A program made the position numbers and the translations under genes. From Marinilabiliaceae bacterium JC040 (GTDB lineage: Bacteria > Bacteroidota > Bacteroidia > Bacteroidales > Marinifilaceae), in NCBI GenBank assembly GCA_022496785.1, contig SNAP01000001.1, forward strand, positions 1 to 64,000: a stretch of DNA of 64,000 nt, in the 5' to 3' direction. Below, piece after piece: positions 1 to 64,000 of the stretch. Under the pieces are notes generated by a model. That model was given only the letters and a program-made list of their open reading frames with translations, was not told the origin of the DNA and searched no databases. Each line of letters opens with the position of its first letter. The first letter of the stretch is position 1.

Positions 1-83
1 AAAGGCTTATTTCGCTTATTTTCAATCTGTTAACAACCGTAAAACGTCTGACTTTTCAGTGCGTTTATCTCTCGATTGCGTTG

Positions 84-114
84 CAAAAGTAGTGCAAAAT
101 TTCTTATCTCCAAA
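84..114 (-). promoter_or_regulatory. Strong minus-strand promoter pointing off the left edge
   Basis: Read on the minus strand, TTTG (111-114) is followed after exactly 19 bp by TACTTTTG (84-91). This matches the Bacteroidetes -33 TTTG / -7 TAnnTTTG promoter. Transcription would start near 78 and run left out of the window. The target is not visible; such perfect promoters often precede stable RNA or highly expressed genes, but that is inference. Confidence 0.6.
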
Positions 115-161
115 TCTTTTCACCAATTAATTTTAGAAGGTTTTTAGCCAAAATAGGCTAA

Positions 162-190
162 GTGTCTAAGGACGTGAACAATGTGTCTAA
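162..190. repeat. Direct repeat GTGTCTAA, 21 bp apart
   Basis: GTGTCTAA occurs at 162-169 and again at 183-190, start to start 21 bp, or two helical turns. A small inverted repeat (TTAGCC / GGCTAA, about 144-160) lies just upstream. The stretch sits between the minus-strand promoter and the porin promoter. It could be an operator for a dimeric regulator; nothing further supports that. Confidence 0.35.
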
Positions 191-275
191 AAAGTTTTTT
201 TTTAGAAAAATTAAAAGAATTCAAAAGAAGACTAATTCCCTATGTATTCTAGATGATATTTGCTCGTTTGAAATG

Positions 276-300
276 GGACTTAATACGGACTTGATACGGA
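276..300. repeat. 11-bp tandem repeat upstream of porin promoter
   Basis: GGACTTAATAC (276-286) is followed directly by GGACTTGATAC (287-297) and a partial GGA. The period of 11 bp is about one helical turn. It lies some 57 bp upstream of the porin -7 box, a position typical of an activator site. No regulator is known from the sequence. Confidence 0.4.
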
Positions 301-356
301 GAAGGTAGGTTAAAAACACATAAAAGGGGAAATAATACCTGTTTTAGAAATTATAA

Positions 357-364
357 TATATTTG
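357..364 (+). promoter_or_regulatory. -7 promoter box of the porin gene
   Basis: TATATTTG matches TAnnTTTG. The predicted start of transcription near 370 leaves a leader of about 20 nt before the porin ATG at 390. No clear TTTG is present at the -33 position, so an activator may be needed. Confidence 0.45.
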
Positions 365-389
365 TCATGAATTTTATAAATAAGAAATA

Positions 390-1763
390 ATGAAGAAATT
401 ATTATTAATGGCAGGTACACTACTTATGTTTTTCACATCATACTGCCAAGAAACAAAGACACCATTAGAAACATTAATGAAAAATGGTATAAAAATAGAC
501 CATAGTAAAGATGGTAAAAATTTCACTAAAATTGGAATGGGATTACAAATGTGGGCACGCTATGGTGAATACAATGAAAAATCGACAAATAAATTTGGAG
601 AATCTCAAGATGGAGAATTTAATATATCACTTAGAAGGACATATATTAGTTCATATACTCGATTAAATAGAATAAGTGTATTTGGAATGATAGGTATAGG
701 AACACAAACAAAATATATAGCAACCACTACAAGTAAAAATGCAGAATTCTTTTTATATGACTTATGGGGTAGTTATAATATATGGAAAGGACATATGTCG
801 GTAGGAATGGGATTACACATGTTTAGTGGATTATCAAGATACACTTGCGCATCATCTGCCCTATCACTTGGAGCTGATGTACCATATGTTGCTGTACCAA
901 ACTTAGCCAAAGGAAGTCAAGCTGCAAGACAGTTAGGATTTTTTGCAACAGGGAAATTTGGAATTTTTGATTATAAATTAAGTATTAACCAGCCATTTGA
1001 ATCAAATACAATAAGAACAATCCCAGGAACAGATATTATACGTCCAAACATAGCATATGAATATCCAAACAGGAAATTAAACTACAAAGGATATTTCACA
1101 TTACAATTATGGGATAAAGAAAGTTTTGAAATGCCTTTTAAAAGCAGCACATATCTAGGAAAGAAAAAAGTCTTTAATATTGGTTTAGGTTTCGATTACA
1201 CAAACAATGGATCTATAGTATACAATACTAAAATAAAAGAAGGATTAAAACAATACCCTAAAGGGACATATAGCTTAACCGACAAATTACATCTAGCAGC
1301 AGATGTATTTATAGATATGCCATTACCAAAAGGAGATGCCATTACATTTTATACTAGTATTTTTAAATTGAATTACGGTAAAAACTACTATTTGAATTAT
1401 GATGCATTAAAGAATGATAAAGAAAATAAGATTTTTGGAGAACCTCGTCAAGGTACAGGATATGCTTCAAACACTCAGATTGCATATATGTTCGCAAACA
1501 AATCGAATACAAAACATCAAATATACTATATATTCGACTATAAAGATTATGAAGCTTTAGACGATAAGGTATATAGTCACAAGATGGGATGGAATATATT
1601 CTTAGCTGGTCATAAAGCAAAACTTACTTTCGAGTATCAATTAAGACCATATTTTAAAGAAGGAGAAGCAAAGACTAGTGAGATAGGATACGAATTCGAT
1701 AAAAGAATAGAATTTGATTCTTTTAAGAACATGTTCACATTTAAATTATCATTTAAGATATAA
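390..1763 (+). CDS. Outer-membrane beta-barrel porin-like protein
   Basis: A 457-residue protein with a typical signal peptide (MKK, hydrophobic core, cleavage near residue 19-20 at SYC-Q). The mature part alternates polar and hydrophobic residues, is rich in Tyr, Gly and Phe, and ends in a short beta strand (FKLSFKI), as expected of an outer-membrane barrel. The early sequence resembles the phosphate-selective-porin-like proteins of Bacteroidetes. It is monocistronic, with a promoter directly upstream and a bidirectional terminator downstream. Substrate specificity cannot be read from the sequence; the general porin call is fairly safe. Confidence 0.7.
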   Translation: MKKLLLMAGTLLMFFTSYCQETKTPLETLMKNGIKIDHSKDGKNFTKIGMGLQMWARYGEYNEKSTNKFGESQDGEFNISLRRTYISSYTRLNRISVFGMIGIGTQTKYIATTTSKNAEFFLYDLWGSYNIWKGHMSVGMGLHMFSGLSRYTCASSALSLGADVPYVAVPNLAKGSQAARQLGFFATGKFGIFDYKLSINQPFESNTIRTIPGTDIIRPNIAYEYPNRKLNYKGYFTLQLWDKESFEMPFKSSTYLGKKKVFNIGLGFDYTNNGSIVYNTKIKEGLKQYPKGTYSLTDKLHLAADVFIDMPLPKGDAITFYTSIFKLNYGKNYYLNYDALKNDKENKIFGEPRQGTGYASNTQIAYMFANKSNTKHQIYYIFDYKDYEALDDKVYSHKMGWNIFLAGHKAKLTFEYQLRPYFKEGEAKTSEIGYEFDKRIEFDSFKNMFTFKLSFKI

Positions 1764-1782
1764 TAAGTCAGTTTATAAACTT

Positions 1783-1819
1783 AAAAGGGCACATATCTTT
1801 TGATATGAGCCCTTTTCTT
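1783..1819. terminator. Bidirectional terminator between porin and DUF4837 gene
   Basis: An inverted repeat with arms AAAAGGGC.CATATC and GATATG.GCCCTTTT around a TTTT loop has T tracts on both strands. It lies between two convergent genes and can serve both. Confidence 0.8.
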
Positions 1820-1841
1820 GTATTATATAAATACTAAATAA

Positions 1842-2927
1842 TTAGCATTTCTTACTTTTAGAACAAGCAGATGCATTAGGACATGCATGAATTTCACTCG
1901 CTACTTTCTTATCTTTTTCAATTTCATTTTTATCTAAAAACTTCACAGATTTGATAATTGCTTCAATTTTACGAATCATATCACGTTTAGAAGTTGAAGG
2001 AGAATAAACATATCCAAAGAAACAGTAAACCATATCTTTTTCAGGATTAACGATAGAATAATGAACGAAAGGACCACCCATAAAATCTTTATGAACTTTC
2101 CATAGACCCTTATGCTCAACCACGTACAGACCTTTCAAAGAAAATACTTTTGAGACTACAGGAACTTTTTCCTCGACAGTCATAAAACTACCGTCAGAAG
2201 GTCCAGGGATTCTAACTTCCATAACTTTTTTCAATCTTTTAATAACTTCTTTAGTCTCGAAAGGATTAGATTTTTTCAATAGATCTTCAGTATATTTATA
2301 TCTATACATAAAAATTCCTTCACTAGATTTCTGAGTTTCACAAGAAGTCCAAAGGAAATTCTTAGTTCTTTTATTCAAATTATATCCCACAGGAACAGAA
2401 AGCACTAAATTAAAATGCTTCTTAAAAGCGTTAAATACTTTTGGAGAAGGATATTTTCTAAAATACTTCTGAGTTCTCATTAACTCGGCATCATTAATAG
2501 TTCTAGCAATTAGTTCTTTTTGAGAATTAAAGAAAGAGATAAATGATTTAATATCTTTTGCAACAATACGAAGATATAATTGATCTTTAGCAAAATGACT
2601 TCTTTTAATAAGCAATTTAGGTTCTTTATTTCTAGACGAAATAACAATATCAATAATATTTCTATGAGCTTTCAATTGAGAAGTGAAAGACGACTTTGGA
2701 ATATGGAACATTGTAAATTGAGGTTCACTCTGAGGTAATCCATCAATATCTCTAGAGAAATAATTTTTAATAGTATCTCCTAAAGAAGTATTCCAAGTAG
2801 CAGTAGGGACAATAAAGCATATTTCATGTGTTTTACCTGAACAAGGTGGCATCATGGTCTTTTTAGTGTTATTGCAAGCTCCAAACATTAAAGCAACACT
2901 AAGCACCATTAAGAGTTTCTTAATCAT
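1842..2927 (-). CDS. DUF4837 family lipoprotein
   Basis: 361 residues with a lipoprotein signal (lipobox LMFGAC, Cys near residue 18). The C-terminal half carries the DUF4837 pattern: a GLWKV segment, then FMGGPFVHY, a GYVYSP segment and the closing IRKIEAIIKSVK helix. DUF4837 is a Bacteroidetes-specific family of unknown function, presumably anchored at the outer or inner membrane. A Cys-rich tail (C..ASAC...KC) is an oddity of this copy. It lies 55 bp downstream of another lipoprotein gene on the same strand and is probably co-transcribed with it. Confidence 0.8.
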   Translation of the reverse strand: MIKKLLMVLSVALMFGACNNTKKTMMPPCSGKTHEICFIVPTATWNTSLGDTIKNYFSRDIDGLPQSEPQFTMFHIPKSSFTSQLKAHRNIIDIVISSRNKEPKLLIKRSHFAKDQLYLRIVAKDIKSFISFFNSQKELIARTINDAELMRTQKYFRKYPSPKVFNAFKKHFNLVLSVPVGYNLNKRTKNFLWTSCETQKSSEGIFMYRYKYTEDLLKKSNPFETKEVIKRLKKVMEVRIPGPSDGSFMTVEEKVPVVSKVFSLKGLYVVEHKGLWKVHKDFMGGPFVHYSIVNPEKDMVYCFFGYVYSPSTSKRDMIRKIEAIIKSVKFLDKNEIEKDKKVASEIHACPNASACSKSKKC

Positions 2928-2982
2928 AATAGACGAATATTTTTATAGGTTATATTTAAAATTTCTTTAAAGATAATAAAAA

Positions 2983-4764
2983 TTAGAAAAGCCACTCTTC
3001 AGAATATTCCCAATTCTCTCTTACTTTAATTTCTTTATCTAAATAAAATACATTTTCAGGCTGAATTCTATCTATATATTTACCAGTATCCCATATTCCA
3101 TTATTATTTTTATCATGTATCATCATAAGGAAATACGTATCAGGTTTTATATATTTGAAAGTATACTTCCCATCCTTATTTATAAATAGTGTCTTATGAA
3201 TTTTAATATCCTTACCATTTTTAGTATAAAGATTTAGGATAGCAGGATAAGCAGCATTTTTAATACTTACATCACAAGTAGCGTAGCTCTCATTTTTATC
3301 TACCGAGAATTCTTTTTTAATCTTATTAATAAATCTACCATAAAGAGAATGAATTGAAGCAGAATCGGCACACAATTTATATCTTTCCCCAGCTTTAAAA
3401 GGGAAATCAAGATAATATTTTCTAACATTTAAAGAGTCTCTCGATATCGTCAATTTTTCATTAACGAATACAGAATCGTTAACAACCCTTTGTACTTTAA
3501 TTAAACTATCAAGATTTTCTTTAATAGGTTCTTCAAACAGTATATTTAGTTTTGAGTCTGGATTAATCATAGAAGCGAAATTATATTTCACCTTAAGATA
3601 ATTAATAGGAGCTTTCTTTCCTTTTTTAGGTTTCTTTTGTTTAAGAAGTATTTCTTCATCTTCATAATCGAAATCAACAGTATCTCTAAATTTAGCTAAT
3701 CTTCCTAAAGAATCTGTTCTCCAATAAGAGAGTTCAATTTTCAGGGAATCCAAATTATAAACTTCAGGATCTTTAATCCAATATTTTAAAGTATCATTAG
3801 TAATTGATCTTTCTTTAAGAAATACCGATTCATCTTTATCCACAGAAAGGAATTTACATTTAAAAGAACCTTTTCTTTCAATAGCAAAACGGAAATTTAA
3901 AGAATATCTATCTGTTCTACTAGCATCAACAAGGTATTGGTTTGTTTCCTTCTCAGTAAATAAGAAAAGATTAATATCTTCAGGTCCGAAAGCCGTAGCA
4001 TTTCTTTTAATAATAGTATCAATTTTCGTAGTATCCTTTTTAAAGATCGTATCATTCACAACAACAGGGAAAGCGATAGTTTTATATATAGAATCGTTAA
4101 AAGCAATAGCCTCTTTAGAAGAAGAAAACATATAATTCTTATCAAGATCCTTAAGTGCAATAGCTTTATACTCCCCATTTTTAATATTTGTAATAGCAAA
4201 ATAGCCAGTACTATCAGTACGAGCTAGATATAAAGGAAGTTTCTTCATAGGCACACTGTCAGCAGCATTTTTATTATACAGCATAACAAAAGCATTTTCT
4301 ACAGGTTTTTTAGAATAAGAATCATACACATGCCCCCCCATTCTCATAGTATCGATATGATTACCAGTAGAGAATGAATATCTATAATCTTTAAGAGGAT
4401 TCCCCTCTGTAAAATCGGTAATAGAGCCCCCAAAATCAAGAGAATAAGTAGTGTTAGGTTTTAAAGTATCAACAAATTGAATAAGAATTCTTTTACCTCT
4501 TTCTTTAACTCTAGGTTTCTTTTTTTGAGGAGGAGAAATAATAAATTTCTCAGCAACACCATCAAGGGTAACAAACTCGTTGAAGTAAATATTCAATTTA
4601 TTTTTATTAAAATTTATTGAATTATTAGTAGGATTCTCCTTCAGAATTCTAGGTGGGTTTTCATCTTTTTTACCACCTTCAAGCACCCCTCTACTTGCAC
4701 AAGAGAACAAAACTAAAATTAAGGCTATTCCAGCCATTAAAATCAAGCATCTTCTATTAGTCAT
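2983..4764 (-). CDS. Ig-like domain lipoprotein (SbsA/Big_5 type)
   Basis: 593 residues with a lipoprotein signal (lipobox VLFSC near residue 22) and the family opening PPRILKENPTNNS, followed by an N-terminal Ig-like SbsA domain (about 35-135). A carboxypeptidase-regulatory-like beta sandwich follows (GGHVYDSYSKKPVENAFV, about 143-205). The C-terminus holds a segment with acidic turns (HDKNNNGIWDTGKY). This architecture is common in Bacteroidetes surface lipoproteins of unknown function. It is the first gene of a two-gene minus-strand unit with the DUF4837 gene. A minus-strand TAnnTTTG box lies at 4790-4797. Confidence 0.75.
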   Translation of the reverse strand: MTNRRCLILMAGIALILVLFSCASRGVLEGGKKDENPPRILKENPTNNSINFNKNKLNIYFNEFVTLDGVAEKFIISPPQKKKPRVKERGKRILIQFVDTLKPNTTYSLDFGGSITDFTEGNPLKDYRYSFSTGNHIDTMRMGGHVYDSYSKKPVENAFVMLYNKNAADSVPMKKLPLYLARTDSTGYFAITNIKNGEYKAIALKDLDKNYMFSSSKEAIAFNDSIYKTIAFPVVVNDTIFKKDTTKIDTIIKRNATAFGPEDINLFLFTEKETNQYLVDASRTDRYSLNFRFAIERKGSFKCKFLSVDKDESVFLKERSITNDTLKYWIKDPEVYNLDSLKIELSYWRTDSLGRLAKFRDTVDFDYEDEEILLKQKKPKKGKKAPINYLKVKYNFASMINPDSKLNILFEEPIKENLDSLIKVQRVVNDSVFVNEKLTISRDSLNVRKYYLDFPFKAGERYKLCADSASIHSLYGRFINKIKKEFSVDKNESYATCDVSIKNAAYPAILNLYTKNGKDIKIHKTLFINKDGKYTFKYIKPDTYFLMMIHDKNNNGIWDTGKYIDRIQPENVFYLDKEIKVRENWEYSEEWLF

Positions 4765-4846
4765 ATTTCTTCTAATTAATTTTGAGATACAAACTTACAA
4801 AAAAATAAAACAGGAATATTAAAAGCGTACGAAGTGTTCGATATTA

Positions 4847-4877
4847 TTTGTTAGATATTGGTTATTTCATATCTTTG
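4847..4877 (+). promoter_or_regulatory. nhaA promoter
   Basis: TTTG (4847-4850), 19 bp, then TATCTTTG (4870-4877): a full match to the Bacteroidetes promoter. Transcription should start near 4883, which excludes the in-frame ATG at 4858 and supports the nhaA start at 4924. Confidence 0.7.
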
Positions 4878-4923
4878 TAGTGATATATTTAACAGAAACC
4901 ACACAAAAAACCGTTCAACGAAC

Positions 4924-6237
4924 ATGAGGAAAAAAGCGATTGGAATTCAACACTTTATTCAACACGAAGCATTTAGTTCGATATTCTTGTTAGTATGCGC
5001 AATATTAGCAATATTATGGGCTAATTCATCTTTTAATGAGACCTATTTTAATATTTTAAATACAAGATTCGGGCTGGAATATAATGGCCAAGAGATGGCA
5101 ATGCCATTGATACATTGGATAAATGATGGTTTGATGTCGATATTCTTTTTTGTCATTGGTCTGGAGATCAAAAGAGAAATAATGGCAGGTCAACTATCGT
5201 CAGTAAAAAAAGCAACACTACCAGTAATAGCTGCTCTCGGAGGAATTCTAATTCCGATAGCAATCTTTACAATAATGAACCACGGAAGGCCAGGTAGTGA
5301 AGGTTGGGGAATACCTATGGCAACAGATATAGCCTTTTCATTAGGAATTCTAACATTATTAGGTAAAAGGGTACCTATAGCGTTAAAAGTCTTTCTAACA
5401 GCCTTTGCAATATTTGATGACATATGTGCCGTAGTAGTAATAGCTATATTTTATAGTACAACACTACATTGGCACTTTTTATTTATTGCTATATTATTGT
5501 TAGCACTTCTATTTTTATTAAATAGAGCTAAATTATATAATGGTACAGTATTTTTACTAGTAGGAATAGTAATATGGTTCTTATTCTTTGAAGCTGGAGT
5601 TCACCCAACTATAGCAGGAGTATTAATAGCATTTACAATACCAGCAAATAAAAAGATGATAATGAATGATTTTCTTATCTCAATGAAAAACATGGTATAC
5701 AGTAAAAAGATTGAAGAAAACATCGGAGAGCATAAATTTTTATGTCACGAAGAGATTCGCTATTTAGAGAAAGTAAATGGGTTAACTCACGATGCAATGC
5801 CAACTTGTCAGCAACTAGAGAAAAATCTACATGGATTTGTAAGTTATTTAATAATGCCAATTTTTGCACTAGCAAATGCAGGTGTAATCATTTGGGGAGG
5901 TAATCAATTAGAATCTGGAGGATTCAATTATTTCTCAATGAATATTGCAACTTCATTAGTACTAGGTAAAGTAATAGGAATTACAGGATTCACTTATTTA
6001 GCAGTAAAATTTGGATTAGCAGAATTGCCAAAATCAATAAAGATGAAACACATATTTGGATTATCATTTTTAGGAGGATTTGGATTCACAATGTCATTAT
6101 TTATAAACAACTTATCAATATCAGATAATTTATTAGAAGATAGTGCAAAACTAGGTATACTAGCAGGTTCTTTAGTAGCAGCAGTACTAGGATATACAAT
6201 ATTAAAGATGATGCTACCAGCACCGTCTAAGCAATAG
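4924..6237 (+). CDS. nhaA: Na+/H+ antiporter NhaA
   Basis: An integral inner-membrane protein of about 437 residues that exchanges external protons for internal sodium, serving pH and sodium homeostasis. It shows the NhaA hallmarks: HWINDGLMSIFFFVIGLEIKRE, the ATDIAFSLGIL segment with the unwound-helix Asp, and FDDICAVVVIA with the paired Asp residues that bind Na+/H+. About 11-12 membrane segments are visible. A long cytoplasmic loop (around residues 270-310) is larger than in E. coli NhaA, as in other Bacteroidetes. The start at 4924 is chosen because the promoter lies between it and the upstream in-frame ATG. The 3' end overlaps the convergent comF-like gene by 11 bp. Confidence 0.92.
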   Translation: MRKKAIGIQHFIQHEAFSSIFLLVCAILAILWANSSFNETYFNILNTRFGLEYNGQEMAMPLIHWINDGLMSIFFFVIGLEIKREIMAGQLSSVKKATLPVIAALGGILIPIAIFTIMNHGRPGSEGWGIPMATDIAFSLGILTLLGKRVPIALKVFLTAFAIFDDICAVVVIAIFYSTTLHWHFLFIAILLLALLFLLNRAKLYNGTVFLLVGIVIWFLFFEAGVHPTIAGVLIAFTIPANKKMIMNDFLISMKNMVYSKKIEENIGEHKFLCHEEIRYLEKVNGLTHDAMPTCQQLEKNLHGFVSYLIMPIFALANAGVIIWGGNQLESGGFNYFSMNIATSLVLGKVIGITGFTYLAVKFGLAELPKSIKMKHIFGLSFLGGFGFTMSLFINNLSISDNLLEDSAKLGILAGSLVAAVLGYTILKMMLPAPSKQ

Positions 6238-6922
6238 CAATACTAGCTACACTAAATTGAATATTATCAATTTTAGATAATTCACATAAACAGGCTTCCA
6301 TAGTGGAGCCTGTTGTTATAACATCATCTACCAACAAGATATGTTTAGGGAATAAATTAAGATGATTATTTAAAGAGAATTTACCTTCAACATTTTTCCA
6401 TCTATCATGTCGAGACTTTTTAGTTTGAGTATTTGTATAAATATTTCTAATAAGTAGATTAGTAATAACAGGTTTATTAATAAGCTTAGAGATACCATTA
6501 GCAAACTGTTCAGCTTGATTGTAACCTCTTTCTTGAAATCTCTTAGAATGTAGAGGAACAGGTACAATACAATCTACAGAATTAAAGAAACCTTTAGGAA
6601 GTTTTTGAACTAATAAAGTACCAAAGAATAAAGCAAGATCTTTTCTTCCATGATATTTAAGAGAATATAGAAGATAAGAGTATTTAGAATTTTTATCATA
6701 TACAAAAAGACTAGATGCAGTCTGAATAAGGAATTTACCAGCAAAACGATCTTTAACAACATTATAATCATTAGTAATATCTGGTGAGGGAATTTTTCTA
6801 ATACAGTTCATACATATATTCTTTTCATTTTTAAAAAGATAATTTCCACAAGAGACACATCTTCTTGGCAAAAGGATATTAAGAAAATTTTCTATATATA
6901 TGTTAATATTGAGATTCATCAA
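6227..6922 (-). CDS. comF: ComF family phosphoribosyltransferase-like protein
   Basis: 231 residues. The N-terminus carries a zinc-finger-like set of Cys residues (CVSCGNYL, then CMNCI) followed by a PRTase fold with the PRPP-binding loop VDDVITTGSTM near residues 198-208 and the family segment ERGYNQAEQFA. ComF proteins take part in DNA uptake or recombination in some bacteria; a role in this organism is not shown. No other competence gene is nearby. Its stop overlaps the end of nhaA, and it is divergent from the TonB-like gene. Confidence 0.85.
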   Translation of the reverse strand: MMNLNINIYIENFLNILLPRRCVSCGNYLFKNEKNICMNCIRKIPSPDITNDYNVVKDRFAGKFLIQTASSLFVYDKNSKYSYLLYSLKYHGRKDLALFFGTLLVQKLPKGFFNSVDCIVPVPLHSKRFQERGYNQAEQFANGISKLINKPVITNLLIRNIYTNTQTKKSRHDRWKNVEGKFSLNNHLNLFPKHILLVDDVITTGSTMEACLCELSKIDNIQFSVASIAIA

Positions 6923-6987
6923 AGATTAAATTCTAAATCAAAGTTATTAAGACTTGAATAAAAAGTCCATAATTAATGAATAATTTA

Positions 6988-6995
6988 TAATTTTG
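6988..6995 (+). promoter_or_regulatory. -7 box of TonB-like gene, nearly abutting its ATG
   Basis: TAATTTTG lies only 8 bp before the ATG at 7004. The expected transcription start (about 6 nt past the box) is near 7001, so the mRNA would have almost no leader. No TTTG is seen at the -33 position. Confidence 0.4.
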
Positions 6996-7003
6996 TGGAG
7001 CTG

Positions 7004-7789
7004 ATGAGAAGAAAAAGAGAAAATACAAATCTATTAGAAATATTTGAACGAATAATAAATTGGATATTCGAAAAGAGATATGCAATAATATTCAGCATGT
7101 GCACATATTTAATATTGATAGTATTTTTAATTTTATCAGAGATTACTACATTTTGTAGACCAAAACCTACAAATATTGTAATTAGTTTTGATCAGGAAAT
7201 CCTAAAAAAGATAGAAAAGCTGAAAGAAATAAAGCAAGAAAAAATTCAGGAGCAGAAGAAAATAAATGAACAAGCGGTTAATAAGCTTCTTAAATCGATA
7301 GCAGTAAATGAGGATATCAAAAAGAAAAGCAATAAAACATCTGTAAAAGAAGATGTCTCAAAGATGATAAAAGATATTGAAAAAGATTTAGCATCAAGAG
7401 GTATAGGAAGAAAGAAAAAAGACTATAAATCTTTTAAAAAGGATAGTATAGCACATTCAAAAGAAGAAGCCGAAAGAAAATTAGACTCATTAAAGACAAC
7501 ATTTTATAAAGGTCCTAGCAGCGTATCATACAACTTAAAAGGGAGATATAAAACATATTTACCAATACCAGTATACACTTGCGAAAGTTCAGGAACAGTA
7601 AAAATAAATGTTGTTGTTAATAAATACGGAAGAGTTATTTCAGCAAGTATAGAATCTTCAGGTACGAATACAAGAAATGAGATATTATTAGAGACTGCCC
7701 TATCCTATGCACGTAAATCTAGATTTAATGAGAAATTAGAAATAAATGAACAGTCAGGCAGTATAACATATCGTTTCGCTAGACAATAA
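7004..7789 (+). CDS. TonB-like energy-transducer family protein
   Basis: About 261 residues: a short basic N-terminus, one membrane helix (about 28-48), a long charged Lys/Glu-rich coiled region (about 60-160) and a C-terminal TonB-like domain (CESSGTVKINVVVNKYGRVISA, then a helix with ALSYARKSRFN). TonB proteins couple inner-membrane proton-motive force to outer-membrane receptors. The usual Pro-rich linker is replaced by a Lys/Glu-rich helix and no ExbB/ExbD genes are nearby, so the partner is unknown. ATG 7004 is preferred over GTG 6995, which lies inside the -7 box. The stop abuts that of waaA. Confidence 0.7.
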   Translation: MRRKRENTNLLEIFERIINWIFEKRYAIIFSMCTYLILIVFLILSEITTFCRPKPTNIVISFDQEILKKIEKLKEIKQEKIQEQKKINEQAVNKLLKSIAVNEDIKKKSNKTSVKEDVSKMIKDIEKDLASRGIGRKKKDYKSFKKDSIAHSKEEAERKLDSLKTTFYKGPSSVSYNLKGRYKTYLPIPVYTCESSGTVKINVVVNKYGRVISASIESSGTNTRNEILLETALSYARKSRFNEKLEINEQSGSITYRFARQ

Positions 7790-9022
7790 TTATTTCTGCA
7801 TAGCTTTAGTAAGGATAATATCTGTAGCACCAATATTCATTCCAACATATTCAGAAGATTTATCACCAGATTCAGTTCTATACTTTTCATCTTGTATTAA
7901 CTTATTCATTATAGGAAATAATTGAGAATATTCAGAATAAGAAAAAGCAGCCTTAGAATCAATTAAATCGCAAGCTTCCTTAAAACGAGAATAATTAGGA
8001 CCAAAAACAATTGGTAAGCCAAAAGTCGCAGCCTCAAGAGTATTATGAATACCTACACCAAAGCCTCCACCAATATAAGAGATACAAGCATACTGATATA
8101 CAGAAGACAAAATACCGATACAATCTACAATAAGGATTTTAGCATCTTTCAGATTAGCACTATCAGCTTTAGAATACAAAACACACTCATTGTCGAAAAG
8201 CTTCACAATATCGTTGATATGTTTTTTATGCACTTCATGAGGAGCAATAATCCATTTAAAATCATCATTTGAGGACTTAATATATTGAGAAAGGAATTCT
8301 TCATCTTTAGGCCAAGTACTACCACAAACCACAACATTATTTCGACTTTTAAAATCCTCAATAATAGATATTTTTGGAGCAGATTTAGCTATCTCTGCGA
8401 CTCTATCGAAACGAGTATCACCAGCAATAGAGCAATTATTAATACCAATAGAGTTCAATAAAGAAATAGACTCTTTAGTTTGAACAAAAATATGAGTAAA
8501 AGATTTTAGAATATTTTTCCAGAATGCACCATAAAACTTAAAGAATATTTGTTCTTTAAGAAAAATAGAAGAAAAAATAAAAGTCGGAATATCACGTTTT
8601 TTCAATTCTCTTAAAAAGAAATACCAATATTCATACTTAATAAAGAATACCATTTTAGGATTAACAATATCTATAAATCTTTTAGCATTATTAGCTGAAT
8701 CGAGAGGAAGGTAGTAAACTAAATCTACTCCATCGTAATTTTTTCTTACTTCATAACCTGAGGGAGAAAAGAATGTTAATAATAACTTATATTGTGGATA
8801 ATCCTTTCTAATCTTCTCTATAACAGGTCTTCCCTGCTCAAACTCACCTAGAGAAGCAGCATGAATCCATATATAGTTATCAACATTGTTAATATCTTTA
8901 TTTAATCTCTTAAAAAGATCTCTTCTCCCCTCTTTCATTAATTTAGCCTTATTATTGAAAGGGCTAATCATTTTAATAGCCAAAGAGTAGAAAGACATAG
9001 CGAAAGAATATATAATTTTCAT
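7790..9022 (-). CDS. waaA: 3-deoxy-D-manno-octulosonic acid (Kdo) transferase
   Basis: 410 residues, normal for the family. It transfers Kdo from CMP-Kdo to lipid A precursor at the cytoplasmic face of the inner membrane. It shows the N-terminal membrane anchor, the HAASLGEFEQGRP motif with the catalytic Glu, the KYEYWYFFLREL segment, and the C-terminal GT-B donor site (GGGFGVGIHNTLEAATFGLPIVFGP, broken here only by family-typical changes). It is monocistronic, with a minus-strand TATTTTTG box at 9049-9056, and convergent with the TonB-like gene. With lpxK it marks a functional lipid A pathway. Confidence 0.92.
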   Translation of the reverse strand: MKIIYSFAMSFYSLAIKMISPFNNKAKLMKEGRRDLFKRLNKDINNVDNYIWIHAASLGEFEQGRPVIEKIRKDYPQYKLLLTFFSPSGYEVRKNYDGVDLVYYLPLDSANNAKRFIDIVNPKMVFFIKYEYWYFFLRELKKRDIPTFIFSSIFLKEQIFFKFYGAFWKNILKSFTHIFVQTKESISLLNSIGINNCSIAGDTRFDRVAEIAKSAPKISIIEDFKSRNNVVVCGSTWPKDEEFLSQYIKSSNDDFKWIIAPHEVHKKHINDIVKLFDNECVLYSKADSANLKDAKILIVDCIGILSSVYQYACISYIGGGFGVGIHNTLEAATFGLPIVFGPNYSRFKEACDLIDSKAAFSYSEYSQLFPIMNKLIQDEKYRTESGDKSSEYVGMNIGATDIILTKAMQK

Positions 9023-9087
9023 AATTGATCTATTTAGTATTTGAGGTACAAAAATATCTATAAATTAGTGATATTAAAAAAAATAAC

Positions 9088-9095
9088 TAAATTTG
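9088..9095 (+). promoter_or_regulatory. metK promoter (-7 box)
   Basis: TAAATTTG matches TAnnTTTG; the -33 position holds TTAG (9065-9068), a partial match. The predicted transcription start is near 9101, immediately before the first paired base of the SAM-II-like aptamer. Confidence 0.55.
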
Positions 9096-9102
9096 TGGCG
9101 AT

Positions 9103-9155
9103 TGAGGAAAGGATTTGGCTGCTTGCAACCTCAGAAAAAAAATGCTAAAATGCAT
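9103..9155 (+). ncRNA. SAM-II-like riboswitch in the metK leader
   Basis: The sequence holds the SAM-II core in order: P1 5' arm UGAGG (9103-9107), GGAUUUGG (9111-9118), UUGCA (9123-9127), P1 3' arm CCUCA (9129-9133), an A-rich stretch, then UGCUAAAA (9143-9150). The pseudoknot can form: AUUU (9113-9116) with AAAU (9140-9143), and UGC (9120-9122) with GCA (9152-9154). SAM-II aptamers are H-type pseudoknots of about 52 nt that bind S-adenosylmethionine and repress methionine/SAM genes. The element starts where the predicted transcript starts and precedes metK, whose product makes SAM. P1 has an extra AAAG on its 5' side compared with the textbook form. The aptamer ends about 65 nt before the ATG, farther than in many SAM-II leaders. 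Confidence 0.8.
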
Positions 9156-9219
9156 ATTTCTGTCTAACAACGACCAACACTTTCCCGTACATTTTTTTAC
9201 GAACAAAAAGAGAAAAATT

Positions 9220-10503
9220 ATGGGATATTTATTTACATCCGAGTCAGTATCTGAAGGCCATCCAGATAAAGTAGCTGACCAAATATCAGACGCAATTTTA
9301 GATCAAATTTTAGCTTACGATTCAGAAGCTAAAGTGGCATGTGAAACATTAGTAACAACAGGACAAGCTATAATTGCAGGAGAGATAAAAACAAAAGCAT
9401 ATGTAGATGTTCAACACATATCGCGAGACACAATCAACGAAATAGGTTATACAAAGAGTGAATACATGTTTGATGGTAATTCATGTGGAGTATTAAATGC
9501 ACTTCATGAACAATCACCAGATATTAACAGAGGAGTAGAAAGAGAAGATCCTATGTCTCAAGGAGCAGGAGATCAAGGAATGATGTTTGGATATGCAACA
9601 AATGAAACAGATAGTTACATGCCATTATCACTTGAATTATCGCATATATTATTAATGGATTTAGCAAAAATCAGAAAAGAAGGTACAATTATGAAGTATC
9701 TTCGTCCAGATTCTAAATCACAAGTAACAATAGAATACGATAATAATAATAAACCTGTAAGAATTGATACAATAGTAATATCAACTCAACATGATGATTT
9801 TATAAAAGCTAGCGATGAAAAAAGTCAAGAAGAAGCTGACAAAGAAATGGTAGCCCAAATAAAAGCAGATATAATTGAGCACTTATTACCTCTATCAAAA
9901 TCGAGATGTATAGAAGATGTACAGAAATTATTCACATCAGATATTAAACTATTTGTAAATCCAACAGGTAAATTCGTAATTGGAGGTCCACATGGAGACA
10001 CAGGTTTAACAGGAAGAAAGATAATTGTAGATACATACGGAGGAAAAGGAGCTCACGGAGGAGGAGCTTTTTCAGGTAAAGATCCATCGAAAGTAGACAG
10101 ATCTGCAGCTTATGCATCAAGACATATAGCCAAGAATCTTGTAGCAGCAGGAGCTGCAGATGAGATATTAGTTCAATTATCATATGCAATAGGTATAGCA
10201 GAACCTGTAGGTATATATGTAAACACATACGGAACCAACAAGACTAAATATACAGATGGTGAATTAGCTGAATTAATATCAGAGATATTTGATTTACGTC
10301 CTAAAGCAATTGAAGAAAGATTAAAATTAAGAAACCCAATCTACAAAGAGACAGCCGCATACGGCCATATGGGAAGAGATTATAGAAAAGTGAAGAAGCA
10401 ATTTAATTCTCAATATATGGGAGAAAAAGAAATTGAAGTAGAATTATTCACATGGGAGAAACTTGATTTTGTAGAGATATTAAAAGAGAAATTAAATTTA
10501 TAA
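9220..10503 (+). CDS. metK: S-adenosylmethionine synthase
   Basis: About 427 residues. It makes SAM from methionine and ATP, with release of phosphate and pyrophosphate. Family motifs are present: [17 protein letters not shown] at the N-terminus (catalytic His in GHPD), the [12 protein letters not shown] hexapeptide region, and the [18 protein letters not shown] loop near residues 285-305. The ATG at 9220 is chosen because [13 protein letters not shown] is the conserved start; the ATG at 9115 lies inside the riboswitch aptamer. A small zinc-ribbon gene follows after 25 bp and may share the transcript. Feedback control by SAM through the leader is inferred. Confidence 0.95.
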
Positions 10504-10528
10504 CCCCAAACCCATAAAATCATAATTT

Positions 10529-10864
10529 ATGAGCGAAGAAAATCCAAAATGTCCAGAATGTGGAACGACAAATAACTATTTTGACGGATCATTAAATGTA
10601 TGCATGGACTGTTATCATGAATGGACAGAAGAGGAAGCATCATCAGCAGCAGAGAAATCAATTTGTAAAGATTCTAATGGAGTAGAATTAGAAGATGGAG
10701 ATGCTGTTACTGTAATAAAAGACCTTAAAGTAAAAGGTTCTTCAATGGTAATAAAAAGAGGAACAAAAGTAAAAAGTATAAAACTAACAGAAGATCCAGA
10801 ATTAGTAGATTGTAAAATTGGAGGATCTGGAATTGTTTTAAAGACTTGTTTCTTAAAAAAATAA
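10529..10864 (+). CDS. yjdM: YjdM/PhnA-type zinc-ribbon protein
   Basis: 111 residues. An N-terminal zinc ribbon (CPECGTTN ... CMDCYHEW, residues about 8-33) is joined to an SH3-like PhnA domain (DSNGVELEDGDAVTVIKDLKVKGSS, ending in GIVLKTCFLKK). The family was once called alkylphosphonate utilisation protein PhnA, but no phosphonate genes are nearby and its true role is unclear. It is 25 bp downstream of metK and followed by a strong terminator. Confidence 0.88.
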   Translation: MSEENPKCPECGTTNNYFDGSLNVCMDCYHEWTEEEASSAAEKSICKDSNGVELEDGDAVTVIKDLKVKGSSMVIKRGTKVKSIKLTEDPELVDCKIGGSGIVLKTCFLKK

Positions 10865-10887
10865 CATAACAACACATTAATTACTTG

Positions 10888-10915
10888 AAAGCCACCTCAT
10901 TTTGGGGTGGCTTTT
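10888..10915 (+). terminator. Terminator after metK-yjdM
   Basis: A 9-bp perfect stem (AAAGCCACC / GGTGGCTTT) with a 9-nt loop and a T run. It ends the metK-yjdM unit before the histidine kinase gene. Confidence 0.85.
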
Positions 10916-10966
10916 GCTATAATAATTTGTATATTTACATGCTAAGACACTAACTAATAAATATCT

Positions 10967-12886
10967 ATGCTTAAATTATACTTATTAATAATAGCCCTTT
11001 CTATCTTTCCTATTGATAAGAACTACGGACAAGAGAAAGATATAGAGAAATATATAAACAAGATAAAGAGGTATCAGAAAGATAGTTCTGTGGTTAAATT
11101 GTGTGATACTTTATTCTATATAAGTGAAAAGAATAAAAGATATTCACAGGCAAGTTATGCATTAACAAAAAAGATATTGTACTACTGTATGACATCTAAG
11201 ATTATAGATTCAGTTGAGAAATATAAAGATGAATGCATAAAATACACGAATAAGCATGGTTTATATAGAGACAAATACTACGCTTGGAATTTATATATCA
11301 TGAAAATGATAAAGCTATATAAGCATAAAGAAAGCATAATAGAGACTCAGAATATGCTTACATCAGCAAAACTTGATAATTATAAAATAGGTATAGTATA
11401 TGCATATAAAAATTTAGCACATATATATGAACTAGAAGGAGAAAGAGAAGTCTCGTTAAACTATATAAAAAAGGCTATAAGCTATATAGAAGAAAAAAAT
11501 ATAAAATTCAAATCTACCTACAGTCTCTACGGTTTTTATATAGGAAAACTATTATCAAACAATAGACTTTTATTAGCAAAAGAAGAGATAGAGAAATCAA
11601 AAATCTACATAAAATCGAAAAAAGATAGAAATATCTATTTAAAGAATCTTGTAAAACTACACATAAAAGAAAAGGATTTAGAAAAAGCTAAATATTATTT
11701 GAATAAGCTAGATTCAATAAATTGGAAAAATACATACTACACAAAATCCCTAAAATATGTTTATTACTTAGAGAAATATACCATAGAAAAGGAGTATGAT
11801 AAATTAATAGAATTATCAAAGAGTAGTAAATTTCTTAATAATAGTATAGGGAATAAATTAGTAAAATATGAGAATCTAGCAATAGCATATTCTTTAAAAG
11901 AGAAAGCTAAAAATACTAGACAACAGTATGAAAACTTATTATTATTTAAAGATTCAGTAAATAGGGATAAACAAACTAAGGAAATAAATAAATTATCAAC
12001 ACAATTGGGTTTAACTCATGAACAATTTAAGAATCAACAATTAGAAACTGAAAAGCATAAATTATCAATCAAGATATTATTAATAATCTCAGTGTCAATC
12101 TTTTTGATACTACTATTAATGATATACATCTATATAAAAATAAGAAGACAAGCGAAACTAGAGAGGAATTTAAATTATAAACTAAAACAAGCGAACGCTA
12201 AAATTATAAACGAACATATAGTAGAACAATCGTTCTTTAGAAAAGTAAATCATGAATTAAGAACACCTTTAAATTCTATACTTGGATTTAGTGATATAAT
12301 TTATGAGAAGTATAAAGATAATCCTGAGACTAAGAAATTTGTTGATATAATAAGAAGGAATTCAGAACTTTTAGCCACATTAATAGAAAACTCATTAACA
12401 GTTTCAGAGATATCAGACAATAAAGATATTGAAAAAGAGGATAAAATATCTATTAATTCATTTTGTCAAGAGATTGTTGATAAAATAAGTCATAAATGTC
12501 CAGAAAGAGTAGATATTATAATCTATCCAATTGCTCACGACGCTAAAATTATAACATATAGCAATGCAATAGAAGAGATATTAAATAACCTATTAGACAA
12601 TGCATTTAAATTCACAAAAAAAGGTAATGTAAAGATTAAATATAAACTTCATAGAAATAATATCAAATTCACGGTATCTGATACAGGTATAGGAATAGAG
12701 AAGAAAAATAATCCTTTTGAGAATTTTTATAAAACCGACATATTTAGTCCTGGCTTAGGAATAGGCTTAAGTATATGTCAAATGGCAATAATAAAAGTAA
12801 ATGGTTCCATTTCTATAGATAAAAAATATACAAACGGAACCAAAATACATTTTTCTATACCATATAAGAAAGTAATAGAAGATTAA
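10967..12886 (+). CDS. TPR-type membrane sensor histidine kinase
   Basis: 639 residues. A signal sequence (ending near SIFPIDKNYGQ) leads into a periplasmic helical region of TPR-like repeats (about 25-340). One membrane helix follows (about 364-390), then a short coiled coil, an H-box with phospho-acceptor His429 (VNHELRTPLN), and an HATPase domain with N box (NNLLDNAFKF), G1 (SDTGIGIE) and G2 (GLGIGLS). There is no receiver or DNA-binding domain and no response regulator gene within the window, so it is an orphan kinase. The signal sensed is unknown. The stop codon interlocks with that of the convergent zinc peptidase gene. Confidence 0.88.
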   Translation: MLKLYLLIIALSIFPIDKNYGQEKDIEKYINKIKRYQKDSSVVKLCDTLFYISEKNKRYSQASYALTKKILYYCMTSKIIDSVEKYKDECIKYTNKHGLYRDKYYAWNLYIMKMIKLYKHKESIIETQNMLTSAKLDNYKIGIVYAYKNLAHIYELEGEREVSLNYIKKAISYIEEKNIKFKSTYSLYGFYIGKLLSNNRLLLAKEEIEKSKIYIKSKKDRNIYLKNLVKLHIKEKDLEKAKYYLNKLDSINWKNTYYTKSLKYVYYLEKYTIEKEYDKLIELSKSSKFLNNSIGNKLVKYENLAIAYSLKEKAKNTRQQYENLLLFKDSVNRDKQTKEINKLSTQLGLTHEQFKNQQLETEKHKLSIKILLIISVSIFLILLLMIYIYIKIRRQAKLERNLNYKLKQANAKIINEHIVEQSFFRKVNHELRTPLNSILGFSDIIYEKYKDNPETKKFVDIIRRNSELLATLIENSLTVSEISDNKDIEKEDKISINSFCQEIVDKISHKCPERVDIIIYPIAHDAKIITYSNAIEEILNNLLDNAFKFTKKGNVKIKYKLHRNNIKFTVSDTGIGIEKKNNPFENFYKTDIFSPGLGIGLSICQMAIIKVNGSISIDKKYTNGTKIHFSIPYKKVIED

Positions 12887-13563
12887 TCTCTTCCAGAGAA
12901 ATATATTAAGACATAATATAATAAAGTTGCTAAAGAAGCTAAAGCAGCAACAACATAAGTATATGCAGCCCATTTAAGAGCATCAACAGCTTTTGCATGG
13001 TGAATAGGGGCAACCACACCAGAATGAGCAAGCCAAGCTGTTGCTCTTCTACTAGCATCAATTTCAACAGGTAAAGTAATAAAAGAAAAGATAGTAGTAG
13101 CTGCATACATAAGAATTCCAATCAAAAGTAATTGAGGAAAAGAATTTAGAAAAATAATTCCAGCAAGTAAGAGCCAAGGGCACCATTTAGAAGCAATACT
13201 AACAGAAGGAACAAGAGACGATCTAAGATTCAACATAGAATAAGCATTAGCATGTTGAAGAGCGTGTCCACATTCGTGTGCAGCCACAGCAGCAGCAGCA
13301 ACATTAGTTCCAAAAAAGACATCATGACTTAGGTTAATAGTTTTATTCGTAGGATCGTAGTGGTCAGATAATTTTCCAGAGACAGTTCCAACTTTAACTC
13401 CAGAGACTCCATTATCTCTAAGCATTTTTTCAACCACATCTCTCCCCGACATTCCTCCTTGAGTAGGAATTTTAGAATACTTAGTAAATCTTGATTTAAG
13501 TTGATGACTAACAAACCAACTTAAAAGAGCAAAGATTCCAAAGATCAAATAAATACCAATCAT
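12883..13563 (-). CDS. YugP-family membrane zinc metallopeptidase
   Basis: 226 residues: an N-terminal membrane helix (1-19), the active-site motif HECGH at 96-100 (two zinc His and the catalytic Glu), and two or three more membrane helices in the C-terminal half. This matches the neutral zinc metallopeptidase family 2 (YugP, PF04298). Substrates are not known. The gene is alone on its strand, ends 4 bp into the histidine kinase gene (shared TTAA), and is divergent from the EF-G2 gene. Confidence 0.88.
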   Translation of the reverse strand: MIGIYLIFGIFALLSWFVSHQLKSRFTKYSKIPTQGGMSGRDVVEKMLRDNGVSGVKVGTVSGKLSDHYDPTNKTINLSHDVFFGTNVAAAAVAAHECGHALQHANAYSMLNLRSSLVPSVSIASKWCPWLLLAGIIFLNSFPQLLLIGILMYAATTIFSFITLPVEIDASRRATAWLAHSGVVAPIHHAKAVDALKWAAYTYVVAALASLATLLYYVLIYFSGRD

Positions 13564-13786
13564 ATAAATAATTTTAAAGTGATAATAATCAAATAAGTAA
13601 GACTAATAACGTGAATATAAAATTAAAAACATAGTCAATTAACAGAATTTAAAAAAAAGTAATCAAAAGAAAGGATTATGGAATTAAAAACTGGAGAAAG
13701 TGTAATAAAAAGTTAAAAAAAAAAGCTATATTTAAGAGGCTTAAATAAAGCGTATTACCCAAAAAACTAACCCTAAATTTAATATT

Positions 13787-15946
13787 ATGAACATTTACGA
13801 ATCAAAAGACATTAAAAACATAGCGATAGTAGGAAGTTCTGAATCGGGGAAGACTACTCTTTCCGAAGCAATGCTTTTGGAAGGAGAAGTCATAAATCGT
13901 AGAGGAACAGTTGAAGACAAGAATACAGCTTCAGATTTTCATCCAGTAGAGCACGATTATGGATACTCAGTATTTCCAAGTGTATTATATACTGAATGGA
14001 AAGGCAAGAAATTAAATTTCATAGACACACCAGGTTCAGACGATTTTGTTGGAGGAGTAATTTCAGCTCTTAATGTAGCAGATACAGGCATAATGGTCTT
14101 GAATTCAAGAAATGGAATGGAAGTTGGAACAGAGACATTAAGTAGACACGCAGAGAAATTAAATAAGCCATTAATATTTGCAGTAAATCAATTAGATCAT
14201 GAGAGTGCAAATTTCATACAAACAATAGAACAAGCAAAAGAAACATATAAGAACAAAATAGTATTAATTCAATATCCAGTAAATGTAGGAGAAGACTTTA
14301 ATCAAGTAGTAGATGTATTAAAAATGGAGATGTACGAATGGGGTCCTGAAGGAGGAAAACCGAAGGTACTACCAATACCAGATTCAGAGAAAGAAAAAGC
14401 AAATGAATTACATAATGCATTAGTAGAATCTGCAGCAGAGAATGATGAAGCATTAATGGAATTATATTTTGAAAAAGGAAGTTTAACAGAATCTGAAATG
14501 CGAGAAGGCATAAAGAAAGGATTAATAAACAGAGATATGTTTCCAGTATTCTGTATTTCCTCTTTAAAAGACATGTGTGTTCGTCGATTAATGGAATTCA
14601 TAGTTAATGTATGTCCATCAGCAGACGAAATGCCAGCATCAATAACAACCGAAGGCGAAGAAATTCCTTATGATTCAAGTTTACCAACATCATTATTTGT
14701 ATTTAACACAACAATAGAACAACATTTAGGGGAAATAAATATATTTAAAGTAGCTTCTGGTACATTAAAAGAGGGAGATGATCTACTTAATATGACAACT
14801 AATACAAAAGAGAGAATATCTCAATTATATCAAGTAGCAGGAAAGAACAGAATAAAAGTATCAAGTTTAAAAGCTGGAGATATAGGAGCTACAGTTAAAT
14901 TAAAAAACACAAAGAACAATCATACATTAAATTCAAAAGGAGCTAATTATCAATTCAACGCAATAAAATATCCAGAACCAAAATTCAGATCAGCAATAAA
15001 AGCAGTTGATGAACACGAAGAAGAACATTTGGCTGAAGTTATGTCGAGGATACAACAAGAAGATCCATCAATAAAAGTAGAATATTCAAAAGAATTGAAA
15101 CAAACAATAGTTTATGGACAAGGAGAATTTCATATAAACACATTGAAATGGAGAATAGCAAATAATGATAAAATAGATATAGAATTATTTTCTCCAAGGA
15201 TACCTTATAGAGAAACAATAACAAGCATGGCATCTGCTAATTATCGTCACAAAAAACAATCTGGAGGTTCAGGACAATTTGGTGAAGTACATTTACTTAT
15301 TGAACCTTTATATGAAGGGATCCCAGAGCCAGATACATATCATGTAAATGGTAAAGAATTAAAAGTAAAAGTTAGAGAAAAAGAAGAAGTTCAATTGCCA
15401 TGGGGAGGAAATCTACAATTTTACAACTGTATAGTAGGTGGAGTAATAGATACCAGATTTATGCCTGCGATATTGAAAGGTATAATGGAAAAGATGGAAG
15501 AAGGACCTTTAACAGGATCGTATGCACGAGATATTAGAGTTTGTATATACGATGGAAAGATGCATGCAGTAGACTCGAATGAGATTTCATTTAAATTAGC
15601 AGGTAGACATGCATTTTCAGATGCTTTTAGAAATGCAAAACCAAAGATATTAGAACCTGTATATGATATAAACATACTTGTTCCTGAAAGTAAAATGGGA
15701 GATGTTATGAGTGATCTTCAAACTAGAAGAGCTTTAATATTAGGAATGGAAGCTAATAAAGGATTTCAAAATTTAAAAGCAAAGATACCATTGAAAGAGG
15801 TAGATAAATACTCAACAATATTAAGTTCTATAACAGGAGGAAGAGCTACATTTAATATGGCTTTTTCGGAATACAGTCCTGTAAATAGTGATATTCAGAA
15901 AGAACTATTAGAAGATTATATGGCTAATCATTCTGAAGAAGATTAG
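13787..15946 (+). CDS. fusA2: Elongation factor G paralogue EF-G2
   Basis: 719 residues with the whole EF-G domain order: G domain with P loop GSSESGKTT (16-24), DTPG at 80-83 and NQLD in place of NKxD; then domains II-V, with domain IV (YRHKKQSGGSGQFGEV) and the C-terminal EF-G fold. The sequence matches the EF-G2 paralogue of Bacteroides rather than canonical FusA. The switch II motif reads DTPGSDDF: the catalytic His of EF-G (DTPGHVDF) is Ser84. The Bacteroides paralogue has been reported to support translation without GTPase activity; the same is inferred here. It is monocistronic, with a terminator downstream. Confidence 0.9.
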   Translation: MNIYESKDIKNIAIVGSSESGKTTLSEAMLLEGEVINRRGTVEDKNTASDFHPVEHDYGYSVFPSVLYTEWKGKKLNFIDTPGSDDFVGGVISALNVADTGIMVLNSRNGMEVGTETLSRHAEKLNKPLIFAVNQLDHESANFIQTIEQAKETYKNKIVLIQYPVNVGEDFNQVVDVLKMEMYEWGPEGGKPKVLPIPDSEKEKANELHNALVESAAENDEALMELYFEKGSLTESEMREGIKKGLINRDMFPVFCISSLKDMCVRRLMEFIVNVCPSADEMPASITTEGEEIPYDSSLPTSLFVFNTTIEQHLGEINIFKVASGTLKEGDDLLNMTTNTKERISQLYQVAGKNRIKVSSLKAGDIGATVKLKNTKNNHTLNSKGANYQFNAIKYPEPKFRSAIKAVDEHEEEHLAEVMSRIQQEDPSIKVEYSKELKQTIVYGQGEFHINTLKWRIANNDKIDIELFSPRIPYRETITSMASANYRHKKQSGGSGQFGEVHLLIEPLYEGIPEPDTYHVNGKELKVKVREKEEVQLPWGGNLQFYNCIVGGVIDTRFMPAILKGIMEKMEEGPLTGSYARDIRVCIYDGKMHAVDSNEISFKLAGRHAFSDAFRNAKPKILEPVYDINILVPESKMGDVMSDLQTRRALILGMEANKGFQNLKAKIPLKEVDKYSTILSSITGGRATFNMAFSEYSPVNSDIQKELLEDYMANHSEED

Positions 15947-15971
15947 AATAAGTAACACATAAGAAAAATAC

Positions 15972-16016
15972 AATAGCATATCAAGAAGAATCATTTCTTT
16001 TGATATGCTATTTTTG
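15972..16016. terminator. Terminator after EF-G2 gene
   Basis: A 13-bp inverted repeat (AATAGCATATCAA / TTGATATGCTATT) around a 15-nt loop is followed by TTTTT. It lies 25 bp after the EF-G2 stop. Confidence 0.8.
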
Positions 16017-16115
16017 TAATCGCAACACATCCCCTTGCATATCAACAATATACCCCATATATAAAAATACAAAACAAAATTAGTAATGTTAAATAGTACA
16101 AAAAAATACAAATTT

Positions 16116-16164
16116 ATGTAGGTTGCTACTTATATTATTTATACATTCGCGTAGTCTACTACAT
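16116..16164. repeat. Two-tier inverted repeat upstream of Fe-ADH gene
   Basis: Outer arms ATGTAG (16116-16121) and CTACAT (16159-16164) enclose inner arms CTAC (16126-16129) and GTAG (16151-16154), with matching 4-nt spacers on both sides. It lies in the 304-bp gap between EF-G2 and Fe-ADH, about 87 bp before the Fe-ADH start. It may be an operator or a leader hairpin. I see no clear TAnnTTTG box between it and the gene, and nothing else in the gap besides the terminator. Confidence 0.4.
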
Positions 16165-16250
16165 ATTTACATAAGGATAAGAATTGGAAATAATATAAAC
16201 TTATATTTTGAGAATTTAGGTTTAAAATAAAAAATCAAAACAAATAGATT

Positions 16251-17402
16251 ATGGGAAATTTTATTGCACCAAAAGAAATGTATTTTGGTCCAGGAAGTTT
16301 GGAACAACTAAAGAGTATAAAAGGTAAGAAAGCTGTTATAGTAACAGGTGGATCTTCAATGAGAAAAACTGGAGTAATAGCAAAAGTTAGTGAATTATTA
16401 TCTACAAATAATATTGTGGTAAGTAATTTTGAAGGAGTAGAACCAGATCCATCTATTGATACAGTAAATAAAGGAACAAAACTAATGTTAGAAGAAGAAC
16501 CAGATATTATTATTGGTTTAGGAGGATGTTCAGCAATTGATGCAGCTAAAGCAATGTGGGTATTATATGAACACCCTGATTATAATATTGAAGAAGCATA
16601 TGTACCATTTTCAATTCCACGCTTAGGAGTAAAAGCAAAATTCATAGCTATACCTTCGACAAGTGGAACAGGGACTGAAGTTACATGCGCAAGTGTAATA
16701 ACAGATAGAAAAAATGATGTAAAACATCCATTAGTTTCATATGAATTAGTACCAGACATTGCAATCGTAGATGGCGAAATATGTGCAAGTATGCCATCAC
16801 ATGTAACCGCCCATACTGGTTTAGATGCATTAGTTCATAATATAGAAGCATATGTATCAGCTCTTAATAATCCATACTCAGATGCAATGTCAGAGAAATC
16901 TGTTGCAATGATATTTGAAAATCTTCCAAAAGCTTTTGCAAATCCAGAAGATATTAAGGCAAGACAAGCAATGCATGATGCTTCTTGTATGGCAGGATAC
17001 TCATTTTCGAATGCATTACTTGGAATTGTACATGCAATGGCTCATCAAATTGGAGGATTATTTGGAATTCCTCACGGATGTGCAAACGCATTAATAGCAC
17101 CAAATGCCGTAAGATATAATTCAAAAGATACAGATCGATATACAAAATTAGCAAAGATAGTTAATGGAGATTCTTCAGAATCATTTGCAAAAGCAATAGA
17201 GAAATTAAACAAATCAGTTGATATTCCATCTTCAATAAAAGAATATGGTGTAGATGAAAAATTATTTATTGAGAAAGTAGACTTTTTAGTTGAAAATGCA
17301 CTAAAAGATCCATGTATGGGATGTAATCCACGAGTTCCAACAAGTCAAGAAATAAAGAAAATATATATGGCTTGTTACTATGGAGATAAAATTGATTTCT
17401 AA
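16251..17402 (+). CDS. Iron-containing (group III) alcohol dehydrogenase
   Basis: 383 residues, a normal length for the family. It oxidises alcohols or, in fermenters, reduces aldehydes with NAD(P)H. The N-terminal nucleotide-binding part shows GGSSMRKTG and the GLGGCSAIDAAKAM motif. The metal ligands are Asp192, His196, His261 and His275 (GLDALVH; GIVHAMAHQIGG; GIPHGCANA). The exact substrate (butanol, ethanol, lactaldehyde) cannot be told. It is monocistronic, between the EF-G2 and helicase genes. Confidence 0.9.
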   Translation: MGNFIAPKEMYFGPGSLEQLKSIKGKKAVIVTGGSSMRKTGVIAKVSELLSTNNIVVSNFEGVEPDPSIDTVNKGTKLMLEEEPDIIIGLGGCSAIDAAKAMWVLYEHPDYNIEEAYVPFSIPRLGVKAKFIAIPSTSGTGTEVTCASVITDRKNDVKHPLVSYELVPDIAIVDGEICASMPSHVTAHTGLDALVHNIEAYVSALNNPYSDAMSEKSVAMIFENLPKAFANPEDIKARQAMHDASCMAGYSFSNALLGIVHAMAHQIGGLFGIPHGCANALIAPNAVRYNSKDTDRYTKLAKIVNGDSSESFAKAIEKLNKSVDIPSSIKEYGVDEKLFIEKVDFLVENALKDPCMGCNPRVPTSQEIKKIYMACYYGDKIDF

Positions 17403-17443
17403 CTTTTAATATAAAACTGTAAAACTAAAACCGTTTAACATTT

Positions 17444-17490
17444 AGATCATTCCTTAGTATAAAAGATGCTTTGGATTGATCTTTTGTTTT
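17444..17490 (+). terminator. Terminator after Fe-ADH gene
   Basis: The inverted repeat AGATCATTCC / GGATTGATCT, with one mismatch and a 20-nt loop, is followed by TTTTGTTTTT. It lies about 40 bp after the stop. Confidence 0.65.
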
Positions 17491-17603
17491 TAATAAAGAT
17501 TGTATTTATAAGATGTAAATCTGCATTTAAAAACATCAAATTATTATAATTTATAATTCAGAGAATTTATTAACAATAGTAGAGTTAAAAAACAGTAATT
17601 ATA

Positions 17604-17611
17604 TATCTTTG
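17604..17611 (+). promoter_or_regulatory. -7 box of the UvrD/PcrA helicase gene
   Basis: TATCTTTG matches TAnnTTTG. The expected start near 17617 leaves an 18-nt leader before the GTG start at 17635. Confidence 0.45.
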
Positions 17612-17634
17612 TAATAAATAGAAAAACGAAAACA

Positions 17635-19935
17635 GTGGAATATTTAAGTCACCTAAACGAAACTCAAAGAGAAGCAGTAAAGAATTATAATGGTCCTTCA
17701 TTAGTAATAGCTGGAGCTGGTTCAGGAAAGACACGAGTTTTAACATATAGAATAGCAGTCTTATTGGAAAAACAGGTAAAAGCATATAGAATATTAGCAT
17801 TAACCTTTACCAATAAAGCTGCCAATGAAATGAAACATAGAATAGGTGAATTAGTAGATCCACAATCAGCATCGAATATATGGATGGGAACATTTCATTC
17901 AATCTTTGCAAGAATATTAAGAATGGAATCAGATGCAATAGGTTTCAATTCTGATTTCACAATATACGATACACAAGATTCAAAGAATCTTATCAAAAGA
18001 ATAATAAAAGATTTAAAATTAGACGAAAAGGAATATAAACCAAATGAAGTATTAGGTAGAATATCGATGGCTAAGAACAATCTAGTTACATCTGATGTAT
18101 ACCAACACAAAGGAACAATCCGAGAAGCAGATGATTCAATAAAGAAGCCAAGATTATATGAAATATATAAACAGTATTCATCTAGATGTAAAAAAAACAA
18201 TGTAATGGATTTTGATGATCTCTTACTTTATACAAATATTTTATTTAGAGATCATCCAGATATATTAGAGAAATATCAAAAACGTTTTGAATATATATTA
18301 GTTGATGAGTATCAAGACACAAATTACGCACAATATTTAATAGTTAAGAAATTATCACAAGAACACAACAACATATGTGTTGTTGGAGATGATGCACAAA
18401 GTATATACTCATTTAGAGGAGCTAAAATAGAGAATATCTTAAAATTTCAATCAGATTATGAAAATTGTAAAGTCTTTAAGCTAGAACAAAATTATAGATC
18501 CACTCCCACAATCGTAAAGGCAGCAAATTCAGTAATAAAGAAGAATATTCATCAATTAGAAAAGACAGCTTACTCTGTTAATAAAGATGGAGAGAAAATA
18601 CAGATCCGCAAGACTTTAACAGACAGAGAAGAAGCCGTGAATGTAGCTCAAGAGATTGAATATTTACACAATAATTTAGATGAACCTTATAGTAGTATTG
18701 GAATCTTATACAGAACGAATTCACAATCAAGAATACTGGAAGAAACATTTAGACAATACAATATTCCAAATAAGATATATGGAGGTTTATCATTCTATCA
18801 ACGTAAAGAGGTTAAAGATATACTAGCATATTTAAAATTAGTTGTAAATCCAAAAGATGAAGAATCGTTTAATAGAGTGATTAATTATCCTAAACGAGGA
18901 ATAGGGCAAACCACTTTAGGTAAGTTAAATGAATATGCTAAAGGCTTTGAAACAAATGTATGGAATATTCTTACAGACATTAATGAAGAAAGGTTTGCCT
19001 TTAACCAAGGTACTAAAAATAAACTTTCAAAGTTTCACACATTAATACAGAAATTTGGAGAACAAATAGGAACGGTTTCAGCATATGATATTGCAAGTAC
19101 AATAGTAATGGAATCTGGAATAATAGAGGATCTTCGTAGCGATAAATCTCCAGAAGGTGTATCTAGAGCAGAGAATGCACAAGAACTGCTAAACAGTATT
19201 AAAGAATTCACAAAAATCCGAACTAAGGAAGACAGACCATTTCTATTAAGTAATTTTATGGAAGAAGTATCTTTATTAACAGATATAGAGAAAAAAGATA
19301 CAGGAGATAAAGATTTTGTAAGTTTAATGACAGTTCATTCTGCAAAGGGTTTAGAATATAAAAATGTATTTATTGTAGGAGTAGAAGAAAATTTATTTCC
19401 ATCACTTAAAACATTACAAAATAATCAAAGTTTAGAAGAAGAGAGAAGATTGTTTTATGTAGCAGTAACAAGAGCAGAAAAACGTTTGTATATAAGCTAC
19501 AGTAAGAGTAGAATGAAATGGGGAAATATAGAGCAATGTAGACCAAGTAGATTTATAGACGAAATTGACAAACAATACATAAACCTTCCAGATGATTATG
19601 ATTTTAAAATGAAAACGACAGGAGGAATAAATCAAAATAGACGAGAAGGAATAAAAGCAGCAAATAGTAAATCTACCTATATAAAAAAAGATACAAATAG
19701 AGGTCTTAATATGACTCCTTTATCAAAGGATAGTAAAAGCAATGATAAAAAAACTGATATAAAGCAAATCGGAGATCTTAAAATTGGTAATAAAGTTTCT
19801 CATCAAAGATTTGGAATAGGAGAAATAATCTCATTTAGTGGAGAAGGCATAAATTCAAAAGCAGAAGTAAAATTCAATAAATTTGGAATAAAAGTCTTAC
19901 TTTTAAAATTTGCAAAACTGAAAATAATTGGTTAA
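17635..19935 (+). CDS. pcrA: UvrD/PcrA-type ATP-dependent DNA helicase
   Basis: 766 residues, an SF1A 3'-5' helicase for repair and replication restart. It begins LNETQREAV (Q motif), then Walker A GAGSGKT (27-33), LAFTNKAANEM-like motif Ia, DEYQDTN (motif II), GDDAQSIYSFRGA (motif III), LEQNYRS (IV), MTVHSAKGLEY (V) and VAVTRAEKRLY (VI). The C-terminus ends in the small Tudor-like domain of PcrA/UvrD (GNKVSHQRFGIGEI). The start is GTG at 17635; no in-frame ATG precedes the family motif, so GTG is the best call. It appears to stand alone between two promoter regions. Confidence 0.92.
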   Translation: MEYLSHLNETQREAVKNYNGPSLVIAGAGSGKTRVLTYRIAVLLEKQVKAYRILALTFTNKAANEMKHRIGELVDPQSASNIWMGTFHSIFARILRMESDAIGFNSDFTIYDTQDSKNLIKRIIKDLKLDEKEYKPNEVLGRISMAKNNLVTSDVYQHKGTIREADDSIKKPRLYEIYKQYSSRCKKNNVMDFDDLLLYTNILFRDHPDILEKYQKRFEYILVDEYQDTNYAQYLIVKKLSQEHNNICVVGDDAQSIYSFRGAKIENILKFQSDYENCKVFKLEQNYRSTPTIVKAANSVIKKNIHQLEKTAYSVNKDGEKIQIRKTLTDREEAVNVAQEIEYLHNNLDEPYSSIGILYRTNSQSRILEETFRQYNIPNKIYGGLSFYQRKEVKDILAYLKLVVNPKDEESFNRVINYPKRGIGQTTLGKLNEYAKGFETNVWNILTDINEERFAFNQGTKNKLSKFHTLIQKFGEQIGTVSAYDIASTIVMESGIIEDLRSDKSPEGVSRAENAQELLNSIKEFTKIRTKEDRPFLLSNFMEEVSLLTDIEKKDTGDKDFVSLMTVHSAKGLEYKNVFIVGVEENLFPSLKTLQNNQSLEEERRLFYVAVTRAEKRLYISYSKSRMKWGNIEQCRPSRFIDEIDKQYINLPDDYDFKMKTTGGINQNRREGIKAANSKSTYIKKDTNRGLNMTPLSKDSKSNDKKTDIKQIGDLKIGNKVSHQRFGIGEIISFSGEGINSKAEVKFNKFGIKVLLLKFAKLKIIG

Positions 19936-19949
19936 AAAGCATCATATAG

Positions 19950-19980
19950 CTTGAAAATTATGGTAAAACGACTATATTTG
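19950..19980 (+). promoter_or_regulatory. Promoter of the DUF4290-murA unit
   Basis: CTTG (19950-19953), 19 bp, then TATATTTG (19973-19980). Transcription would begin near 19986, giving a leader of about 105 nt to the ATG at 20091. The leader holds a short inverted repeat GTCCT/AGGAC. Confidence 0.6.
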
Positions 19981-20090
19981 TAACATAACGGTTAAATTTC
20001 GTATAACAAAGTCCTCACAATAAATCCTCAAAAGAAGGACAAACTTAAATAAGATTACTTCATAGAAAGTTTCAAAAAAATATTCAATAG

Positions 20091-20711
20091 ATGGAATATA
20101 ACACACAGAAGAAAAGACTTATTCTCCCTGAATATGGTAGAAATATTCAGAACATGGTTGATTATGCATTAAGTATTGAAGATAAAGAAGAACGAACAAA
20201 AGCTGCATATGCAATAGTTAGTGTAATGGGCAATTTAAACCCACACTTACGCGATGTTCAAGATTTCAAACACAAATTATGGGATCATCTAGCAATACTT
20301 TCAGATGGAAAGATGGAAATAGAAACACCATATCCTCTACCTGAATATGAGAAATTGCATGCAAAACCAGAACCTATACCATATCCTAATAAGAAGATTA
20401 AGTTTAAACACTATGGTAAGACTATACAAGATTTTATTGACAAGATTTCTGAAATTGAGGATGAAGAAAGCAGAACTGAATATATAAGATTGATAGCAAG
20501 TCATATGAAAATTGCATATTGTCAATGGAATAACACAAGTGTTGAAGATAAACAAATATTAAAAGATCTTCAAAAAATGACTGATTTTCAAATAGACAAG
20601 GATCTTAAATTATCAGAAAGTAGACCTAATAATACCAATAGAAAGAACAATAGGAATAATAGAAGGAACGATAAAAATCCTCGTTTTAATAAAAGAAACA
20701 AGAAAAACTAG
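20091..20711 (+). CDS. DUF4290 family protein
   Basis: 206 residues. The body matches the Bacteroidetes family DUF4290 (LILPEYGRNIQNMV at 12-25, NPHLRDVQDFKHKLWDHL at about 52-69, YGKTIQDFI at about 110). After residue 175 the protein ends in a low-complexity tail of Asn, Arg and Lys, which looks disordered and nucleic-acid-binding, although that is inference. Function is unknown. It lies 6 bp upstream of murA and shares its promoter, an arrangement that suggests translational coupling. Confidence 0.85.
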   Translation: MEYNTQKKRLILPEYGRNIQNMVDYALSIEDKEERTKAAYAIVSVMGNLNPHLRDVQDFKHKLWDHLAILSDGKMEIETPYPLPEYEKLHAKPEPIPYPNKKIKFKHYGKTIQDFIDKISEIEDEESRTEYIRLIASHMKIAYCQWNNTSVEDKQILKDLQKMTDFQIDKDLKLSESRPNNTNRKNNRNNRRNDKNPRFNKRNKKN

Positions 20712-20717
20712 ATATAT

Positions 20718-22028
20718 ATGAGTAAGTTCATTATACATGGAGGAAATAAACTACAAGGAGAAGTAACTCCTCAGGGAGCTAAAAATGAAGCTCTTCAGGT
20801 ATTATGTGCTGTCCTATTGACAAAAGAGGAAATAGTAATAAATAATATTCCCAATATAAGAGACATTAATAAGCTAATAGATTTATTAGCAGGGATGGGA
20901 GTATTAATAAGAAAGATCTCACCTAACAGCTATTCTTTTAAAGCTGAAAATATAAACTTTGATTATTTTGACACAGAAGAATTTACAGAAAAAGCAGTAA
21001 GTATTCGAGGGTCAATAATGTTAGTTGGACCTCTTCTTGCAAGATACCGAAAAGGATTTGTACCGAAGCCAGGAGGAGATAAAATTGGAAGAAGAAGATT
21101 AGATACTCATTTTATTGGTTTAGAGAATCTAGGAGCTAAATTCAAATACAATAAAGACAAGAAGCGATATGATGCAACTTGTAAGAAATTAACAGGATGT
21201 GATATGTTACTAGATGAAGCATCTGTAACAGGAACAGCAAATATAATAATGGCTTCTGTATTAGCAGAAGGCAAAACAACAATATATAATGCGGCATGTG
21301 AACCCTATATCCAACAACTTTGTAAGATGTTGAATAATATGGGAGCCAAGATTTCTGGTATAGCTTCTAACCTAATAACAATAGAAGGAGTTTCAGAACT
21401 ATTGGGATGTGATCATACATTACTACCAGATATGATAGAAGTTGGTAGTTTTATTGGTTTAGCTGCAATGACTCAATCTTCTCTAACAATAAAGAATGTT
21501 AGTTATGAGAATTTAGGAATCATCCCATCTCAATTTAAAAGAATGGGAATAAATATAGAGAAACACGGAGATGACATATATGTTCCTAAACAAGAGAAAT
21601 ATAGTATAGAAGAGTTTATTGACGGTTCTATAATGACTATTTCAGATGCACCCTGGCCTGGATTAACACCAGATTTATTGAGTATTTTTTTAGTACTAGC
21701 AACTCAAGCAGAAGGCAGTGTATTAATACATCAAAAGATGTTTGAAAGTAGATTATTTTTTGTTGATAAGCTAATAGATATGGGAGCTAAGATTATCTTA
21801 TGTGATCCACATAGAGCGACAGTAATTGGTCTTAATCAGAAGACAAAATTAAGAGGAGCAAATATGGTATCACCTGATATTAGAGCAGGTATTTCTTTAT
21901 TAATAGCAGCACTATCAGCAGATGGAGAAAGTATAATTGATAATATAGAACAAATAGATAGAGGATATGAAAATATCGATATAAAGCTACAAGCTTTAGG
22001 AGCTAATATACAAAGAATCAGCTCCTAA
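20718..22028 (+). CDS. murA: UDP-N-acetylglucosamine 1-carboxyvinyltransferase
   Basis: 436 residues. It catalyses the first committed step of peptidoglycan synthesis, moving enolpyruvate from PEP to UDP-GlcNAc. It opens with the family motif GGNKLQGEVTPQGAKNEALQ, and the active loop is PGGDKIGRRRLDTH. Position 121 in that loop is Asp (codon 21078-21080) where most MurA proteins have the fosfomycin-reactive Cys. The Cys-to-Asp form occurs naturally in several phyla, including Bacteroidetes, keeps activity and gives intrinsic fosfomycin resistance. It is co-transcribed with the DUF4290 gene and its stop is 3 bp from the convergent folK end. Confidence 0.94.
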   Translation: MSKFIIHGGNKLQGEVTPQGAKNEALQVLCAVLLTKEEIVINNIPNIRDINKLIDLLAGMGVLIRKISPNSYSFKAENINFDYFDTEEFTEKAVSIRGSIMLVGPLLARYRKGFVPKPGGDKIGRRRLDTHFIGLENLGAKFKYNKDKKRYDATCKKLTGCDMLLDEASVTGTANIIMASVLAEGKTTIYNAACEPYIQQLCKMLNNMGAKISGIASNLITIEGVSELLGCDHTLLPDMIEVGSFIGLAAMTQSSLTIKNVSYENLGIIPSQFKRMGINIEKHGDDIYVPKQEKYSIEEFIDGSIMTISDAPWPGLTPDLLSIFLVLATQAEGSVLIHQKMFESRLFFVDKLIDMGAKIILCDPHRATVIGLNQKTKLRGANMVSPDIRAGISLLIAALSADGESIIDNIEQIDRGYENIDIKLQALGANIQRISS

Positions 22029-22031
22029 AAT

Positions 22032-22526
22032 TTAAGATATTATTTTTTCAACCATAGAAATATCCGTGCATTCATTTAGTAAAGTACGGATATTTTTATT
22101 TAATACAGGATGAACATAATCAGGATCTATTTCAAGTAATGGTTTTAAAACAAACCTTCTTAATTGAATTCTAGGATGTGGAATAATTAAATCTGTAGTA
22201 TCAAGAATTAAGTCATCAAAAAACAGAATATCCACATCAATATTTCTAGAAGTATATCTTTCTCTATGTCTTAATCTACCCAACTGTTTTTCAACATCTT
22301 GACAGACCAACAAAGCTTCTTTGGGTGTCAAAGAAGTATCATAAACAACGACTTTATTAAGAAACAAATTATCGGATTCGAAACCCCAAGCTTCAGTCTC
22401 ATAATATGCAGATTCATTTATTAAATCACCCAATTTTTCATTGAGTAGAATTATTGTTTTTTTCATAATTTCTACTCTATTACCAAGATTACCACCTAAA
22501 AGAATTGTTATAACGCTCATTTTCAC
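22032..22526 (-). CDS. folK: 6-hydroxymethyl-7,8-dihydropterin pyrophosphokinase
   Basis: 164 residues. It transfers pyrophosphate from ATP to hydroxymethyl-dihydropterin in folate synthesis. Signatures are LLGGNLGNR at the start, YYETEAWGF near residue 41, and RERYTSRNIDVDILFFDD, the metal-binding HPPK motif. The start may be the second Met two codons in (22520). It stands alone on its strand, divergent from sppA, with a minus-strand TATATTTG box at 22598-22605. Confidence 0.93.
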   Translation of the reverse strand: MKMSVITILLGGNLGNRVEIMKKTIILLNEKLGDLINESAYYETEAWGFESDNLFLNKVVVYDTSLTPKEALLVCQDVEKQLGRLRHRERYTSRNIDVDILFFDDLILDTTDLIIPHPRIQLRRFVLKPLLEIDPDYVHPVLNKNIRTLLNECTDISMVEKIIS

Positions 22527-22617
22527 TATATTTAACGTTGGATAAATATTAATAATAAATATTCATTCATTAATAGAAGAATATTAACTAATCGTTTCAA
22601 ATATAAAAAATAATTAA

Positions 22618-24414
22618 ATGAAAACATTCTTAAAAACGACCCTTGCTAGTATGTTAGGGTTTTTATTAGCAGGAATCTTATTTCTAATAATATTAGTAGT
22701 AGGAATTGCATCTTCAGCAAGTTTTGGTGAAAAAGACAAACCAGCTGTAAGAGAAAAGAGTGTGTTAAAGATAGAATTTAACTACTCAATTCCAGACAAA
22801 GCAAGTAATAATCCTTTTGATGGATTTAATTTCATGTCTATGTCTAGTTCAAAACAATTAGGTTTAAATTCGATTTTAAAATCTATAGAAAAGGCAAAAA
22901 CAGACGATAAAATTAAAGGTATCTATCTTGATCTTGCAGGTATTAGTGCAAATTTTGGTTCAATGGCTACCTTAGAAGAGATAAGAAATAAGCTAATAGA
23001 ATTTAAAAAGACAAAAAAATTCATTTATGCTTATAGTAATTTTGGATACTCACAAAAAACATATTATTTAGCATCTATCTCTGATAAAATTTATTTAAAT
23101 CCAGAAGGTTCACTAATGTGGAGCGGTATGGGAGGAGAAATGGTATTCTATACAAATGCATTAAAAAAATTGGGAATATCACCACAGATAGTACGTCACG
23201 GAAAATATAAAGCAGCAGTTGAGCCATACATGCTTACAAAAATGAGTAAAGCCAATAAAGAACAAACAATGAAATATGTTGGTGGTTTATGGAATCATAT
23301 GCTAAAAGGTATATCAAAATATAGAAAATTAAGTGTTGGTAGACTTAACGAACTAGCAGATAATTTTGATTTAAGAGATGGTGTCGATTTAGTTAAAACA
23401 AAAATGATTGATGGAGCTCTATATGAAGATCAAATGTTAGATAAATTAAGAAAACTAACAGATATTAAAGAAGATAAAAAGATTAGATTTATTTCATTAA
23501 TGGATTATTCTAAAACATTATCAAAAGTAGAAACTACAGTAAAAGATAAGATTGCAGTTGTATATGCTACTGGTGAGATTGGAATGAAACAATCTAGCAA
23601 AAGTATAGGTCCAGATTTAGCGAATACAATAAGAAAGATAAGAAAAGATGATGATATTAAAGCAGTAGTTTTAAGAGTAAATTCTCCAGGAGGTTCAGCA
23701 TTAACATCAGAGATTATTTGGAGAGAAGTATGTTTACTAAAAGCTAAAAAACCATTAATTGTTTCAATGGGTAATGTGGCAGCTTCAGGTGGATATTATA
23801 TTTCATGTGCAGCAGATGCAATTGTAGCAAGTCCAACAACAATTACAGGATCGATAGGTATCTTTGGATTATTCTTCAGTGGAGAGAAATTAATTAAAGA
23901 GAAAATTGGTTTAACAACAGATTCTTTTGGAACAAACAAACATTCTAATTTTGGTGGTGGTCAACCTCTACCTCTTCCATTAACATCAAGAGGATTGAAT
24001 TCATATGAAAAGCAAGTAATGCAAAAAATGATAGAAAAAGGATATCATGGATTTATTTCAAAAGTTGCTAAGGGAAGAAAAATGAGTTTAAAATCGATTG
24101 ATGCAATAGGTCAAGGTCGTGTATGGACAGGAGTTGATGCTAAGAAAATTGGATTAGTAGATGTTTTAGGAGGATTAGAAACAGCAATAGATTTAGCTAA
24201 GAAGAAAGCTAAATTAGAAGATTATAAATTAGAAAACTACCCTAAAGAAGAAGATACAATACAAGAGTTAATCAAATCGTTCACAACAGAAATGAGAGCT
24301 AAGTATCTAGCAAAAGAATTAGGTGTAAGCTATTTATACTATCAACAAATAAAAGATGTTTTAAGAAGTGAAGGTCTTCAAGCAAGAATTCCGTATAATC
24401 TTGAATTACATTAA
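22618..24414 (+). CDS. sppA: Signal peptide peptidase SppA, 67K type
   Basis: 598 residues with an N-terminal membrane anchor (about 5-32) and two tandem S49 protease domains, as in protease IV of Gram-negatives. It cuts leftover signal peptides in the inner membrane. The catalytic dyad is split between repeats: Lys196 in RHGKYKAAVEP and Ser390 in NVAASGGYYIS. The gene is followed by a terminator hairpin 8 bp after its stop and then by lpxK. Confidence 0.93.
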   Translation: MKTFLKTTLASMLGFLLAGILFLIILVVGIASSASFGEKDKPAVREKSVLKIEFNYSIPDKASNNPFDGFNFMSMSSSKQLGLNSILKSIEKAKTDDKIKGIYLDLAGISANFGSMATLEEIRNKLIEFKKTKKFIYAYSNFGYSQKTYYLASISDKIYLNPEGSLMWSGMGGEMVFYTNALKKLGISPQIVRHGKYKAAVEPYMLTKMSKANKEQTMKYVGGLWNHMLKGISKYRKLSVGRLNELADNFDLRDGVDLVKTKMIDGALYEDQMLDKLRKLTDIKEDKKIRFISLMDYSKTLSKVETTVKDKIAVVYATGEIGMKQSSKSIGPDLANTIRKIRKDDDIKAVVLRVNSPGGSALTSEIIWREVCLLKAKKPLIVSMGNVAASGGYYISCAADAIVASPTTITGSIGIFGLFFSGEKLIKEKIGLTTDSFGTNKHSNFGGGQPLPLPLTSRGLNSYEKQVMQKMIEKGYHGFISKVAKGRKMSLKSIDAIGQGRVWTGVDAKKIGLVDVLGGLETAIDLAKKKAKLEDYKLENYPKEEDTIQELIKSFTTEMRAKYLAKELGVSYLYYQQIKDVLRSEGLQARIPYNLELH

Positions 24415-24422
24415 TAGAATAT

Positions 24423-24450
24423 AAAGAGTCGATTTTATATCGACTCTTTT
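24423..24450 (+). terminator. Terminator between sppA and lpxK
   Basis: An 11-bp perfect stem (AAAGAGTCGAT / ATCGACTCTTT) with a 5-nt loop ends in a T run, 13 bp before the lpxK start. It may attenuate rather than stop transcription into lpxK. Confidence 0.75.
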
Positions 24451-24463
24451 AATATAATAAACT

Positions 24464-25552
24464 ATGAATAAACCTGGAAAATTAGCAAGTTTCTTTCTAC
24501 TAAGTCCATTAAGTTTACTTTATGGAAGTATAACAGGAATACGCAATACGTTGTTTAATTTAAAGATTCTTCCATCACAAGAATTTAACACACCAATAAT
24601 ATGTATAGGGAATATAGCTGTAGGAGGCACTGGCAAGACCCCACACAGTGAATACATAATAAAGGAACTAGAAAAAGATTTTAAGATTGCATATGTAAGT
24701 AGAGGCTATAAGCGAAAGACAAGAGGTTTTCAGTTAGCTAGTTTAGACTCTACATCGAGAGAGATTGGGGATGAAGCAAGACAAATAAAACAAAAATATC
24801 CCAATACAATAGTAGCAGTAGATGGTAATAGAAGAAGAGCAATAAACAAGCTTGAGAAATCAGCAAATGCTCCTGATATAATAATATTAGATGATGCTTT
24901 TCAACATAGATATGTAAAAGCAGATATAAACATATTATTAACAGATGAAGAGAAACCTTTCTACGAAGATAATATTATGCCACTGGGAAGATTAAGAGAA
25001 TACTCTTCATCAAAAAACAGAGCAAATATAATTATTGTAACTAAATGTAACCCACAGATAACGCCAATAGAGAAGAGAATAATTTTAAATAATCTTGGCT
25101 TAAAACCATATCAATCATTATATTTTACTACAATGAAATATGGAGATATTAAACCAGTATTTTCAAAAGAAGTTTCTAGTATAGAATCTTTCTCACAATA
25201 TACATCTTATATAGTAACTGGTATAGCTAAACCGAAGCCACTATTAGAAAGATGTAAAAAGTTATTTAAGAAAACTCATCATATATCATTTCCAGATCAT
25301 CATAATTTTACAAAGAATGATATAAAAAATATTCAAGATAAATTCGTATCAGATAGTAGTCAGCACAAATGCATTTTAACAACAGAGAAAGATGCAATGA
25401 GGTTACAAGGTATGGATCTTCCTGAAGAAATAAAGAAAAGCATGTATTACATTCCAATAGAACCTAGTTTTATAGATAATAATGAAGAGAAACTAATAAA
25501 ATGGATAAAGGAATATGTTACAAAAAATAAAGAAATGCGCATCTTATATTAA
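24464..25552 (+). CDS. lpxK: Tetraacyldisaccharide 4'-kinase
   Basis: 362 residues. It phosphorylates the 4' position of the lipid A disaccharide at the inner membrane. It has an N-terminal membrane-associated helix (LLSPLSLLYGSITGIRN), the P loop GNIAVGGTGKTP near residues 46-57, YVSRGYKRKTRGF, the GDEARQIKQKYP segment, and DDAFQHRYVKADINILL. Its 3' end overlaps the following nucleoside phosphorylase gene by 38 bp in another frame, so the two are co-transcribed. Confidence 0.93.
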   Translation: MNKPGKLASFFLLSPLSLLYGSITGIRNTLFNLKILPSQEFNTPIICIGNIAVGGTGKTPHSEYIIKELEKDFKIAYVSRGYKRKTRGFQLASLDSTSREIGDEARQIKQKYPNTIVAVDGNRRRAINKLEKSANAPDIIILDDAFQHRYVKADINILLTDEEKPFYEDNIMPLGRLREYSSSKNRANIIIVTKCNPQITPIEKRIILNNLGLKPYQSLYFTTMKYGDIKPVFSKEVSSIESFSQYTSYIVTGIAKPKPLLERCKKLFKKTHHISFPDHHNFTKNDIKNIQDKFVSDSSQHKCILTTEKDAMRLQGMDLPEEIKKSMYYIPIEPSFIDNNEEKLIKWIKEYVTKNKEMRILY

Positions 25553-26318
25553 TGAACGTATTAGTATAGATACAGATACAGGAATAATATTAGGAACAGG
25601 TTTAGGAAAATTAGCTGAACAGATTGATATTATTCACAAAATCAGATATGAAGACCTTCCCCACTTCCCTATTTCGACTGTTGAAGGACATAATGGACAA
25701 TTTATATATGGGAAATTAGGAGATAAACTTGTGATTGCTCTACAAGGTAGATTTCATTATTATGAAGGTTATAGTATAGAAGAAGTTGGTTTTCCTGTAC
25801 GAGTTTTAAAAGAGTTAGGTGTTAATAGACTACTAATATCTAATGCAGCAGGAGCAATGAATCCCTCATATGAAGTTGGAGATTTAGTAATAATTAAAGA
25901 TCATATAAATATGTTTCCTACAAATCCTTTGATAGGAAAGAATCATGAAGAATTGGGACCTCGTTTTCCTGACATGAGTGAAGCATATGATAAGGAAATG
26001 ATTATAGAAGCTCAAAAAATAGCTAAAAGAGAGAATATAGATATACATACAGGTGTATATGTAGGAGTTAGTGGACCTACTTACGAAACACCAGCTGAGT
26101 ATAAGTTTTTTAGAATAATTGGAGGAGACATTGTAGGAATGTCTACAGTGCCAGAAGTTATTGTAGCAAGACATGCAGGAATAAAATGTTTTGGTATCTC
26201 AGTTGTAACAGATAGTGGTGCTCCAGGAAAACTAAAGGAAATTAGTCACTCTGAAGTTCAAAGGATTGGAGAATTATCTCAACCAAGAATGGCTGAAATA
26301 TTTAAAAAGATTATATAA
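25515..26318 (+). CDS. punA: Purine nucleoside phosphorylase (PNP-I, trimeric type)
   Basis: 267 residues. It splits inosine and guanosine with phosphate for purine salvage. It shows GIILGTGLGKLAEQI, the phosphate-site GRFHYYEGY segment, LLISNAAGAMN, GPTYETPAEYK and GDIVGMSTVPEVIVARH. The start within lpxK is the only Met before the conserved motif, so the 38-bp overlap seems real. It ends shortly before the GNAT-like gene, separated by a small inverted repeat. Confidence 0.92.
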   Translation: MLQKIKKCASYINERISIDTDTGIILGTGLGKLAEQIDIIHKIRYEDLPHFPISTVEGHNGQFIYGKLGDKLVIALQGRFHYYEGYSIEEVGFPVRVLKELGVNRLLISNAAGAMNPSYEVGDLVIIKDHINMFPTNPLIGKNHEELGPRFPDMSEAYDKEMIIEAQKIAKRENIDIHTGVYVGVSGPTYETPAEYKFFRIIGGDIVGMSTVPEVIVARHAGIKCFGISVVTDSGAPGKLKEISHSEVQRIGELSQPRMAEIFKKII

Positions 26319-26320
26319 TA

Positions 26321-26341
26321 TTATACCTTTGTCTGGTATAA
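26321..26341. promoter_or_regulatory. -7 box inside a small inverted repeat before the GNAT-like gene
   Basis: TTATACC (26321-26327) and GGTATAA (26335-26341) flank a TAnnTTTG box, TACCTTTG (26324-26331); TTTA lies at the expected -33 position. The overlap of box and palindrome could mean repressor binding, or it may be a weak hairpin. Confidence 0.35.
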
Positions 26342-26351
26342 AAGATGAAAG

Positions 26352-27521
26352 ATGATGAATATTGTAGAAGTTAAGAGCCCAAAAGACAAAAAAGATTTCC
26401 TAAATATAGCAAAGGAACTTTACAAAGATGATCCTAACTGGTCTTGTCCATTAGATGTAGAGATTAATAAAATATTTAATCCACAACTTAATGCTTACTT
26501 TAATCATGGAGAAGCAATCAGATGGATACTAAAAGATTCAAAAGGGAAACAAATTGGACGTATAGCCGCTTTTATAAATAAAGATAAAGCTTTCACAGAA
26601 AGACAACCAACAGGGGGATGCGGTTTTTTTGAATGTATAAATGATGAAAAAGCAGCCTTTCTTTTATTTGACACAGCAAAAGCTTGGTTAAAAGATAGAG
26701 GAATAGAAGCAATGGATGGTCCAATAAACTTTGGAGAGAATGACAATCATTGGGGATTATTAGTTGATGGTTTTATTCCACAAGGAATGGGAATGCCATA
26801 TAATCATAAATACTATAAGGATTTATTTTATAAATACGGATTTAAAGTCTTTTTTGAACAGTACAGTTATCATATGGATCTAAGAAAGCCATTAGATGGA
26901 CGATTTAGAAAGATTGCACAATGGATAGCTCGCAAACCTGAATACAGATTTGAACATTTTACATTTAAGAACAAAGATAAATATATTAATGATCTAATAT
27001 CAATATACACAGAAGCTTGGCAATTCCACAACAACTTTACTCCACTAGAAAAGACAACAGTAGAGGAGATAATGGAAGATGCAAAATTAATACTAGAAGA
27101 AGAATTTGTATGGTTTGCATACCATAATGAAAAGCCGATAGCATTTTTTGTAATGATGCCAGATTTCAATCAAGTTTTAAGAAGAATTAATGGTAAATTA
27201 GATTTACTTTCAAAATTAAAAATCTTCTATTACTTGAAGAAAAAAACAATAACAAGGGCTAGAATTACAGTAATGGGTGTTGTTCCAGAATTTCAAGGCA
27301 AGGGCGTAGAGTCTGCGATATTTTTAAAATTAGAAGAAGTAATGGAAAGGAAACCTCATTATAACGAACTAGAGTTATCATGGGTTGGAGATTTTAATCC
27401 TAAAATGCAGTCGATATATGAAGCTGTAGGGGGCAAAAAGATGAAAACTCACCAAACTTTGCGATATTTATTTAATAGAGAGGCAAAATTTGTTAGATAC
27501 CCAATAATTAAACACGATTAA
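26352..27521 (+). CDS. GNAT-superfamily-like protein (YghO-type)
   Basis: 389 residues. The whole length matches the large Bacteroidetes proteins annotated as N-acetyltransferases: an N-terminal segment with KELYKDDPNWSCPLD, a middle with GPINFGENDNHWGLLVDGF, and a C-terminal acyl-CoA fold with VMGVVPEFQGKGVESAIF (Q/RxxGxG/A-like acetyl-CoA loop) and ELSWVGDFNPKM. The acceptor substrate is not known. The second codon is also Met, so the start may be 26355. It follows the purine phosphorylase gene but may have its own promoter. Confidence 0.75.
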   Translation: MMNIVEVKSPKDKKDFLNIAKELYKDDPNWSCPLDVEINKIFNPQLNAYFNHGEAIRWILKDSKGKQIGRIAAFINKDKAFTERQPTGGCGFFECINDEKAAFLLFDTAKAWLKDRGIEAMDGPINFGENDNHWGLLVDGFIPQGMGMPYNHKYYKDLFYKYGFKVFFEQYSYHMDLRKPLDGRFRKIAQWIARKPEYRFEHFTFKNKDKYINDLISIYTEAWQFHNNFTPLEKTTVEEIMEDAKLILEEEFVWFAYHNEKPIAFFVMMPDFNQVLRRINGKLDLLSKLKIFYYLKKKTITRARITVMGVVPEFQGKGVESAIFLKLEEVMERKPHYNELELSWVGDFNPKMQSIYEAVGGKKMKTHQTLRYLFNREAKFVRYPIIKHD

Positions 27522-27576
27522 GACTTATACATTAAGTCCAAGAAATCAATAAATTGGAATAATTTTTATAAATAAA

Positions 27577-27607
27577 TTTGCAATTATAAATACATCAATT
27601 ATCTTTG
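27577..27607 (+). promoter_or_regulatory. rpmE2 promoter
   Basis: TTTG (27577-27580), 19 bp, then TATCTTTG (27600-27607): a perfect Bacteroidetes promoter, as expected for a ribosomal protein gene. The leader to the ATG at 27650 is about 37 nt. Confidence 0.75.
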
Positions 27608-27649
27608 CACTTCGATTACAAAGGGAAAAAATATAAATAAGTAATAGAT

Positions 27650-27910
27650 ATGAAAAAGGGAATACATCCAGAAAATTTTCGCCTAGTAGCATTCAGAGAT
27701 ATGTCAAATGGTCACGTTTTCATTACTCGTTCTACAGCGAACACAAAGGATACAGTCGAGATTGACGGAGTAGAGTATCCATTAGTGAAACTTGAGATAT
27801 CGAACACATCTCACCCATTCTATACAGGTAAAGTTAAACTTGTTGATACAGCAGGACGTGTTGATAAGTTCATGAACAAATACAAAAAACACTTAGAGAA
27901 CAGAAAATAA
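27650..27910 (+). CDS. rpmE2: 50S ribosomal protein L31 type B
   Basis: 86 residues. It begins [21 protein letters not shown] and contains no Cys, so it is the zinc-independent type B (C-) paralogue. The region [11 protein letters not shown] is conserved. A strong promoter and a strong terminator flank it, making a single-gene transcript. In some bacteria this form replaces zinc-type L31 under zinc shortage; whether a second L31 exists here cannot be seen. Confidence 0.96.
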
Positions 27911-27930
27911 TTTGTTTTTCTAAATAATGG

Positions 27931-27970
27931 AAAGAGGGTATGCCAAATTATTAGCGTACCCTCTTTTTTA
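27931..27970 (+). terminator. rpmE2 terminator
   Basis: A 13-bp stem (AAAGAGGGTATGC with GCGTACCCTCTTT, one G-T pair) with a 10-nt loop and a T6 tail. Confidence 0.88.
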
Positions 27971-28002
27971 ATTATATAATTTTCAATCTTATTATATATT
28001 AG

Positions 28003-28010
28003 TAAATTTG
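28003..28010 (+). promoter_or_regulatory. -7 box of the GlmU-like gene
   Basis: TAAATTTG lies 25 bp before the ATG at 28035. It overlaps an in-frame TTG at 28008, which it rules out as the translation start. Confidence 0.45.
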
Positions 28011-28034
28011 TTTGAAACAAAAAACTCAAATAAA

Positions 28035-29219
28035 ATGAATTATATATTATCAGATAATAAAGCACATAATAGATTGAAACCTCTAACCTACACACGCCCT
28101 GTATGTGAATTAAGAGTAGGTATATTAACAATAAAAGAGAAATGGGAAAAACGCTTAGGTGAAAACATTTCTTATCAAACAGAATCTTATCTACAAAAGA
28201 AATATTGTTTAAATATAGAATCTAATAATGTTTTAATAAATTCACAGGTACTTCCAACAAATAAATTAGTAGAAGATATTATAAATCTAGAAAGTGGAGA
28301 ATATCTATTTAAAGATGATACTATAATAGCAATAAATACCAGAGAACTTCATACTTTAGATATAGAAGGATGTGCAAATCTAATAGGAAAAGAATTTGTA
28401 GGTAAAATTACTAGCATTGAAGACACATATGATATCTTTTCTTTAAATGAAGAGGAAATTAAAACGGATTTCGATCTTATATGTTCAAATAAAAAATCTG
28501 CACCTTTAAGTAGTACAGTAAATCATAGAGGAGATTACCCTATATTCATAGAAGAGGGAGCTGTGGTTGAATTTTGTACACTAAATAGTAGTAAAGGTCC
28601 AATCTATATAGGAAAGGATGCAGAGATCATGGAAGGAGTACTTGTAAGAGGTCCATTAGCGATGTGTGAACATTCTGTACTAAATATGGGAGCAAAAGTA
28701 TATGGAGCAACAACTTTAGGTCCATACTGTAAATGTGGAGGAGAATTAAATAATGTTGTATTTCAGGGATATTCAAATAAAGCACATGATGGATTTCTAG
28801 GAAACGCAGTTATAGGAGAATGGTGTAATATTGGAGCTGACACGAATAATTCAAATTTAAAAAACACATATGATCAAGTAAAACTATGGGATTATGAAAC
28901 TGAACGTTTTAAAAAGACAGGATTACAGTTTTGTGGATTAATAATGGGAGATCATTCAAAATTTGGAATTAACACAATGTTGAATACAGGTACAGTAATA
29001 GGAGTTGGATGTAATATTTACGGATCAGATTTTCCAAGAAATTTCGTACCTTCTTTTTCATTTGGAGGAGCTGCAGGATATTCTGAACATACATTAAAGA
29101 AATTCTTTAATACTGCAAAAATCGTAATGAGCAGGAGATCTAAAGATCTAACAAATGAAGAAGAAGAAATTTTAAATACAGTATTTACAGATAGTAGTAA
29201 ATACAGAAATTTCAAATAG
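28035..29219 (+). CDS. GlmU-like putative sugar nucleotidyltransferase / hexapeptide acyltransferase
   Basis: About 394 residues. The N-terminus (NRLKPLTYTRPVCELRVGILT) marks the alternative Bacteroidetes GlmU-like family (TIGR03991). The C-terminal half is a left-handed beta helix of hexapeptide repeats (about 180-350). It is proposed to supply UDP-GlcNAc in organisms that lack standard GlmU; that function rests on family prediction. The start at 28035 fits both the family and the promoter. It lies alone between rpmE2 and lon. Confidence 0.85.
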   Translation: MNYILSDNKAHNRLKPLTYTRPVCELRVGILTIKEKWEKRLGENISYQTESYLQKKYCLNIESNNVLINSQVLPTNKLVEDIINLESGEYLFKDDTIIAINTRELHTLDIEGCANLIGKEFVGKITSIEDTYDIFSLNEEEIKTDFDLICSNKKSAPLSSTVNHRGDYPIFIEEGAVVEFCTLNSSKGPIYIGKDAEIMEGVLVRGPLAMCEHSVLNMGAKVYGATTLGPYCKCGGELNNVVFQGYSNKAHDGFLGNAVIGEWCNIGADTNNSNLKNTYDQVKLWDYETERFKKTGLQFCGLIMGDHSKFGINTMLNTGTVIGVGCNIYGSDFPRNFVPSFSFGGAAGYSEHTLKKFFNTAKIVMSRRSKDLTNEEEEILNTVFTDSSKYRNFK

Positions 29220-29237
29220 TGTGAAACTAATCTGAGT

Positions 29238-29253
29238 CTGGCACAATATTTGA
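29238..29253 (+). promoter_or_regulatory. Sigma-54-like -24/-12 site upstream of lon
   Basis: CTGGCAC (29238-29244), 5 bp, then TTGA (29250-29253) resembles the RpoN consensus TGGCAC-N5-TTGC with one mismatch at the -12 GC. It lies about 47 bp before the lon ATG. No enhancer-binding regulator is in the window, and a near TAnnTTTG match (AATATTTG) overlaps it. Confidence 0.3.
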
Positions 29254-29299
29254 TATAATAGTATAAGATAAAGAAATATCAGAAATAAATATATATAAG

Positions 29300-31765
29300 A
29301 TGGGAAAAGTGACGGAAGATGTAATCAAAAATGTATTCTTGATGGGTACGGATGATGAGATAGGAAACGAGATACTTGATGAAATCGATAAATCTATACA
29401 AGAGAAGATTGAAGAAGAAGATAATGATGATGAAGAATTATTAACCTTACCTATTCTTCCTGTACAAGATATCGTATTATTTCAGAATTCTATCATACCA
29501 ATAAATGTTGTTAGTAAAAAAGCAACAAGTTTATTGAATATGGCAGAACAGCAAAAGAAACGTTTTGTTGTAATCACAAAGAAAAATAAAAAGAAAAAGA
29601 ATTTAAACAGTGATGATATATATAAAGTAGGGACTATTGCTAGAGTATTAAAACGTTTACAAAATCCTGATGGAACATTAACGGTATTAATTCAAGGCTT
29701 TGACAATATTAATGTTGATGAAATTCTAACAGAAGATCCTTATTTTGTAGGTAAAGTAAGTCCTGTAGAAGAATTTGAAATACCAGAAGCAGATATAGAA
29801 TTTGATGTCTTAAAATCTTCATTATCTAGTATTACATTAGATTTAATGACAAATATTAAAGAGATTTCTAGTACAATAAATAATAATAAAACAGTAAAAA
29901 AGATATCTAATAACTTTAAACATTGTAGACAATTATTATTGAATATTATTTCAACATCATCTGAGATTAATATTGAAGAGAAACAATCTTTACTTGAAAT
30001 AAGAGAGATAAAAAGGAATAGTATAAAATTATTAAGCTTAGCTCAAAAGCTTAAAAACATTTTTGAAATAAAATCTAATATTCAAAAGAAAACAAAAGAG
30101 AATATTGATGAACAGCAGAAGACTTATGTTTTACAACAAGAGTTAAAAGCTATACAAGATGAATTAGGAGAGAATTTTGAGAATAAGGATATAGTTGATA
30201 TTCTTATTAAAGCAAGAAAGAAAAAGTGGAATAAGAAAGTTAAAAAAGTTTTTGATAAAGAATTAGTAAAATTAGAAAGACTAAATCCATCAACTCCTGA
30301 TTATTCAATACAATTAACATATATTGAAACTCTAGTAAATCTTCCTTGGAACAAATTTACTAAAGACAATCTTGATTTAAATAAAGCTCAAAAAGTTTTA
30401 GATTCTAAACATTCTGGATTGGAGAAAGTTAAGGAAAGAATTATTGAATACTTAGCTGTTTTAAAATTGAAAGGAAATTTAAAATCGCCTATTATTTGTT
30501 TATACGGACCTCCAGGGGTTGGTAAAACATCTTTAGGAAAATCAATAGCAGAAGCTTTAAATAGAAAGTATGTCAAAATGTCATTAGGAGGAGTTCATGA
30601 CGAATCTGAAATTCGAGGTCATAGAAAAACATACATTGGAGCTATGCCAGGTAGAATTATAAAGAATCTTATTAATGTTCAATCTTCAAATCCTGTTTGT
30701 GTATTAGATGAGATTGATAAAGTGGGAAAAGATATTAAAGGAGATCCAGAATCTGCTTTATTAGAAGTCTTAGATCCAGAGCAAAATGATAAATTTCATG
30801 ACAACTTTATCGATGTAGATTATGACTTGTCTAATGTACTTTTTATTGCAACAGCAAATGATGTTTCTAATATAAGTAGACCACTTAAAGATAGAATGGA
30901 AATGATTGAAGTTACTGGCTACTTAGAAGAAGAAAAGGTTGAAATAGCTAGTAAACACTTAATCAAAAAGCAAAGAGAAGCGCATGGTATTAAGGAAGAC
31001 CAGATTGAAATACCGAAAGAAATTCTTGAAACAATTGTTGAAAAATATACTGCAGAATCAGGAGTAAGACAATTAGATAGAACTATAGCAAAAGTGATGC
31101 GTCAAGTTGCAAAGAATATAGCTTTAGATAAAGATTATAATACAACTGTAACTAAAGAGGATTTACACAAATATCTTGGAGTAGAAAAAAGAGAATTAGA
31201 AGAATATCATACCAATTCGGGTACAGGTATTGTTCCTGGTTTAGCTTGGACAAGTGTAGGTGGTTGTATTTTATATATAGAATCGACTAAATATAAAGGT
31301 AAGGGATTACTTAGTATGACTGGTAGTTTAGGTGACGTGATGAAAGAATCAGCTACATTGGCATATAAGTATCTACAAGCAAATGCAGAAGAATTATCTA
31401 TTCCAGCAGAGATGTTTACTAATTATGATGTACATATACATGTTCCAGATGGAAGTACACCAAAAGATGGTCCATCAGCAGGTATAACAATTTCAACGGC
31501 ATTAGCATCAACTCTAACAGGTAAAAAAATTAGAGAAAAGACAGCAATGACTGGAGAGATAACATTAAGAGGTAAAGTCACACCAGTTGGAGGTATAAAA
31601 GAAAAGATTCTAGCAGCTAAAAGAGCTGGAATAGAAAACATTATTTTATGTGAAGATAATAAGAAACATATTGAAGAAATAAATGAGAAGTATATAGAGG
31701 GAGTAAATTTTGTATATGTTGATACAATAATGGATGTTCTAAAATATGCTTTAATTGAAGACTAA
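29300..31765 (+). CDS. lon: ATP-dependent Lon protease
   Basis: 821 residues, full length. The N-terminal substrate domain starts near LPILPVQDIVLFQNSIIPI (residues about 49-67), followed by a coiled region, the AAA+ module with Walker A GPPGVGKTSLGKS near 402-414, Walker B VLDEIDKV, and the S16 protease domain. The catalytic dyad is Ser726 (DGPSAG) and Lys769 (GGIKEK). It degrades damaged and regulatory proteins in the cytoplasm. An acidic stretch (EEEDNDDEE near residue 37) precedes the LON domain, as in other Bacteroidetes. It is monocistronic with its own terminator. Confidence 0.96.
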   Translation: MGKVTEDVIKNVFLMGTDDEIGNEILDEIDKSIQEKIEEEDNDDEELLTLPILPVQDIVLFQNSIIPINVVSKKATSLLNMAEQQKKRFVVITKKNKKKKNLNSDDIYKVGTIARVLKRLQNPDGTLTVLIQGFDNINVDEILTEDPYFVGKVSPVEEFEIPEADIEFDVLKSSLSSITLDLMTNIKEISSTINNNKTVKKISNNFKHCRQLLLNIISTSSEINIEEKQSLLEIREIKRNSIKLLSLAQKLKNIFEIKSNIQKKTKENIDEQQKTYVLQQELKAIQDELGENFENKDIVDILIKARKKKWNKKVKKVFDKELVKLERLNPSTPDYSIQLTYIETLVNLPWNKFTKDNLDLNKAQKVLDSKHSGLEKVKERIIEYLAVLKLKGNLKSPIICLYGPPGVGKTSLGKSIAEALNRKYVKMSLGGVHDESEIRGHRKTYIGAMPGRIIKNLINVQSSNPVCVLDEIDKVGKDIKGDPESALLEVLDPEQNDKFHDNFIDVDYDLSNVLFIATANDVSNISRPLKDRMEMIEVTGYLEEEKVEIASKHLIKKQREAHGIKEDQIEIPKEILETIVEKYTAESGVRQLDRTIAKVMRQVAKNIALDKDYNTTVTKEDLHKYLGVEKRELEEYHTNSGTGIVPGLAWTSVGGCILYIESTKYKGKGLLSMTGSLGDVMKESATLAYKYLQANAEELSIPAEMFTNYDVHIHVPDGSTPKDGPSAGITISTALASTLTGKKIREKTAMTGEITLRGKVTPVGGIKEKILAAKRAGIENIILCEDNKKHIEEINEKYIEGVNFVYVDTIMDVLKYALIED

Positions 31766-31794
31766 TAATCTTTAATTGTTAAACTTCTAAATAT

Positions 31795-31834
31795 AAAAAT
31801 GGATTAGTAATATATAATTAATCCATTTTTTTTT
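31795..31834 (+). terminator. lon terminator
   Basis: A 12-bp stem (AAAAATGGATTA / TAATCCATTTTT) with a 12-nt loop and a long T tract. It overlaps the in-frame TTG of the next gene, which supports the later ATG at 31872. Confidence 0.85.
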
Positions 31835-31871
31835 GTATCTTAAATCAACTTATAACCAAAGGATTAGTATA

Positions 31872-32984
31872 ATGAAATTTAGTTTCAAGCAAATAATATT
31901 ATTTATTACAATTGCTATTGTAATTTTCTTAATGTGGTATTTTATATCAATAATTGTATATATTATTATAGCAGCAGTCTTTTCTTTTTTAGGCAGACCT
32001 TTATTTAATTTATTAGATAAAATACAGATAAAGAAAATAAAGATACCTAAAGCAATATCGTCATTTATTTCATTATTTGTTATTTGGTTTGCATTTTTCT
32101 TATTCTTTAGAATAATTACTCCCTTAATTACTAGTGAGATACATGAACTCTCGAATATCAATATTAATAGTGTTTTAGCAACTCTTGACGAACCTATAAA
32201 AACTATTGAGAGATTAGTACAGAAGATAAATAATAGCCAAGATTTTAATTTAACACAATTTCTAACAACTAAATTAACCACAATAGCAAAGGAAATACAA
32301 ATCAACAATATATTTCAAACAGTTGCTGGTACTATAGGAGATATTTTTATTGCAATATTTGCAATCTCATTTATTTCATTTTTCTTTATAAAAGATAGTA
32401 CTTTGTTTCAGAAGATGATATTATTTGCACTACCAACAAAATATGAAGATGTTATGAAAAAGACACTTGAATCTATACAAAAACTTCTAGTAAGATACTT
32501 TTTTGGTATCCTAATTGAAGTTTTAATAATTATGATACTTAATACTGTTGGACACAGTTTATTGATAGGTTTAGATTTATCTGTAGCAATACTTATAGGT
32601 TTAATAGCCGGATTATTAAACATAATACCATATGTTGGACCTATTATTGGAACTGTTGTAGGATTATTGATTGGTTTATTAACAAATTTAGATTTGAAAT
32701 TCTATGATGAATTATTACCTATGCTTGGATATATGTCATTAATCTTTATAAGTATCCAAATAATAGATAATGTTATTCTACAACCAATTATATACGGAAA
32801 TAGTGTTCATGCTCATCCTTTAGAAATATTCTTAGTAATAATGATAGCAGGAAGTATTGCAGGTATTTTAGGAATGGTTCTAGCTATTCCAGCTTATACA
32901 GTTCTTCGTGTAGTAGCAAAAGCATTCTTTAATAAATATCCTTTAATTGAAAAGATAACTAAAGGTCTCGATAAAGAGAAGTAA
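31872..32984 (+). CDS. AI-2E family transporter (PerM-type permease)
   Basis: About 370 residues with the topology of PF01594: two or three N-terminal helices, a large soluble loop (about 90-150), then a block of helices with the family segments ISFFFIKDS and GLLNIIPYVGPIIGTV. Members include AI-2 exporters and Na+/H+ antiporters, so the substrate is open. It abuts the convergent pssA stop codon to codon. Confidence 0.85.
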   Translation: MKFSFKQIILFITIAIVIFLMWYFISIIVYIIIAAVFSFLGRPLFNLLDKIQIKKIKIPKAISSFISLFVIWFAFFLFFRIITPLITSEIHELSNININSVLATLDEPIKTIERLVQKINNSQDFNLTQFLTTKLTTIAKEIQINNIFQTVAGTIGDIFIAIFAISFISFFFIKDSTLFQKMILFALPTKYEDVMKKTLESIQKLLVRYFFGILIEVLIIMILNTVGHSLLIGLDLSVAILIGLIAGLLNIIPYVGPIIGTVVGLLIGLLTNLDLKFYDELLPMLGYMSLIFISIQIIDNVILQPIIYGNSVHAHPLEIFLVIMIAGSIAGILGMVLAIPAYTVLRVVAKAFFNKYPLIEKITKGLDKEK

Positions 32985-33713
32985 TTATTTTTTCTTTCCA
33001 AATAGATTATTCAATAAAGAAATCAAAATATATACTGGAATAATAAATGCAAAAGCAGAGATTCTTAGTCCGACAAACATTCCTATAAGAATAACAATAA
33101 AACTAAATTGTGGAATGTTTTCTTTTGGTTTTAATGATTTAATTTTAAAAGAAAACATTGGAATTTCAGCAACAAGAAGATATGACATAAATATCGACAT
33201 GAAAATGATAAATGAAGAGCTATTAGTAATAAGCTGAATAAAGTCAATATTTCCATAAGTAGCAGCCAAAGGTAAAGATGCCCATAAAAGTGCATTAGAC
33301 GGCGTTGGCATTCCTATAAATGAAGAAGTTTGTCTTTCATCAAGATTAAATTTAGCTAATCTTAATGCTGAAAAAATCACCATAACAAACGGTATCAATA
33401 TAATAAAAGCAGATAAATCACCATTAACAAGATCCATTATTGTTTTATTTTCAATTGTCGATAGTAAAGAATATGCAATAGCTGTTGGGGCAAAACCGAA
33501 ACTAATAACATCAGCTAAAGAATCCATTTCTTTACCAATATTGGAATATGCATTTAACAATCTAGCAGAGAATCCATCAAGGAAATCAAATATTGCTCCT
33601 AAGAAGATAAAAGCAGCTGCTAAAACAAGTTCATTATTAAAAGCTAAATATATTGCAATACAGCCTGATACTGCATTAAATCCTGTAATTATATTGGGTA
33701 TATGTTTTTTCAT
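32985..33713 (-). CDS. pssA: CDP-diacylglycerol-serine O-phosphatidyltransferase
   Basis: 242 residues, inner-membrane. It makes phosphatidylserine, the precursor of phosphatidylethanolamine. The CDP-alcohol phosphotransferase motif is complete: DFLDGFSARLLN then GKEMDSLADVISFG, giving D-x2-D-G-x2-A-R...G-x3-D-x3-D. About six to eight membrane helices are visible. It is downstream of the DUF1573 gene on the same strand; the 44-bp gap allows co-transcription. The stop abuts the AI-2E-family gene. Confidence 0.93.
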   Translation of the reverse strand: MKKHIPNIITGFNAVSGCIAIYLAFNNELVLAAAFIFLGAIFDFLDGFSARLLNAYSNIGKEMDSLADVISFGFAPTAIAYSLLSTIENKTIMDLVNGDLSAFIILIPFVMVIFSALRLAKFNLDERQTSSFIGMPTPSNALLWASLPLAATYGNIDFIQLITNSSSFIIFMSIFMSYLLVAEIPMFSFKIKSLKPKENIPQFSFIVILIGMFVGLRISAFAFIIPVYILISLLNNLFGKKK

Positions 33714-33757
33714 AATCTATAAATTTATTCACGAAAGTAAGAAAAATATCCCTTTTA

Positions 33758-34807
33758 TTACTTAAGTCTTAGTCTTATTTTGGTTTCAGGATGTTTATAA
33801 TCATTAGATATTATTCTAATTAGAACTCTTTTATTTAATGATTTTCCATGATTAATTTTAATGTTCAGATCGGTATATTTATTTGGTTTTATAACAGAAT
33901 GATTAAGCTTTGTGATTATTATATCTTTACTATAAATTCGATGAATTTTAAGCTTTGATTTTCCTCTATTATAAATTCTTATTGTTATTCTATACTCACC
34001 TCTCTTTTTAAATACATTGACTAATTTATTCTTTATAAATATTTCTGGAGAATTTAATATCTCTGATTTAGACAAATAAGAAAAATCTTCAAGAATGTTA
34101 ACATTAATAAAATGTTCAAACTCTTTATTATTAATTTTATATTTAAATTTTAAATTTTGAATTCCAAGAATATTTATTTCTTTAGCATTTATAGAAAATG
34201 ATATTTTAGAAATAGATTTAGATTTTATAATAGTTTCTTTATTAACGATTTTTAGCCCTTTGGGTAAAGAATAATATATTGGTTTTATTGAATGATTGTT
34301 GTTATTAATAAATTCAACTGAAACTTCTTTAGTTTTATTCTCTAGAAGTTTCCCAAAAGAAATAAAAGGAAACTTAAAACGTAAACCAGAAGGGAATTCA
34401 TATGGAAAATCATCTAAGAATGTTCTTTCTTTAGGAAGTACAAATCCACGTAAAGTAAGTACTACAAAACCAGGTTTAAAATTACAAATAAGCCTAAGGG
34501 TTTTATTAAAATTACCAGGTCTATTTTTAGGATCGAATATCAAATTAATTTTAGTTGATTTGCCAGGAAGAATAGGTTTCATTTCCCACTTAGTACTTGT
34601 ACAACCGCAAGAAACCTCAAGTTTAGATATTATTAAAGGTGATTTTGCATTATTAGTTATTAAATAAGAATGAAGCACCTTTCCATCTTTCTCTTTAATT
34701 AGACCCAAATCGTAAGATTGTTTATCAATCTCTATTTCATTTATTGACTGCGAGAAACAAAATAGAGGTAATAAAGTGAAAATCAATACAGAAAATAGAT
34801 ATCTCAT
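33758..34807 (-). CDS. DUF1573 domain protein, secreted
   Basis: About 349 residues from the chosen start. A signal peptide (MRYLFSVLIFTLLPLFCFSQ) is followed by a DUF1573 domain (YDLGLIKEKDGKVLHSYLITN ... VSCGCTSTKW, about 30-115) and further Ig-like beta domains. The CGCT motif is typical. Function is unknown, and such proteins are common in Bacteroidetes periplasms. ATG 34807 is chosen for its signal peptide; 27 more codons are open upstream but hold the -7 box (minus-strand TATATTTG at 34837-34844). Confidence 0.83.
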   Translation of the reverse strand: MRYLFSVLIFTLLPLFCFSQSINEIEIDKQSYDLGLIKEKDGKVLHSYLITNNAKSPLIISKLEVSCGCTSTKWEMKPILPGKSTKINLIFDPKNRPGNFNKTLRLICNFKPGFVVLTLRGFVLPKERTFLDDFPYEFPSGLRFKFPFISFGKLLENKTKEVSVEFINNNNHSIKPIYYSLPKGLKIVNKETIIKSKSISKISFSINAKEINILGIQNLKFKYKINNKEFEHFINVNILEDFSYLSKSEILNSPEIFIKNKLVNVFKKRGEYRITIRIYNRGKSKLKIHRIYSKDIIITKLNHSVIKPNKYTDLNIKINHGKSLNKRVLIRIISNDYKHPETKIRLRLK

Positions 34808-34876
34808 AAAACATTTATTAATGATACAGTTATAGACAAATATAAGAAAATAGGTAAATAGTAGAACAATCTTTAT

Positions 34877-34884
34877 TAAATTTG
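34877..34884 (+). promoter_or_regulatory. -7 box of the M20 hydrolase gene
   Basis: TAAATTTG matches TAnnTTTG, 22 bp before the ATG at 34906. A minus-strand TATATTTG box for the divergent DUF1573 gene lies 33 bp to the left. Confidence 0.45.
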
Positions 34885-34905
34885 TCATACTAAGTACATT
34901 ATATT

Positions 34906-36078
34906 ATGGATATTAAAACAGAGGACTATTATAATTATAAAGATATAAAAGGAGAACTTGAAGGCATATTCAATCATCTTCACACTAATCCTGAAATTTC
35001 TTTTAAGGAATATGAAACTAGTAAATACATTAAATCTTTTTTAAAAAAAGAATCAATTGAAATTATTGAAACTATAGGTACTAGCGTAATTGGAATAATA
35101 GAAGGTAATACGAAAGGAAAGACAATAGCTTTAAGAGCTGACATTGACGCTTTACCTATATGTGAAAACCCTAATCATTCACCTTGTTCGAGAAACAAAG
35201 GAGTAATGCATGCTTGTGGACATGATTTTCATATGACTAATCTTTTAGGAATAGCTAAAATACTTAATAAGAATAAAGAAAAACTTAAAGGTAGAATAAT
35301 TTTAATTTTTCAATCCGGAGAGGAAACACTACCAGGAGGAGCTAAATCTATAATATCTACAGGAATATTTGATAAATATAATATTGAGTGGATTGGTGCT
35401 ATTCACTGTGAACCAAATTTAGAAGTTGGAGAAATAGGAATAAAAAGTGGAATGTATATGGCTTCTGGAGATGAAATATATATAGATGTAGAAGGTCCTG
35501 GAGGACATGCAGCAATGCCCCATAAAACTATAGATACCGTATTAACAGCTTCTGAAATAGTAGTAGGATTACAACAGATAAACAGCAGATTCTGTCCCCC
35601 TGAAATACCATCAGTACTTACATTTGGAAAGATTGAAAGTGGAGGTCAAATGAATATTATTCCTGAACATGTAAAAATTGAAGGAACGTTTAGAACCATG
35701 AATGAGGAATGGAGAGAAAAAGCCAAAACATTAATAAAGCAAATATCTTGTGGGCTAGCAGAAAGTAAAGGAGCTACTTGTAAAGTAAAAATTGTAGAAG
35801 GTTATCCCTTTCTTATTAATAGTGAGAGATATACAGATAGTATAAAAAAGTTGTTGATAGAACATTTTGATGTCGAAAATATAAAATCTTTAGGTATAAG
35901 AATGACTACTGAAGATTTCTCATATTATTCTCAAAAAACAGATGCCACATTTATCAGGATAGGTGTTAAAGAAGATAGTTCAAAAGCTCTACATACAAGT
36001 AGTTTTAAAGCAAATATTGATGCATTAGAAACCAGTATTAAAGCATTGATTATCATATGTTTTAACTTATTACATTAA
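34906..36078 (+). CDS. M20 family metallo-amidohydrolase (hippurate/N-acyl amino acid hydrolase type)
   Basis: 390 residues. It hydrolyses N-acyl or related amides with a two-metal centre. Metal-site motifs are ALRADIDALPI, MHACGHDFHMTNLLG, QSGEETLPGGAKSII and IHCEPNLEVGEIG; the lid domain carries GPGGHAAMPHKTIDTV. The C-terminal MTTEDFSYYS is typical of the IAA-amino acid hydrolase/hippuricase subgroup. The natural substrate is unknown. It is monocistronic. Confidence 0.9.
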   Translation: MDIKTEDYYNYKDIKGELEGIFNHLHTNPEISFKEYETSKYIKSFLKKESIEIIETIGTSVIGIIEGNTKGKTIALRADIDALPICENPNHSPCSRNKGVMHACGHDFHMTNLLGIAKILNKNKEKLKGRIILIFQSGEETLPGGAKSIISTGIFDKYNIEWIGAIHCEPNLEVGEIGIKSGMYMASGDEIYIDVEGPGGHAAMPHKTIDTVLTASEIVVGLQQINSRFCPPEIPSVLTFGKIESGGQMNIIPEHVKIEGTFRTMNEEWREKAKTLIKQISCGLAESKGATCKVKIVEGYPFLINSERYTDSIKKLLIEHFDVENIKSLGIRMTTEDFSYYSQKTDATFIRIGVKEDSSKALHTSSFKANIDALETSIKALIIICFNLLH

Positions 36079-36141
36079 TTTAAACCGAATCTAAATTCTT
36101 AAATGTTTCTATTTATATTTTTTACTTATTTACAATCATTG

Positions 36142-36149
36142 TATTTTTG
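36142..36149 (+). promoter_or_regulatory. -7 box of the ferredoxin gene
   Basis: TATTTTTG matches TAnnTTTG, with TTTT at the expected -33 position. It leaves a leader of about 26 nt. Confidence 0.5.
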
Positions 36150-36180
36150 TACTAGTTATTAACCAATAAAACTAAAGAAA

Positions 36181-36351
36181 ATGGCTTATAAAATTAGTGA
36201 AGACTGCATTTCATGCGGATCTTGCGAGGGAGAATGCCCAGTGGAAGCTATCTCTATGGGAGATGAGCACTATGTAATTGATGCTGATGCTTGTACAGAA
36301 TGTGGTACATGTGCAGAAGCTTGTCCAGTTGGAGCTATTAGTCTAGCTTAA
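36181..36351 (+). CDS. 2[4Fe-4S] ferredoxin
   Basis: 56 residues. It has two cluster motifs, CISCGSCEGECP (residues 9-20) and CTECGTCAEACP (38-49), and the symmetric layout of clostridial-type ferredoxins. It is a soluble low-potential electron carrier, consistent with anaerobic metabolism (for example pyruvate:ferredoxin oxidoreductase). It is a single-gene transcript, with a promoter 30 bp upstream and a strong hairpin terminator 22 bp downstream. Confidence 0.95.
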   Translation: MAYKISEDCISCGSCEGECPVEAISMGDEHYVIDADACTECGTCAEACPVGAISLA

Positions 36352-36373
36352 TAGTAAAGTTCTTACTACATAA

Positions 36374-36408
36374 AAAAAAGATTACGACATATCGTAATCT
36401 TTTTTTTT
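36374..36408. terminator. Bidirectional terminator between ferredoxin and 5-FTHF cyclo-ligase genes
   Basis: AAAAAGATTACGA and TCGTAATCTTTTT pair around a CATA loop, with A and T runs at either side. It serves two convergent genes and touches the stop region of the minus-strand gene. Confidence 0.85.
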
Positions 36409-36949
36409 ATTCTGTAACTACTATATCCATTTTAATATCATACTTATCTGTAGGTACAGTTTTAAGCAATTGGAAATCGAAACATAATCCAACTTTATAA
36501 GAATCTAAATTTCTTAATAGCTTGTCGTAATAAGCCTTTCCCCTACCCATTCTATTATTATCTAAATCGAAAGCTACACCTGGAACAAGAATTAGATCGA
36601 TATTATTGTAATCAGAAAAGATTTCTCCTACAGGTTCAAGTATACCGTAATTTTCTCCTTTTTTCATAGTATCAATACCTTGAAACTCTCTCAATTCTAA
36701 TAAATCTCCTTTTACACAAGGAAGAATTATTTTTTTCTTATTATACCATTCAAGTATAAAATCATGTGTAAAGACTTCATCATCCATAGACCAATAAAGC
36801 ATAACTGTATCTGCATTTATAAATTTCTCATTAGATTGAAGTTTTTGTAGAATGATTTTAGAACGTTTCTTTTTATCTCCTATATCTACTTTACTTTTAA
36901 GAGTTCTAATCTCTTTTCTAATTGATTTCTTTTGAATATCTATTTCCAT
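36407..36949 (-). CDS. ygfA: 5-formyltetrahydrofolate cyclo-ligase
   Basis: 180 residues. It converts 5-formyl-THF to methenyl-THF with ATP, recycling a folate by-product. Motifs are VMLYWSMDDEV, LVPGVAFDLDNNRMGRGKAYYDKLL (the GRGxGYYD-type ATP loop, here GRGKAYYD) and VGLCFDFQL. It begins 2 bp after the gldB stop in the same direction, so it is translated from the same mRNA. Confidence 0.92.
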   Translation of the reverse strand: MEIDIQKKSIRKEIRTLKSKVDIGDKKKRSKIILQKLQSNEKFINADTVMLYWSMDDEVFTHDFILEWYNKKKIILPCVKGDLLELREFQGIDTMKKGENYGILEPVGEIFSDYNNIDLILVPGVAFDLDNNRMGRGKAYYDKLLRNLDSYKVGLCFDFQLLKTVPTDKYDIKMDIVVTE

Positions 36950-36951
36950 AA

Positions 36952-37956
36952 TTATTTAGGTTGATATGATGATAATCTTAAAATTTTCTCATAATCTCTT
37001 TCTTGAAGAATTTCCAAAGGAGATTTATCATTATTTTTTGCATAAGCTTTAACAATTTGTAAAGCAATCCAATTTGCAACTCTTCCTGGAGATTGACTTG
37101 GCATTCCAGAAGTATAAGGAGCATCATTTACATACTTGGTTATTGTAAAATAATCACTTGAAAAAAGATAATCTTTATCTATAAAGAAAGACCAAGAAGG
37201 AAGTTCATTATGAATACACCAATCATACTGATCTTTTGAGTATCCCATTATTTGAGCTTCTGAATTATTAGGAAATATTTTAGACATAGCATATAAAATT
37301 GAACCTTTATAAAGCATAGCACTAATTAGATTATTTTTTAAAGCTCTAGATGGAAAGTTGACTAAAAGTATAGATTTCATAATATCAAAAGGAATGTTTT
37401 CTTTTTTCATATTCTTCCTTTTATAAATAGGAATAGGTTGAGACATCATATTATAAAATCTACATCTTTCACCTAAATATTTATCTATAGAAATTGAAAG
37501 AATACCTTTATCAACAACAATAGATTGGTTAAATCCAGATATATGAAAATATAAATCTGGAATATTAACTTTTGGGAAATAATACTTTAAATATTTAAAA
37601 GAATCTTCTACCCTATTTTCAAGTTTTGAAACATCTTTAAAAACTAAAGCACAAGTATCGTATAATTGCCTTACATACTTATTTGTAATAAAATCTCTTA
37701 ATTTATTTTTACCTAATTGAGTATCAATATCATAAATAGATAAAACACCCTTAGTGTACATATTCCAATATCTAAGATTTTGTTTCTTAATAGTATCGAA
37801 TTGAGAATTATTATCAAGAGTATCTATCGTGAATAACATTGTATCAAAACGATTAATCTTAGTTTCAATATTAATATTAGAGATATCTGGCTTAGACGAT
37901 GAATTACAAGAAAACAAAACACATAATAAAAAGCAGAATGGTAATAATTGTCTCAT
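36952..37956 (-). CDS. gldB: GldB-family gliding-motility lipoprotein
   Basis: About 334 residues with a lipoprotein signal (MRQLLPFCFLLCVLFSC, lipobox LFSC). The body matches GldB: INRFDTMLF near the N-terminus, YFPKVNIPDLYFHISGFN, IDKYLGERCRFY, and the C-terminal GMPSQSPGRVANWIALQIVKAY. GldB is needed for gliding in Flavobacterium, but homologues occur in non-gliding Bacteroidetes, where the role is unclear. ATG 37956 is preferred because the signal peptide starts there. It precedes the 5-FTHF cyclo-ligase gene by 2 bp. Confidence 0.85.
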   Translation of the reverse strand: MRQLLPFCFLLCVLFSCNSSSKPDISNINIETKINRFDTMLFTIDTLDNNSQFDTIKKQNLRYWNMYTKGVLSIYDIDTQLGKNKLRDFITNKYVRQLYDTCALVFKDVSKLENRVEDSFKYLKYYFPKVNIPDLYFHISGFNQSIVVDKGILSISIDKYLGERCRFYNMMSQPIPIYKRKNMKKENIPFDIMKSILLVNFPSRALKNNLISAMLYKGSILYAMSKIFPNNSEAQIMGYSKDQYDWCIHNELPSWSFFIDKDYLFSSDYFTITKYVNDAPYTSGMPSQSPGRVANWIALQIVKAYAKNNDKSPLEILQERDYEKILRLSSYQPK

Positions 37957-38047
37957 ATGTGATATAAAATTAAATAGATTAATAAAATGCGAATAAAGAT
38001 ACATATATATTTTCTCATATAAAGAATAGAAAAAAGAATATTACTCT

Positions 38048-38055
38048 TAACTTTG
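38048..38055 (+). promoter_or_regulatory. -7 box of nadE
   Basis: TAACTTTG matches TAnnTTTG, with a leader of about 20 nt before the ATG at 38081. Confidence 0.45.
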
Positions 38056-38080
38056 CGTGTATAATTGACATATAAATATC

Positions 38081-39727
38081 ATGAAAGTAGCAATTTCACA
38101 ACTAAACTATCATGTTGGAAATATTAAATCCAACTGTACAAAAATATTAGGAGCTATTGAAAATGCAAAACAGAATAATGCTGATTTAATTGTATTTTCA
38201 GAACTCTCTTTATGTGGATATCCTCCATTAGATTTACTAGAAAAAAGAAGTCTCTTGAATGAAACAGAGAAATATCTTGAGATAATAAAAAATAATAGTA
38301 ATGATATTGGTATTATTGTTGGAGCTCCAAGACTTAATAGTGAATCTGGAAAGAATTTATTTAATTCTGCTTTCTTTTTCGATAATAAAGAACTTGTATC
38401 TATTGTTGATAAAACATTATTACCAAGTTACGATGTATTTGACGAAAACAGATATTTCCAAGCAAATGACAATTTTGCAACAATAAACTACAAAGGTGAA
38501 AAAATTGCACTTACCATATGTGAAGATTTATGGGAAGAACAACAAGATATAGATAAATTTGTAAATAAGAATCTTTATAAAATTAGCCCTATGGATATTC
38601 TAATTAAAGAAAATCCTAGCCTAATGATTAATATTGCTGCCTCTCCATTTACAAGTTCTAAAAACAGAATTAGAAAAGAAGTTTTAGCAAATAAATGTAT
38701 AAAATATAATCTACCTCTAATTTACGTTAATCAATCTGGAGCTAATACAGATATTGTTTTTGATGGAAATTCAATGGTTATTAATTCTAAAGGAGAAGTA
38801 ATTAAACAATTAATAGATTTTAAAGAAGATCTTCAATATATTGAAACAAAAGATATTAATTCAGAGGCTCCAAATGAAAGAGATTTAAAAGGACATATCG
38901 AATTAATTCATGATGCATTGGTTCTTGGATTAAAAGACTATTTTACTAAAACAGGATTTAAAACTGCAACATTAGGACTTTCAGGTGGTATCGACTCTGC
39001 AGTAGTATGTGCCTTAGCTGCAGAAGCTCTAGGAAATGAAAATATAAGAGTTTTACTACTTCCTTCACAATTTTCTTCTGACCACTCAATAAAAGATGCA
39101 GAAGATTTAGCAAAGAATCTAAATATTAAATACGATATTGTACCTATAAAAAGTATATACGATTCTTTTGAAAATTCACTATCTGACATCTTTGCAGGAA
39201 CTGAATTTAATGTAGCAGAAGAAAATATTCAAGCAAGAATTAGAGGGACTCTACTTATGGGTATCTCAAATAAATTCGGTAATATTCTTCTTAATACAAC
39301 AAACAAAAGTGAAGCAGCTGTAGGATATGGAACTTTGTATGGTGACATGAATGGAGGTATTTCTTTACTTGGAGATGTATATAAAACAGAAGTCTTTGAT
39401 TTAGCAAGATTTATAAATAAGGAAAGAGAAATTATTCCTATTAACACAATAGTAAAACCACCATCAGCAGAATTACGTCCTGATCAGAAAGATGAAGATT
39501 CTCTTCCTCCATATGATATACTAGATTATATTTTAACAGAATACATTGAAAAAAATACATCAGCAGAGGAAATTATTGCAAATGGATACGATACTGAGAC
39601 TGTAAATAGAATTATACATCTAGTAAACTGCAACGAATATAAAAGATATCAAATAGCACCAACAATAAAAGTAAGTAATAAAGCTTTCGGACAGGGAAGA
39701 AGAATTCCATTAGTAGCAAAATATTAA
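38081..39727 (+). CDS. nadE: Glutamine-dependent NAD+ synthase
   Basis: 548 residues: an N-terminal nitrilase-type glutaminase (catalytic Glu in FSELSLCGYPP, Lys in DKTLLPSYD, Cys in ICEDLWEE) and a C-terminal synthetase with the pyrophosphatase P loop LGLSGGIDSAVV near residue 300. It amidates deamido-NAD with ammonia channelled from glutamine. TNKSEAAVGYGTLYGDMNGG is the conserved ATP/NaAD region. It is followed by a terminator and a Crp/Fnr gene. Confidence 0.95.
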   Translation: MKVAISQLNYHVGNIKSNCTKILGAIENAKQNNADLIVFSELSLCGYPPLDLLEKRSLLNETEKYLEIIKNNSNDIGIIVGAPRLNSESGKNLFNSAFFFDNKELVSIVDKTLLPSYDVFDENRYFQANDNFATINYKGEKIALTICEDLWEEQQDIDKFVNKNLYKISPMDILIKENPSLMINIAASPFTSSKNRIRKEVLANKCIKYNLPLIYVNQSGANTDIVFDGNSMVINSKGEVIKQLIDFKEDLQYIETKDINSEAPNERDLKGHIELIHDALVLGLKDYFTKTGFKTATLGLSGGIDSAVVCALAAEALGNENIRVLLLPSQFSSDHSIKDAEDLAKNLNIKYDIVPIKSIYDSFENSLSDIFAGTEFNVAEENIQARIRGTLLMGISNKFGNILLNTTNKSEAAVGYGTLYGDMNGGISLLGDVYKTEVFDLARFINKEREIIPINTIVKPPSAELRPDQKDEDSLPPYDILDYILTEYIEKNTSAEEIIANGYDTETVNRIIHLVNCNEYKRYQIAPTIKVSNKAFGQGRRIPLVAKY

Positions 39728-39758
39728 ATGATTTTTTATACATTTAATATTATTTTTT
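39720..39758 (+). terminator. nadE terminator
   Basis: AATATTAAATG and CATTTAATATT pair around a 10-nt loop, followed by ATTTTTT. The stem includes the nadE stop codon. Confidence 0.7.
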
Positions 39759-39784
39759 GAGAATAGAATAATTAGATAGAAGGT

Positions 39785-40501
39785 ATGGTTATCACTGACA
39801 AGGAACAACATTCAAAAATATGTAACGCATGTATTAATAGTACAAATTCTATATTTAAAACTTTGTCAAAAGAAGAAAAAACTAATCTAAAAAAGAATAT
39901 GATTGTTTTTTCTTTTAATAAAAATGAAGAGATATATAAAGAAGGAGATCGCCCTGAGGGTTTAATGTGTTTAGCATCTGGGAATGTTAAGATTTTTAAA
40001 GCAGGAGTTGGAGGTAAAGAACAAATTGTTCGTCTAGCAAAACCTATTGGTTTTATTGGATATAGGGCTCTTTTTGCACAAGAAAATCATATCGCTTCAG
40101 CTGTTGCTATGACTGCATGTACTATTTGCCTTATAAATTCTGAATGTGTACATAACCTATTAAGATCGAATTTTGATTTTAACCTTCAAATATTAAGAGC
40201 TCTTGCTACCGATTTAGGTTTTTCTAACAGAAGAACAGTTACCTTAACTCAGAAACATATTAGAGGAAGATTAGCAGAATCTTTACTTGTATTGATTGAT
40301 ACATATGGATTTGAGAAAGACAGAAAGACACTTGATGTTTATATATCTAGAGAAGATATAGCAAATCTTTCAAATATGACGACATCTAATGCTATTAGAA
40401 CTCTCTCTAGTTTTGCTAGTGAGAATATTATTGAGTTATGTGGAAGAAAAATTAAGATTCTTGATAGAAAAATATTAGACAATATAAGTAAGATGGGATA
40501 A
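39785..40501 (+). CDS. Crp/Fnr family transcriptional regulator
   Basis: 238 residues. It has an N-terminal cyclic-nucleotide-binding-type beta roll (about 30-135, KEGDRPEGLMCLASGNVKIF), a dimer helix, and a C-terminal winged HTH (ISREDIANLSNMTTSNAIRTLSSF, about 190-213). Cys residues occur at 13, 16, 62, 112, 115 and 121. The N-terminal pair (CNAC) plus the central group recall the Fe-S ligands of FNR, though spacing differs from E. coli FNR. Targets are unknown. It ends in a terminator that also contains the stop of the convergent gene. Confidence 0.85.
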   Translation: MVITDKEQHSKICNACINSTNSIFKTLSKEEKTNLKKNMIVFSFNKNEEIYKEGDRPEGLMCLASGNVKIFKAGVGGKEQIVRLAKPIGFIGYRALFAQENHIASAVAMTACTICLINSECVHNLLRSNFDFNLQILRALATDLGFSNRRTVTLTQKHIRGRLAESLLVLIDTYGFEKDRKTLDVYISREDIANLSNMTTSNAIRTLSSFASENIIELCGRKIKILDRKILDNISKMG

Positions 40502-40530
40502 ATAAAGGTGAGAATTATCTCACCTTTATT
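40499..40530. terminator. Bidirectional terminator holding both stop codons
   Basis: The stem AATAAAGGTGAGA / TCTCACCTTTATT with a 4-nt loop lies between the Crp/Fnr and murF-alr genes. The plus-strand stop (40499-40501) touches one arm and the minus-strand stop (40526-40528) lies in the other. Confidence 0.8.
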
Positions 40531-42979
40531 CACTTATATATACTCTTTTTACTCTTTCTGAAACGGATGTAAGAATTTCATATGGAATGGTTCCTATTTC
40601 TTCAGCTAATATAGAAACAGGATTCTTTTCACCAAAGATTATTACTTCATCTCCTACTTCAACTTGTATATCTGTAACATCAACCATACACATATCCATA
40701 CAAATATTACCAACAGTTTTAGCGAGTTTATTTTTTATTAGAACGCTTCCAACACCATTACCTAATTTTCTATTAAAACCATCTGCATAGCCTATAGGGA
40801 TAACAGCTATTTTAGATTCTCTAGACAAAATTCCTTTACATGAATACCCTACTACATCATCTTTTGAAACATGTTTTATCTGAGATATAGTTGTTTTTAA
40901 TGTTGATACATTTGAAAGTTCAGTTTTAAGAGGACTTATGCCATATAAACCTAAACCTAATCTTACCATATCATATTGATATTCGTTATAAGCTTCTATT
41001 CCAGCAGAATTTAAAATATGACGCAAAATATTATAATCAAACTCTTGCATTAGAATATCAGAAGTTTCTTTAAATATTTTCAATTGTTCTAGAGTATAAT
41101 CCTTTAGATTTTCATCATCTGCACCAGCTAAATGAGAAAATATTGATCTTATTTTTATTCTATCATTATCTTTCAAACATTTAACAAGAGAGGGTATTTC
41201 TTCTTCAATAAAGCCTAATCTATGCATTCCTGTATCAAGTTTTATATGAATTGGATAATTTCTAACTCCTGCACTATCTAAAGCCTTAGAAAATATTTTT
41301 AATTGCTCTATTGAATATATATTAGGTTCTAGCCCTTTATCTATCATCTTACTAAAGCTATATTCCTCTGGATTCATTACAATTATAGGAGTTGTTATTC
41401 CTGAATTTCTTAAACTAATACCTTCATCAGCAATTGCAACTGCTAGGAAATCTACTCTATTATATTCCAATATTTTAGCAATATCTACAAGACCACTACC
41501 ATAAGAAAAAGCCTTCACCATTACAGTAATCTTAGTATTGTTCTTTAATAGAGATCTATAAAAATTAAGGTTTTCTTCTATTGCATTTAAATTAATCTCC
41601 AAAACTGTTCTATGAGCTCTCTTTTCTAAAACATTAGATAAATTTTCAAAATGAAATTTTCTTGCTCCTCTAAGTAAAATCACTTCATCTTTAAAAGATA
41701 ATTTTTGAAAGTCTAAAAGAAATTCATTTGTAGATAAATAAGATTTTTTTTCTCCTTTAAAGAGGTGTATATATTTAGAAATTGATTGTCCAATACCTAT
41801 AATTCTATCAATTCCCTTTACTTCTAAAATATTAGCTAATTTGTGATATAAAGTTTCAATTTTTATTGTTGATTCAATGAAATCAGAAATAATAATCGTC
41901 TTTTTCTTAGTATTCGATTGGCGTTTCATTAAATCAATAGCATATTCAATAGATGCTATATCTGAATTATAATAGTCATTTACTAAGATACAATTATTAA
42001 TTCCTTCTTTTATTTCCAATCTCATTTCAACAGCACGTAACATTTTAATATTCTTCTGAATATATTCAATGTCTGTATTAATCAATAACAAGAAAGTAAT
42101 ACAGTTTAAGCAATTTTGTATAGAGGCTTTGTCTATAAAAGGAATTTCAATATTAAATGTATTTTCTAAACTTTTCAATTTAATCGTAGTATGTCTATCT
42201 TTAGATACTAAATCATAAATTACTAAATCAGCATCTTTAGATTTTCCCCAAGAATATATCCTTTCTTTTCCTAGTACATTACACGCAATATTAAAAGTCT
42301 CTATATCATCACTATTAACAACTATTTTTTTTGAATCTTTAAAGAGTTTTAACTTCTCCTTTAGTTTCTCTTCTCTAGAAGAAAAGTTCTGATCGTGTGC
42401 AATTCCAATATTTGTTAGAATTCCAAAATCTGGATTTATCATCTTTTGAAGAGAATTCATTTCACCTCTCTTTGAAATTCCTGCTTCAATTATTGCCAAT
42501 TGGTCATTTTCTTCTAAAAGAGCTAAAGATAAAGGAACTCCTACTTGTGAATTATAACTTCTTGGACTTCTAACAATTTTCATTAAAGGGAAAAGAAGTT
42601 GAGCAAGCCATTCTTTTACTATCGTTTTTCCATTACTTCCAGTGATTCCCAAAACTGGATAAGAAAAACAACTTCTATAAAAAGTCATTAAGCGATGAAG
42701 AGAATTTATTGTATTTGGAACAACAAAAAAGCATGCTTCTTCATATTCAGAATACAAATCATCATATTCATCAATAACAAAAGCTCTAACACCTCTTTTA
42801 TATAAAGATGTAATATAATCATGACCATTATTTACATCTCCTCTAATAGCAAAAAACAAAGTATTAGGAGCATAGAGTAAACGTCTACTGTCTACACTTA
42901 TATATTTTATAATAATATTTGAAGAACATTTTACCTGAACCTCTAATATTTCAGCAATTTCATTTATTGAATATTTCAT
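40526..42979 (-). CDS. murF-alr: Fused MurF (UDP-MurNAc-tripeptide:D-Ala-D-Ala ligase) and alanine racemase
   Basis: 817 residues. Residues 1 to about 455 are a Mur ligase: an N-terminal UDP-binding domain (FFAIRGDVNNGHDYI) and P loop ITGSNGKTIVKEW near 115. Residues about 456-817 are a PLP-dependent racemase: VMVKAFSYGSG with the PLP Lys, IHIKLDTGMHRLGF, and the second active Tyr in VGYSCKGIL. The fusion makes D-Ala and adds D-Ala-D-Ala to the peptidoglycan precursor. It is a normal arrangement in Bacteroidetes. It is downstream of the cardiolipin synthase gene (12-bp gap, same strand). Confidence 0.94.
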   Translation of the reverse strand: MKYSINEIAEILEVQVKCSSNIIIKYISVDSRRLLYAPNTLFFAIRGDVNNGHDYITSLYKRGVRAFVIDEYDDLYSEYEEACFFVVPNTINSLHRLMTFYRSCFSYPVLGITGSNGKTIVKEWLAQLLFPLMKIVRSPRSYNSQVGVPLSLALLEENDQLAIIEAGISKRGEMNSLQKMINPDFGILTNIGIAHDQNFSSREEKLKEKLKLFKDSKKIVVNSDDIETFNIACNVLGKERIYSWGKSKDADLVIYDLVSKDRHTTIKLKSLENTFNIEIPFIDKASIQNCLNCITFLLLINTDIEYIQKNIKMLRAVEMRLEIKEGINNCILVNDYYNSDIASIEYAIDLMKRQSNTKKKTIIISDFIESTIKIETLYHKLANILEVKGIDRIIGIGQSISKYIHLFKGEKKSYLSTNEFLLDFQKLSFKDEVILLRGARKFHFENLSNVLEKRAHRTVLEINLNAIEENLNFYRSLLKNNTKITVMVKAFSYGSGLVDIAKILEYNRVDFLAVAIADEGISLRNSGITTPIIVMNPEEYSFSKMIDKGLEPNIYSIEQLKIFSKALDSAGVRNYPIHIKLDTGMHRLGFIEEEIPSLVKCLKDNDRIKIRSIFSHLAGADDENLKDYTLEQLKIFKETSDILMQEFDYNILRHILNSAGIEAYNEYQYDMVRLGLGLYGISPLKTELSNVSTLKTTISQIKHVSKDDVVGYSCKGILSRESKIAVIPIGYADGFNRKLGNGVGSVLIKNKLAKTVGNICMDMCMVDVTDIQVEVGDEVIIFGEKNPVSILAEEIGTIPYEILTSVSERVKRVYISE

Positions 42980-42991
42980 ACTAATACAAAT

Positions 42992-44467
42992 TTATAATAG
43001 AGGAGAGAATAAACGAGCAAAAGATTCTAAAATTTTATTTGTTTTTTTCCTTCTTGCCCAAGCCTGAGGGAGTATTATGTTTGTATATTCTAAATCTTTA
43101 AAAAAATCTTCTTCCAAACTGGCAGTTATACCCTTATCGTAGATAATAGCATTTATTTCAAAATTCTGCTCAAAACTTCTTGAGTCCATATTAGCTGTAC
43201 CTACTGTAGATATTATACCATCTATCATCATTATTTTAGAATGATTAAAACCTTTATTATACTGATATACTTTAATATTTGCATCTAATAATTCTTGAAT
43301 ATATGAATTTGTACTCCAATATGTTATAAAAGAATCAGATTTTGCAGGTAACATAACACGAACATCAACACCTGACATAGCTGCAGACACAAGAGCCATT
43401 ATCATTGATGGACCAGGCATAAAATAAGGTGTTGAAATATATACATTCTTTTTAGCTGAAGTTATAGCTGCAAAATAAGCTTGCTGAATACTAGCCCAAT
43501 CAGAATCTGCACCTGAAGCTGCAAGTTGTATTAATGTTTCTTCTTCTTCATTTGTTTTTATATCAAAATGTGATCTATTAATTAAATTTTCACTCGAAAC
43601 AAAATACCAATCTATTTGAAAAATCAATTGAAGATATGAAACAGCTTCTCCATGAATCAATAAATGAGTATCTCTCCATATACCTATATTTGGAATACCA
43701 TTTATATATCTATCAGCAAAATTTAAACCACCTAGAAAACCATATTCATTATCAACTACAATTATTTTTCTATGATTTCTATAATTCGCTTTATGAGTAA
43801 GATATGGGAAATGTACAGGAGAAAAAGGATAAATCATTATTCCTGATTCTTTTAAATCGTGAATTCTATCTTTTTTAAGACTTAAACTACCTACTCCATC
43901 GTATATTATTCTTACTTTAATACCTTCTTTAGCTTTATTTCTAAGAATATTAAAGAGTTTATCTGTAAGTTCACCCTCTTCAAATATATAATATTCAAGA
44001 TTTATAGACGTTTTTGCATTAGATATTATTTCAAATATTTTAGGAAAAGTTTCAGATCCATTATTTAATATTGAAACTTTATTTTTCTGAGAAACTAGAG
44101 CCTTTGAATTATTAAGAAGAAGCGTCATTATTTTCTTAATTTGCTTAAATTCCTCTCCTTCTATACTTGAAACTTTTTCTAATAAATCTTTCTGAGAATC
44201 ACTCATAGCTTGTAGCCATTGCATATCTCCAAGACCTTTACGGGAAAACATTTTCTGCTTTCTATAATTCTGTCCGAAAAACAAATAAAGTATAAAACCT
44301 CCAATTGGGATTAAAATTAGTACCAATATCCAAGCAATAGTTTTAAGTGGAGATCTGTTTTCTAGTATAATCAATACAACAACAAATAATATCAATAGAA
44401 CATAAACTATTGTAAGACCATTAAGTAGATTATTAGCTAGATCTGAAATTTTATCTATTTCAATCAT
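42992..44467 (-). CDS. cls: Cardiolipin synthase
   Basis: 491 residues. Two N-terminal membrane helices (about 12-72, with PLDNF-like GFILYLFFGQNYRKQ) lead to two phospholipase D motifs: HRKIIVVDNEYGFLGGLN (about 239-256) and HSKIMMIDGIISTVGTANMD (about 412-431), each with the HxK(x4)D core. It condenses phosphatidylglycerol or uses PE to make cardiolipin in the inner membrane. It probably heads a transcript with murF-alr. Its start codon is only 19 bp from that of the divergent prmC. Confidence 0.93.
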   Translation of the reverse strand: MIEIDKISDLANNLLNGLTIVYVLLILFVVVLIILENRSPLKTIAWILVLILIPIGGFILYLFFGQNYRKQKMFSRKGLGDMQWLQAMSDSQKDLLEKVSSIEGEEFKQIKKIMTLLLNNSKALVSQKNKVSILNNGSETFPKIFEIISNAKTSINLEYYIFEEGELTDKLFNILRNKAKEGIKVRIIYDGVGSLSLKKDRIHDLKESGIMIYPFSPVHFPYLTHKANYRNHRKIIVVDNEYGFLGGLNFADRYINGIPNIGIWRDTHLLIHGEAVSYLQLIFQIDWYFVSSENLINRSHFDIKTNEEEETLIQLAASGADSDWASIQQAYFAAITSAKKNVYISTPYFMPGPSMIMALVSAAMSGVDVRVMLPAKSDSFITYWSTNSYIQELLDANIKVYQYNKGFNHSKIMMIDGIISTVGTANMDSRSFEQNFEINAIIYDKGITASLEEDFFKDLEYTNIILPQAWARRKKTNKILESFARLFSPLL

Positions 44468-44474
44468 ATTTTTT

Positions 44475-44482
44475 TAACTTTG
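44475..44482 (+). promoter_or_regulatory. -7 box directly before prmC
   Basis: TAACTTTG ends 4 bp before the prmC ATG (44487). With the usual 6-nt spacing, transcription would begin at or within the start codon, giving a leaderless mRNA. The -33 position (TTAT) lies over the cls start region and is a weak match. Confidence 0.5.
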
Positions 44483-44486
44483 TTGT

Positions 44487-45332
44487 ATGCAAACTATTTT
44501 ATCTTTAAAACAACTTATCAGAAAAGAATTGTCTTCAATATATCCATTGGGTGAAATCAACTCTTTTATATATATTATTTTTGAACAAGTACTAAGTTAC
44601 AAAAAAATTGATACTAATATTAATAATAAAGAGATTGTTAATGAAGAATCACTTAAAATAATATATAAGATTGTTGAACGCTTAAAGAACAATGAACCAA
44701 TACAATATATCTTTGGAGAAACTGACTTTTACGATCTTGAATTTAAATTAAATAAAGATACTCTTATTCCTAGGCCAGAAACAGAAGAGCTAGTAGACTT
44801 AATTATAAAAGAAAACTTTAATAAAAATATATCTATTCTAGACATAGGAACGGGATCGGGTTGTATCGCAATTTCTTTAAAAAAGAATCTTCCTATCTCT
44901 AAAGTTTCAGCTATTGACATTTCTTCTAACGCGATATTAATGGCAAAAGAAAATGCAAAAAGATATAATCTTGAACTCAATTTTATTGAAGATGATATTC
45001 TAAATCCATCTAAAAAATATCCAATTTACGATATAATAGTAAGTAACCCTCCCTATATAAGAAATTCAGAAAAACGTTTAATGCTTAATAATGTTCTTGA
45101 ATATGAACCACATAGAGCTTTATTTGTTGAAGATCTCGATCCTTTAATCTTTTATAGAGAGATAGCTATATTTGGAAAACAACACCTATCGCAAAATGGT
45201 ATTATCTATTTTGAAATTAATGAAAATCTTTCATTAGAAACTAAAAACCTATTAGAAGATTTAGGATATAATGAAATTTCAATAATTAAAGATATTAATG
45301 ACAGAGATAGAATAATAAAAGCCAAAAGATGA
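44487..45332 (+). CDS. prmC: Release factor glutamine methyltransferase
   Basis: 281 residues. It methylates the Gln of the GGQ motif in release factors 1 and 2, using SAM. The N-terminal helical domain binds the release factor (EPIQYIFGETDFYDLEFKL). The methyltransferase domain has ILDIGTGSGCIAISL (SAM loop), the catalytic NPPY (SNPPYI), and PRPETEELVD. It overlaps recX by 4 bp (ATGA), so the two are translationally coupled. It may be read from a leaderless mRNA. Confidence 0.93.
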   Translation: MQTILSLKQLIRKELSSIYPLGEINSFIYIIFEQVLSYKKIDTNINNKEIVNEESLKIIYKIVERLKNNEPIQYIFGETDFYDLEFKLNKDTLIPRPETEELVDLIIKENFNKNISILDIGTGSGCIAISLKKNLPISKVSAIDISSNAILMAKENAKRYNLELNFIEDDILNPSKKYPIYDIIVSNPPYIRNSEKRLMLNNVLEYEPHRALFVEDLDPLIFYREIAIFGKQHLSQNGIIYFEINENLSLETKNLLEDLGYNEISIIKDINDRDRIIKAKR

Positions 45333-45802
45333 TTATTGACAAAGAAAAAGCTAAAATAAGAATTGCAAAACAATGTAGTATAAAAGAAGTTTGTGAATTT
45401 GACGCTCGAACTAAACTACAGAAATTTGGACTTTCATATACAGAAATATCTGAAATAATTAATTGGCTTATAGACGAAAATTTTATTAACAATACTCGAT
45501 TTGCTCAATTTTATGTAAGAGATAAATACCGTTTTAATAAATGGGGAAGAAATAAAATTGTTATGTATCTTAAAAGCAAGCATATAGACAGCAACAATAT
45601 AAAACTTGCTCTTGAAGAAATAAATGAAAAAGAATATCTTGAAATTCTTTCAAATATTATTAAACAGAAATTAAACAGCACAACAAAAGAAAGTGACTAT
45701 TATAAAAGAAAAGTCAAAATCATTAACAATGCTTTATCAAAAGGATTTGAGATGGATTTAATTATTAACATTGTTGATAAACTTCTAAAACAAAACGATT
45801 AA
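45329..45802 (+). CDS. recX: Regulatory protein RecX
   Basis: 157 residues of three-helix repeats, as in RecX inhibitors of RecA filaments (NNTRFAQFYVRDKYRFNKWGRNKI is the core, about residues 51-74). recA is not in the window. The start overlaps the prmC stop by 4 bp and its own stop interlocks with the convergent lysO gene in a shared TTAA. Confidence 0.85.
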   Translation: MIIDKEKAKIRIAKQCSIKEVCEFDARTKLQKFGLSYTEISEIINWLIDENFINNTRFAQFYVRDKYRFNKWGRNKIVMYLKSKHIDSNNIKLALEEINEKEYLEILSNIIKQKLNSTTKESDYYKRKVKIINNALSKGFEMDLIINIVDKLLKQND

Positions 45803-46404
45803 AAAATCTCAAGTATAAAACCAACTAAGAATGGAACTAGAATTGTTAATACTGTTCCACTAAAGATAGCAACTACAACATATTCTTTACCAGAACATTG
45901 CTTAGTCATAGACAATGTTGAATCCATAGAAGTAGCTCCTCCTGATGCTAAAGGTGCTAATTTTCCAAATAAGATTACTAACAATGGTGAGAAAAGTAAT
46001 GTTATTATTTCCCTCATAATATTTGATAATAGAGCTAAAGCTCCTAATCTTTCTCCTTTTACCTCATTTATTATTATTGAAGATACCGAATAATATCCCA
46101 TTCCTGAACCTACAGCAAGAGATTCTCCTATACTAATATCACTTAAAAACAAAGATACTATTGAAACTCCAACATAAGTTCCAATTAAAATAAAGAAAGG
46201 TAAAACAAGTAATTCTAATTTTACATTTCTAATAACATTTAAAGCACTTTTATCTGCTCCAACACTTATTCCAACTAAAAATAAAAGTATATACAAAGCA
46301 TATGTTGATAAATCTTTATTCTCTAAAAATGCAGGAGTTGCTCCTGAATATCCTAATAAAAGACCTGCTACAAAAAAACCTACAATTATTAAACTACCTT
46401 TCAT
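45799..46404 (-). CDS. lysO: Lysine exporter LysO, C-terminal-half protein
   Basis: 201 residues, six or so membrane helices. It matches the C-terminal part of LysO (DUF340): LFLVGISVGADKSA near residue 40 and GSGMGYYSVSSIIINEVKGERLGALALLSNIMREI in the middle. LysO exports lysine (and the toxic analogue thialysine). Here it is a separate gene that starts 11 bp before the end of the N-terminal-half gene, in a different frame. The two-gene layout also occurs in Bacteroides, so it is not a fresh frameshift. Confidence 0.85.
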   Translation of the reverse strand: MKGSLIIVGFFVAGLLLGYSGATPAFLENKDLSTYALYILLFLVGISVGADKSALNVIRNVKLELLVLPFFILIGTYVGVSIVSLFLSDISIGESLAVGSGMGYYSVSSIIINEVKGERLGALALLSNIMREIITLLFSPLLVILFGKLAPLASGGATSMDSTLSMTKQCSGKEYVVVAIFSGTVLTILVPFLVGFILEIF

Positions 46405-46672
46405 TCTTTCTAAAAAACCAGATGTAACAAAAATATGATGCTATACAACTTCCGATAATAGCTCCAACAGTTAATAAAAGAGCTTGAAGACCAATGGTAT
46501 CCAGACTCGATATTAATTCTTCACGTAAACCTATTGAAATTCCTATAAGGAATAACAATAAATAAATAGAATAATTTAACAAAGGTTCTACCTTCTTTAT
46601 TATCCTTTCCTTTTCTCTTATAATATACCCCAGAAGTATACCTATAAGCATAACTATCAAGACTTCAACCAT
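46394..46672 (-). CDS. lysO: Lysine exporter LysO, N-terminal-half protein
   Basis: 92 residues with three membrane helices (MVEVLIVMLIGILLGY; LLLFLIGISIGLREEL; ALLLTVGAIIGSCIA). It corresponds to the N-terminal DUF340 part of LysO, with the repeat LFLIGISIG that reappears as LFLVGISVG in the second gene. The two proteins are presumed to assemble into one exporter. It is the first gene of the pair and overlaps the second by 11 bp. Confidence 0.83.
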   Translation of the reverse strand: MVEVLIVMLIGILLGYIIREKERIIKKVEPLLNYSIYLLLFLIGISIGLREELISSLDTIGLQALLLTVGAIIGSCIASYFCYIWFFRKNER

Positions 46673-46756
46673 ATAAATTACATTTTAAGAACTCAAAAGT
46701 ATAAAAACTTTACTAAAATATATAGTCTTATTCTGTTTCATTTATAATAAAAAGTC

Positions 46757-46764
46757 TATCTTTG
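46757..46764 (+). promoter_or_regulatory. -7 box of the thrE gene pair
   Basis: TATCTTTG matches TAnnTTTG, with a leader of about 26 nt before the ATG at 46796. Confidence 0.5.
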
Positions 46765-46795
46765 CGGCGTTTTTTTAACATTCAAGTTTAAATAG

Positions 46796-47566
46796 ATGAA
46801 CAATAATAAAGCTTCAGAAGTAGGCGCTACTTTACTAGAAATTGGAGATATATTAATGGGTTCAGGTGCTAATACTATGCGAATTAGAGAAACGATGACT
46901 CGTATCGCTCATTCTCTTGGTTACAACATTGAATTAATGATTACCCATAGAGCTCTTTCAATTTCTTTATCAAACAAAGACGGTGATTTCGTCTTTTCAA
47001 AAATAAAAAGAATCTCTCCTCACGGTGTTAACTTTAGAGCTATTTCAGCAATTTGTCATATGAGTTGGAATGCTTTAGATGAAAAATGGTCTCTTGAGAA
47101 AATTAATAATGAGATTGCAAGAATTAAAAAATTAGCTCATTATCCTAGACTTGTATTATTGGTACTTGTAGCATTTGCTGATGCAGGATTCTGCCATAAT
47201 TTTGGTGGAGGGTGGAAAGAACTACTAGTTACAGGTATTGCTACTTTTGTAGGAATGACTGTAAAACAGGAGTTCGGTAAAAGACACTATAATCCATACT
47301 TATGCGTTTATATCGCAGCTTTTGTAGCATCTCTTTTAGCAAGTTGTTCATATCTACTTCCTGTTGAAATGTGCAATGCTAAAGCTATTGCGACTTCGGT
47401 TTTATTCCTTGTTCCAGGAGTTCCTCTAATAAATTCTATAACTGATTTAGTTCAAGGAAATATACAAAATGGTGTCTTTAGAGGTATCAATGCATTTATT
47501 ATTTGCTTTGCTCTTGCATGTGGATTATTTACAACAGCTTTAATCTTTAATCAAAATTTACTATGA
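46796..47566 (+). CDS. thrE: Threonine/serine exporter ThrE, N-terminal part (DUF1212)
   Basis: 256 residues. A soluble N-terminal domain (EVGATLLEIGDILMGSGANTMRIRETM, 7-33, and RISPHGVNFRAISAICHMSW) is followed by about five membrane helices with the DUF1212 motif VPGVPLINSITDLVQGN. ThrE exports threonine and serine. The other half is the next gene, overlapping by 4 bp, so the transporter is a two-gene product. Promoter TATCTTTG lies just upstream. Confidence 0.87.
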   Translation: MNNNKASEVGATLLEIGDILMGSGANTMRIRETMTRIAHSLGYNIELMITHRALSISLSNKDGDFVFSKIKRISPHGVNFRAISAICHMSWNALDEKWSLEKINNEIARIKKLAHYPRLVLLVLVAFADAGFCHNFGGGWKELLVTGIATFVGMTVKQEFGKRHYNPYLCVYIAAFVASLLASCSYLLPVEMCNAKAIATSVLFLVPGVPLINSITDLVQGNIQNGVFRGINAFIICFALACGLFTTALIFNQNLL

Positions 47567-48105
47567 TAGATATCTTATTAAAACTACTAGGTAACGGTAC
47601 TTGGGCCGGTATAGCTGCAATAGGTTTCTCTATAATATTTAATGTTCCTAAAAGAACTTTAACACCTATATTCTTTCTTGCATTTTGTGGTACTTTCACT
47701 AAATTCTTAGCAATGAATGTTGGTTTTGGTATTATTATATCATCATTCTTTGGAGCAATAGTTGTTGGATGCTTAACTCTTTATGTTGCAAGACACTTTT
47801 ATACTCCTCCATTAATAGTTTCTATTCCAGGAGTTATTCCTATGGTGCCAGGTATATTTATATACAATTTTATACTTGGATTATTTAATCTGGGTTCAGG
47901 AAATATTTCTGATGATCCTAAAATTGGTAATTTTATCTTTTTTACTACAAATAACGGATTAAAAGCATTCTTTATTGTTATGGGATTAGCAATTGGTGTC
48001 GCTATACCTATGCTATTAACAAGAAAAGAATCTATCAGAGGTATAGAACACCATAAATCTTTAGGTTCGAACAAAAAGAAACACCTAAAAAAACAAATAC
48101 AATAA
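47563..48105 (+). CDS. thrE: Threonine/serine exporter ThrE, C-terminal part (DUF3815)
   Basis: 180 residues, about five membrane helices with the DUF3815 motif SIPGVIPMVPGIFIYNFI, echoing the VPG of the partner. It starts at ATGA, sharing 4 bp with the stop of the first half. A basic tail ends the protein. Its stop abuts that of the convergent MATE gene. Confidence 0.86.
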   Translation: MIDILLKLLGNGTWAGIAAIGFSIIFNVPKRTLTPIFFLAFCGTFTKFLAMNVGFGIIISSFFGAIVVGCLTLYVARHFYTPPLIVSIPGVIPMVPGIFIYNFILGLFNLGSGNISDDPKIGNFIFFTTNNGLKAFFIVMGLAIGVAIPMLLTRKESIRGIEHHKSLGSNKKKHLKKQIQ

Positions 48106-49458
48106 TTATTCTAAATATGGTTTTAGCAATTGTCTATATCTATAATAATATAAGATAGAGGCAATTGTTAAACCTACTGGAAAACCAAACCATAAGCCTA
48201 CTGCACCAAAACCTAAAGGGAATGCACATAGGTAACTAAAAGGAAGTGATATTATAAAATAAGATATAAATGTTATTACGGCTGGTTTTTTAACATCTGC
48301 AAAACCTCTCAATACTCCAGCTAATACTATTTGTATTCCATCACTTAATTGATATGAAGCACACATTATTAACATTAAAGCTGCTAAATCAATAACCTCC
48401 TTTTTATCTGTAAATGCCAAAGGCAAGATATTCCTTCCTAATACATAAAATAAAACTATAATCAAACAATAAACCAAAGATAACCTTATACTTACAGTAT
48501 TTATTGTTGATATCTTCTTATAATTATCTTCTCCTATCACGTGACTAACTCGAATTGTTGTTGCAGCACCAATACCTTGATATACCATAAATCCAACTGT
48601 TGATAAAGATACTCCTATTTGATGAGCTGCTAAACTAATATCATCTATCCATCCCATCATAATAGTACATACTCCAAAAGCAGAAGCCTCCATAACCATC
48701 TGTCCTGCTAAAGGCATTCCTAATACAAAAAAGTTTCTAATCCCTTCAAGTGTAACTCTAGAATCTTTAAAACCCATATAAAATTTTCTAAAAGATATTT
48801 TTCTTGCCAAGAATACATATTGTAGAATCATCATATAAATACGTGATAAAATAGTTCCTACTGCTGCTCCATAAAGTCCTAATTCTGGACAACCAAGCTT
48901 ACCATACATAAAGCAATAGTTACCTATAACATTTATAATATTTGCTGTAAGCATAACTATCATTGATATTTTAGTATTTCCAATACCTTCATAGAATTGT
49001 TTAAATACATAAAATATTTGCATTGGTATTATTGAAACTGTCAATAACAGCATAAAATTTGTTGACTTTAAAATAATACTTGCAGGTTGATGCATAAATG
49101 GTATACAAAACGATAAAACTATCATTATTAAAACCATAATAATACCCATCAATAAATTAGATACTATACCATTTTTAAGAGCCCTACCAATGAATTTATA
49201 ATCCTTAGTAACTAACCTCTGACCAACAACAGGAGTTACAGCAAAGGAGAAACCCATACCAAAGATTACTACTAATTGAAATAATGTGTTTGTAAAAGAA
49301 GCTGCTGCTAAATCTACATAACCTAACTGCCCAATCATAATATTATCTACAAGGCCTACCATTATTTGTCCAGCTTGTGCTATTATTACGGGGGTACTTA
49401 ATAAAAGAGTTTTCTTATACTCTGAAAAAGGAATTGAAGTTTTCATTCTCTTAAACAT
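48106..49458 (-). CDS. MATE family efflux transporter
   Basis: 450 residues, twelve membrane helices in two halves, with MATE signatures QAGQIMVGLVDNIMIGQLG near the start and FGMGFSFAVTPVVGQRL. MATE pumps export drugs or metabolites with Na+ or H+. The GNYCFMYGKLGCPELGLYGAAVGT segment is typical of the NorM/YdhE branch. The substrate is unknown. The gene has an unusually long, structured 5' leader (about 150 nt). Confidence 0.9.
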   Translation of the reverse strand: MFKRMKTSIPFSEYKKTLLLSTPVIIAQAGQIMVGLVDNIMIGQLGYVDLAAASFTNTLFQLVVIFGMGFSFAVTPVVGQRLVTKDYKFIGRALKNGIVSNLLMGIIMVLIMIVLSFCIPFMHQPASIILKSTNFMLLLTVSIIPMQIFYVFKQFYEGIGNTKISMIVMLTANIINVIGNYCFMYGKLGCPELGLYGAAVGTILSRIYMMILQYVFLARKISFRKFYMGFKDSRVTLEGIRNFFVLGMPLAGQMVMEASAFGVCTIMMGWIDDISLAAHQIGVSLSTVGFMVYQGIGAATTIRVSHVIGEDNYKKISTINTVSIRLSLVYCLIIVLFYVLGRNILPLAFTDKKEVIDLAALMLIMCASYQLSDGIQIVLAGVLRGFADVKKPAVITFISYFIISLPFSYLCAFPLGFGAVGLWFGFPVGLTIASILYYYRYRQLLKPYLE

Positions 49459-49495
49459 ACAAATAGATTTTAAAAATTACTTGATATTTAACGAG

Positions 49496-49598
49496 ACCTT
49501 ACCCTCAACAGATCATGCTATTTTATTTTTTGCAAGAAAGACATCTTGGGCTTCAAGGTGAGAAACTATAAAAAAGCACTCTATAGATATATTGAGTC
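49496..49598 (-). ncRNA. Candidate structured 5' leader of the MATE gene
   Basis: On the minus strand the leader first forms a short hairpin (ACTC 49594-49597 / GAGT 49578-49581) followed by six U, terminator-like. A closed domain comes next: ACCUU (49555-49559) with AAGGU (49496-49500), a 2-3 bp CCC/GGG helix (49548-49550 with 49502-49504), and the arm CAAGA (49544-49548 side) with UCUUG (49533-49537). It ends about 40 nt before the start codon. I do not recognise a known riboswitch family. Base pairing is seen; regulation is inferred. Confidence 0.35.
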
Positions 49599-49613
49599 GT
49601 TTTATTTTAGGCG

Positions 49614-49621
49614 ACAAATAT
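49614..49621 (-). promoter_or_regulatory. -7 box of the MATE gene
   Basis: On the minus strand TATATTTG matches TAnnTTTG. Transcription would begin near 49608, giving a leader of about 150 nt, longer than elsewhere in the window. Confidence 0.5.
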
Positions 49622-49642
49622 AATGAGTTTTATAAAAGCAAC

Positions 49643-49676
49643 AAAAAAGGGCTATCAAAAGATAGCCCTTTTTTTA
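49643..49676. terminator. Terminator after mutB
   Basis: The stem AAAAAAGGGCTATC / GATAGCCCTTTTTT with an AAAA loop has T runs on both strands. It lies 17 bp after the mutB stop. Confidence 0.88.
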
Positions 49677-49692
49677 TATAGCATAAATATTT

Positions 49693-51846
49693 CTATTTAT
49701 GAATTTCATTTAAAATTTCCATCATCTTAATTGCTGATGCTGGTACTTTTGTTCCAGGACCAAAAATAGCCACTGCACCTGCTTCATATAAGAATTCATA
49801 ATCTTGATGTGGAATAACACCTCCAACATAAACAAGAATATCTTCACGACCTAATTTCTTAAGTTCTTCAATAATTGCAGGAACTAGTGTTTTATGACCA
49901 GCTGCTAAAGAAGAAACTCCGATAACGTGAACATCATTTTCTACTGCTTGTTTAGCCGATTCTGCAGGAGTCTGGAATAAAGGACCCATATCAACATCGA
50001 ATCCCATATCTGCATATCCTGTTGCTACAACTTTGGCACCTCTATCGTGACCATCTTGACCCATTTTTGCAATCATAATACGAGGACGACGTCCTGTTTT
50101 TTCTGCAAATGCATCAGTCATCTCTTTAGCTTTAGCAAAATCAGGATCATTTGCTGAAGCATTTGAATATACTCCGCTCACTGTACGAATTACTGCTTTA
50201 TATCTTCCACAAATCTTTTCACAAGCATCAGAAATTTCTCCTAACGATGCACGCTCTTTAGCTGCCTCTACTGCTAATGCAAGAAGGTTACCTTCACCTG
50301 TCTCTGCACATTTAGTAATTGCTGCTAAAGCTGCTTGACATTTAGCTTCATCTCTATTTGCTTTCAACTCTTTCAATCTCTCAATTTGAGAAATTCTTAC
50401 GGCTGTATTATCTACCTCTAGAATATCAATTGGATCTTCTTTCTCTAGACGATACTTATTTGTTCCAACAATAGTCTGAGCTCCTGAATCAATACGAGCT
50501 TGAGTTCTTGCTGCTGCTTCTTCAATTCTTAATTTTGGTACACCAGATTCGATAGCCTTAGCCATACCTCCTAGTTTCTCAACCTCTTCGATATGTGCCC
50601 AAGCTTTATCTACTAATTCCTTAGTAAGTGATTCTACATAATAAGAACCTGCCCATGGGTCGATTGACTTAGTTACTGTAGTTTCATCTTGAATATATAT
50701 CTGAGTATTACGTGCAATACGAGCAGAGAAATCTGTTGGAAGAGCAATTGCTTCATCAAGAGCATTTGTATGTAACGATTGAGTATGTCCTAATGCTGCT
50801 GACATTGCCTCTATACATGTTCTTCCTACGTTATTAAATGGATCTTGCTCAGTTAACGACCAACCTGAAGTTTGTGAGTGAGTACGTAAACATAAAGATT
50901 TAGGATTCTTAGGATTAAATTGCTTAACAATCTTAGCCCATAATAAACGTCCTGCTCTCATCTTAGCCATCTCCATCATAGGATTCATTCCTATTGCCCA
51001 GAAGAAAGATAAACGAGGAGCAAAAGCATCAATATCCATACCTGCAGCAACACCTTTTTTCAAATACTCTAAACCATCAGCTAAAGTATATGCTAACTCG
51101 ATATCTGCTGTTGCACCTGCTTCTTGCATGTGGTAACCAGAAATTGATATTGAGTTAAACTTAGGCATATTTTTTGAAGTATATTCAAAAATATCTGCAA
51201 TAATCTTCATTGAGAATTCTGGTGGATAGATATAAGTATTACGCACCATAAATTCTTTTAAAATATCATTTTGAATTGTTCCTGATAATTTATCCAATGG
51301 TACACCTTGCTCTAAACCTGCTACAATATAGAAAGCTAATACTGGAAGTACAGCTCCATTCATAGTCATAGAAACAGACATTTTTTCCAATGGAATTTGA
51401 TCGAACAATATCTTCATATCTAGAATAGAATCTACTGCCACACCTGCTTTACCCACATCACCAACTACTCTAGGGTGATCTGAATCATAACCTCTATGTG
51501 TTGCTAAATCGAATGCTACTGATAAACCTTTCTGACCTGCAGCTAAGTTTCTTCTATAGAAAGCATTTGATTCTTCTGCTGTTGAGAATCCTGCATACTG
51601 ACGAATAGTCCAAGGACGTAGTGGATACATAGCAGAATATGGACCACGTAAAAATGGAGGTAAACCTGAAACATAATTCAAATGTTCCATTCCTTCAAGA
51701 TCCTCTTTTGTATAAGCTGGCTTAACTGGAATCAACTCCGGAGTCATCCAATCTTTTTCAATATGATTTTTCTTCTCCCAATCTTGAGCAGCCATATCTG
51801 CTTTTCGAGAAGATAATATATCTATATCTTTGAAATTTGGTTTCAT
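49693..51846 (-). CDS. mutB: Methylmalonyl-CoA mutase, large (catalytic) subunit
   Basis: 717 residues. It interconverts succinyl-CoA and methylmalonyl-CoA with adenosylcobalamin, the key step of the propionate route. The N-terminal TIM barrel carries [22 protein letters not shown] and the C-terminal cobalamin domain has [21 protein letters not shown] with the cobalt-binding His (DGHDRG). It follows mutA by 26 bp on the same strand, and the pair ends in a strong terminator. Cobalamin supply genes are not in the window. Confidence 0.96.
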
Positions 51847-51872
51847 ATTTTTCTAATTTAAAGTAGTTGAGA

Positions 51873-53750
51873 TTAAATACCTAACTCTTGTTGATATCTT
51901 GTTAATTCTTCTAACACATTGTTCTTAACGTGAACAAAATTTGTTATTCCTTTTGCTTTTAATTCTTCTGCACAAGCAGGAGCTCCAGCCACTACTATAA
52001 TAGCTTCTTTAGATAAATTCTCAAATACCTCTGAAGCATATTCTGCGTACTCATCATCAGAACTACAAACAACAACAATATTAGGTTGTTTTTCTCTACA
52101 TACTTTAACACCCTCTTCTACAGTTGTAAAACCATTATGGTCTTCTACATCGAAACCTGCACATGCAAAAAAGTTACAAGCAAATTGTGCTCTCGCTTTT
52201 CTCATTGTAAGATTTCCTATAGGGAACATCTGTACTAAAGGACGCTTATTATCTTTTGAATATAAGTCTGTTTTTAATCTTAATTTCTCAAAAGCTTGAG
52301 ATCCTCTATATAATGAAAGAGTCTCAATTTCTGAGTCTTCAGACTTGCAAGACATAGGTTCTAAAACACTTGCGTTTAGATCTTCTGTTATAGCTTCAGT
52401 AAAGTTAGGGAAGATATTAGTTCCTAATAAATTCTCTTTTCTACGAGCTATAGCTAAATCTCTATCTTTAGCTGTTTTAGCAACCATCTCTTGAATAAAT
52501 CCAAGTTTTAAAGCAGCCATATAACCACCTTTTTCTTGAACTTCTAAGAATAATTCCCAAGCAGTTTTAATAATCGATTCTGTTAATTCTTCTACATAAT
52601 AAGAACCACCTGCAGGATCGGCTACTTTACCTAAATGAGATTCTTCTTTCAATAAGATTTGCTGATTTCTAGCAACTCTTTCTGAAAAATCATCACTCTC
52701 CTTAAAGAATGAATTGTAAGGCTTAACAACTAAAGAATCAACACCACCTAATACAGCTGACATTGCTTCTGTTTGAGTTCTAAGCATATTCACATTAGCA
52801 TCATAAATTGTTTTATTCCATTCTGATGTTTCTGCGTGAATATTCATCTTACAAGCATCTTCATTTGAAGGTGAATAAGCTTTAACAATATTAGCCCATA
52901 AATATCTTGCAGCACGGAATTTAGCTAATTCCATAAAATATTTTGATCCTACACCAAATTTGAATCTAATTCTTGGTGCGATATCATCAATATTCATTCC
53001 ACGAGATAGTAATTGCTCAATATATTCAACACCTGCTGATAATGAGAATCCTAACTCTTCAACAATTGATGAACCTGCATTATTAAAATCTACTCCTCCT
53101 ACTTCAATAACTTTCAATAAAGGCATATTTGAAGAAGATGATACAAGTTCTTTTAAAGAATCAAATTCTGCTTCTTCTGTTGTATCAAATTTTCCTACTA
53201 ATGTGTATTTTCCTAATGGATTAACACTTACACCTCCATAAAGTTTTGAAACTTCTACTTTATTGTCTTTTGCTATTTCCTCTAAGAAAGAAATAACTTG
53301 TTTCAATTGAGTTCCACAAACAAAATTTATCTCAACACAGTCAAGAACAATTCCGTTTAATAATTTTGCTAAATCTTCTTTAGTGTACTCTACACTTCTA
53401 TCTAAGATGAATCCTAAAGAATCAACTCCTTTATCAAGAATATCTAAAGCTTTTTTATTTGCTTCTGCTAAATCTTTAACTACGATATCTTGACGGATAA
53501 ACCAGTTGTTATTATCCTTATGCTTTCCTCTTACATATGGGAAATCACCTGGATAAACATCTAGATTCTTCAACTCATCCATATTCTCTAACCTATAAAA
53601 AGGCTGAACATTGAAACCTTCGTTTGTTCTCCAAACTAGCTTTCTACTGAAATCAGCGCCTTTAAGGTCAGTAGTGATTTTGTCCATCCACTCTTGTGTA
53701 GAATTTGGGGCAAATTCACTAAATAACTTAGTGTTTTCTTTTTCTGCCAT
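51873..53750 (-). CDS. mutA: Methylmalonyl-CoA mutase, small (non-catalytic) subunit
   Basis: 625 residues, homologous to the large subunit but with a degenerate cobalamin domain: the DxHxxG cobalt-binding motif is missing (the region reads MFPIGNLTMRKARAQF). The barrel part (SAGVEYIEQLLSRGMNIDDIAPRIRFKFGVG) is preserved. It forms the heterodimer with MutB. It is first in the operon, with a minus-strand TACATTTG box at 53793-53800 giving a leader of about 37 nt. Confidence 0.93.
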   Translation of the reverse strand: MAEKENTKLFSEFAPNSTQEWMDKITTDLKGADFSRKLVWRTNEGFNVQPFYRLENMDELKNLDVYPGDFPYVRGKHKDNNNWFIRQDIVVKDLAEANKKALDILDKGVDSLGFILDRSVEYTKEDLAKLLNGIVLDCVEINFVCGTQLKQVISFLEEIAKDNKVEVSKLYGGVSVNPLGKYTLVGKFDTTEEAEFDSLKELVSSSSNMPLLKVIEVGGVDFNNAGSSIVEELGFSLSAGVEYIEQLLSRGMNIDDIAPRIRFKFGVGSKYFMELAKFRAARYLWANIVKAYSPSNEDACKMNIHAETSEWNKTIYDANVNMLRTQTEAMSAVLGGVDSLVVKPYNSFFKESDDFSERVARNQQILLKEESHLGKVADPAGGSYYVEELTESIIKTAWELFLEVQEKGGYMAALKLGFIQEMVAKTAKDRDLAIARRKENLLGTNIFPNFTEAITEDLNASVLEPMSCKSEDSEIETLSLYRGSQAFEKLRLKTDLYSKDNKRPLVQMFPIGNLTMRKARAQFACNFFACAGFDVEDHNGFTTVEEGVKVCREKQPNIVVVCSSDDEYAEYASEVFENLSKEAIIVVAGAPACAEELKAKGITNFVHVKNNVLEELTRYQQELGI

Positions 53751-53792
53751 AATTTCTCTAAAATAGTTTACTCTAACTGTTTTCTATATTTT

Positions 53793-53800
53793 CAAATGTA
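53793..53800 (-). promoter_or_regulatory. -7 box of the mutAB operon
   Basis: On the minus strand TACATTTG matches TAnnTTTG, with a leader of about 37 nt before mutA. The -33 element is not at the standard distance. Confidence 0.45.
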
Positions 53801-53889
53801 AAAATACGTAATTTGTCTTATTACCAAAAAAAAAACGCTAGAAATTAGAAGTATACACCCTATTTAATTGCATATAAACTCTTTGTATT

Positions 53890-53897
53890 TAAATTTG
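53890..53897 (+). promoter_or_regulatory. -7 box of dapD
   Basis: TAAATTTG matches TAnnTTTG, with an expected leader of about 84 nt before dapD. The divergent mutA box lies some 90 bp to the left. Confidence 0.45.
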
Positions 53898-53986
53898 TGC
53901 TTATAAATGGCACAAATTGAAAGATGTCATGAAAATGTTTTTATTCACATTTTATAAATTGATGTATAATTTAATACTAACAAATT

Positions 53987-54805
53987 ATGTATAAAGAACT
54001 TCAAACTTTAGTTGAGAAATGTTGGGAAAATAAGAACCTTCTTAAAGAAGATAAATATATCCATGCCATAGAAAAAGTTGTAGAACTCCTAGATAAAGGA
54101 GAATTAAGAACTGCAGAAAAAATTAATGATGAGTGGCAAATTAACGAATGGGTTAAAAAAGCTGTCCTTTTATATTTCCCAACTCAAAAAATGGAAACTA
54201 TAGAGGTCGGACCTTTTGAATTTCATGATAAAATAGCTCTTAAAAAGAATTATGCTGATCTTGGAGTTAGAGTCGTACCTCACGCTATAGCTAGATATGG
54301 ATCTTTTGTCGCTCCTGAAGTTATTATGATGCCTTCTTATGTAAATATTGGTGCTTATGTAGATAGCGGAACCATGGTTGACACATGGGCTACAGTAGGT
54401 TCTTGTGCTCAAATAGGTAAAAATGTTCATTTAAGTGGAGGTGTCGGTATTGGAGGTGTTCTTGAACCTATACAAGCTGCTCCTGTTATCATCGAAGACA
54501 ATTGCTTCATTGGTTCAAGATGTATTATTGTTGAAGGCGTTCATGTTGGTAAAGAAGCTGTATTAGGTGCTAATGTTGTTATCACTGGTTCTACTAAAAT
54601 TATTGACGTTAGTGGAGATGAACCTGTAGAATATATTGGACACATACCTCCTCGATCTGTTGTTATTCCAGGAAACAGAAAAAGAACATTCCCTGCAGGA
54701 GATTACTACCTTCCATGTGCTTTAATCATTGGAAAAAGAAAAGAATCTACAGATTTAAAAACTTCACTTAACAATGCTCTTAGAGATTTTGACGTTGCAG
54801 TATAA
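53987..54805 (+). CDS. dapD: Tetrahydrodipicolinate N-succinyltransferase
   Basis: 272 residues. It succinylates tetrahydrodipicolinate in the lysine and meso-diaminopimelate pathway. The N-terminal helical domain is followed by left-handed beta-helix hexapeptide repeats (about 95-220) with MMPSYVNIGAYVDSGTMVDTWATVGSC and GGVGIGGVLEPIQAAP. The product feeds peptidoglycan and lysine. tsaC follows after 12 bp, so it is likely the head of a four-gene unit. Confidence 0.95.
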   Translation: MYKELQTLVEKCWENKNLLKEDKYIHAIEKVVELLDKGELRTAEKINDEWQINEWVKKAVLLYFPTQKMETIEVGPFEFHDKIALKKNYADLGVRVVPHAIARYGSFVAPEVIMMPSYVNIGAYVDSGTMVDTWATVGSCAQIGKNVHLSGGVGIGGVLEPIQAAPVIIEDNCFIGSRCIIVEGVHVGKEAVLGANVVITGSTKIIDVSGDEPVEYIGHIPPRSVVIPGNRKRTFPAGDYYLPCALIIGKRKESTDLKTSLNNALRDFDVAV

Positions 54806-54817
54806 ACATTAGATATT

Positions 54818-55381
54818 ATGAAAGAAGATATTAAAAAAGCTGTTGAAGTTCTAAATAAAGGAGGAATAATCCTTTATCCTACCGATACGATTTGGGGTAT
54901 TGGATGCGATGCTACAAATGAAGAAGCTGTCAAAAGAATATACGATTTAAAAAAAAGAACAGATTCTAAATCTATGTTAGTTCTACTAGATAATCCTAAT
55001 AGACTAAGATCATATGTAGATACTGTTCCCGATATTGCTTGGGATCTTATTGAAACTAGCGATAAACCTATGACAATAATATATCCTAATGCAAAGAATC
55101 TAGCTAAAAATCTTGTAGCAGAAGATAATTCTATTGGTATAAGAATTACTAACGAAGAATTTTCTGCTGAACTTGCTTTTAGATTTAGAAAACCTATAGT
55201 TTCTACTTCCGCTAACATTAGTGGTAATCCAGCTGCAAAGAACTTTAGTGAAATAGATAAAGAAATTATTGACAATGTCGACTACGTTGTAAAATACAAA
55301 CAAGAAGACAATACTAAAAACTCTGCTTCATCTATTATAAAACTTGGTGTAGGAGGAGAAATTAAAATTATTAGAGATTAA
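54818..55381 (+). CDS. tsaC: L-threonylcarbamoyladenylate synthase
   Basis: 187 residues, the YrdC/Sua5 fold. It makes threonylcarbamoyl-AMP from Thr, bicarbonate and ATP for the t6A base of tRNA. Signatures are LYPTDTIWGIGCDATNEEAV, KRTDSKSMLVLLDN and SIGIRITN near the basic pocket, then PIVSTSANISGNPA. It stands 2 bp upstream of tsaB, the next protein of the same pathway. Confidence 0.9.
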   Translation: MKEDIKKAVEVLNKGGIILYPTDTIWGIGCDATNEEAVKRIYDLKKRTDSKSMLVLLDNPNRLRSYVDTVPDIAWDLIETSDKPMTIIYPNAKNLAKNLVAEDNSIGIRITNEEFSAELAFRFRKPIVSTSANISGNPAAKNFSEIDKEIIDNVDYVVKYKQEDNTKNSASSIIKLGVGGEIKIIRD

Positions 55382-55383
55382 TT

Positions 55384-56079
55384 ATGGCTACAATTATTAA
55401 TATTGATACTTCAACAGAAGTATGCTCTGTATCTTTAAGCAAAGATGGAAATCTAATTGGTATTAAAGAAAATAAAGATGGACTTAAACATGCTCAATTA
55501 GTTACTCTATATATTCAAGATCTTCTTAAAGAAGCTAATCTTGAAATTAAAAACCTAGATGCTATTGCTGTTAGTAAAGGTCCTGGTTCATATACTGGAC
55601 TAAGAATTGGTGTTTCTACTGCAAAAGGAATTTGTTATGGTGCTCAATTACCTCTAATAGCAATTGAAACTCTTCAAACTTTAACAGAAGGTGCTATTAA
55701 TTCTATTGAGCAACCTAATAAAGATGCGTGGTTTTGTCCTATGATTGATGCTAGAAGAATGGAAGTATATAATGCGTTCTACGACATTAATAATAATAAA
55801 ACAGTTGAAATCGCTGCTACTATTATCGATGATGAATCTTTCAAAGATATTCTAGATGAAAGAACTGTTTATTTCTTTGGTAATGGATCTGAAAAATGTA
55901 AAGAAACTATTAAACACCCTAATGCTATTTTTATCGATAATATTTCTAATTCTGCTTTAAATATGATAACTTTAGCTCATAAGGCCTTTAATAATCAATC
56001 ATTTGAAGATGTAGCTTATTTCGAACCTTTCTACTTGAAAGATTTTGTTGCTACTACTCCAAAGAAAAAGATGTTCTAA
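55384..56079 (+). CDS. tsaB: tRNA threonylcarbamoyladenosine biosynthesis protein TsaB
   Basis: 231 residues, an ASKHA-fold scaffold that pairs with TsaD and TsaE to put t6A on tRNA. It begins INIDTSTEVCSVSLSKDG and contains SKGPGSYTGLRIGVSTAKGICYG. tsaD and tsaE are not in the window. It lies between tsaC (2 bp) and the DUF3108 gene (3 bp). Confidence 0.93.
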   Translation: MATIINIDTSTEVCSVSLSKDGNLIGIKENKDGLKHAQLVTLYIQDLLKEANLEIKNLDAIAVSKGPGSYTGLRIGVSTAKGICYGAQLPLIAIETLQTLTEGAINSIEQPNKDAWFCPMIDARRMEVYNAFYDINNNKTVEIAATIIDDESFKDILDERTVYFFGNGSEKCKETIKHPNAIFIDNISNSALNMITLAHKAFNNQSFEDVAYFEPFYLKDFVATTPKKKMF

Positions 56080-56082
56080 ATT

Positions 56083-56838
56083 ATGAAGAAAACTCTTATC
56101 TGTTTTGCCATTTGTATCTATTCTTTTCTTTCTTTTGCTCAAGAAGATTGTTTTAAACCAGGAGAAGAATTATTCTACAATTTTAGATATGGATTCATTA
56201 ATGCAGGTAAGGGATCTTTAAAACTTAAAACAAAATCATATAAAAATATAAATTATCTATTTGCTGAAGCTATTGGTAAAACTACAGGTATCTTTTCTCT
56301 TTATAAAGTAAAAGATGTTTATGGATCGTATATCGATACTAAAACAGATTTACCAGTAGCTTGCATTAGAGATATCAAAGAAGGATCTTACGTTAGATAC
56401 GATGTTGGCACATTCCATAGAGACTCTTCGATGGTATATTCTTCTCAAAAAAAGAAATTCATTAAAGTAAAAGATAATGCTCTTGATATAGTTTCTGTAT
56501 ACTATTTTATTAGAAAACATTGTATTCACAATAATATGCAGAAAAATGACACTATTTCAATGAATACATATTTCGATTGTGAACCTTTTGATATAAAGAT
56601 TATTTACAAAGGGAATGAAATTATAAAATCTAAATTTGGGAAAATTAAATGCTATAAATTTATTCCTCTAGTAAAAAAAGGAAAACTATTCACTTCTAAA
56701 GATAATATAGAACTATATATTTCCGCTGACAATAATAAAATCCCTATTAAGGCGCGATTTAAAATATTTATTGGTGCCTTCGTATGCGAACTCGATGGTT
56801 TTAGAGGGCTATCTCATTCTTTTAGAATTATTAAGTAA
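56083..56838 (+). CDS. DUF3108 family exported protein
   Basis: 251 residues with a signal peptide (MKKTLICFAICIYSFLSFAQ). The mature part opens with GEELFYNFRYGFINAGKGSL, the DUF3108 mark, and is all-beta. The family is periplasmic and of unknown function. It starts 3 bp after tsaB, so it belongs to the dapD-tsaC-tsaB transcript, which puts an envelope protein behind tRNA-modification genes. Confidence 0.83.
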   Translation: MKKTLICFAICIYSFLSFAQEDCFKPGEELFYNFRYGFINAGKGSLKLKTKSYKNINYLFAEAIGKTTGIFSLYKVKDVYGSYIDTKTDLPVACIRDIKEGSYVRYDVGTFHRDSSMVYSSQKKKFIKVKDNALDIVSVYYFIRKHCIHNNMQKNDTISMNTYFDCEPFDIKIIYKGNEIIKSKFGKIKCYKFIPLVKKGKLFTSKDNIELYISADNNKIPIKARFKIFIGAFVCELDGFRGLSHSFRIIK

Positions 56839-56890
56839 GTATTTATTCATGTTTTTCTTTAAAAATAATCTGATTTAAGCATTAATTATT

Positions 56891-56898
56891 TAATTTTG
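56891..56898 (+). promoter_or_regulatory. -7 box of efp
   Basis: TAATTTTG matches TAnnTTTG, with a leader of about 45 nt to the ATG at 56949. Confidence 0.5.
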
Positions 56899-56948
56899 CG
56901 AGGAATTTTCTTTAACAAGTATATAATAATCAATTAAATAAACACAAT

Positions 56949-57518
56949 ATGGCAGATACTACAGATATCAAAAATGGAGTTTGTATAAAATTCAAAGAGG
57001 GTTTATATTCAGTTGTTTCTTTTCAACATGTAAAACCAGGTAAAGGTCCAGCTTTTGTTAGAACTAAATTAAAAAATGTTGTTACTGGTAAAGTAATCGA
57101 CAATACTTTTAACTCAGGAGTTAAAATTGACATTGCAAGAATAGAGAGAAGATCTTATCAATTCTTATATAAAGATGATATGGGTTACAATATCATGAAC
57201 ACTGAAACTTACGATCAAATAGCTATTGAAGAAAGTCTTATCAACTCTCCTCAATTCCTTAAAGATGGTGATATTGTTGAACTTGTTTCTCATGCTGATA
57301 CTGAAACTCCTCTTTTCGTTGAGCTTGCTCCTAACACTGTTTTAGAAATTACTTACACAGAACCAGGACTAAAAGGTGATACTGCATCATCTACAGCATT
57401 AAAACCAGCTACTGTTGAAACAGGTGCAACTGTAATGGTTCCTTTATTTATCAATCAAGGTGATAAAATTAAAATCGACACTAAAGAAGGTTCTTATATG
57501 GAAAGAGTTAAAGCTTAA
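56949..57518 (+). CDS. efp: Translation elongation factor P
   Basis: 189 residues. It relieves ribosome stalling at polyproline. Three beta-barrel domains are present; the loop that reaches the peptidyl centre is KPGKGPAF with Lys32 at the site that is modified in other bacteria. The C-terminal signature ([17 protein letters not shown]) is intact. The modification enzymes are not in the window. It is a single-gene transcript with its own terminator. Confidence 0.96.
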
Positions 57519-57534
57519 TCCTATTATAAATACA

Positions 57535-57570
57535 AAAAAAAGCCAAGTATTTAATAATACTTGGCTTTTT
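57535..57570. terminator. efp terminator
   Basis: A long stem (AAAAAGCCAAGTATT / AATACTTGGCTTTTT) with a TAAT loop and T run. Its symmetry would also stop transcription from the convergent rnc side. Confidence 0.88.
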
Positions 57571-57616
57571 TATTTCTTTTAATTAAGATTTTTAATCTCT
57601 AGTAGTTTAAGATGTT

Positions 57617-58336
57617 TTATTCACATAAGTGACCTAAAACCTCTTTAGCAGCCTTCTGCTCTGCCTCTTTTTTTGAATTACCTTTCCCTTCTCCAAGTAG
57701 ATCTCCTTCGATTAAGATATGAGATATAAAAGCATTTCCTTTTGAAATTGGAACTATATCTTCTGTATTAAAAACAAGATCCTTTTTATGCTTCTGTGCC
57801 CACTCTACCAACCTACTCTTATAATTTGTATCTAGCTCAACAAGCTTTTCTATATCTATATATTTTGGGAATATATGTCTCTCAATAAAATCTTTTGTAA
57901 CGGTATAACCTTGATCTAGATATATAGCCCCTATAAAAGATTCAAAAACGTCTCCGTAGATATGCTTATTTCTTGATAAATCAGCTTTCGCTATTACTTC
58001 CTTGTCTAGTCCAAGTTTAATAGCTAATTTATTAAGAGATTGCCTACTTACAATTTTTGATCGTAATTGAGTTAAAAATCCTTCCCCTTTATATGGAAAA
58101 AACTTATAAAGCATTTCGGCGACAATAGATCCTAAAATAGCATCACCTAAAAATTCAAGCCTTTCGTTATTTATCGCAAATCCATCTTTATAGACTGATG
58201 CCGATCTATGAACTAAAGCCAAGCGAAAGATATCTTCATTTTTAGGAACAAAGCCTAAATCTGAAATAGACAATCCATAAAACTTCTTCCTAGAAAAAAG
58301 GCGAAGTTTTATGGATTGTATCAGTTTTGTCTTCAC
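57617..58336 (-). CDS. rnc: Ribonuclease III
   Basis: 239 residues. The RNase III domain has NERLEFLGDAILGSIVAE with catalytic Glu/Asp (about 57-74) and the second acid cluster DVFESFIGAIYLDQG (about 128-142). A C-terminal dsRNA-binding domain (YKSRLVEWAQ ... GKGNSKKEAEQKAAKEVL) ends the protein. It processes rRNA and structured RNA. It is the last gene of the acpP-fabF-rnc unit, 6 bp after fabF. Confidence 0.94.
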   Translation of the reverse strand: MKTKLIQSIKLRLFSRKKFYGLSISDLGFVPKNEDIFRLALVHRSASVYKDGFAINNERLEFLGDAILGSIVAEMLYKFFPYKGEGFLTQLRSKIVSRQSLNKLAIKLGLDKEVIAKADLSRNKHIYGDVFESFIGAIYLDQGYTVTKDFIERHIFPKYIDIEKLVELDTNYKSRLVEWAQKHKKDLVFNTEDIVPISKGNAFISHILIEGDLLGEGKGNSKKEAEQKAAKEVLGHLCE

Positions 58337-58342
58337 AAATAC

Positions 58343-59587
58343 CTATTCTGCTATTTGTTTAACAACTATACATGCATTGTGACCTCCAAAACCGAATGTA
58401 TTACTCATTGCAACTTTGATATCCCTTTGTTGAGCCTTGTTGAATGTAAAATTCATTTTAGGATCCAGCTCTGGATCAAGTTCAAAATGGTTAATTGTCG
58501 GAGGTACTAATGAATTATTCATAGCCAATACAGATGCAATTGCTTCGACAGCTCCAGCTGCACCAAGCAAGTGACCAGTCATAGACTTAGTTGAACTAAT
58601 GTTTAATTCATAAGCATGTTCACCAAATACTCCTTTAATAGCACCTGGTTCTGAAATATCTCCAAGACCTGTTGATGTACCATGTACATTGATATAATCA
58701 ACGTCTTCTAGATTTACATTAGCATCTTCTAATGCTAATTTCATAACATCTAATGCTCCCTCTCCAGATGGGGCTGTCATATGATATGCATCATCATTAA
58801 CTGCACCTCCTGCAAGTTCTGCATAGATTGTAGCTCCACGTTTTACAGCGTGGTCATACTCCTCAAGCATCAATGCTCCTGCTCCTTCAGCCATAACAAA
58901 TCCATCTCTGTCTTTGTCAAATGGTCTTGAAGCTGTTTTTGGATCATCATTTCTTGTTGATATAGCTTTCATTGAATTGAAACCACCTACACCTGCTTGT
59001 GTAATTGCAGCTTCAGATCCACCAGCTAACATCATATCTGCTTTTCCTAATCTTATCTCGTTAAATGCAGAATAAATTGCATGAGATGAAGATGAACAAG
59101 CTGATACTGTTGTGAAGTTTGGTCCTTTAAAACCATGTTTAATTGCGATATGACCACCAGCCATATTTGCAATTATTTTTGGTATATAAAATGGACTAAA
59201 TCTTGGAGTTCCGTCACCTAATACGAAGTTTTTATCTTCTTCGTAAAAAGTTTCTAATCCTCCAATACCTACACCCCAAATAATTCCTACTCGTTTAAGG
59301 TTGATTCCTTCAGTCATTTTTGCATCGGCTATAGCTTGATCTCCAGCTATAATTCCAAATTGCGAAAAACGATCTAATTTTCTCACCTCTTTACGATCAA
59401 AAAATGCTTTTGGGTCGTAATTTTTAACTTCACAAGCGAACTGAGTCCTAAACTTTGAAGCATCAAAACGAGTAATAGGGGCAGCTCCACTAACTCCGTT
59501 TTTCAAGCTGTCCCAAAACTCTGAGATGTTATTACCTACTGGGTTTATTGTCCCAAGGCCAGTTATAACTACTCGTTTTAATTCCAT
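58343..59587 (-). CDS. fabF: 3-oxoacyl-[acyl-carrier-protein] synthase II
   Basis: 414 residues. It condenses malonyl-ACP with acyl-ACP in fatty-acid elongation. It begins ITGLGTINPVGNN. The active Cys is in VSACSSSSHAIYSAFNEI, and the two His lie in NVHGTSTGLGD and TKSMTGHLLGAAG; the tail is FGFGGHNAC. It lies 23 bp after acpP and 6 bp before rnc, an order common to many bacteria. Confidence 0.95.
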   Translation of the reverse strand: MELKRVVITGLGTINPVGNNISEFWDSLKNGVSGAAPITRFDASKFRTQFACEVKNYDPKAFFDRKEVRKLDRFSQFGIIAGDQAIADAKMTEGINLKRVGIIWGVGIGGLETFYEEDKNFVLGDGTPRFSPFYIPKIIANMAGGHIAIKHGFKGPNFTTVSACSSSSHAIYSAFNEIRLGKADMMLAGGSEAAITQAGVGGFNSMKAISTRNDDPKTASRPFDKDRDGFVMAEGAGALMLEEYDHAVKRGATIYAELAGGAVNDDAYHMTAPSGEGALDVMKLALEDANVNLEDVDYINVHGTSTGLGDISEPGAIKGVFGEHAYELNISSTKSMTGHLLGAAGAVEAIASVLAMNNSLVPPTINHFELDPELDPKMNFTFNKAQQRDIKVAMSNTFGFGGHNACIVVKQIAE

Positions 59588-59610
59588 GAATTCTTAAATT
59601 GAATTATTAA

Positions 59611-59844
59611 CTAAGCGTTTGCTTCTACATAAGAAACTGCATCACCTACTGTTGCAATTTTTTCTGCTTGATCATCTGGAATTGTAATATTGAATTCTTT
59701 TTCAAATTCCATGATTAACTCAACTGTGTCTAAAGAATCAGCACCTAAGTCATTTGTGAAACTTGCTTCTGGCTTTACTTCTGATTCATCAACACCTAAC
59801 TTGTCAACGATAATTGCTTTTACTGTAGTTGCAATGTCAGACAT
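59611..59844 (-). CDS. acpP: Acyl carrier protein
   Basis: 77 residues, acidic, helical. Ser37 in [10 protein letters not shown] carries 4'-phosphopantetheine. It is the first gene of the acpP-fabF-rnc operon and holds growing fatty acyl chains. A minus-strand TAACTTTG box lies about 90 bp upstream. Confidence 0.96.
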
Positions 59845-59932
59845 AACTTTAATTTTTAATTGAACAATAATTTTTTCTTTTACTAATAGATCTAAATCCC
59901 TATTAAACGGAATTTTAGAGTCTAATTAGTCG

Positions 59933-59940
59933 CAAAGTTA
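59933..59940 (-). promoter_or_regulatory. -7 box of the acpP-fabF-rnc operon
   Basis: On the minus strand TAACTTTG matches TAnnTTTG, with a near match TTTC at the -33 position. The leader to acpP is about 83 nt. Confidence 0.55.
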
Positions 59941-60026
59941 TATTTTATTTTTTTCTATGAAAATTTTTTCACTCAAACTTAAAGTTTTTATACTTTTAGA
60001 GCTTATAAATTTATAAAAATCAAACC

Positions 60027-60599
60027 ATGACTAATATAGCCCTATTCGCTTCTGGTTCAGGAACTAACGTAGAGAATATTACAAAATATTTCTCTGAAAA
60101 TAAAGAAATTAATGTGGTACATTTATTTTGTAACAAACAAAATGCTTTTGTACTAGAAAGAGCTAAAAATCTTCAACTTCCTTATACTGTGTTTAATAGA
60201 GATGAATTTTACAATTCTAATGATATTATTAACAAATTAAACACACTTGATGTTGACTATATCGTTCTAGCGGGTTTTTTATGGTTAATCCCTCAGAATC
60301 TAATTCATGAATTTCATAACAAAATAATCAATGTTCACCCTGCTCTACTTCCTAATTACGGAGGTAAAGGTATGTATGGTATGAATGTACATAATGAAGT
60401 TATCAAGAACAAAGAAAAAGAATCAGGTATAACAGTACATTTCGTGAATGAGAAATATGATGATGGAAATATTATTGCTCAAAAGAAATGTTCTATAGAT
60501 ATCAACGATAATCCTAACGACCTTGCTGAAAAAATACATAAATTAGAACAAAATTTCTTCCCTTCTATTATTGAAGACTTAATTAATAACAATATCTAA
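60027..60599 (+). CDS. purN: Phosphoribosylglycinamide formyltransferase
   Basis: 190 residues. It transfers formyl from 10-formyl-THF to GAR in purine synthesis. It begins IALFASGSGTNVENI; the active site has INVHPALLPNYGGKGMYG (Asn and His) and GITVHFVNEKYDDGNIIAQ with the catalytic Asp. dnaE begins 1 bp after its stop, so the two are co-transcribed. Confidence 0.94.
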   Translation: MTNIALFASGSGTNVENITKYFSENKEINVVHLFCNKQNAFVLERAKNLQLPYTVFNRDEFYNSNDIINKLNTLDVDYIVLAGFLWLIPQNLIHEFHNKIINVHPALLPNYGGKGMYGMNVHNEVIKNKEKESGITVHFVNEKYDDGNIIAQKKCSIDINDNPNDLAEKIHKLEQNFFPSIIEDLINNNI

Positions 60600-60600
60600 T

Positions 60601-63600
60601 ATGCATAAATTTACACACCTTCATGTCCACTCTCAATTCTCAATTCTTGATGGTGCTACTAATATTAACCTTCTAGTTGAAAAAGTAAAAAATGATGGTA
60701 TGTCTGCTGTGGCTCTTACCGACCACGGCAATATGTATGGAACTAAACTGTTCTATGATATTTGTAAATCTAATGGAGTAAAACCCATTCTTGGAATTGA
60801 AGCTTATGTTGCAAGAAATAATAGATTCTCTCAATCTAATAAAGAAGATAGGTCGGGACATCACCTTATTGTACTTGCTAAAAACGAAAAAGGATATCAA
60901 AATCTTGTAAAACTCACTTCTCTATCTTTTATAGAAGGATTCTACTACAGACCCCGAATTGATAAAGAAATACTTGAAAAATATAAAGAAGGATTAATAG
61001 TTTCGTCTGCATGTCTTGGAGGTGAAATTCCTCAGAAAATCATGAATAATGATATTGAAGGTGCAAAAGAAGCTGCCAAATGGTATAAATCTGTCTTTGG
61101 AGATGATTTCTATTTAGAAATTATGAGACATAAATCTGGTAATCCTGAAATAGACAATAATATATACAACAATCAAGTATTATGCAATGAAGCTATTATT
61201 AAGATTGCTAAAGAACTTGATATAAAAGTCATTGCTACAAATGACGTTCATTTTTTAAACGCTGAAGATGCAGAAGCTCACGACATCCTTATTTGCTTAA
61301 ATACTGGTAGAGATATCGACGACCCAAATAGAATGAGATATACTAGACAGGAATGGTTTAAAACTCAAGAAGAAATTAACACTCTTTTCGAAGATATACC
61401 AGAAGCAGTTAGTAATACTCAGGAAATAACTGACAAAATTGAGATCTATGAACTCGATCACGATCCTATTATGCCAGACTTCCCTATACCAGAAGAATTT
61501 AGTGATGATGATGATTATTTAAAATATCTTACTTACGAAGGTGCCAAAACAAGATATGGCGACCCTATGCCTGATGATATAAAAGAACGTATAGATTTCG
61601 AACTTGAAACTATAAAAAATATGGGATTCCCAGGATACTTTCTTATTGTTCAAGATTTTATTAGAGCTGGTAGAGACATGGGGGTAATTGTTGGACCTGG
61701 TAGAGGTTCTGCAGCTGGTAGTGCTGTTGCCTATTGTACTGGTATTACAAATATCGACCCTATAAAATACGATCTACTTTTTGAGAGATTCTTAAACCCA
61801 GACAGAATTTCCATGCCCGATATAGATATCGACTTTGACGATAACGGTCGTCAACAAGTTATGGACTGGGTAACTGAGAAATATGGTAAAGATAAAGTAG
61901 CACATATAATCACTTTTGGTTCTATGGCAACTAAGTCTGCCATTAAAGATGTTGCAAGAGTTTTAAGACTAGAACTTTCTGAAGCAAATAGATTAGCTAA
62001 GATGGTTCCAGAAGGTCCTAAAATGTCATTTAAAAAGGCTTATAAAGAGAATCCTGATCTTGAGAAAGAAAGAAATTCCTCTAATTCTCTTATTAGTAAA
62101 ACCTTGGGACTTGCCGAGATACTTGAAGGATCGATAAGGCAAACAGGTGTTCACGCATGTGGAGTACTTATTGGTAAGTATCCTCTTATCGAAAACATTC
62201 CTGTTACTCCATCAAAAGATGACGATTTATTAACTACACAGTATGATGGTAGATTTGTTGAACCTGTAGGAATTCTTAAAATGGACTTCTTAGGGCTAAA
62301 AACATTATCTATTATAAAAGATTGTCTGCTAAACATTAAAGATTCTAGAAATATTGATATTAATATAGATGAAATTCCTTTAGATGATGAATTAGCTTTC
62401 AAACTATTCTGTAATGGTGAAACAACAGGTATATTCCAGTTTGAATCTCCTGGTATGAAAAAGCATTTAAAATCTCTTCAACCAAGTAGATTTGAAGATT
62501 TAGTTGCAATGAATGCCCTATATCGCCCTGGTCCAATGGAGTATATTCCTAAATTTATTGAACGTAAACACGGGCGTGAAGAAATAATATACGACCATCC
62601 ATTAATGGAACCTTACTTGAATAATACCTATGGAATTACAGTATATCAAGAGCAGGTGATGTTACAATCTCGTGCCCTAGCAGGATTTACTCGTGGTATG
62701 TCCGATTCCTTAAGAAAGGCTATGGGTAAAAAGAAGATTAAAGAAATGGATAAACTTAAAGTTAAGTTTATTGAAGGATGTCATGCTAATAAAGAGTTTG
62801 TAGAAGGCTTTGAAAAGAATAAAAACACAAATAAAAATTACACAGAAAACAAAATAAAAACTCTTGACGATTTAATTGAAAAGATATGGAGCGACTGGGA
62901 AGCTTTTGCTTCATACGCATTTAATAAATCTCACTCTGTTTGTTACGCTTATATCGCATACCAAACAGGTTATCTTAAGGCTCATTATCCTGCTGAATTT
63001 ATGGCTGCTGTACTTTCTCACAATTTATCTCAAATTGAGAAAGTAAGTATATTTATGGATGAATGTAAAAGAATGGGAATTCCTGTTCTAACTCCTGATG
63101 TTAACGAATCATTAGATCGATTTGCAGTTAACAAAAAAGGAGAAATTCGTTTTGCAATGTCAGCTATAAAAGGTGTTGGGGATGCTGCTGTTAACACTAT
63201 AATTACAGAAAGAAAAGAAAATGGAACTTTCACTGATATCTACGATTTCTTTAAAAGAGCAAACTTAAGAACTGTAAATAAAAAAACAGTAGAAAGTCTT
63301 ATTATGGCAGGAGGTTTTGATAGCTTTGGATACAACAGAAGTCAATTCTTCAACTCTCCTAACGCTAAAGATACTATTCTTGAAAACCTTATTCGTTTTG
63401 GAAATAAAGTACAAGAAGAAAACAACAATAGCGTATTATCTCTATTTGGAGGTATGGAAGATTTCTCTATTAACAACCCAGAAATTCCTGCTTGCAACGA
63501 ATGGACTGATATTGAAACTGCCAATAAAGAAAAAGAATTAATTGGTATTTATCTTACTTCTCATCCTCTTGATAATTACAAAATAATTGTTGATAACTAT

Positions 63601-64000
63601 TGTACTCCAACTAAGAAACTAAACGAAGACTTAGAACAATTCAGAAATAAAAATATCAAGATAGCAGGTATTGTTTGTGAATCGAGAGAAGGCATGACTA
63701 GAAAAGGCAATCCTTTTGCAATCTTTAAAATTGAAGATTTTCAAGACACATTTGAAATGCCTCTATTCTCTAGAGATTATATCGATTACAGAAATTATGC
63801 AGTTATAGGTTCTTCTATCATTATTAGTGGTAGAGTTCAAGAAAAATCTTGGTCTAAAAACAAAGAGCTTGAATTTAAAATCAATAAAATTGAATATTTA
63901 TGCGACATTAAAATTCAAAATGTTGATATACAAATTGATGTAACGAAATTAAATGAAGAATTATTAACAGAATTAAAAGCTATACTAGATAATAATATAG
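60601..64000 (+). CDS. dnaE: DNA polymerase III alpha subunit (C-terminus outside window)
   Basis: An open frame of 1133 codons from the ATG at 60601, still open at the right edge; the family length suggests roughly 100-150 residues are missing. The N-terminal PHP domain begins [14 protein letters not shown], with [11 protein letters not shown] and GEIPQK. The polymerase palm has the catalytic acids in PDIDIDFDD near residue 406, [10 protein letters not shown] before it and RQTGVHACG after. The [31 protein letters not shown] region is typical, and an OB-fold follows near the edge (IAGIVCE). It replicates the chromosome. It starts 1 bp after purN. Confidence 0.96.
   Translation, partial: [1133 protein letters not shown]

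Follow-up and report, generated by a model that had tools for sequence, protein, structure and literature searches.

A few members of the SAM-II class were noted in the Bacteroides group in 2005 (Corbino et al., PMC1273637), and a variant with long loops was listed in 2010 as 'Bacteroidetes, marine' (Weinberg et al., Table 1, PMC2864571). The aptamer described here, located upstream of metK in Marinilabiliaceae bacterium JC040, is therefore not of a new class, and these reports agree with the statement in a first-pass annotation of the locus that SAM-II occurs in Bacteroidetes. The textbook translational riboswitch hides a Shine–Dalgarno sequence, a signal that Bacteroidota do not use. Bacteroidetes are reported to be without Shine–Dalgarno sequences, with mRNA structure tuning initiation (PMC6847099, PMC9976891). 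This makes a lock on the start codon plausible, and such a lock would be a concrete alternative. The reading that we favour, with a probability of around 0.55, is that the metK leader contains a SAM-II OFF switch whose target in translation is the start codon itself. Such an expression platform is apparently undescribed in the main texts of the open-access literature.

The whole stretch of 64,000 nucleotides that was analysed is termed the window. In a search of the window with Rfam covariance models the sole match at the gathering level was to RF01726 (SAM-II long loop), at 9098–9158 of the forward strand. Its score is 58.7 bits (E = 1e-8), where the gathering level lies at 44, and the alignment covers 60 of the 60 model positions. 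There is no further RF01726 match in the genome assembly (117 contigs, 95.66% complete). Neither RF00521 (SAM_alpha) nor SAM-V gave a row within 8000–11000 up to E = 10. The first-pass annotation had placed a SAM-II-class riboswitch before metK and proposed a covariance-model search as a check, and it is RF01726 that provides the match. The 3′ end of the aptamer is separated by 61 nt from the start of metK (9220–10503, forward strand), an open reading frame encoding a methionine adenosyltransferase of 427 amino acids (TIGR01034, 515.1 bits, cutoff 309.4), so that the aptamer precedes a methionine/SAM gene. The long gap had been taken as a departure from the textbook layout, but gaps of this kind are common in the relatives.

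The covariance-model alignment places the 5′ strand of P1 (UGAGG) at 9103–9107 and the 3′ strand (CCUCA) at 9129–9133, both on the forward strand. GAUUU (9112–9116), UUGCA (9123–9127) and GCUAAAA (9144–9150) are found with the P1 arms in the SAM-II order originally claimed. P1 covaries, for which an alignment of related leaders had been proposed as a check. The GAGG/CCUC of the window is replaced by GUGG/CCAC in 46 of the 47 analysed family leaders, a change on both sides that preserves pairing. Pairing is also maintained in the variants AUGG/CCAU (four) and GCGG/CCGC (two) among 98 order leaders, and GAGG/CCUC itself is present in 18 of 50 named leaders. The fifth pair of P1 is not conserved in the leader comparison. 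Bases complementary for the P2 pseudoknot exist in the window, yet the two helices proposed in the first-pass annotation (AUUU/AAAU and UGC/GCA) both use U9143, and as written cannot both be complete; the Rfam model holds no pseudoknot. What had been called an AAAG insertion on the 5′ side of P1 is really one extra base. Between P1 and GAUUU, 191 of 195 leaders have a spacer of 3 nt; in the window, as in one further leader, it measures 4 nt. At the level of sequence, the assignment of 9098–9158 as an aptamer of the known SAM-II class is confirmed.

TAnnTTTG is the consensus of the Bacteroidota-type promoter box. The putative −7 box of the window, TAAATTTG (9088–9095, forward strand), lies just before the aptamer as had been proposed. 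The consensus recurs in 31 of 47 family leaders, 81 of 98 order leaders and 47 of 50 named leaders, in each case no more than 45 nt upstream of P1; it is absent from the first 47 coding bases in each of the three sets, which served as a control. The divergent upstream neighbour is probably a gene for a lipid IV(A) Kdo transferase, with a score under the curated cutoff. Downstream of a phnA/yjdM-like gene, a strong inverted repeat AAAGCCACCTCA/TGGGGTGGCTTTT at 10888–10916 coincides with a sub-threshold RefA9 match and is probably a terminator.

Of the genomes surveyed, RF01726 is carried by 53 of 56 in the family, 102 of 159 in the order and 15 of 118 in the phylum. The three family genomes lacking it are G023 (81% completeness), G031 (1180 contigs) and G032 (63%). 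There were 232 loci with metK, in 197 of which the aptamer was located by pattern. Of these 195 were kept (L231 and L069 dropped out when the aptamers were relocated) and 194 tested, comprising 47 family, 97 order and 50 named leaders; L199, with a leader of 7 nt, was left out, as was the order genome G131 with its match at a contig edge. Kinship limits the independence of these genomes: those of the family fall into 17 genera, and the sampling of the order was even among its families. Six family loci (L128–L133, aptamer core GCGACC) fell outside the pattern and were examined apart, but are included in the count of 53 leaders for start pairing given below. In these UUGCGACC replaces the usual aptamer core UUGCAACC, and L133 belongs to a different genus from the other five. 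Among the named loci, 29 had no located aptamer; an Rfam scan of 20 of these gave no match at the gathering level. In five Flavobacteriia leaders (L076, L087, L099, L102 and L106) the aptamer has an extra hairpin-like insert between the 3′ strand of P1 and GCUAAA, a type also visible as long matches of 80–108 nt in the phylum survey. Two second matches to RF01726 (L164 and L234) precede DNA other than metK. That at L164 (G138:C269:1340-2300) is followed by a metH-like gene (NCBIfam methionine synthase, partial) and has a similar strand downstream; the same genome also has a SAM-II aptamer before metK (L169).

The proposed mechanism begins with the aptamer, for which the covariance model and the covariation of P1 provide the backing. 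Without SAM, the newly transcribed segment 9168–9185 would invade the aptamer, with GGAAAG (9106–9111) pairing with CUUUCC (9180–9185), both on the forward strand. Nucleotides 9106–9185 would then form a long rod ahead of transcription of the start codon, and the strand would be kept from the AUG. This step comes from computation and is supported by comparison across the order. When SAM locks the aptamer the strand would be free, and UCCCGUA (9183–9189) together with a U-run could pair with UAUGGGA (9219–9225), burying the AUG; this step too is computed, and comparison supports it in this family alone. 30S subunits would then be prevented from initiating, and MetK synthesis would drop when SAM is plentiful. 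As in the earlier interpretation of the locus, we infer that SAM represses metK here.

The refolding is seen in folds of the growing transcript. With the transcript extended to 9160 the predicted probability of P1 is 0.97. On reaching 9186, with the AUG still 34 nt ahead, it falls to 0.00 while that of the GGAAAG:CUUUCC helix is 1.00, and 9106–9185 becomes one rod. GGAAAG would thus belong to P1/J1 in the bound state and partner the anti-aptamer strand in the ligand-free fold of 9098–9186. In the ligand-free model of the full-length leader the anti helix has a probability of only 0.36, with the AUG open at 0.096, values so low that the ON state would have to be trapped kinetically. Neither the pseudoknot nor SAM nor the ribosome enters the fold model. 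The ensemble of aptamer plus leader (minus the last 20 nt) of the window has z = −3.98 relative to shuffled leaders, with none of 1000 as good. The corresponding mean z is −2.31 in the order (63 of 97 leaders below −1.64), −2.22 in the named set (30 of 50) and −1.66 in the family (26 of 47). In the order leaders the probability of P1 declines from 0.187 to 0.024 in the folds of aptamer plus leader. The consensus fold of the family alignment, the leader portion of which is heavily gapped, comprises P1 and small hairpins with no rod.

Most family leaders have a block CUUUCC(C/U)(G/A)UA downstream of the aptamer, the CUUUCC of which complements the GGAAAG of the aptamer. Leaders of other families have their complementary strand opposite different aptamer positions, and it tracks the variable letters, as in the aptamer/leader pairs GGATGGATTTGG/CCAAATCCATCC (L177), GGAAGGATTTGA/TCAAATCCTTCC (L080), TGTACTGATTGC/GCAATCAGTGCA (L096) and GATTTGTGA/TCACAAATC (L055). 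Duplexes between the 5′ half of the aptamer and the leader were compared with those formed by dinucleotide-shuffled leaders. The mean z is −1.69 for the order, with 40 of 97 leaders at p < 0.05 and 57 failing that threshold, and −1.71 for the named set, with 24 of 50. Controls gave values closer to zero. For the reversed aptamer z is −0.23 in the order (11 leaders at p < 0.05) and −0.11 in the named set (two), and for the upstream flank, the 3′ half and later coding DNA it is −0.15, −0.42 and −0.42 respectively. The same test is weak in the family (mean z −0.70, five of 47), and for the window alone p = 0.13.

When own leaders were compared with foreign ones, none of 5000 permutations was as strong (z = −9.9 for the order and −7.0 for the named set). 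With the reversed aptamer the permutation control gave z = −2.7 in the order (25 of 5000), which is not zero, and −0.7 in the named set. The swap rank was 0.299 against an expected 0.5 (se 0.027, n = 94). The longest Watson–Crick run exhibits a smaller excess of own over permuted leaders, 6.19 against 5.81 in the order (two of 5000) and 7.08 against 6.19 in the named set (none of 5000). Within the family the permutation gives z = −0.2; the pairing there is nearly invariant, and the test is thus uninformative. Taken as a comparison of sequences, the existence of an expression platform is well supported, and it bears out the earlier suspicion that the output mechanism may differ from the textbook one.

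In the window UCCCGUA is complementary to UAUGGGA around the metK start, both on the forward strand. The hairpin 9183–9225 has a calculated free energy of −10.8 kcal/mol, and a U-run and an A-run lengthen the helix. With the strand free the predicted openness of the AUG is no greater than 0.004, rising to 0.11–0.25 on masking 9174–9185 and to 0.29–0.66 on masking 9174–9189. When P1 is forced it is 0.001–0.005, and when the anti helix is forced 0.12–0.37. In a context of −70 to +45 the metK AUG has an openness of 0.003, lower than at any of the 48 ATG starts called mechanically in the window (minimum 0.014), a list that enters metK at its first in-frame ATG, 9142.

Within the family UCCYRUA is fully complementary (seven of seven pairs) to the start UAUGGGA in 38 of 53 leaders, representing 12 of 17 genera, even though as many as 162 nt may separate the strand from the AUG; 15 of the 53 lack full complementarity. 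Where the strand varies the pairing is mostly retained, with C or U opposite G in 47 of 50 leaders and G or A opposite U in 43 of 50, and in two genomes of genus g7 a U-A pair takes the place of A-U at position 7. Three of the four scored leaders of this genus miss the start pairing though UCCC is kept, and two have AUGAGU starts. The mean openness of the AUG in the family is 0.20; shuffling the leader raises it to 0.39 and masking the motif to 0.57. Burial of the start reaches p ≤ 0.05 in 18 of 47 leaders, from seven of 16 genera, and misses it in 29. Masking the anti-strand opens the family starts beyond the effect of random masks by 0.103 (se 0.021, n = 47). Burial of the start as the output is thus moderately supported, for this family alone.

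Start-codon pairing as a general output of the order was considered and rejected. The signal is absent in both the order (z = −0.37, coding control −0.42) and the named set (0.03), and the mask test shows no clear effect (0.017, se 0.011, n = 95 and 0.000, se 0.013, n = 50 respectively). In order leaders cut at 110 nt the openness test gave 11 of 97 at p ≤ 0.05, the cut dropping the motif in long leaders. A broader proposal, for which we judge the chances to be even, is that Bacteroidota SAM-II riboswitches share an undescribed platform in which a strand tracks the variable letters of the 5′ half of the aptamer and refolds it into a rod without SAM. The task of the freed strand would then be lineage-specific, providing a lock on the start codon in the family of the window, loading of Rho elsewhere, and rarely one arm of a terminator.

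Rho might alternatively account for the window itself. The SAM-bound aptamer would expose a C-rich, G-poor strand for Rho-dependent attenuation, the anti-aptamer rod would hide that strand without SAM, and the start pairing would be a family-specific extra. The order leaders are indeed C-rich and G-poor (about 25% C and 12% G) up to about −32, after which they are AU-rich. UCCC occurs in 55 of 97 order leaders, counted over the whole leader, against four of 26 metK leaders in which no SAM-II was located and 75 nt were counted, and it is retained where the start is not AUGGGA. The frequency of UCCC and the C-richness of the leaders make Rho the best of the rival explanations, and it fits also the lineages without visible start pairing. 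However, the C-richness is partly imposed by complementarity to the G-rich strand of the aptamer, and Rho leaves unexplained the extension of UCCYRUA past CUUUCC that matches the start in the 38 family leaders. We regard it as unlikely. UCCC is frequent at about −30 to −40 from the metK ATG in order leaders, even where the anti-strand has a different register.

Less probable still is regulation by the aptamer alone, by steric block or by control of mRNA stability, leaving the downstream complementarity idle. Joint effects on stability and translation at a distance have been reported for the SAM-II riboswitch of Sinorhizobium meliloti metA (PMC9373788), but such regulation neither needs nor explains a strand beyond the aptamer whose sequence follows the aptamer's variable letters. 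An intrinsic terminator, its 5′ arm formed by the anti-aptamer strand, would be the classical attenuator reported for many proteobacterial SAM-II riboswitches, and hairpins with U-runs are found in a few relatives (L175, L214, L225 and L051). A scan for GC-rich hairpins followed by a U-run revealed no terminator-like site within 8900–9400 of the window, and only five in 97 order, one in 47 family and three in 50 named leaders, compared with zero to three per set in shuffles. Given this rarity in the relatives and absence from that region we rejected the terminator as the output, and think it very improbable. By eye, and outside the list from the scan, L188 has a real-looking terminator between the aptamer and metK, the 5′ arm of which is the anti-aptamer strand. 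Translation of metK from the AUG at 9142 within the aptamer, with the pseudoknot hiding the start directly, is the most improbable and was also rejected, because although this AUG is in frame with metK and open in the window, the reading frame is not conserved (of 152 leaders with an AUG at this position 59 are in frame and only eight in frame and open) and homology to MetK begins at 9220.

For the start-codon lock, a single short strand complementary to both aptamer and start codon would offer an answer, testable by mutation, for an important gene. Burial of the start codon by a released RNA strand would be a little-described route to the OFF state, and one suited to bacteria without the usual ribosome-binding signal. 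The sliding of the anti-aptamer register between families suggests that the expression platform can change under a fixed aptamer.

Comparison may be made with four described systems. The window aptamer shares its family and phylum with the RF01726 examples of Weinberg et al. (2010, PMC2864571) and scores above the cutoff for that family. It has one extra base in the spacer, and the main text of that paper apparently describes no expression platform. With the alphaproteobacterial SAM-II riboswitches of RF00521 (PMC1273637, PMC2258182) it shares the position of the aptamer before methionine/SAM genes and the proposed OFF switch. Those are reported to be most often tied to intrinsic terminators, whereas none was seen in the window within 8900–9400. 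SAM-V, reported from marine alphaproteobacteria and Bacteroidetes (PMC6061858), has a similar pseudoknot and is also described as a translational OFF switch, but is reported to hide the Shine–Dalgarno sequence in helix P2a, and positions 8000–11000 of the window give no SAM-V row up to E = 10. The SAM-II riboswitch of S. meliloti metA (PMC9373788) shares with the present proposal translation as the target and a used start codon that lies downstream of the aptamer. In that case SAM is reported to sequester the Shine–Dalgarno sequence within the riboswitch, whereas in the window the proposed target is the start codon.
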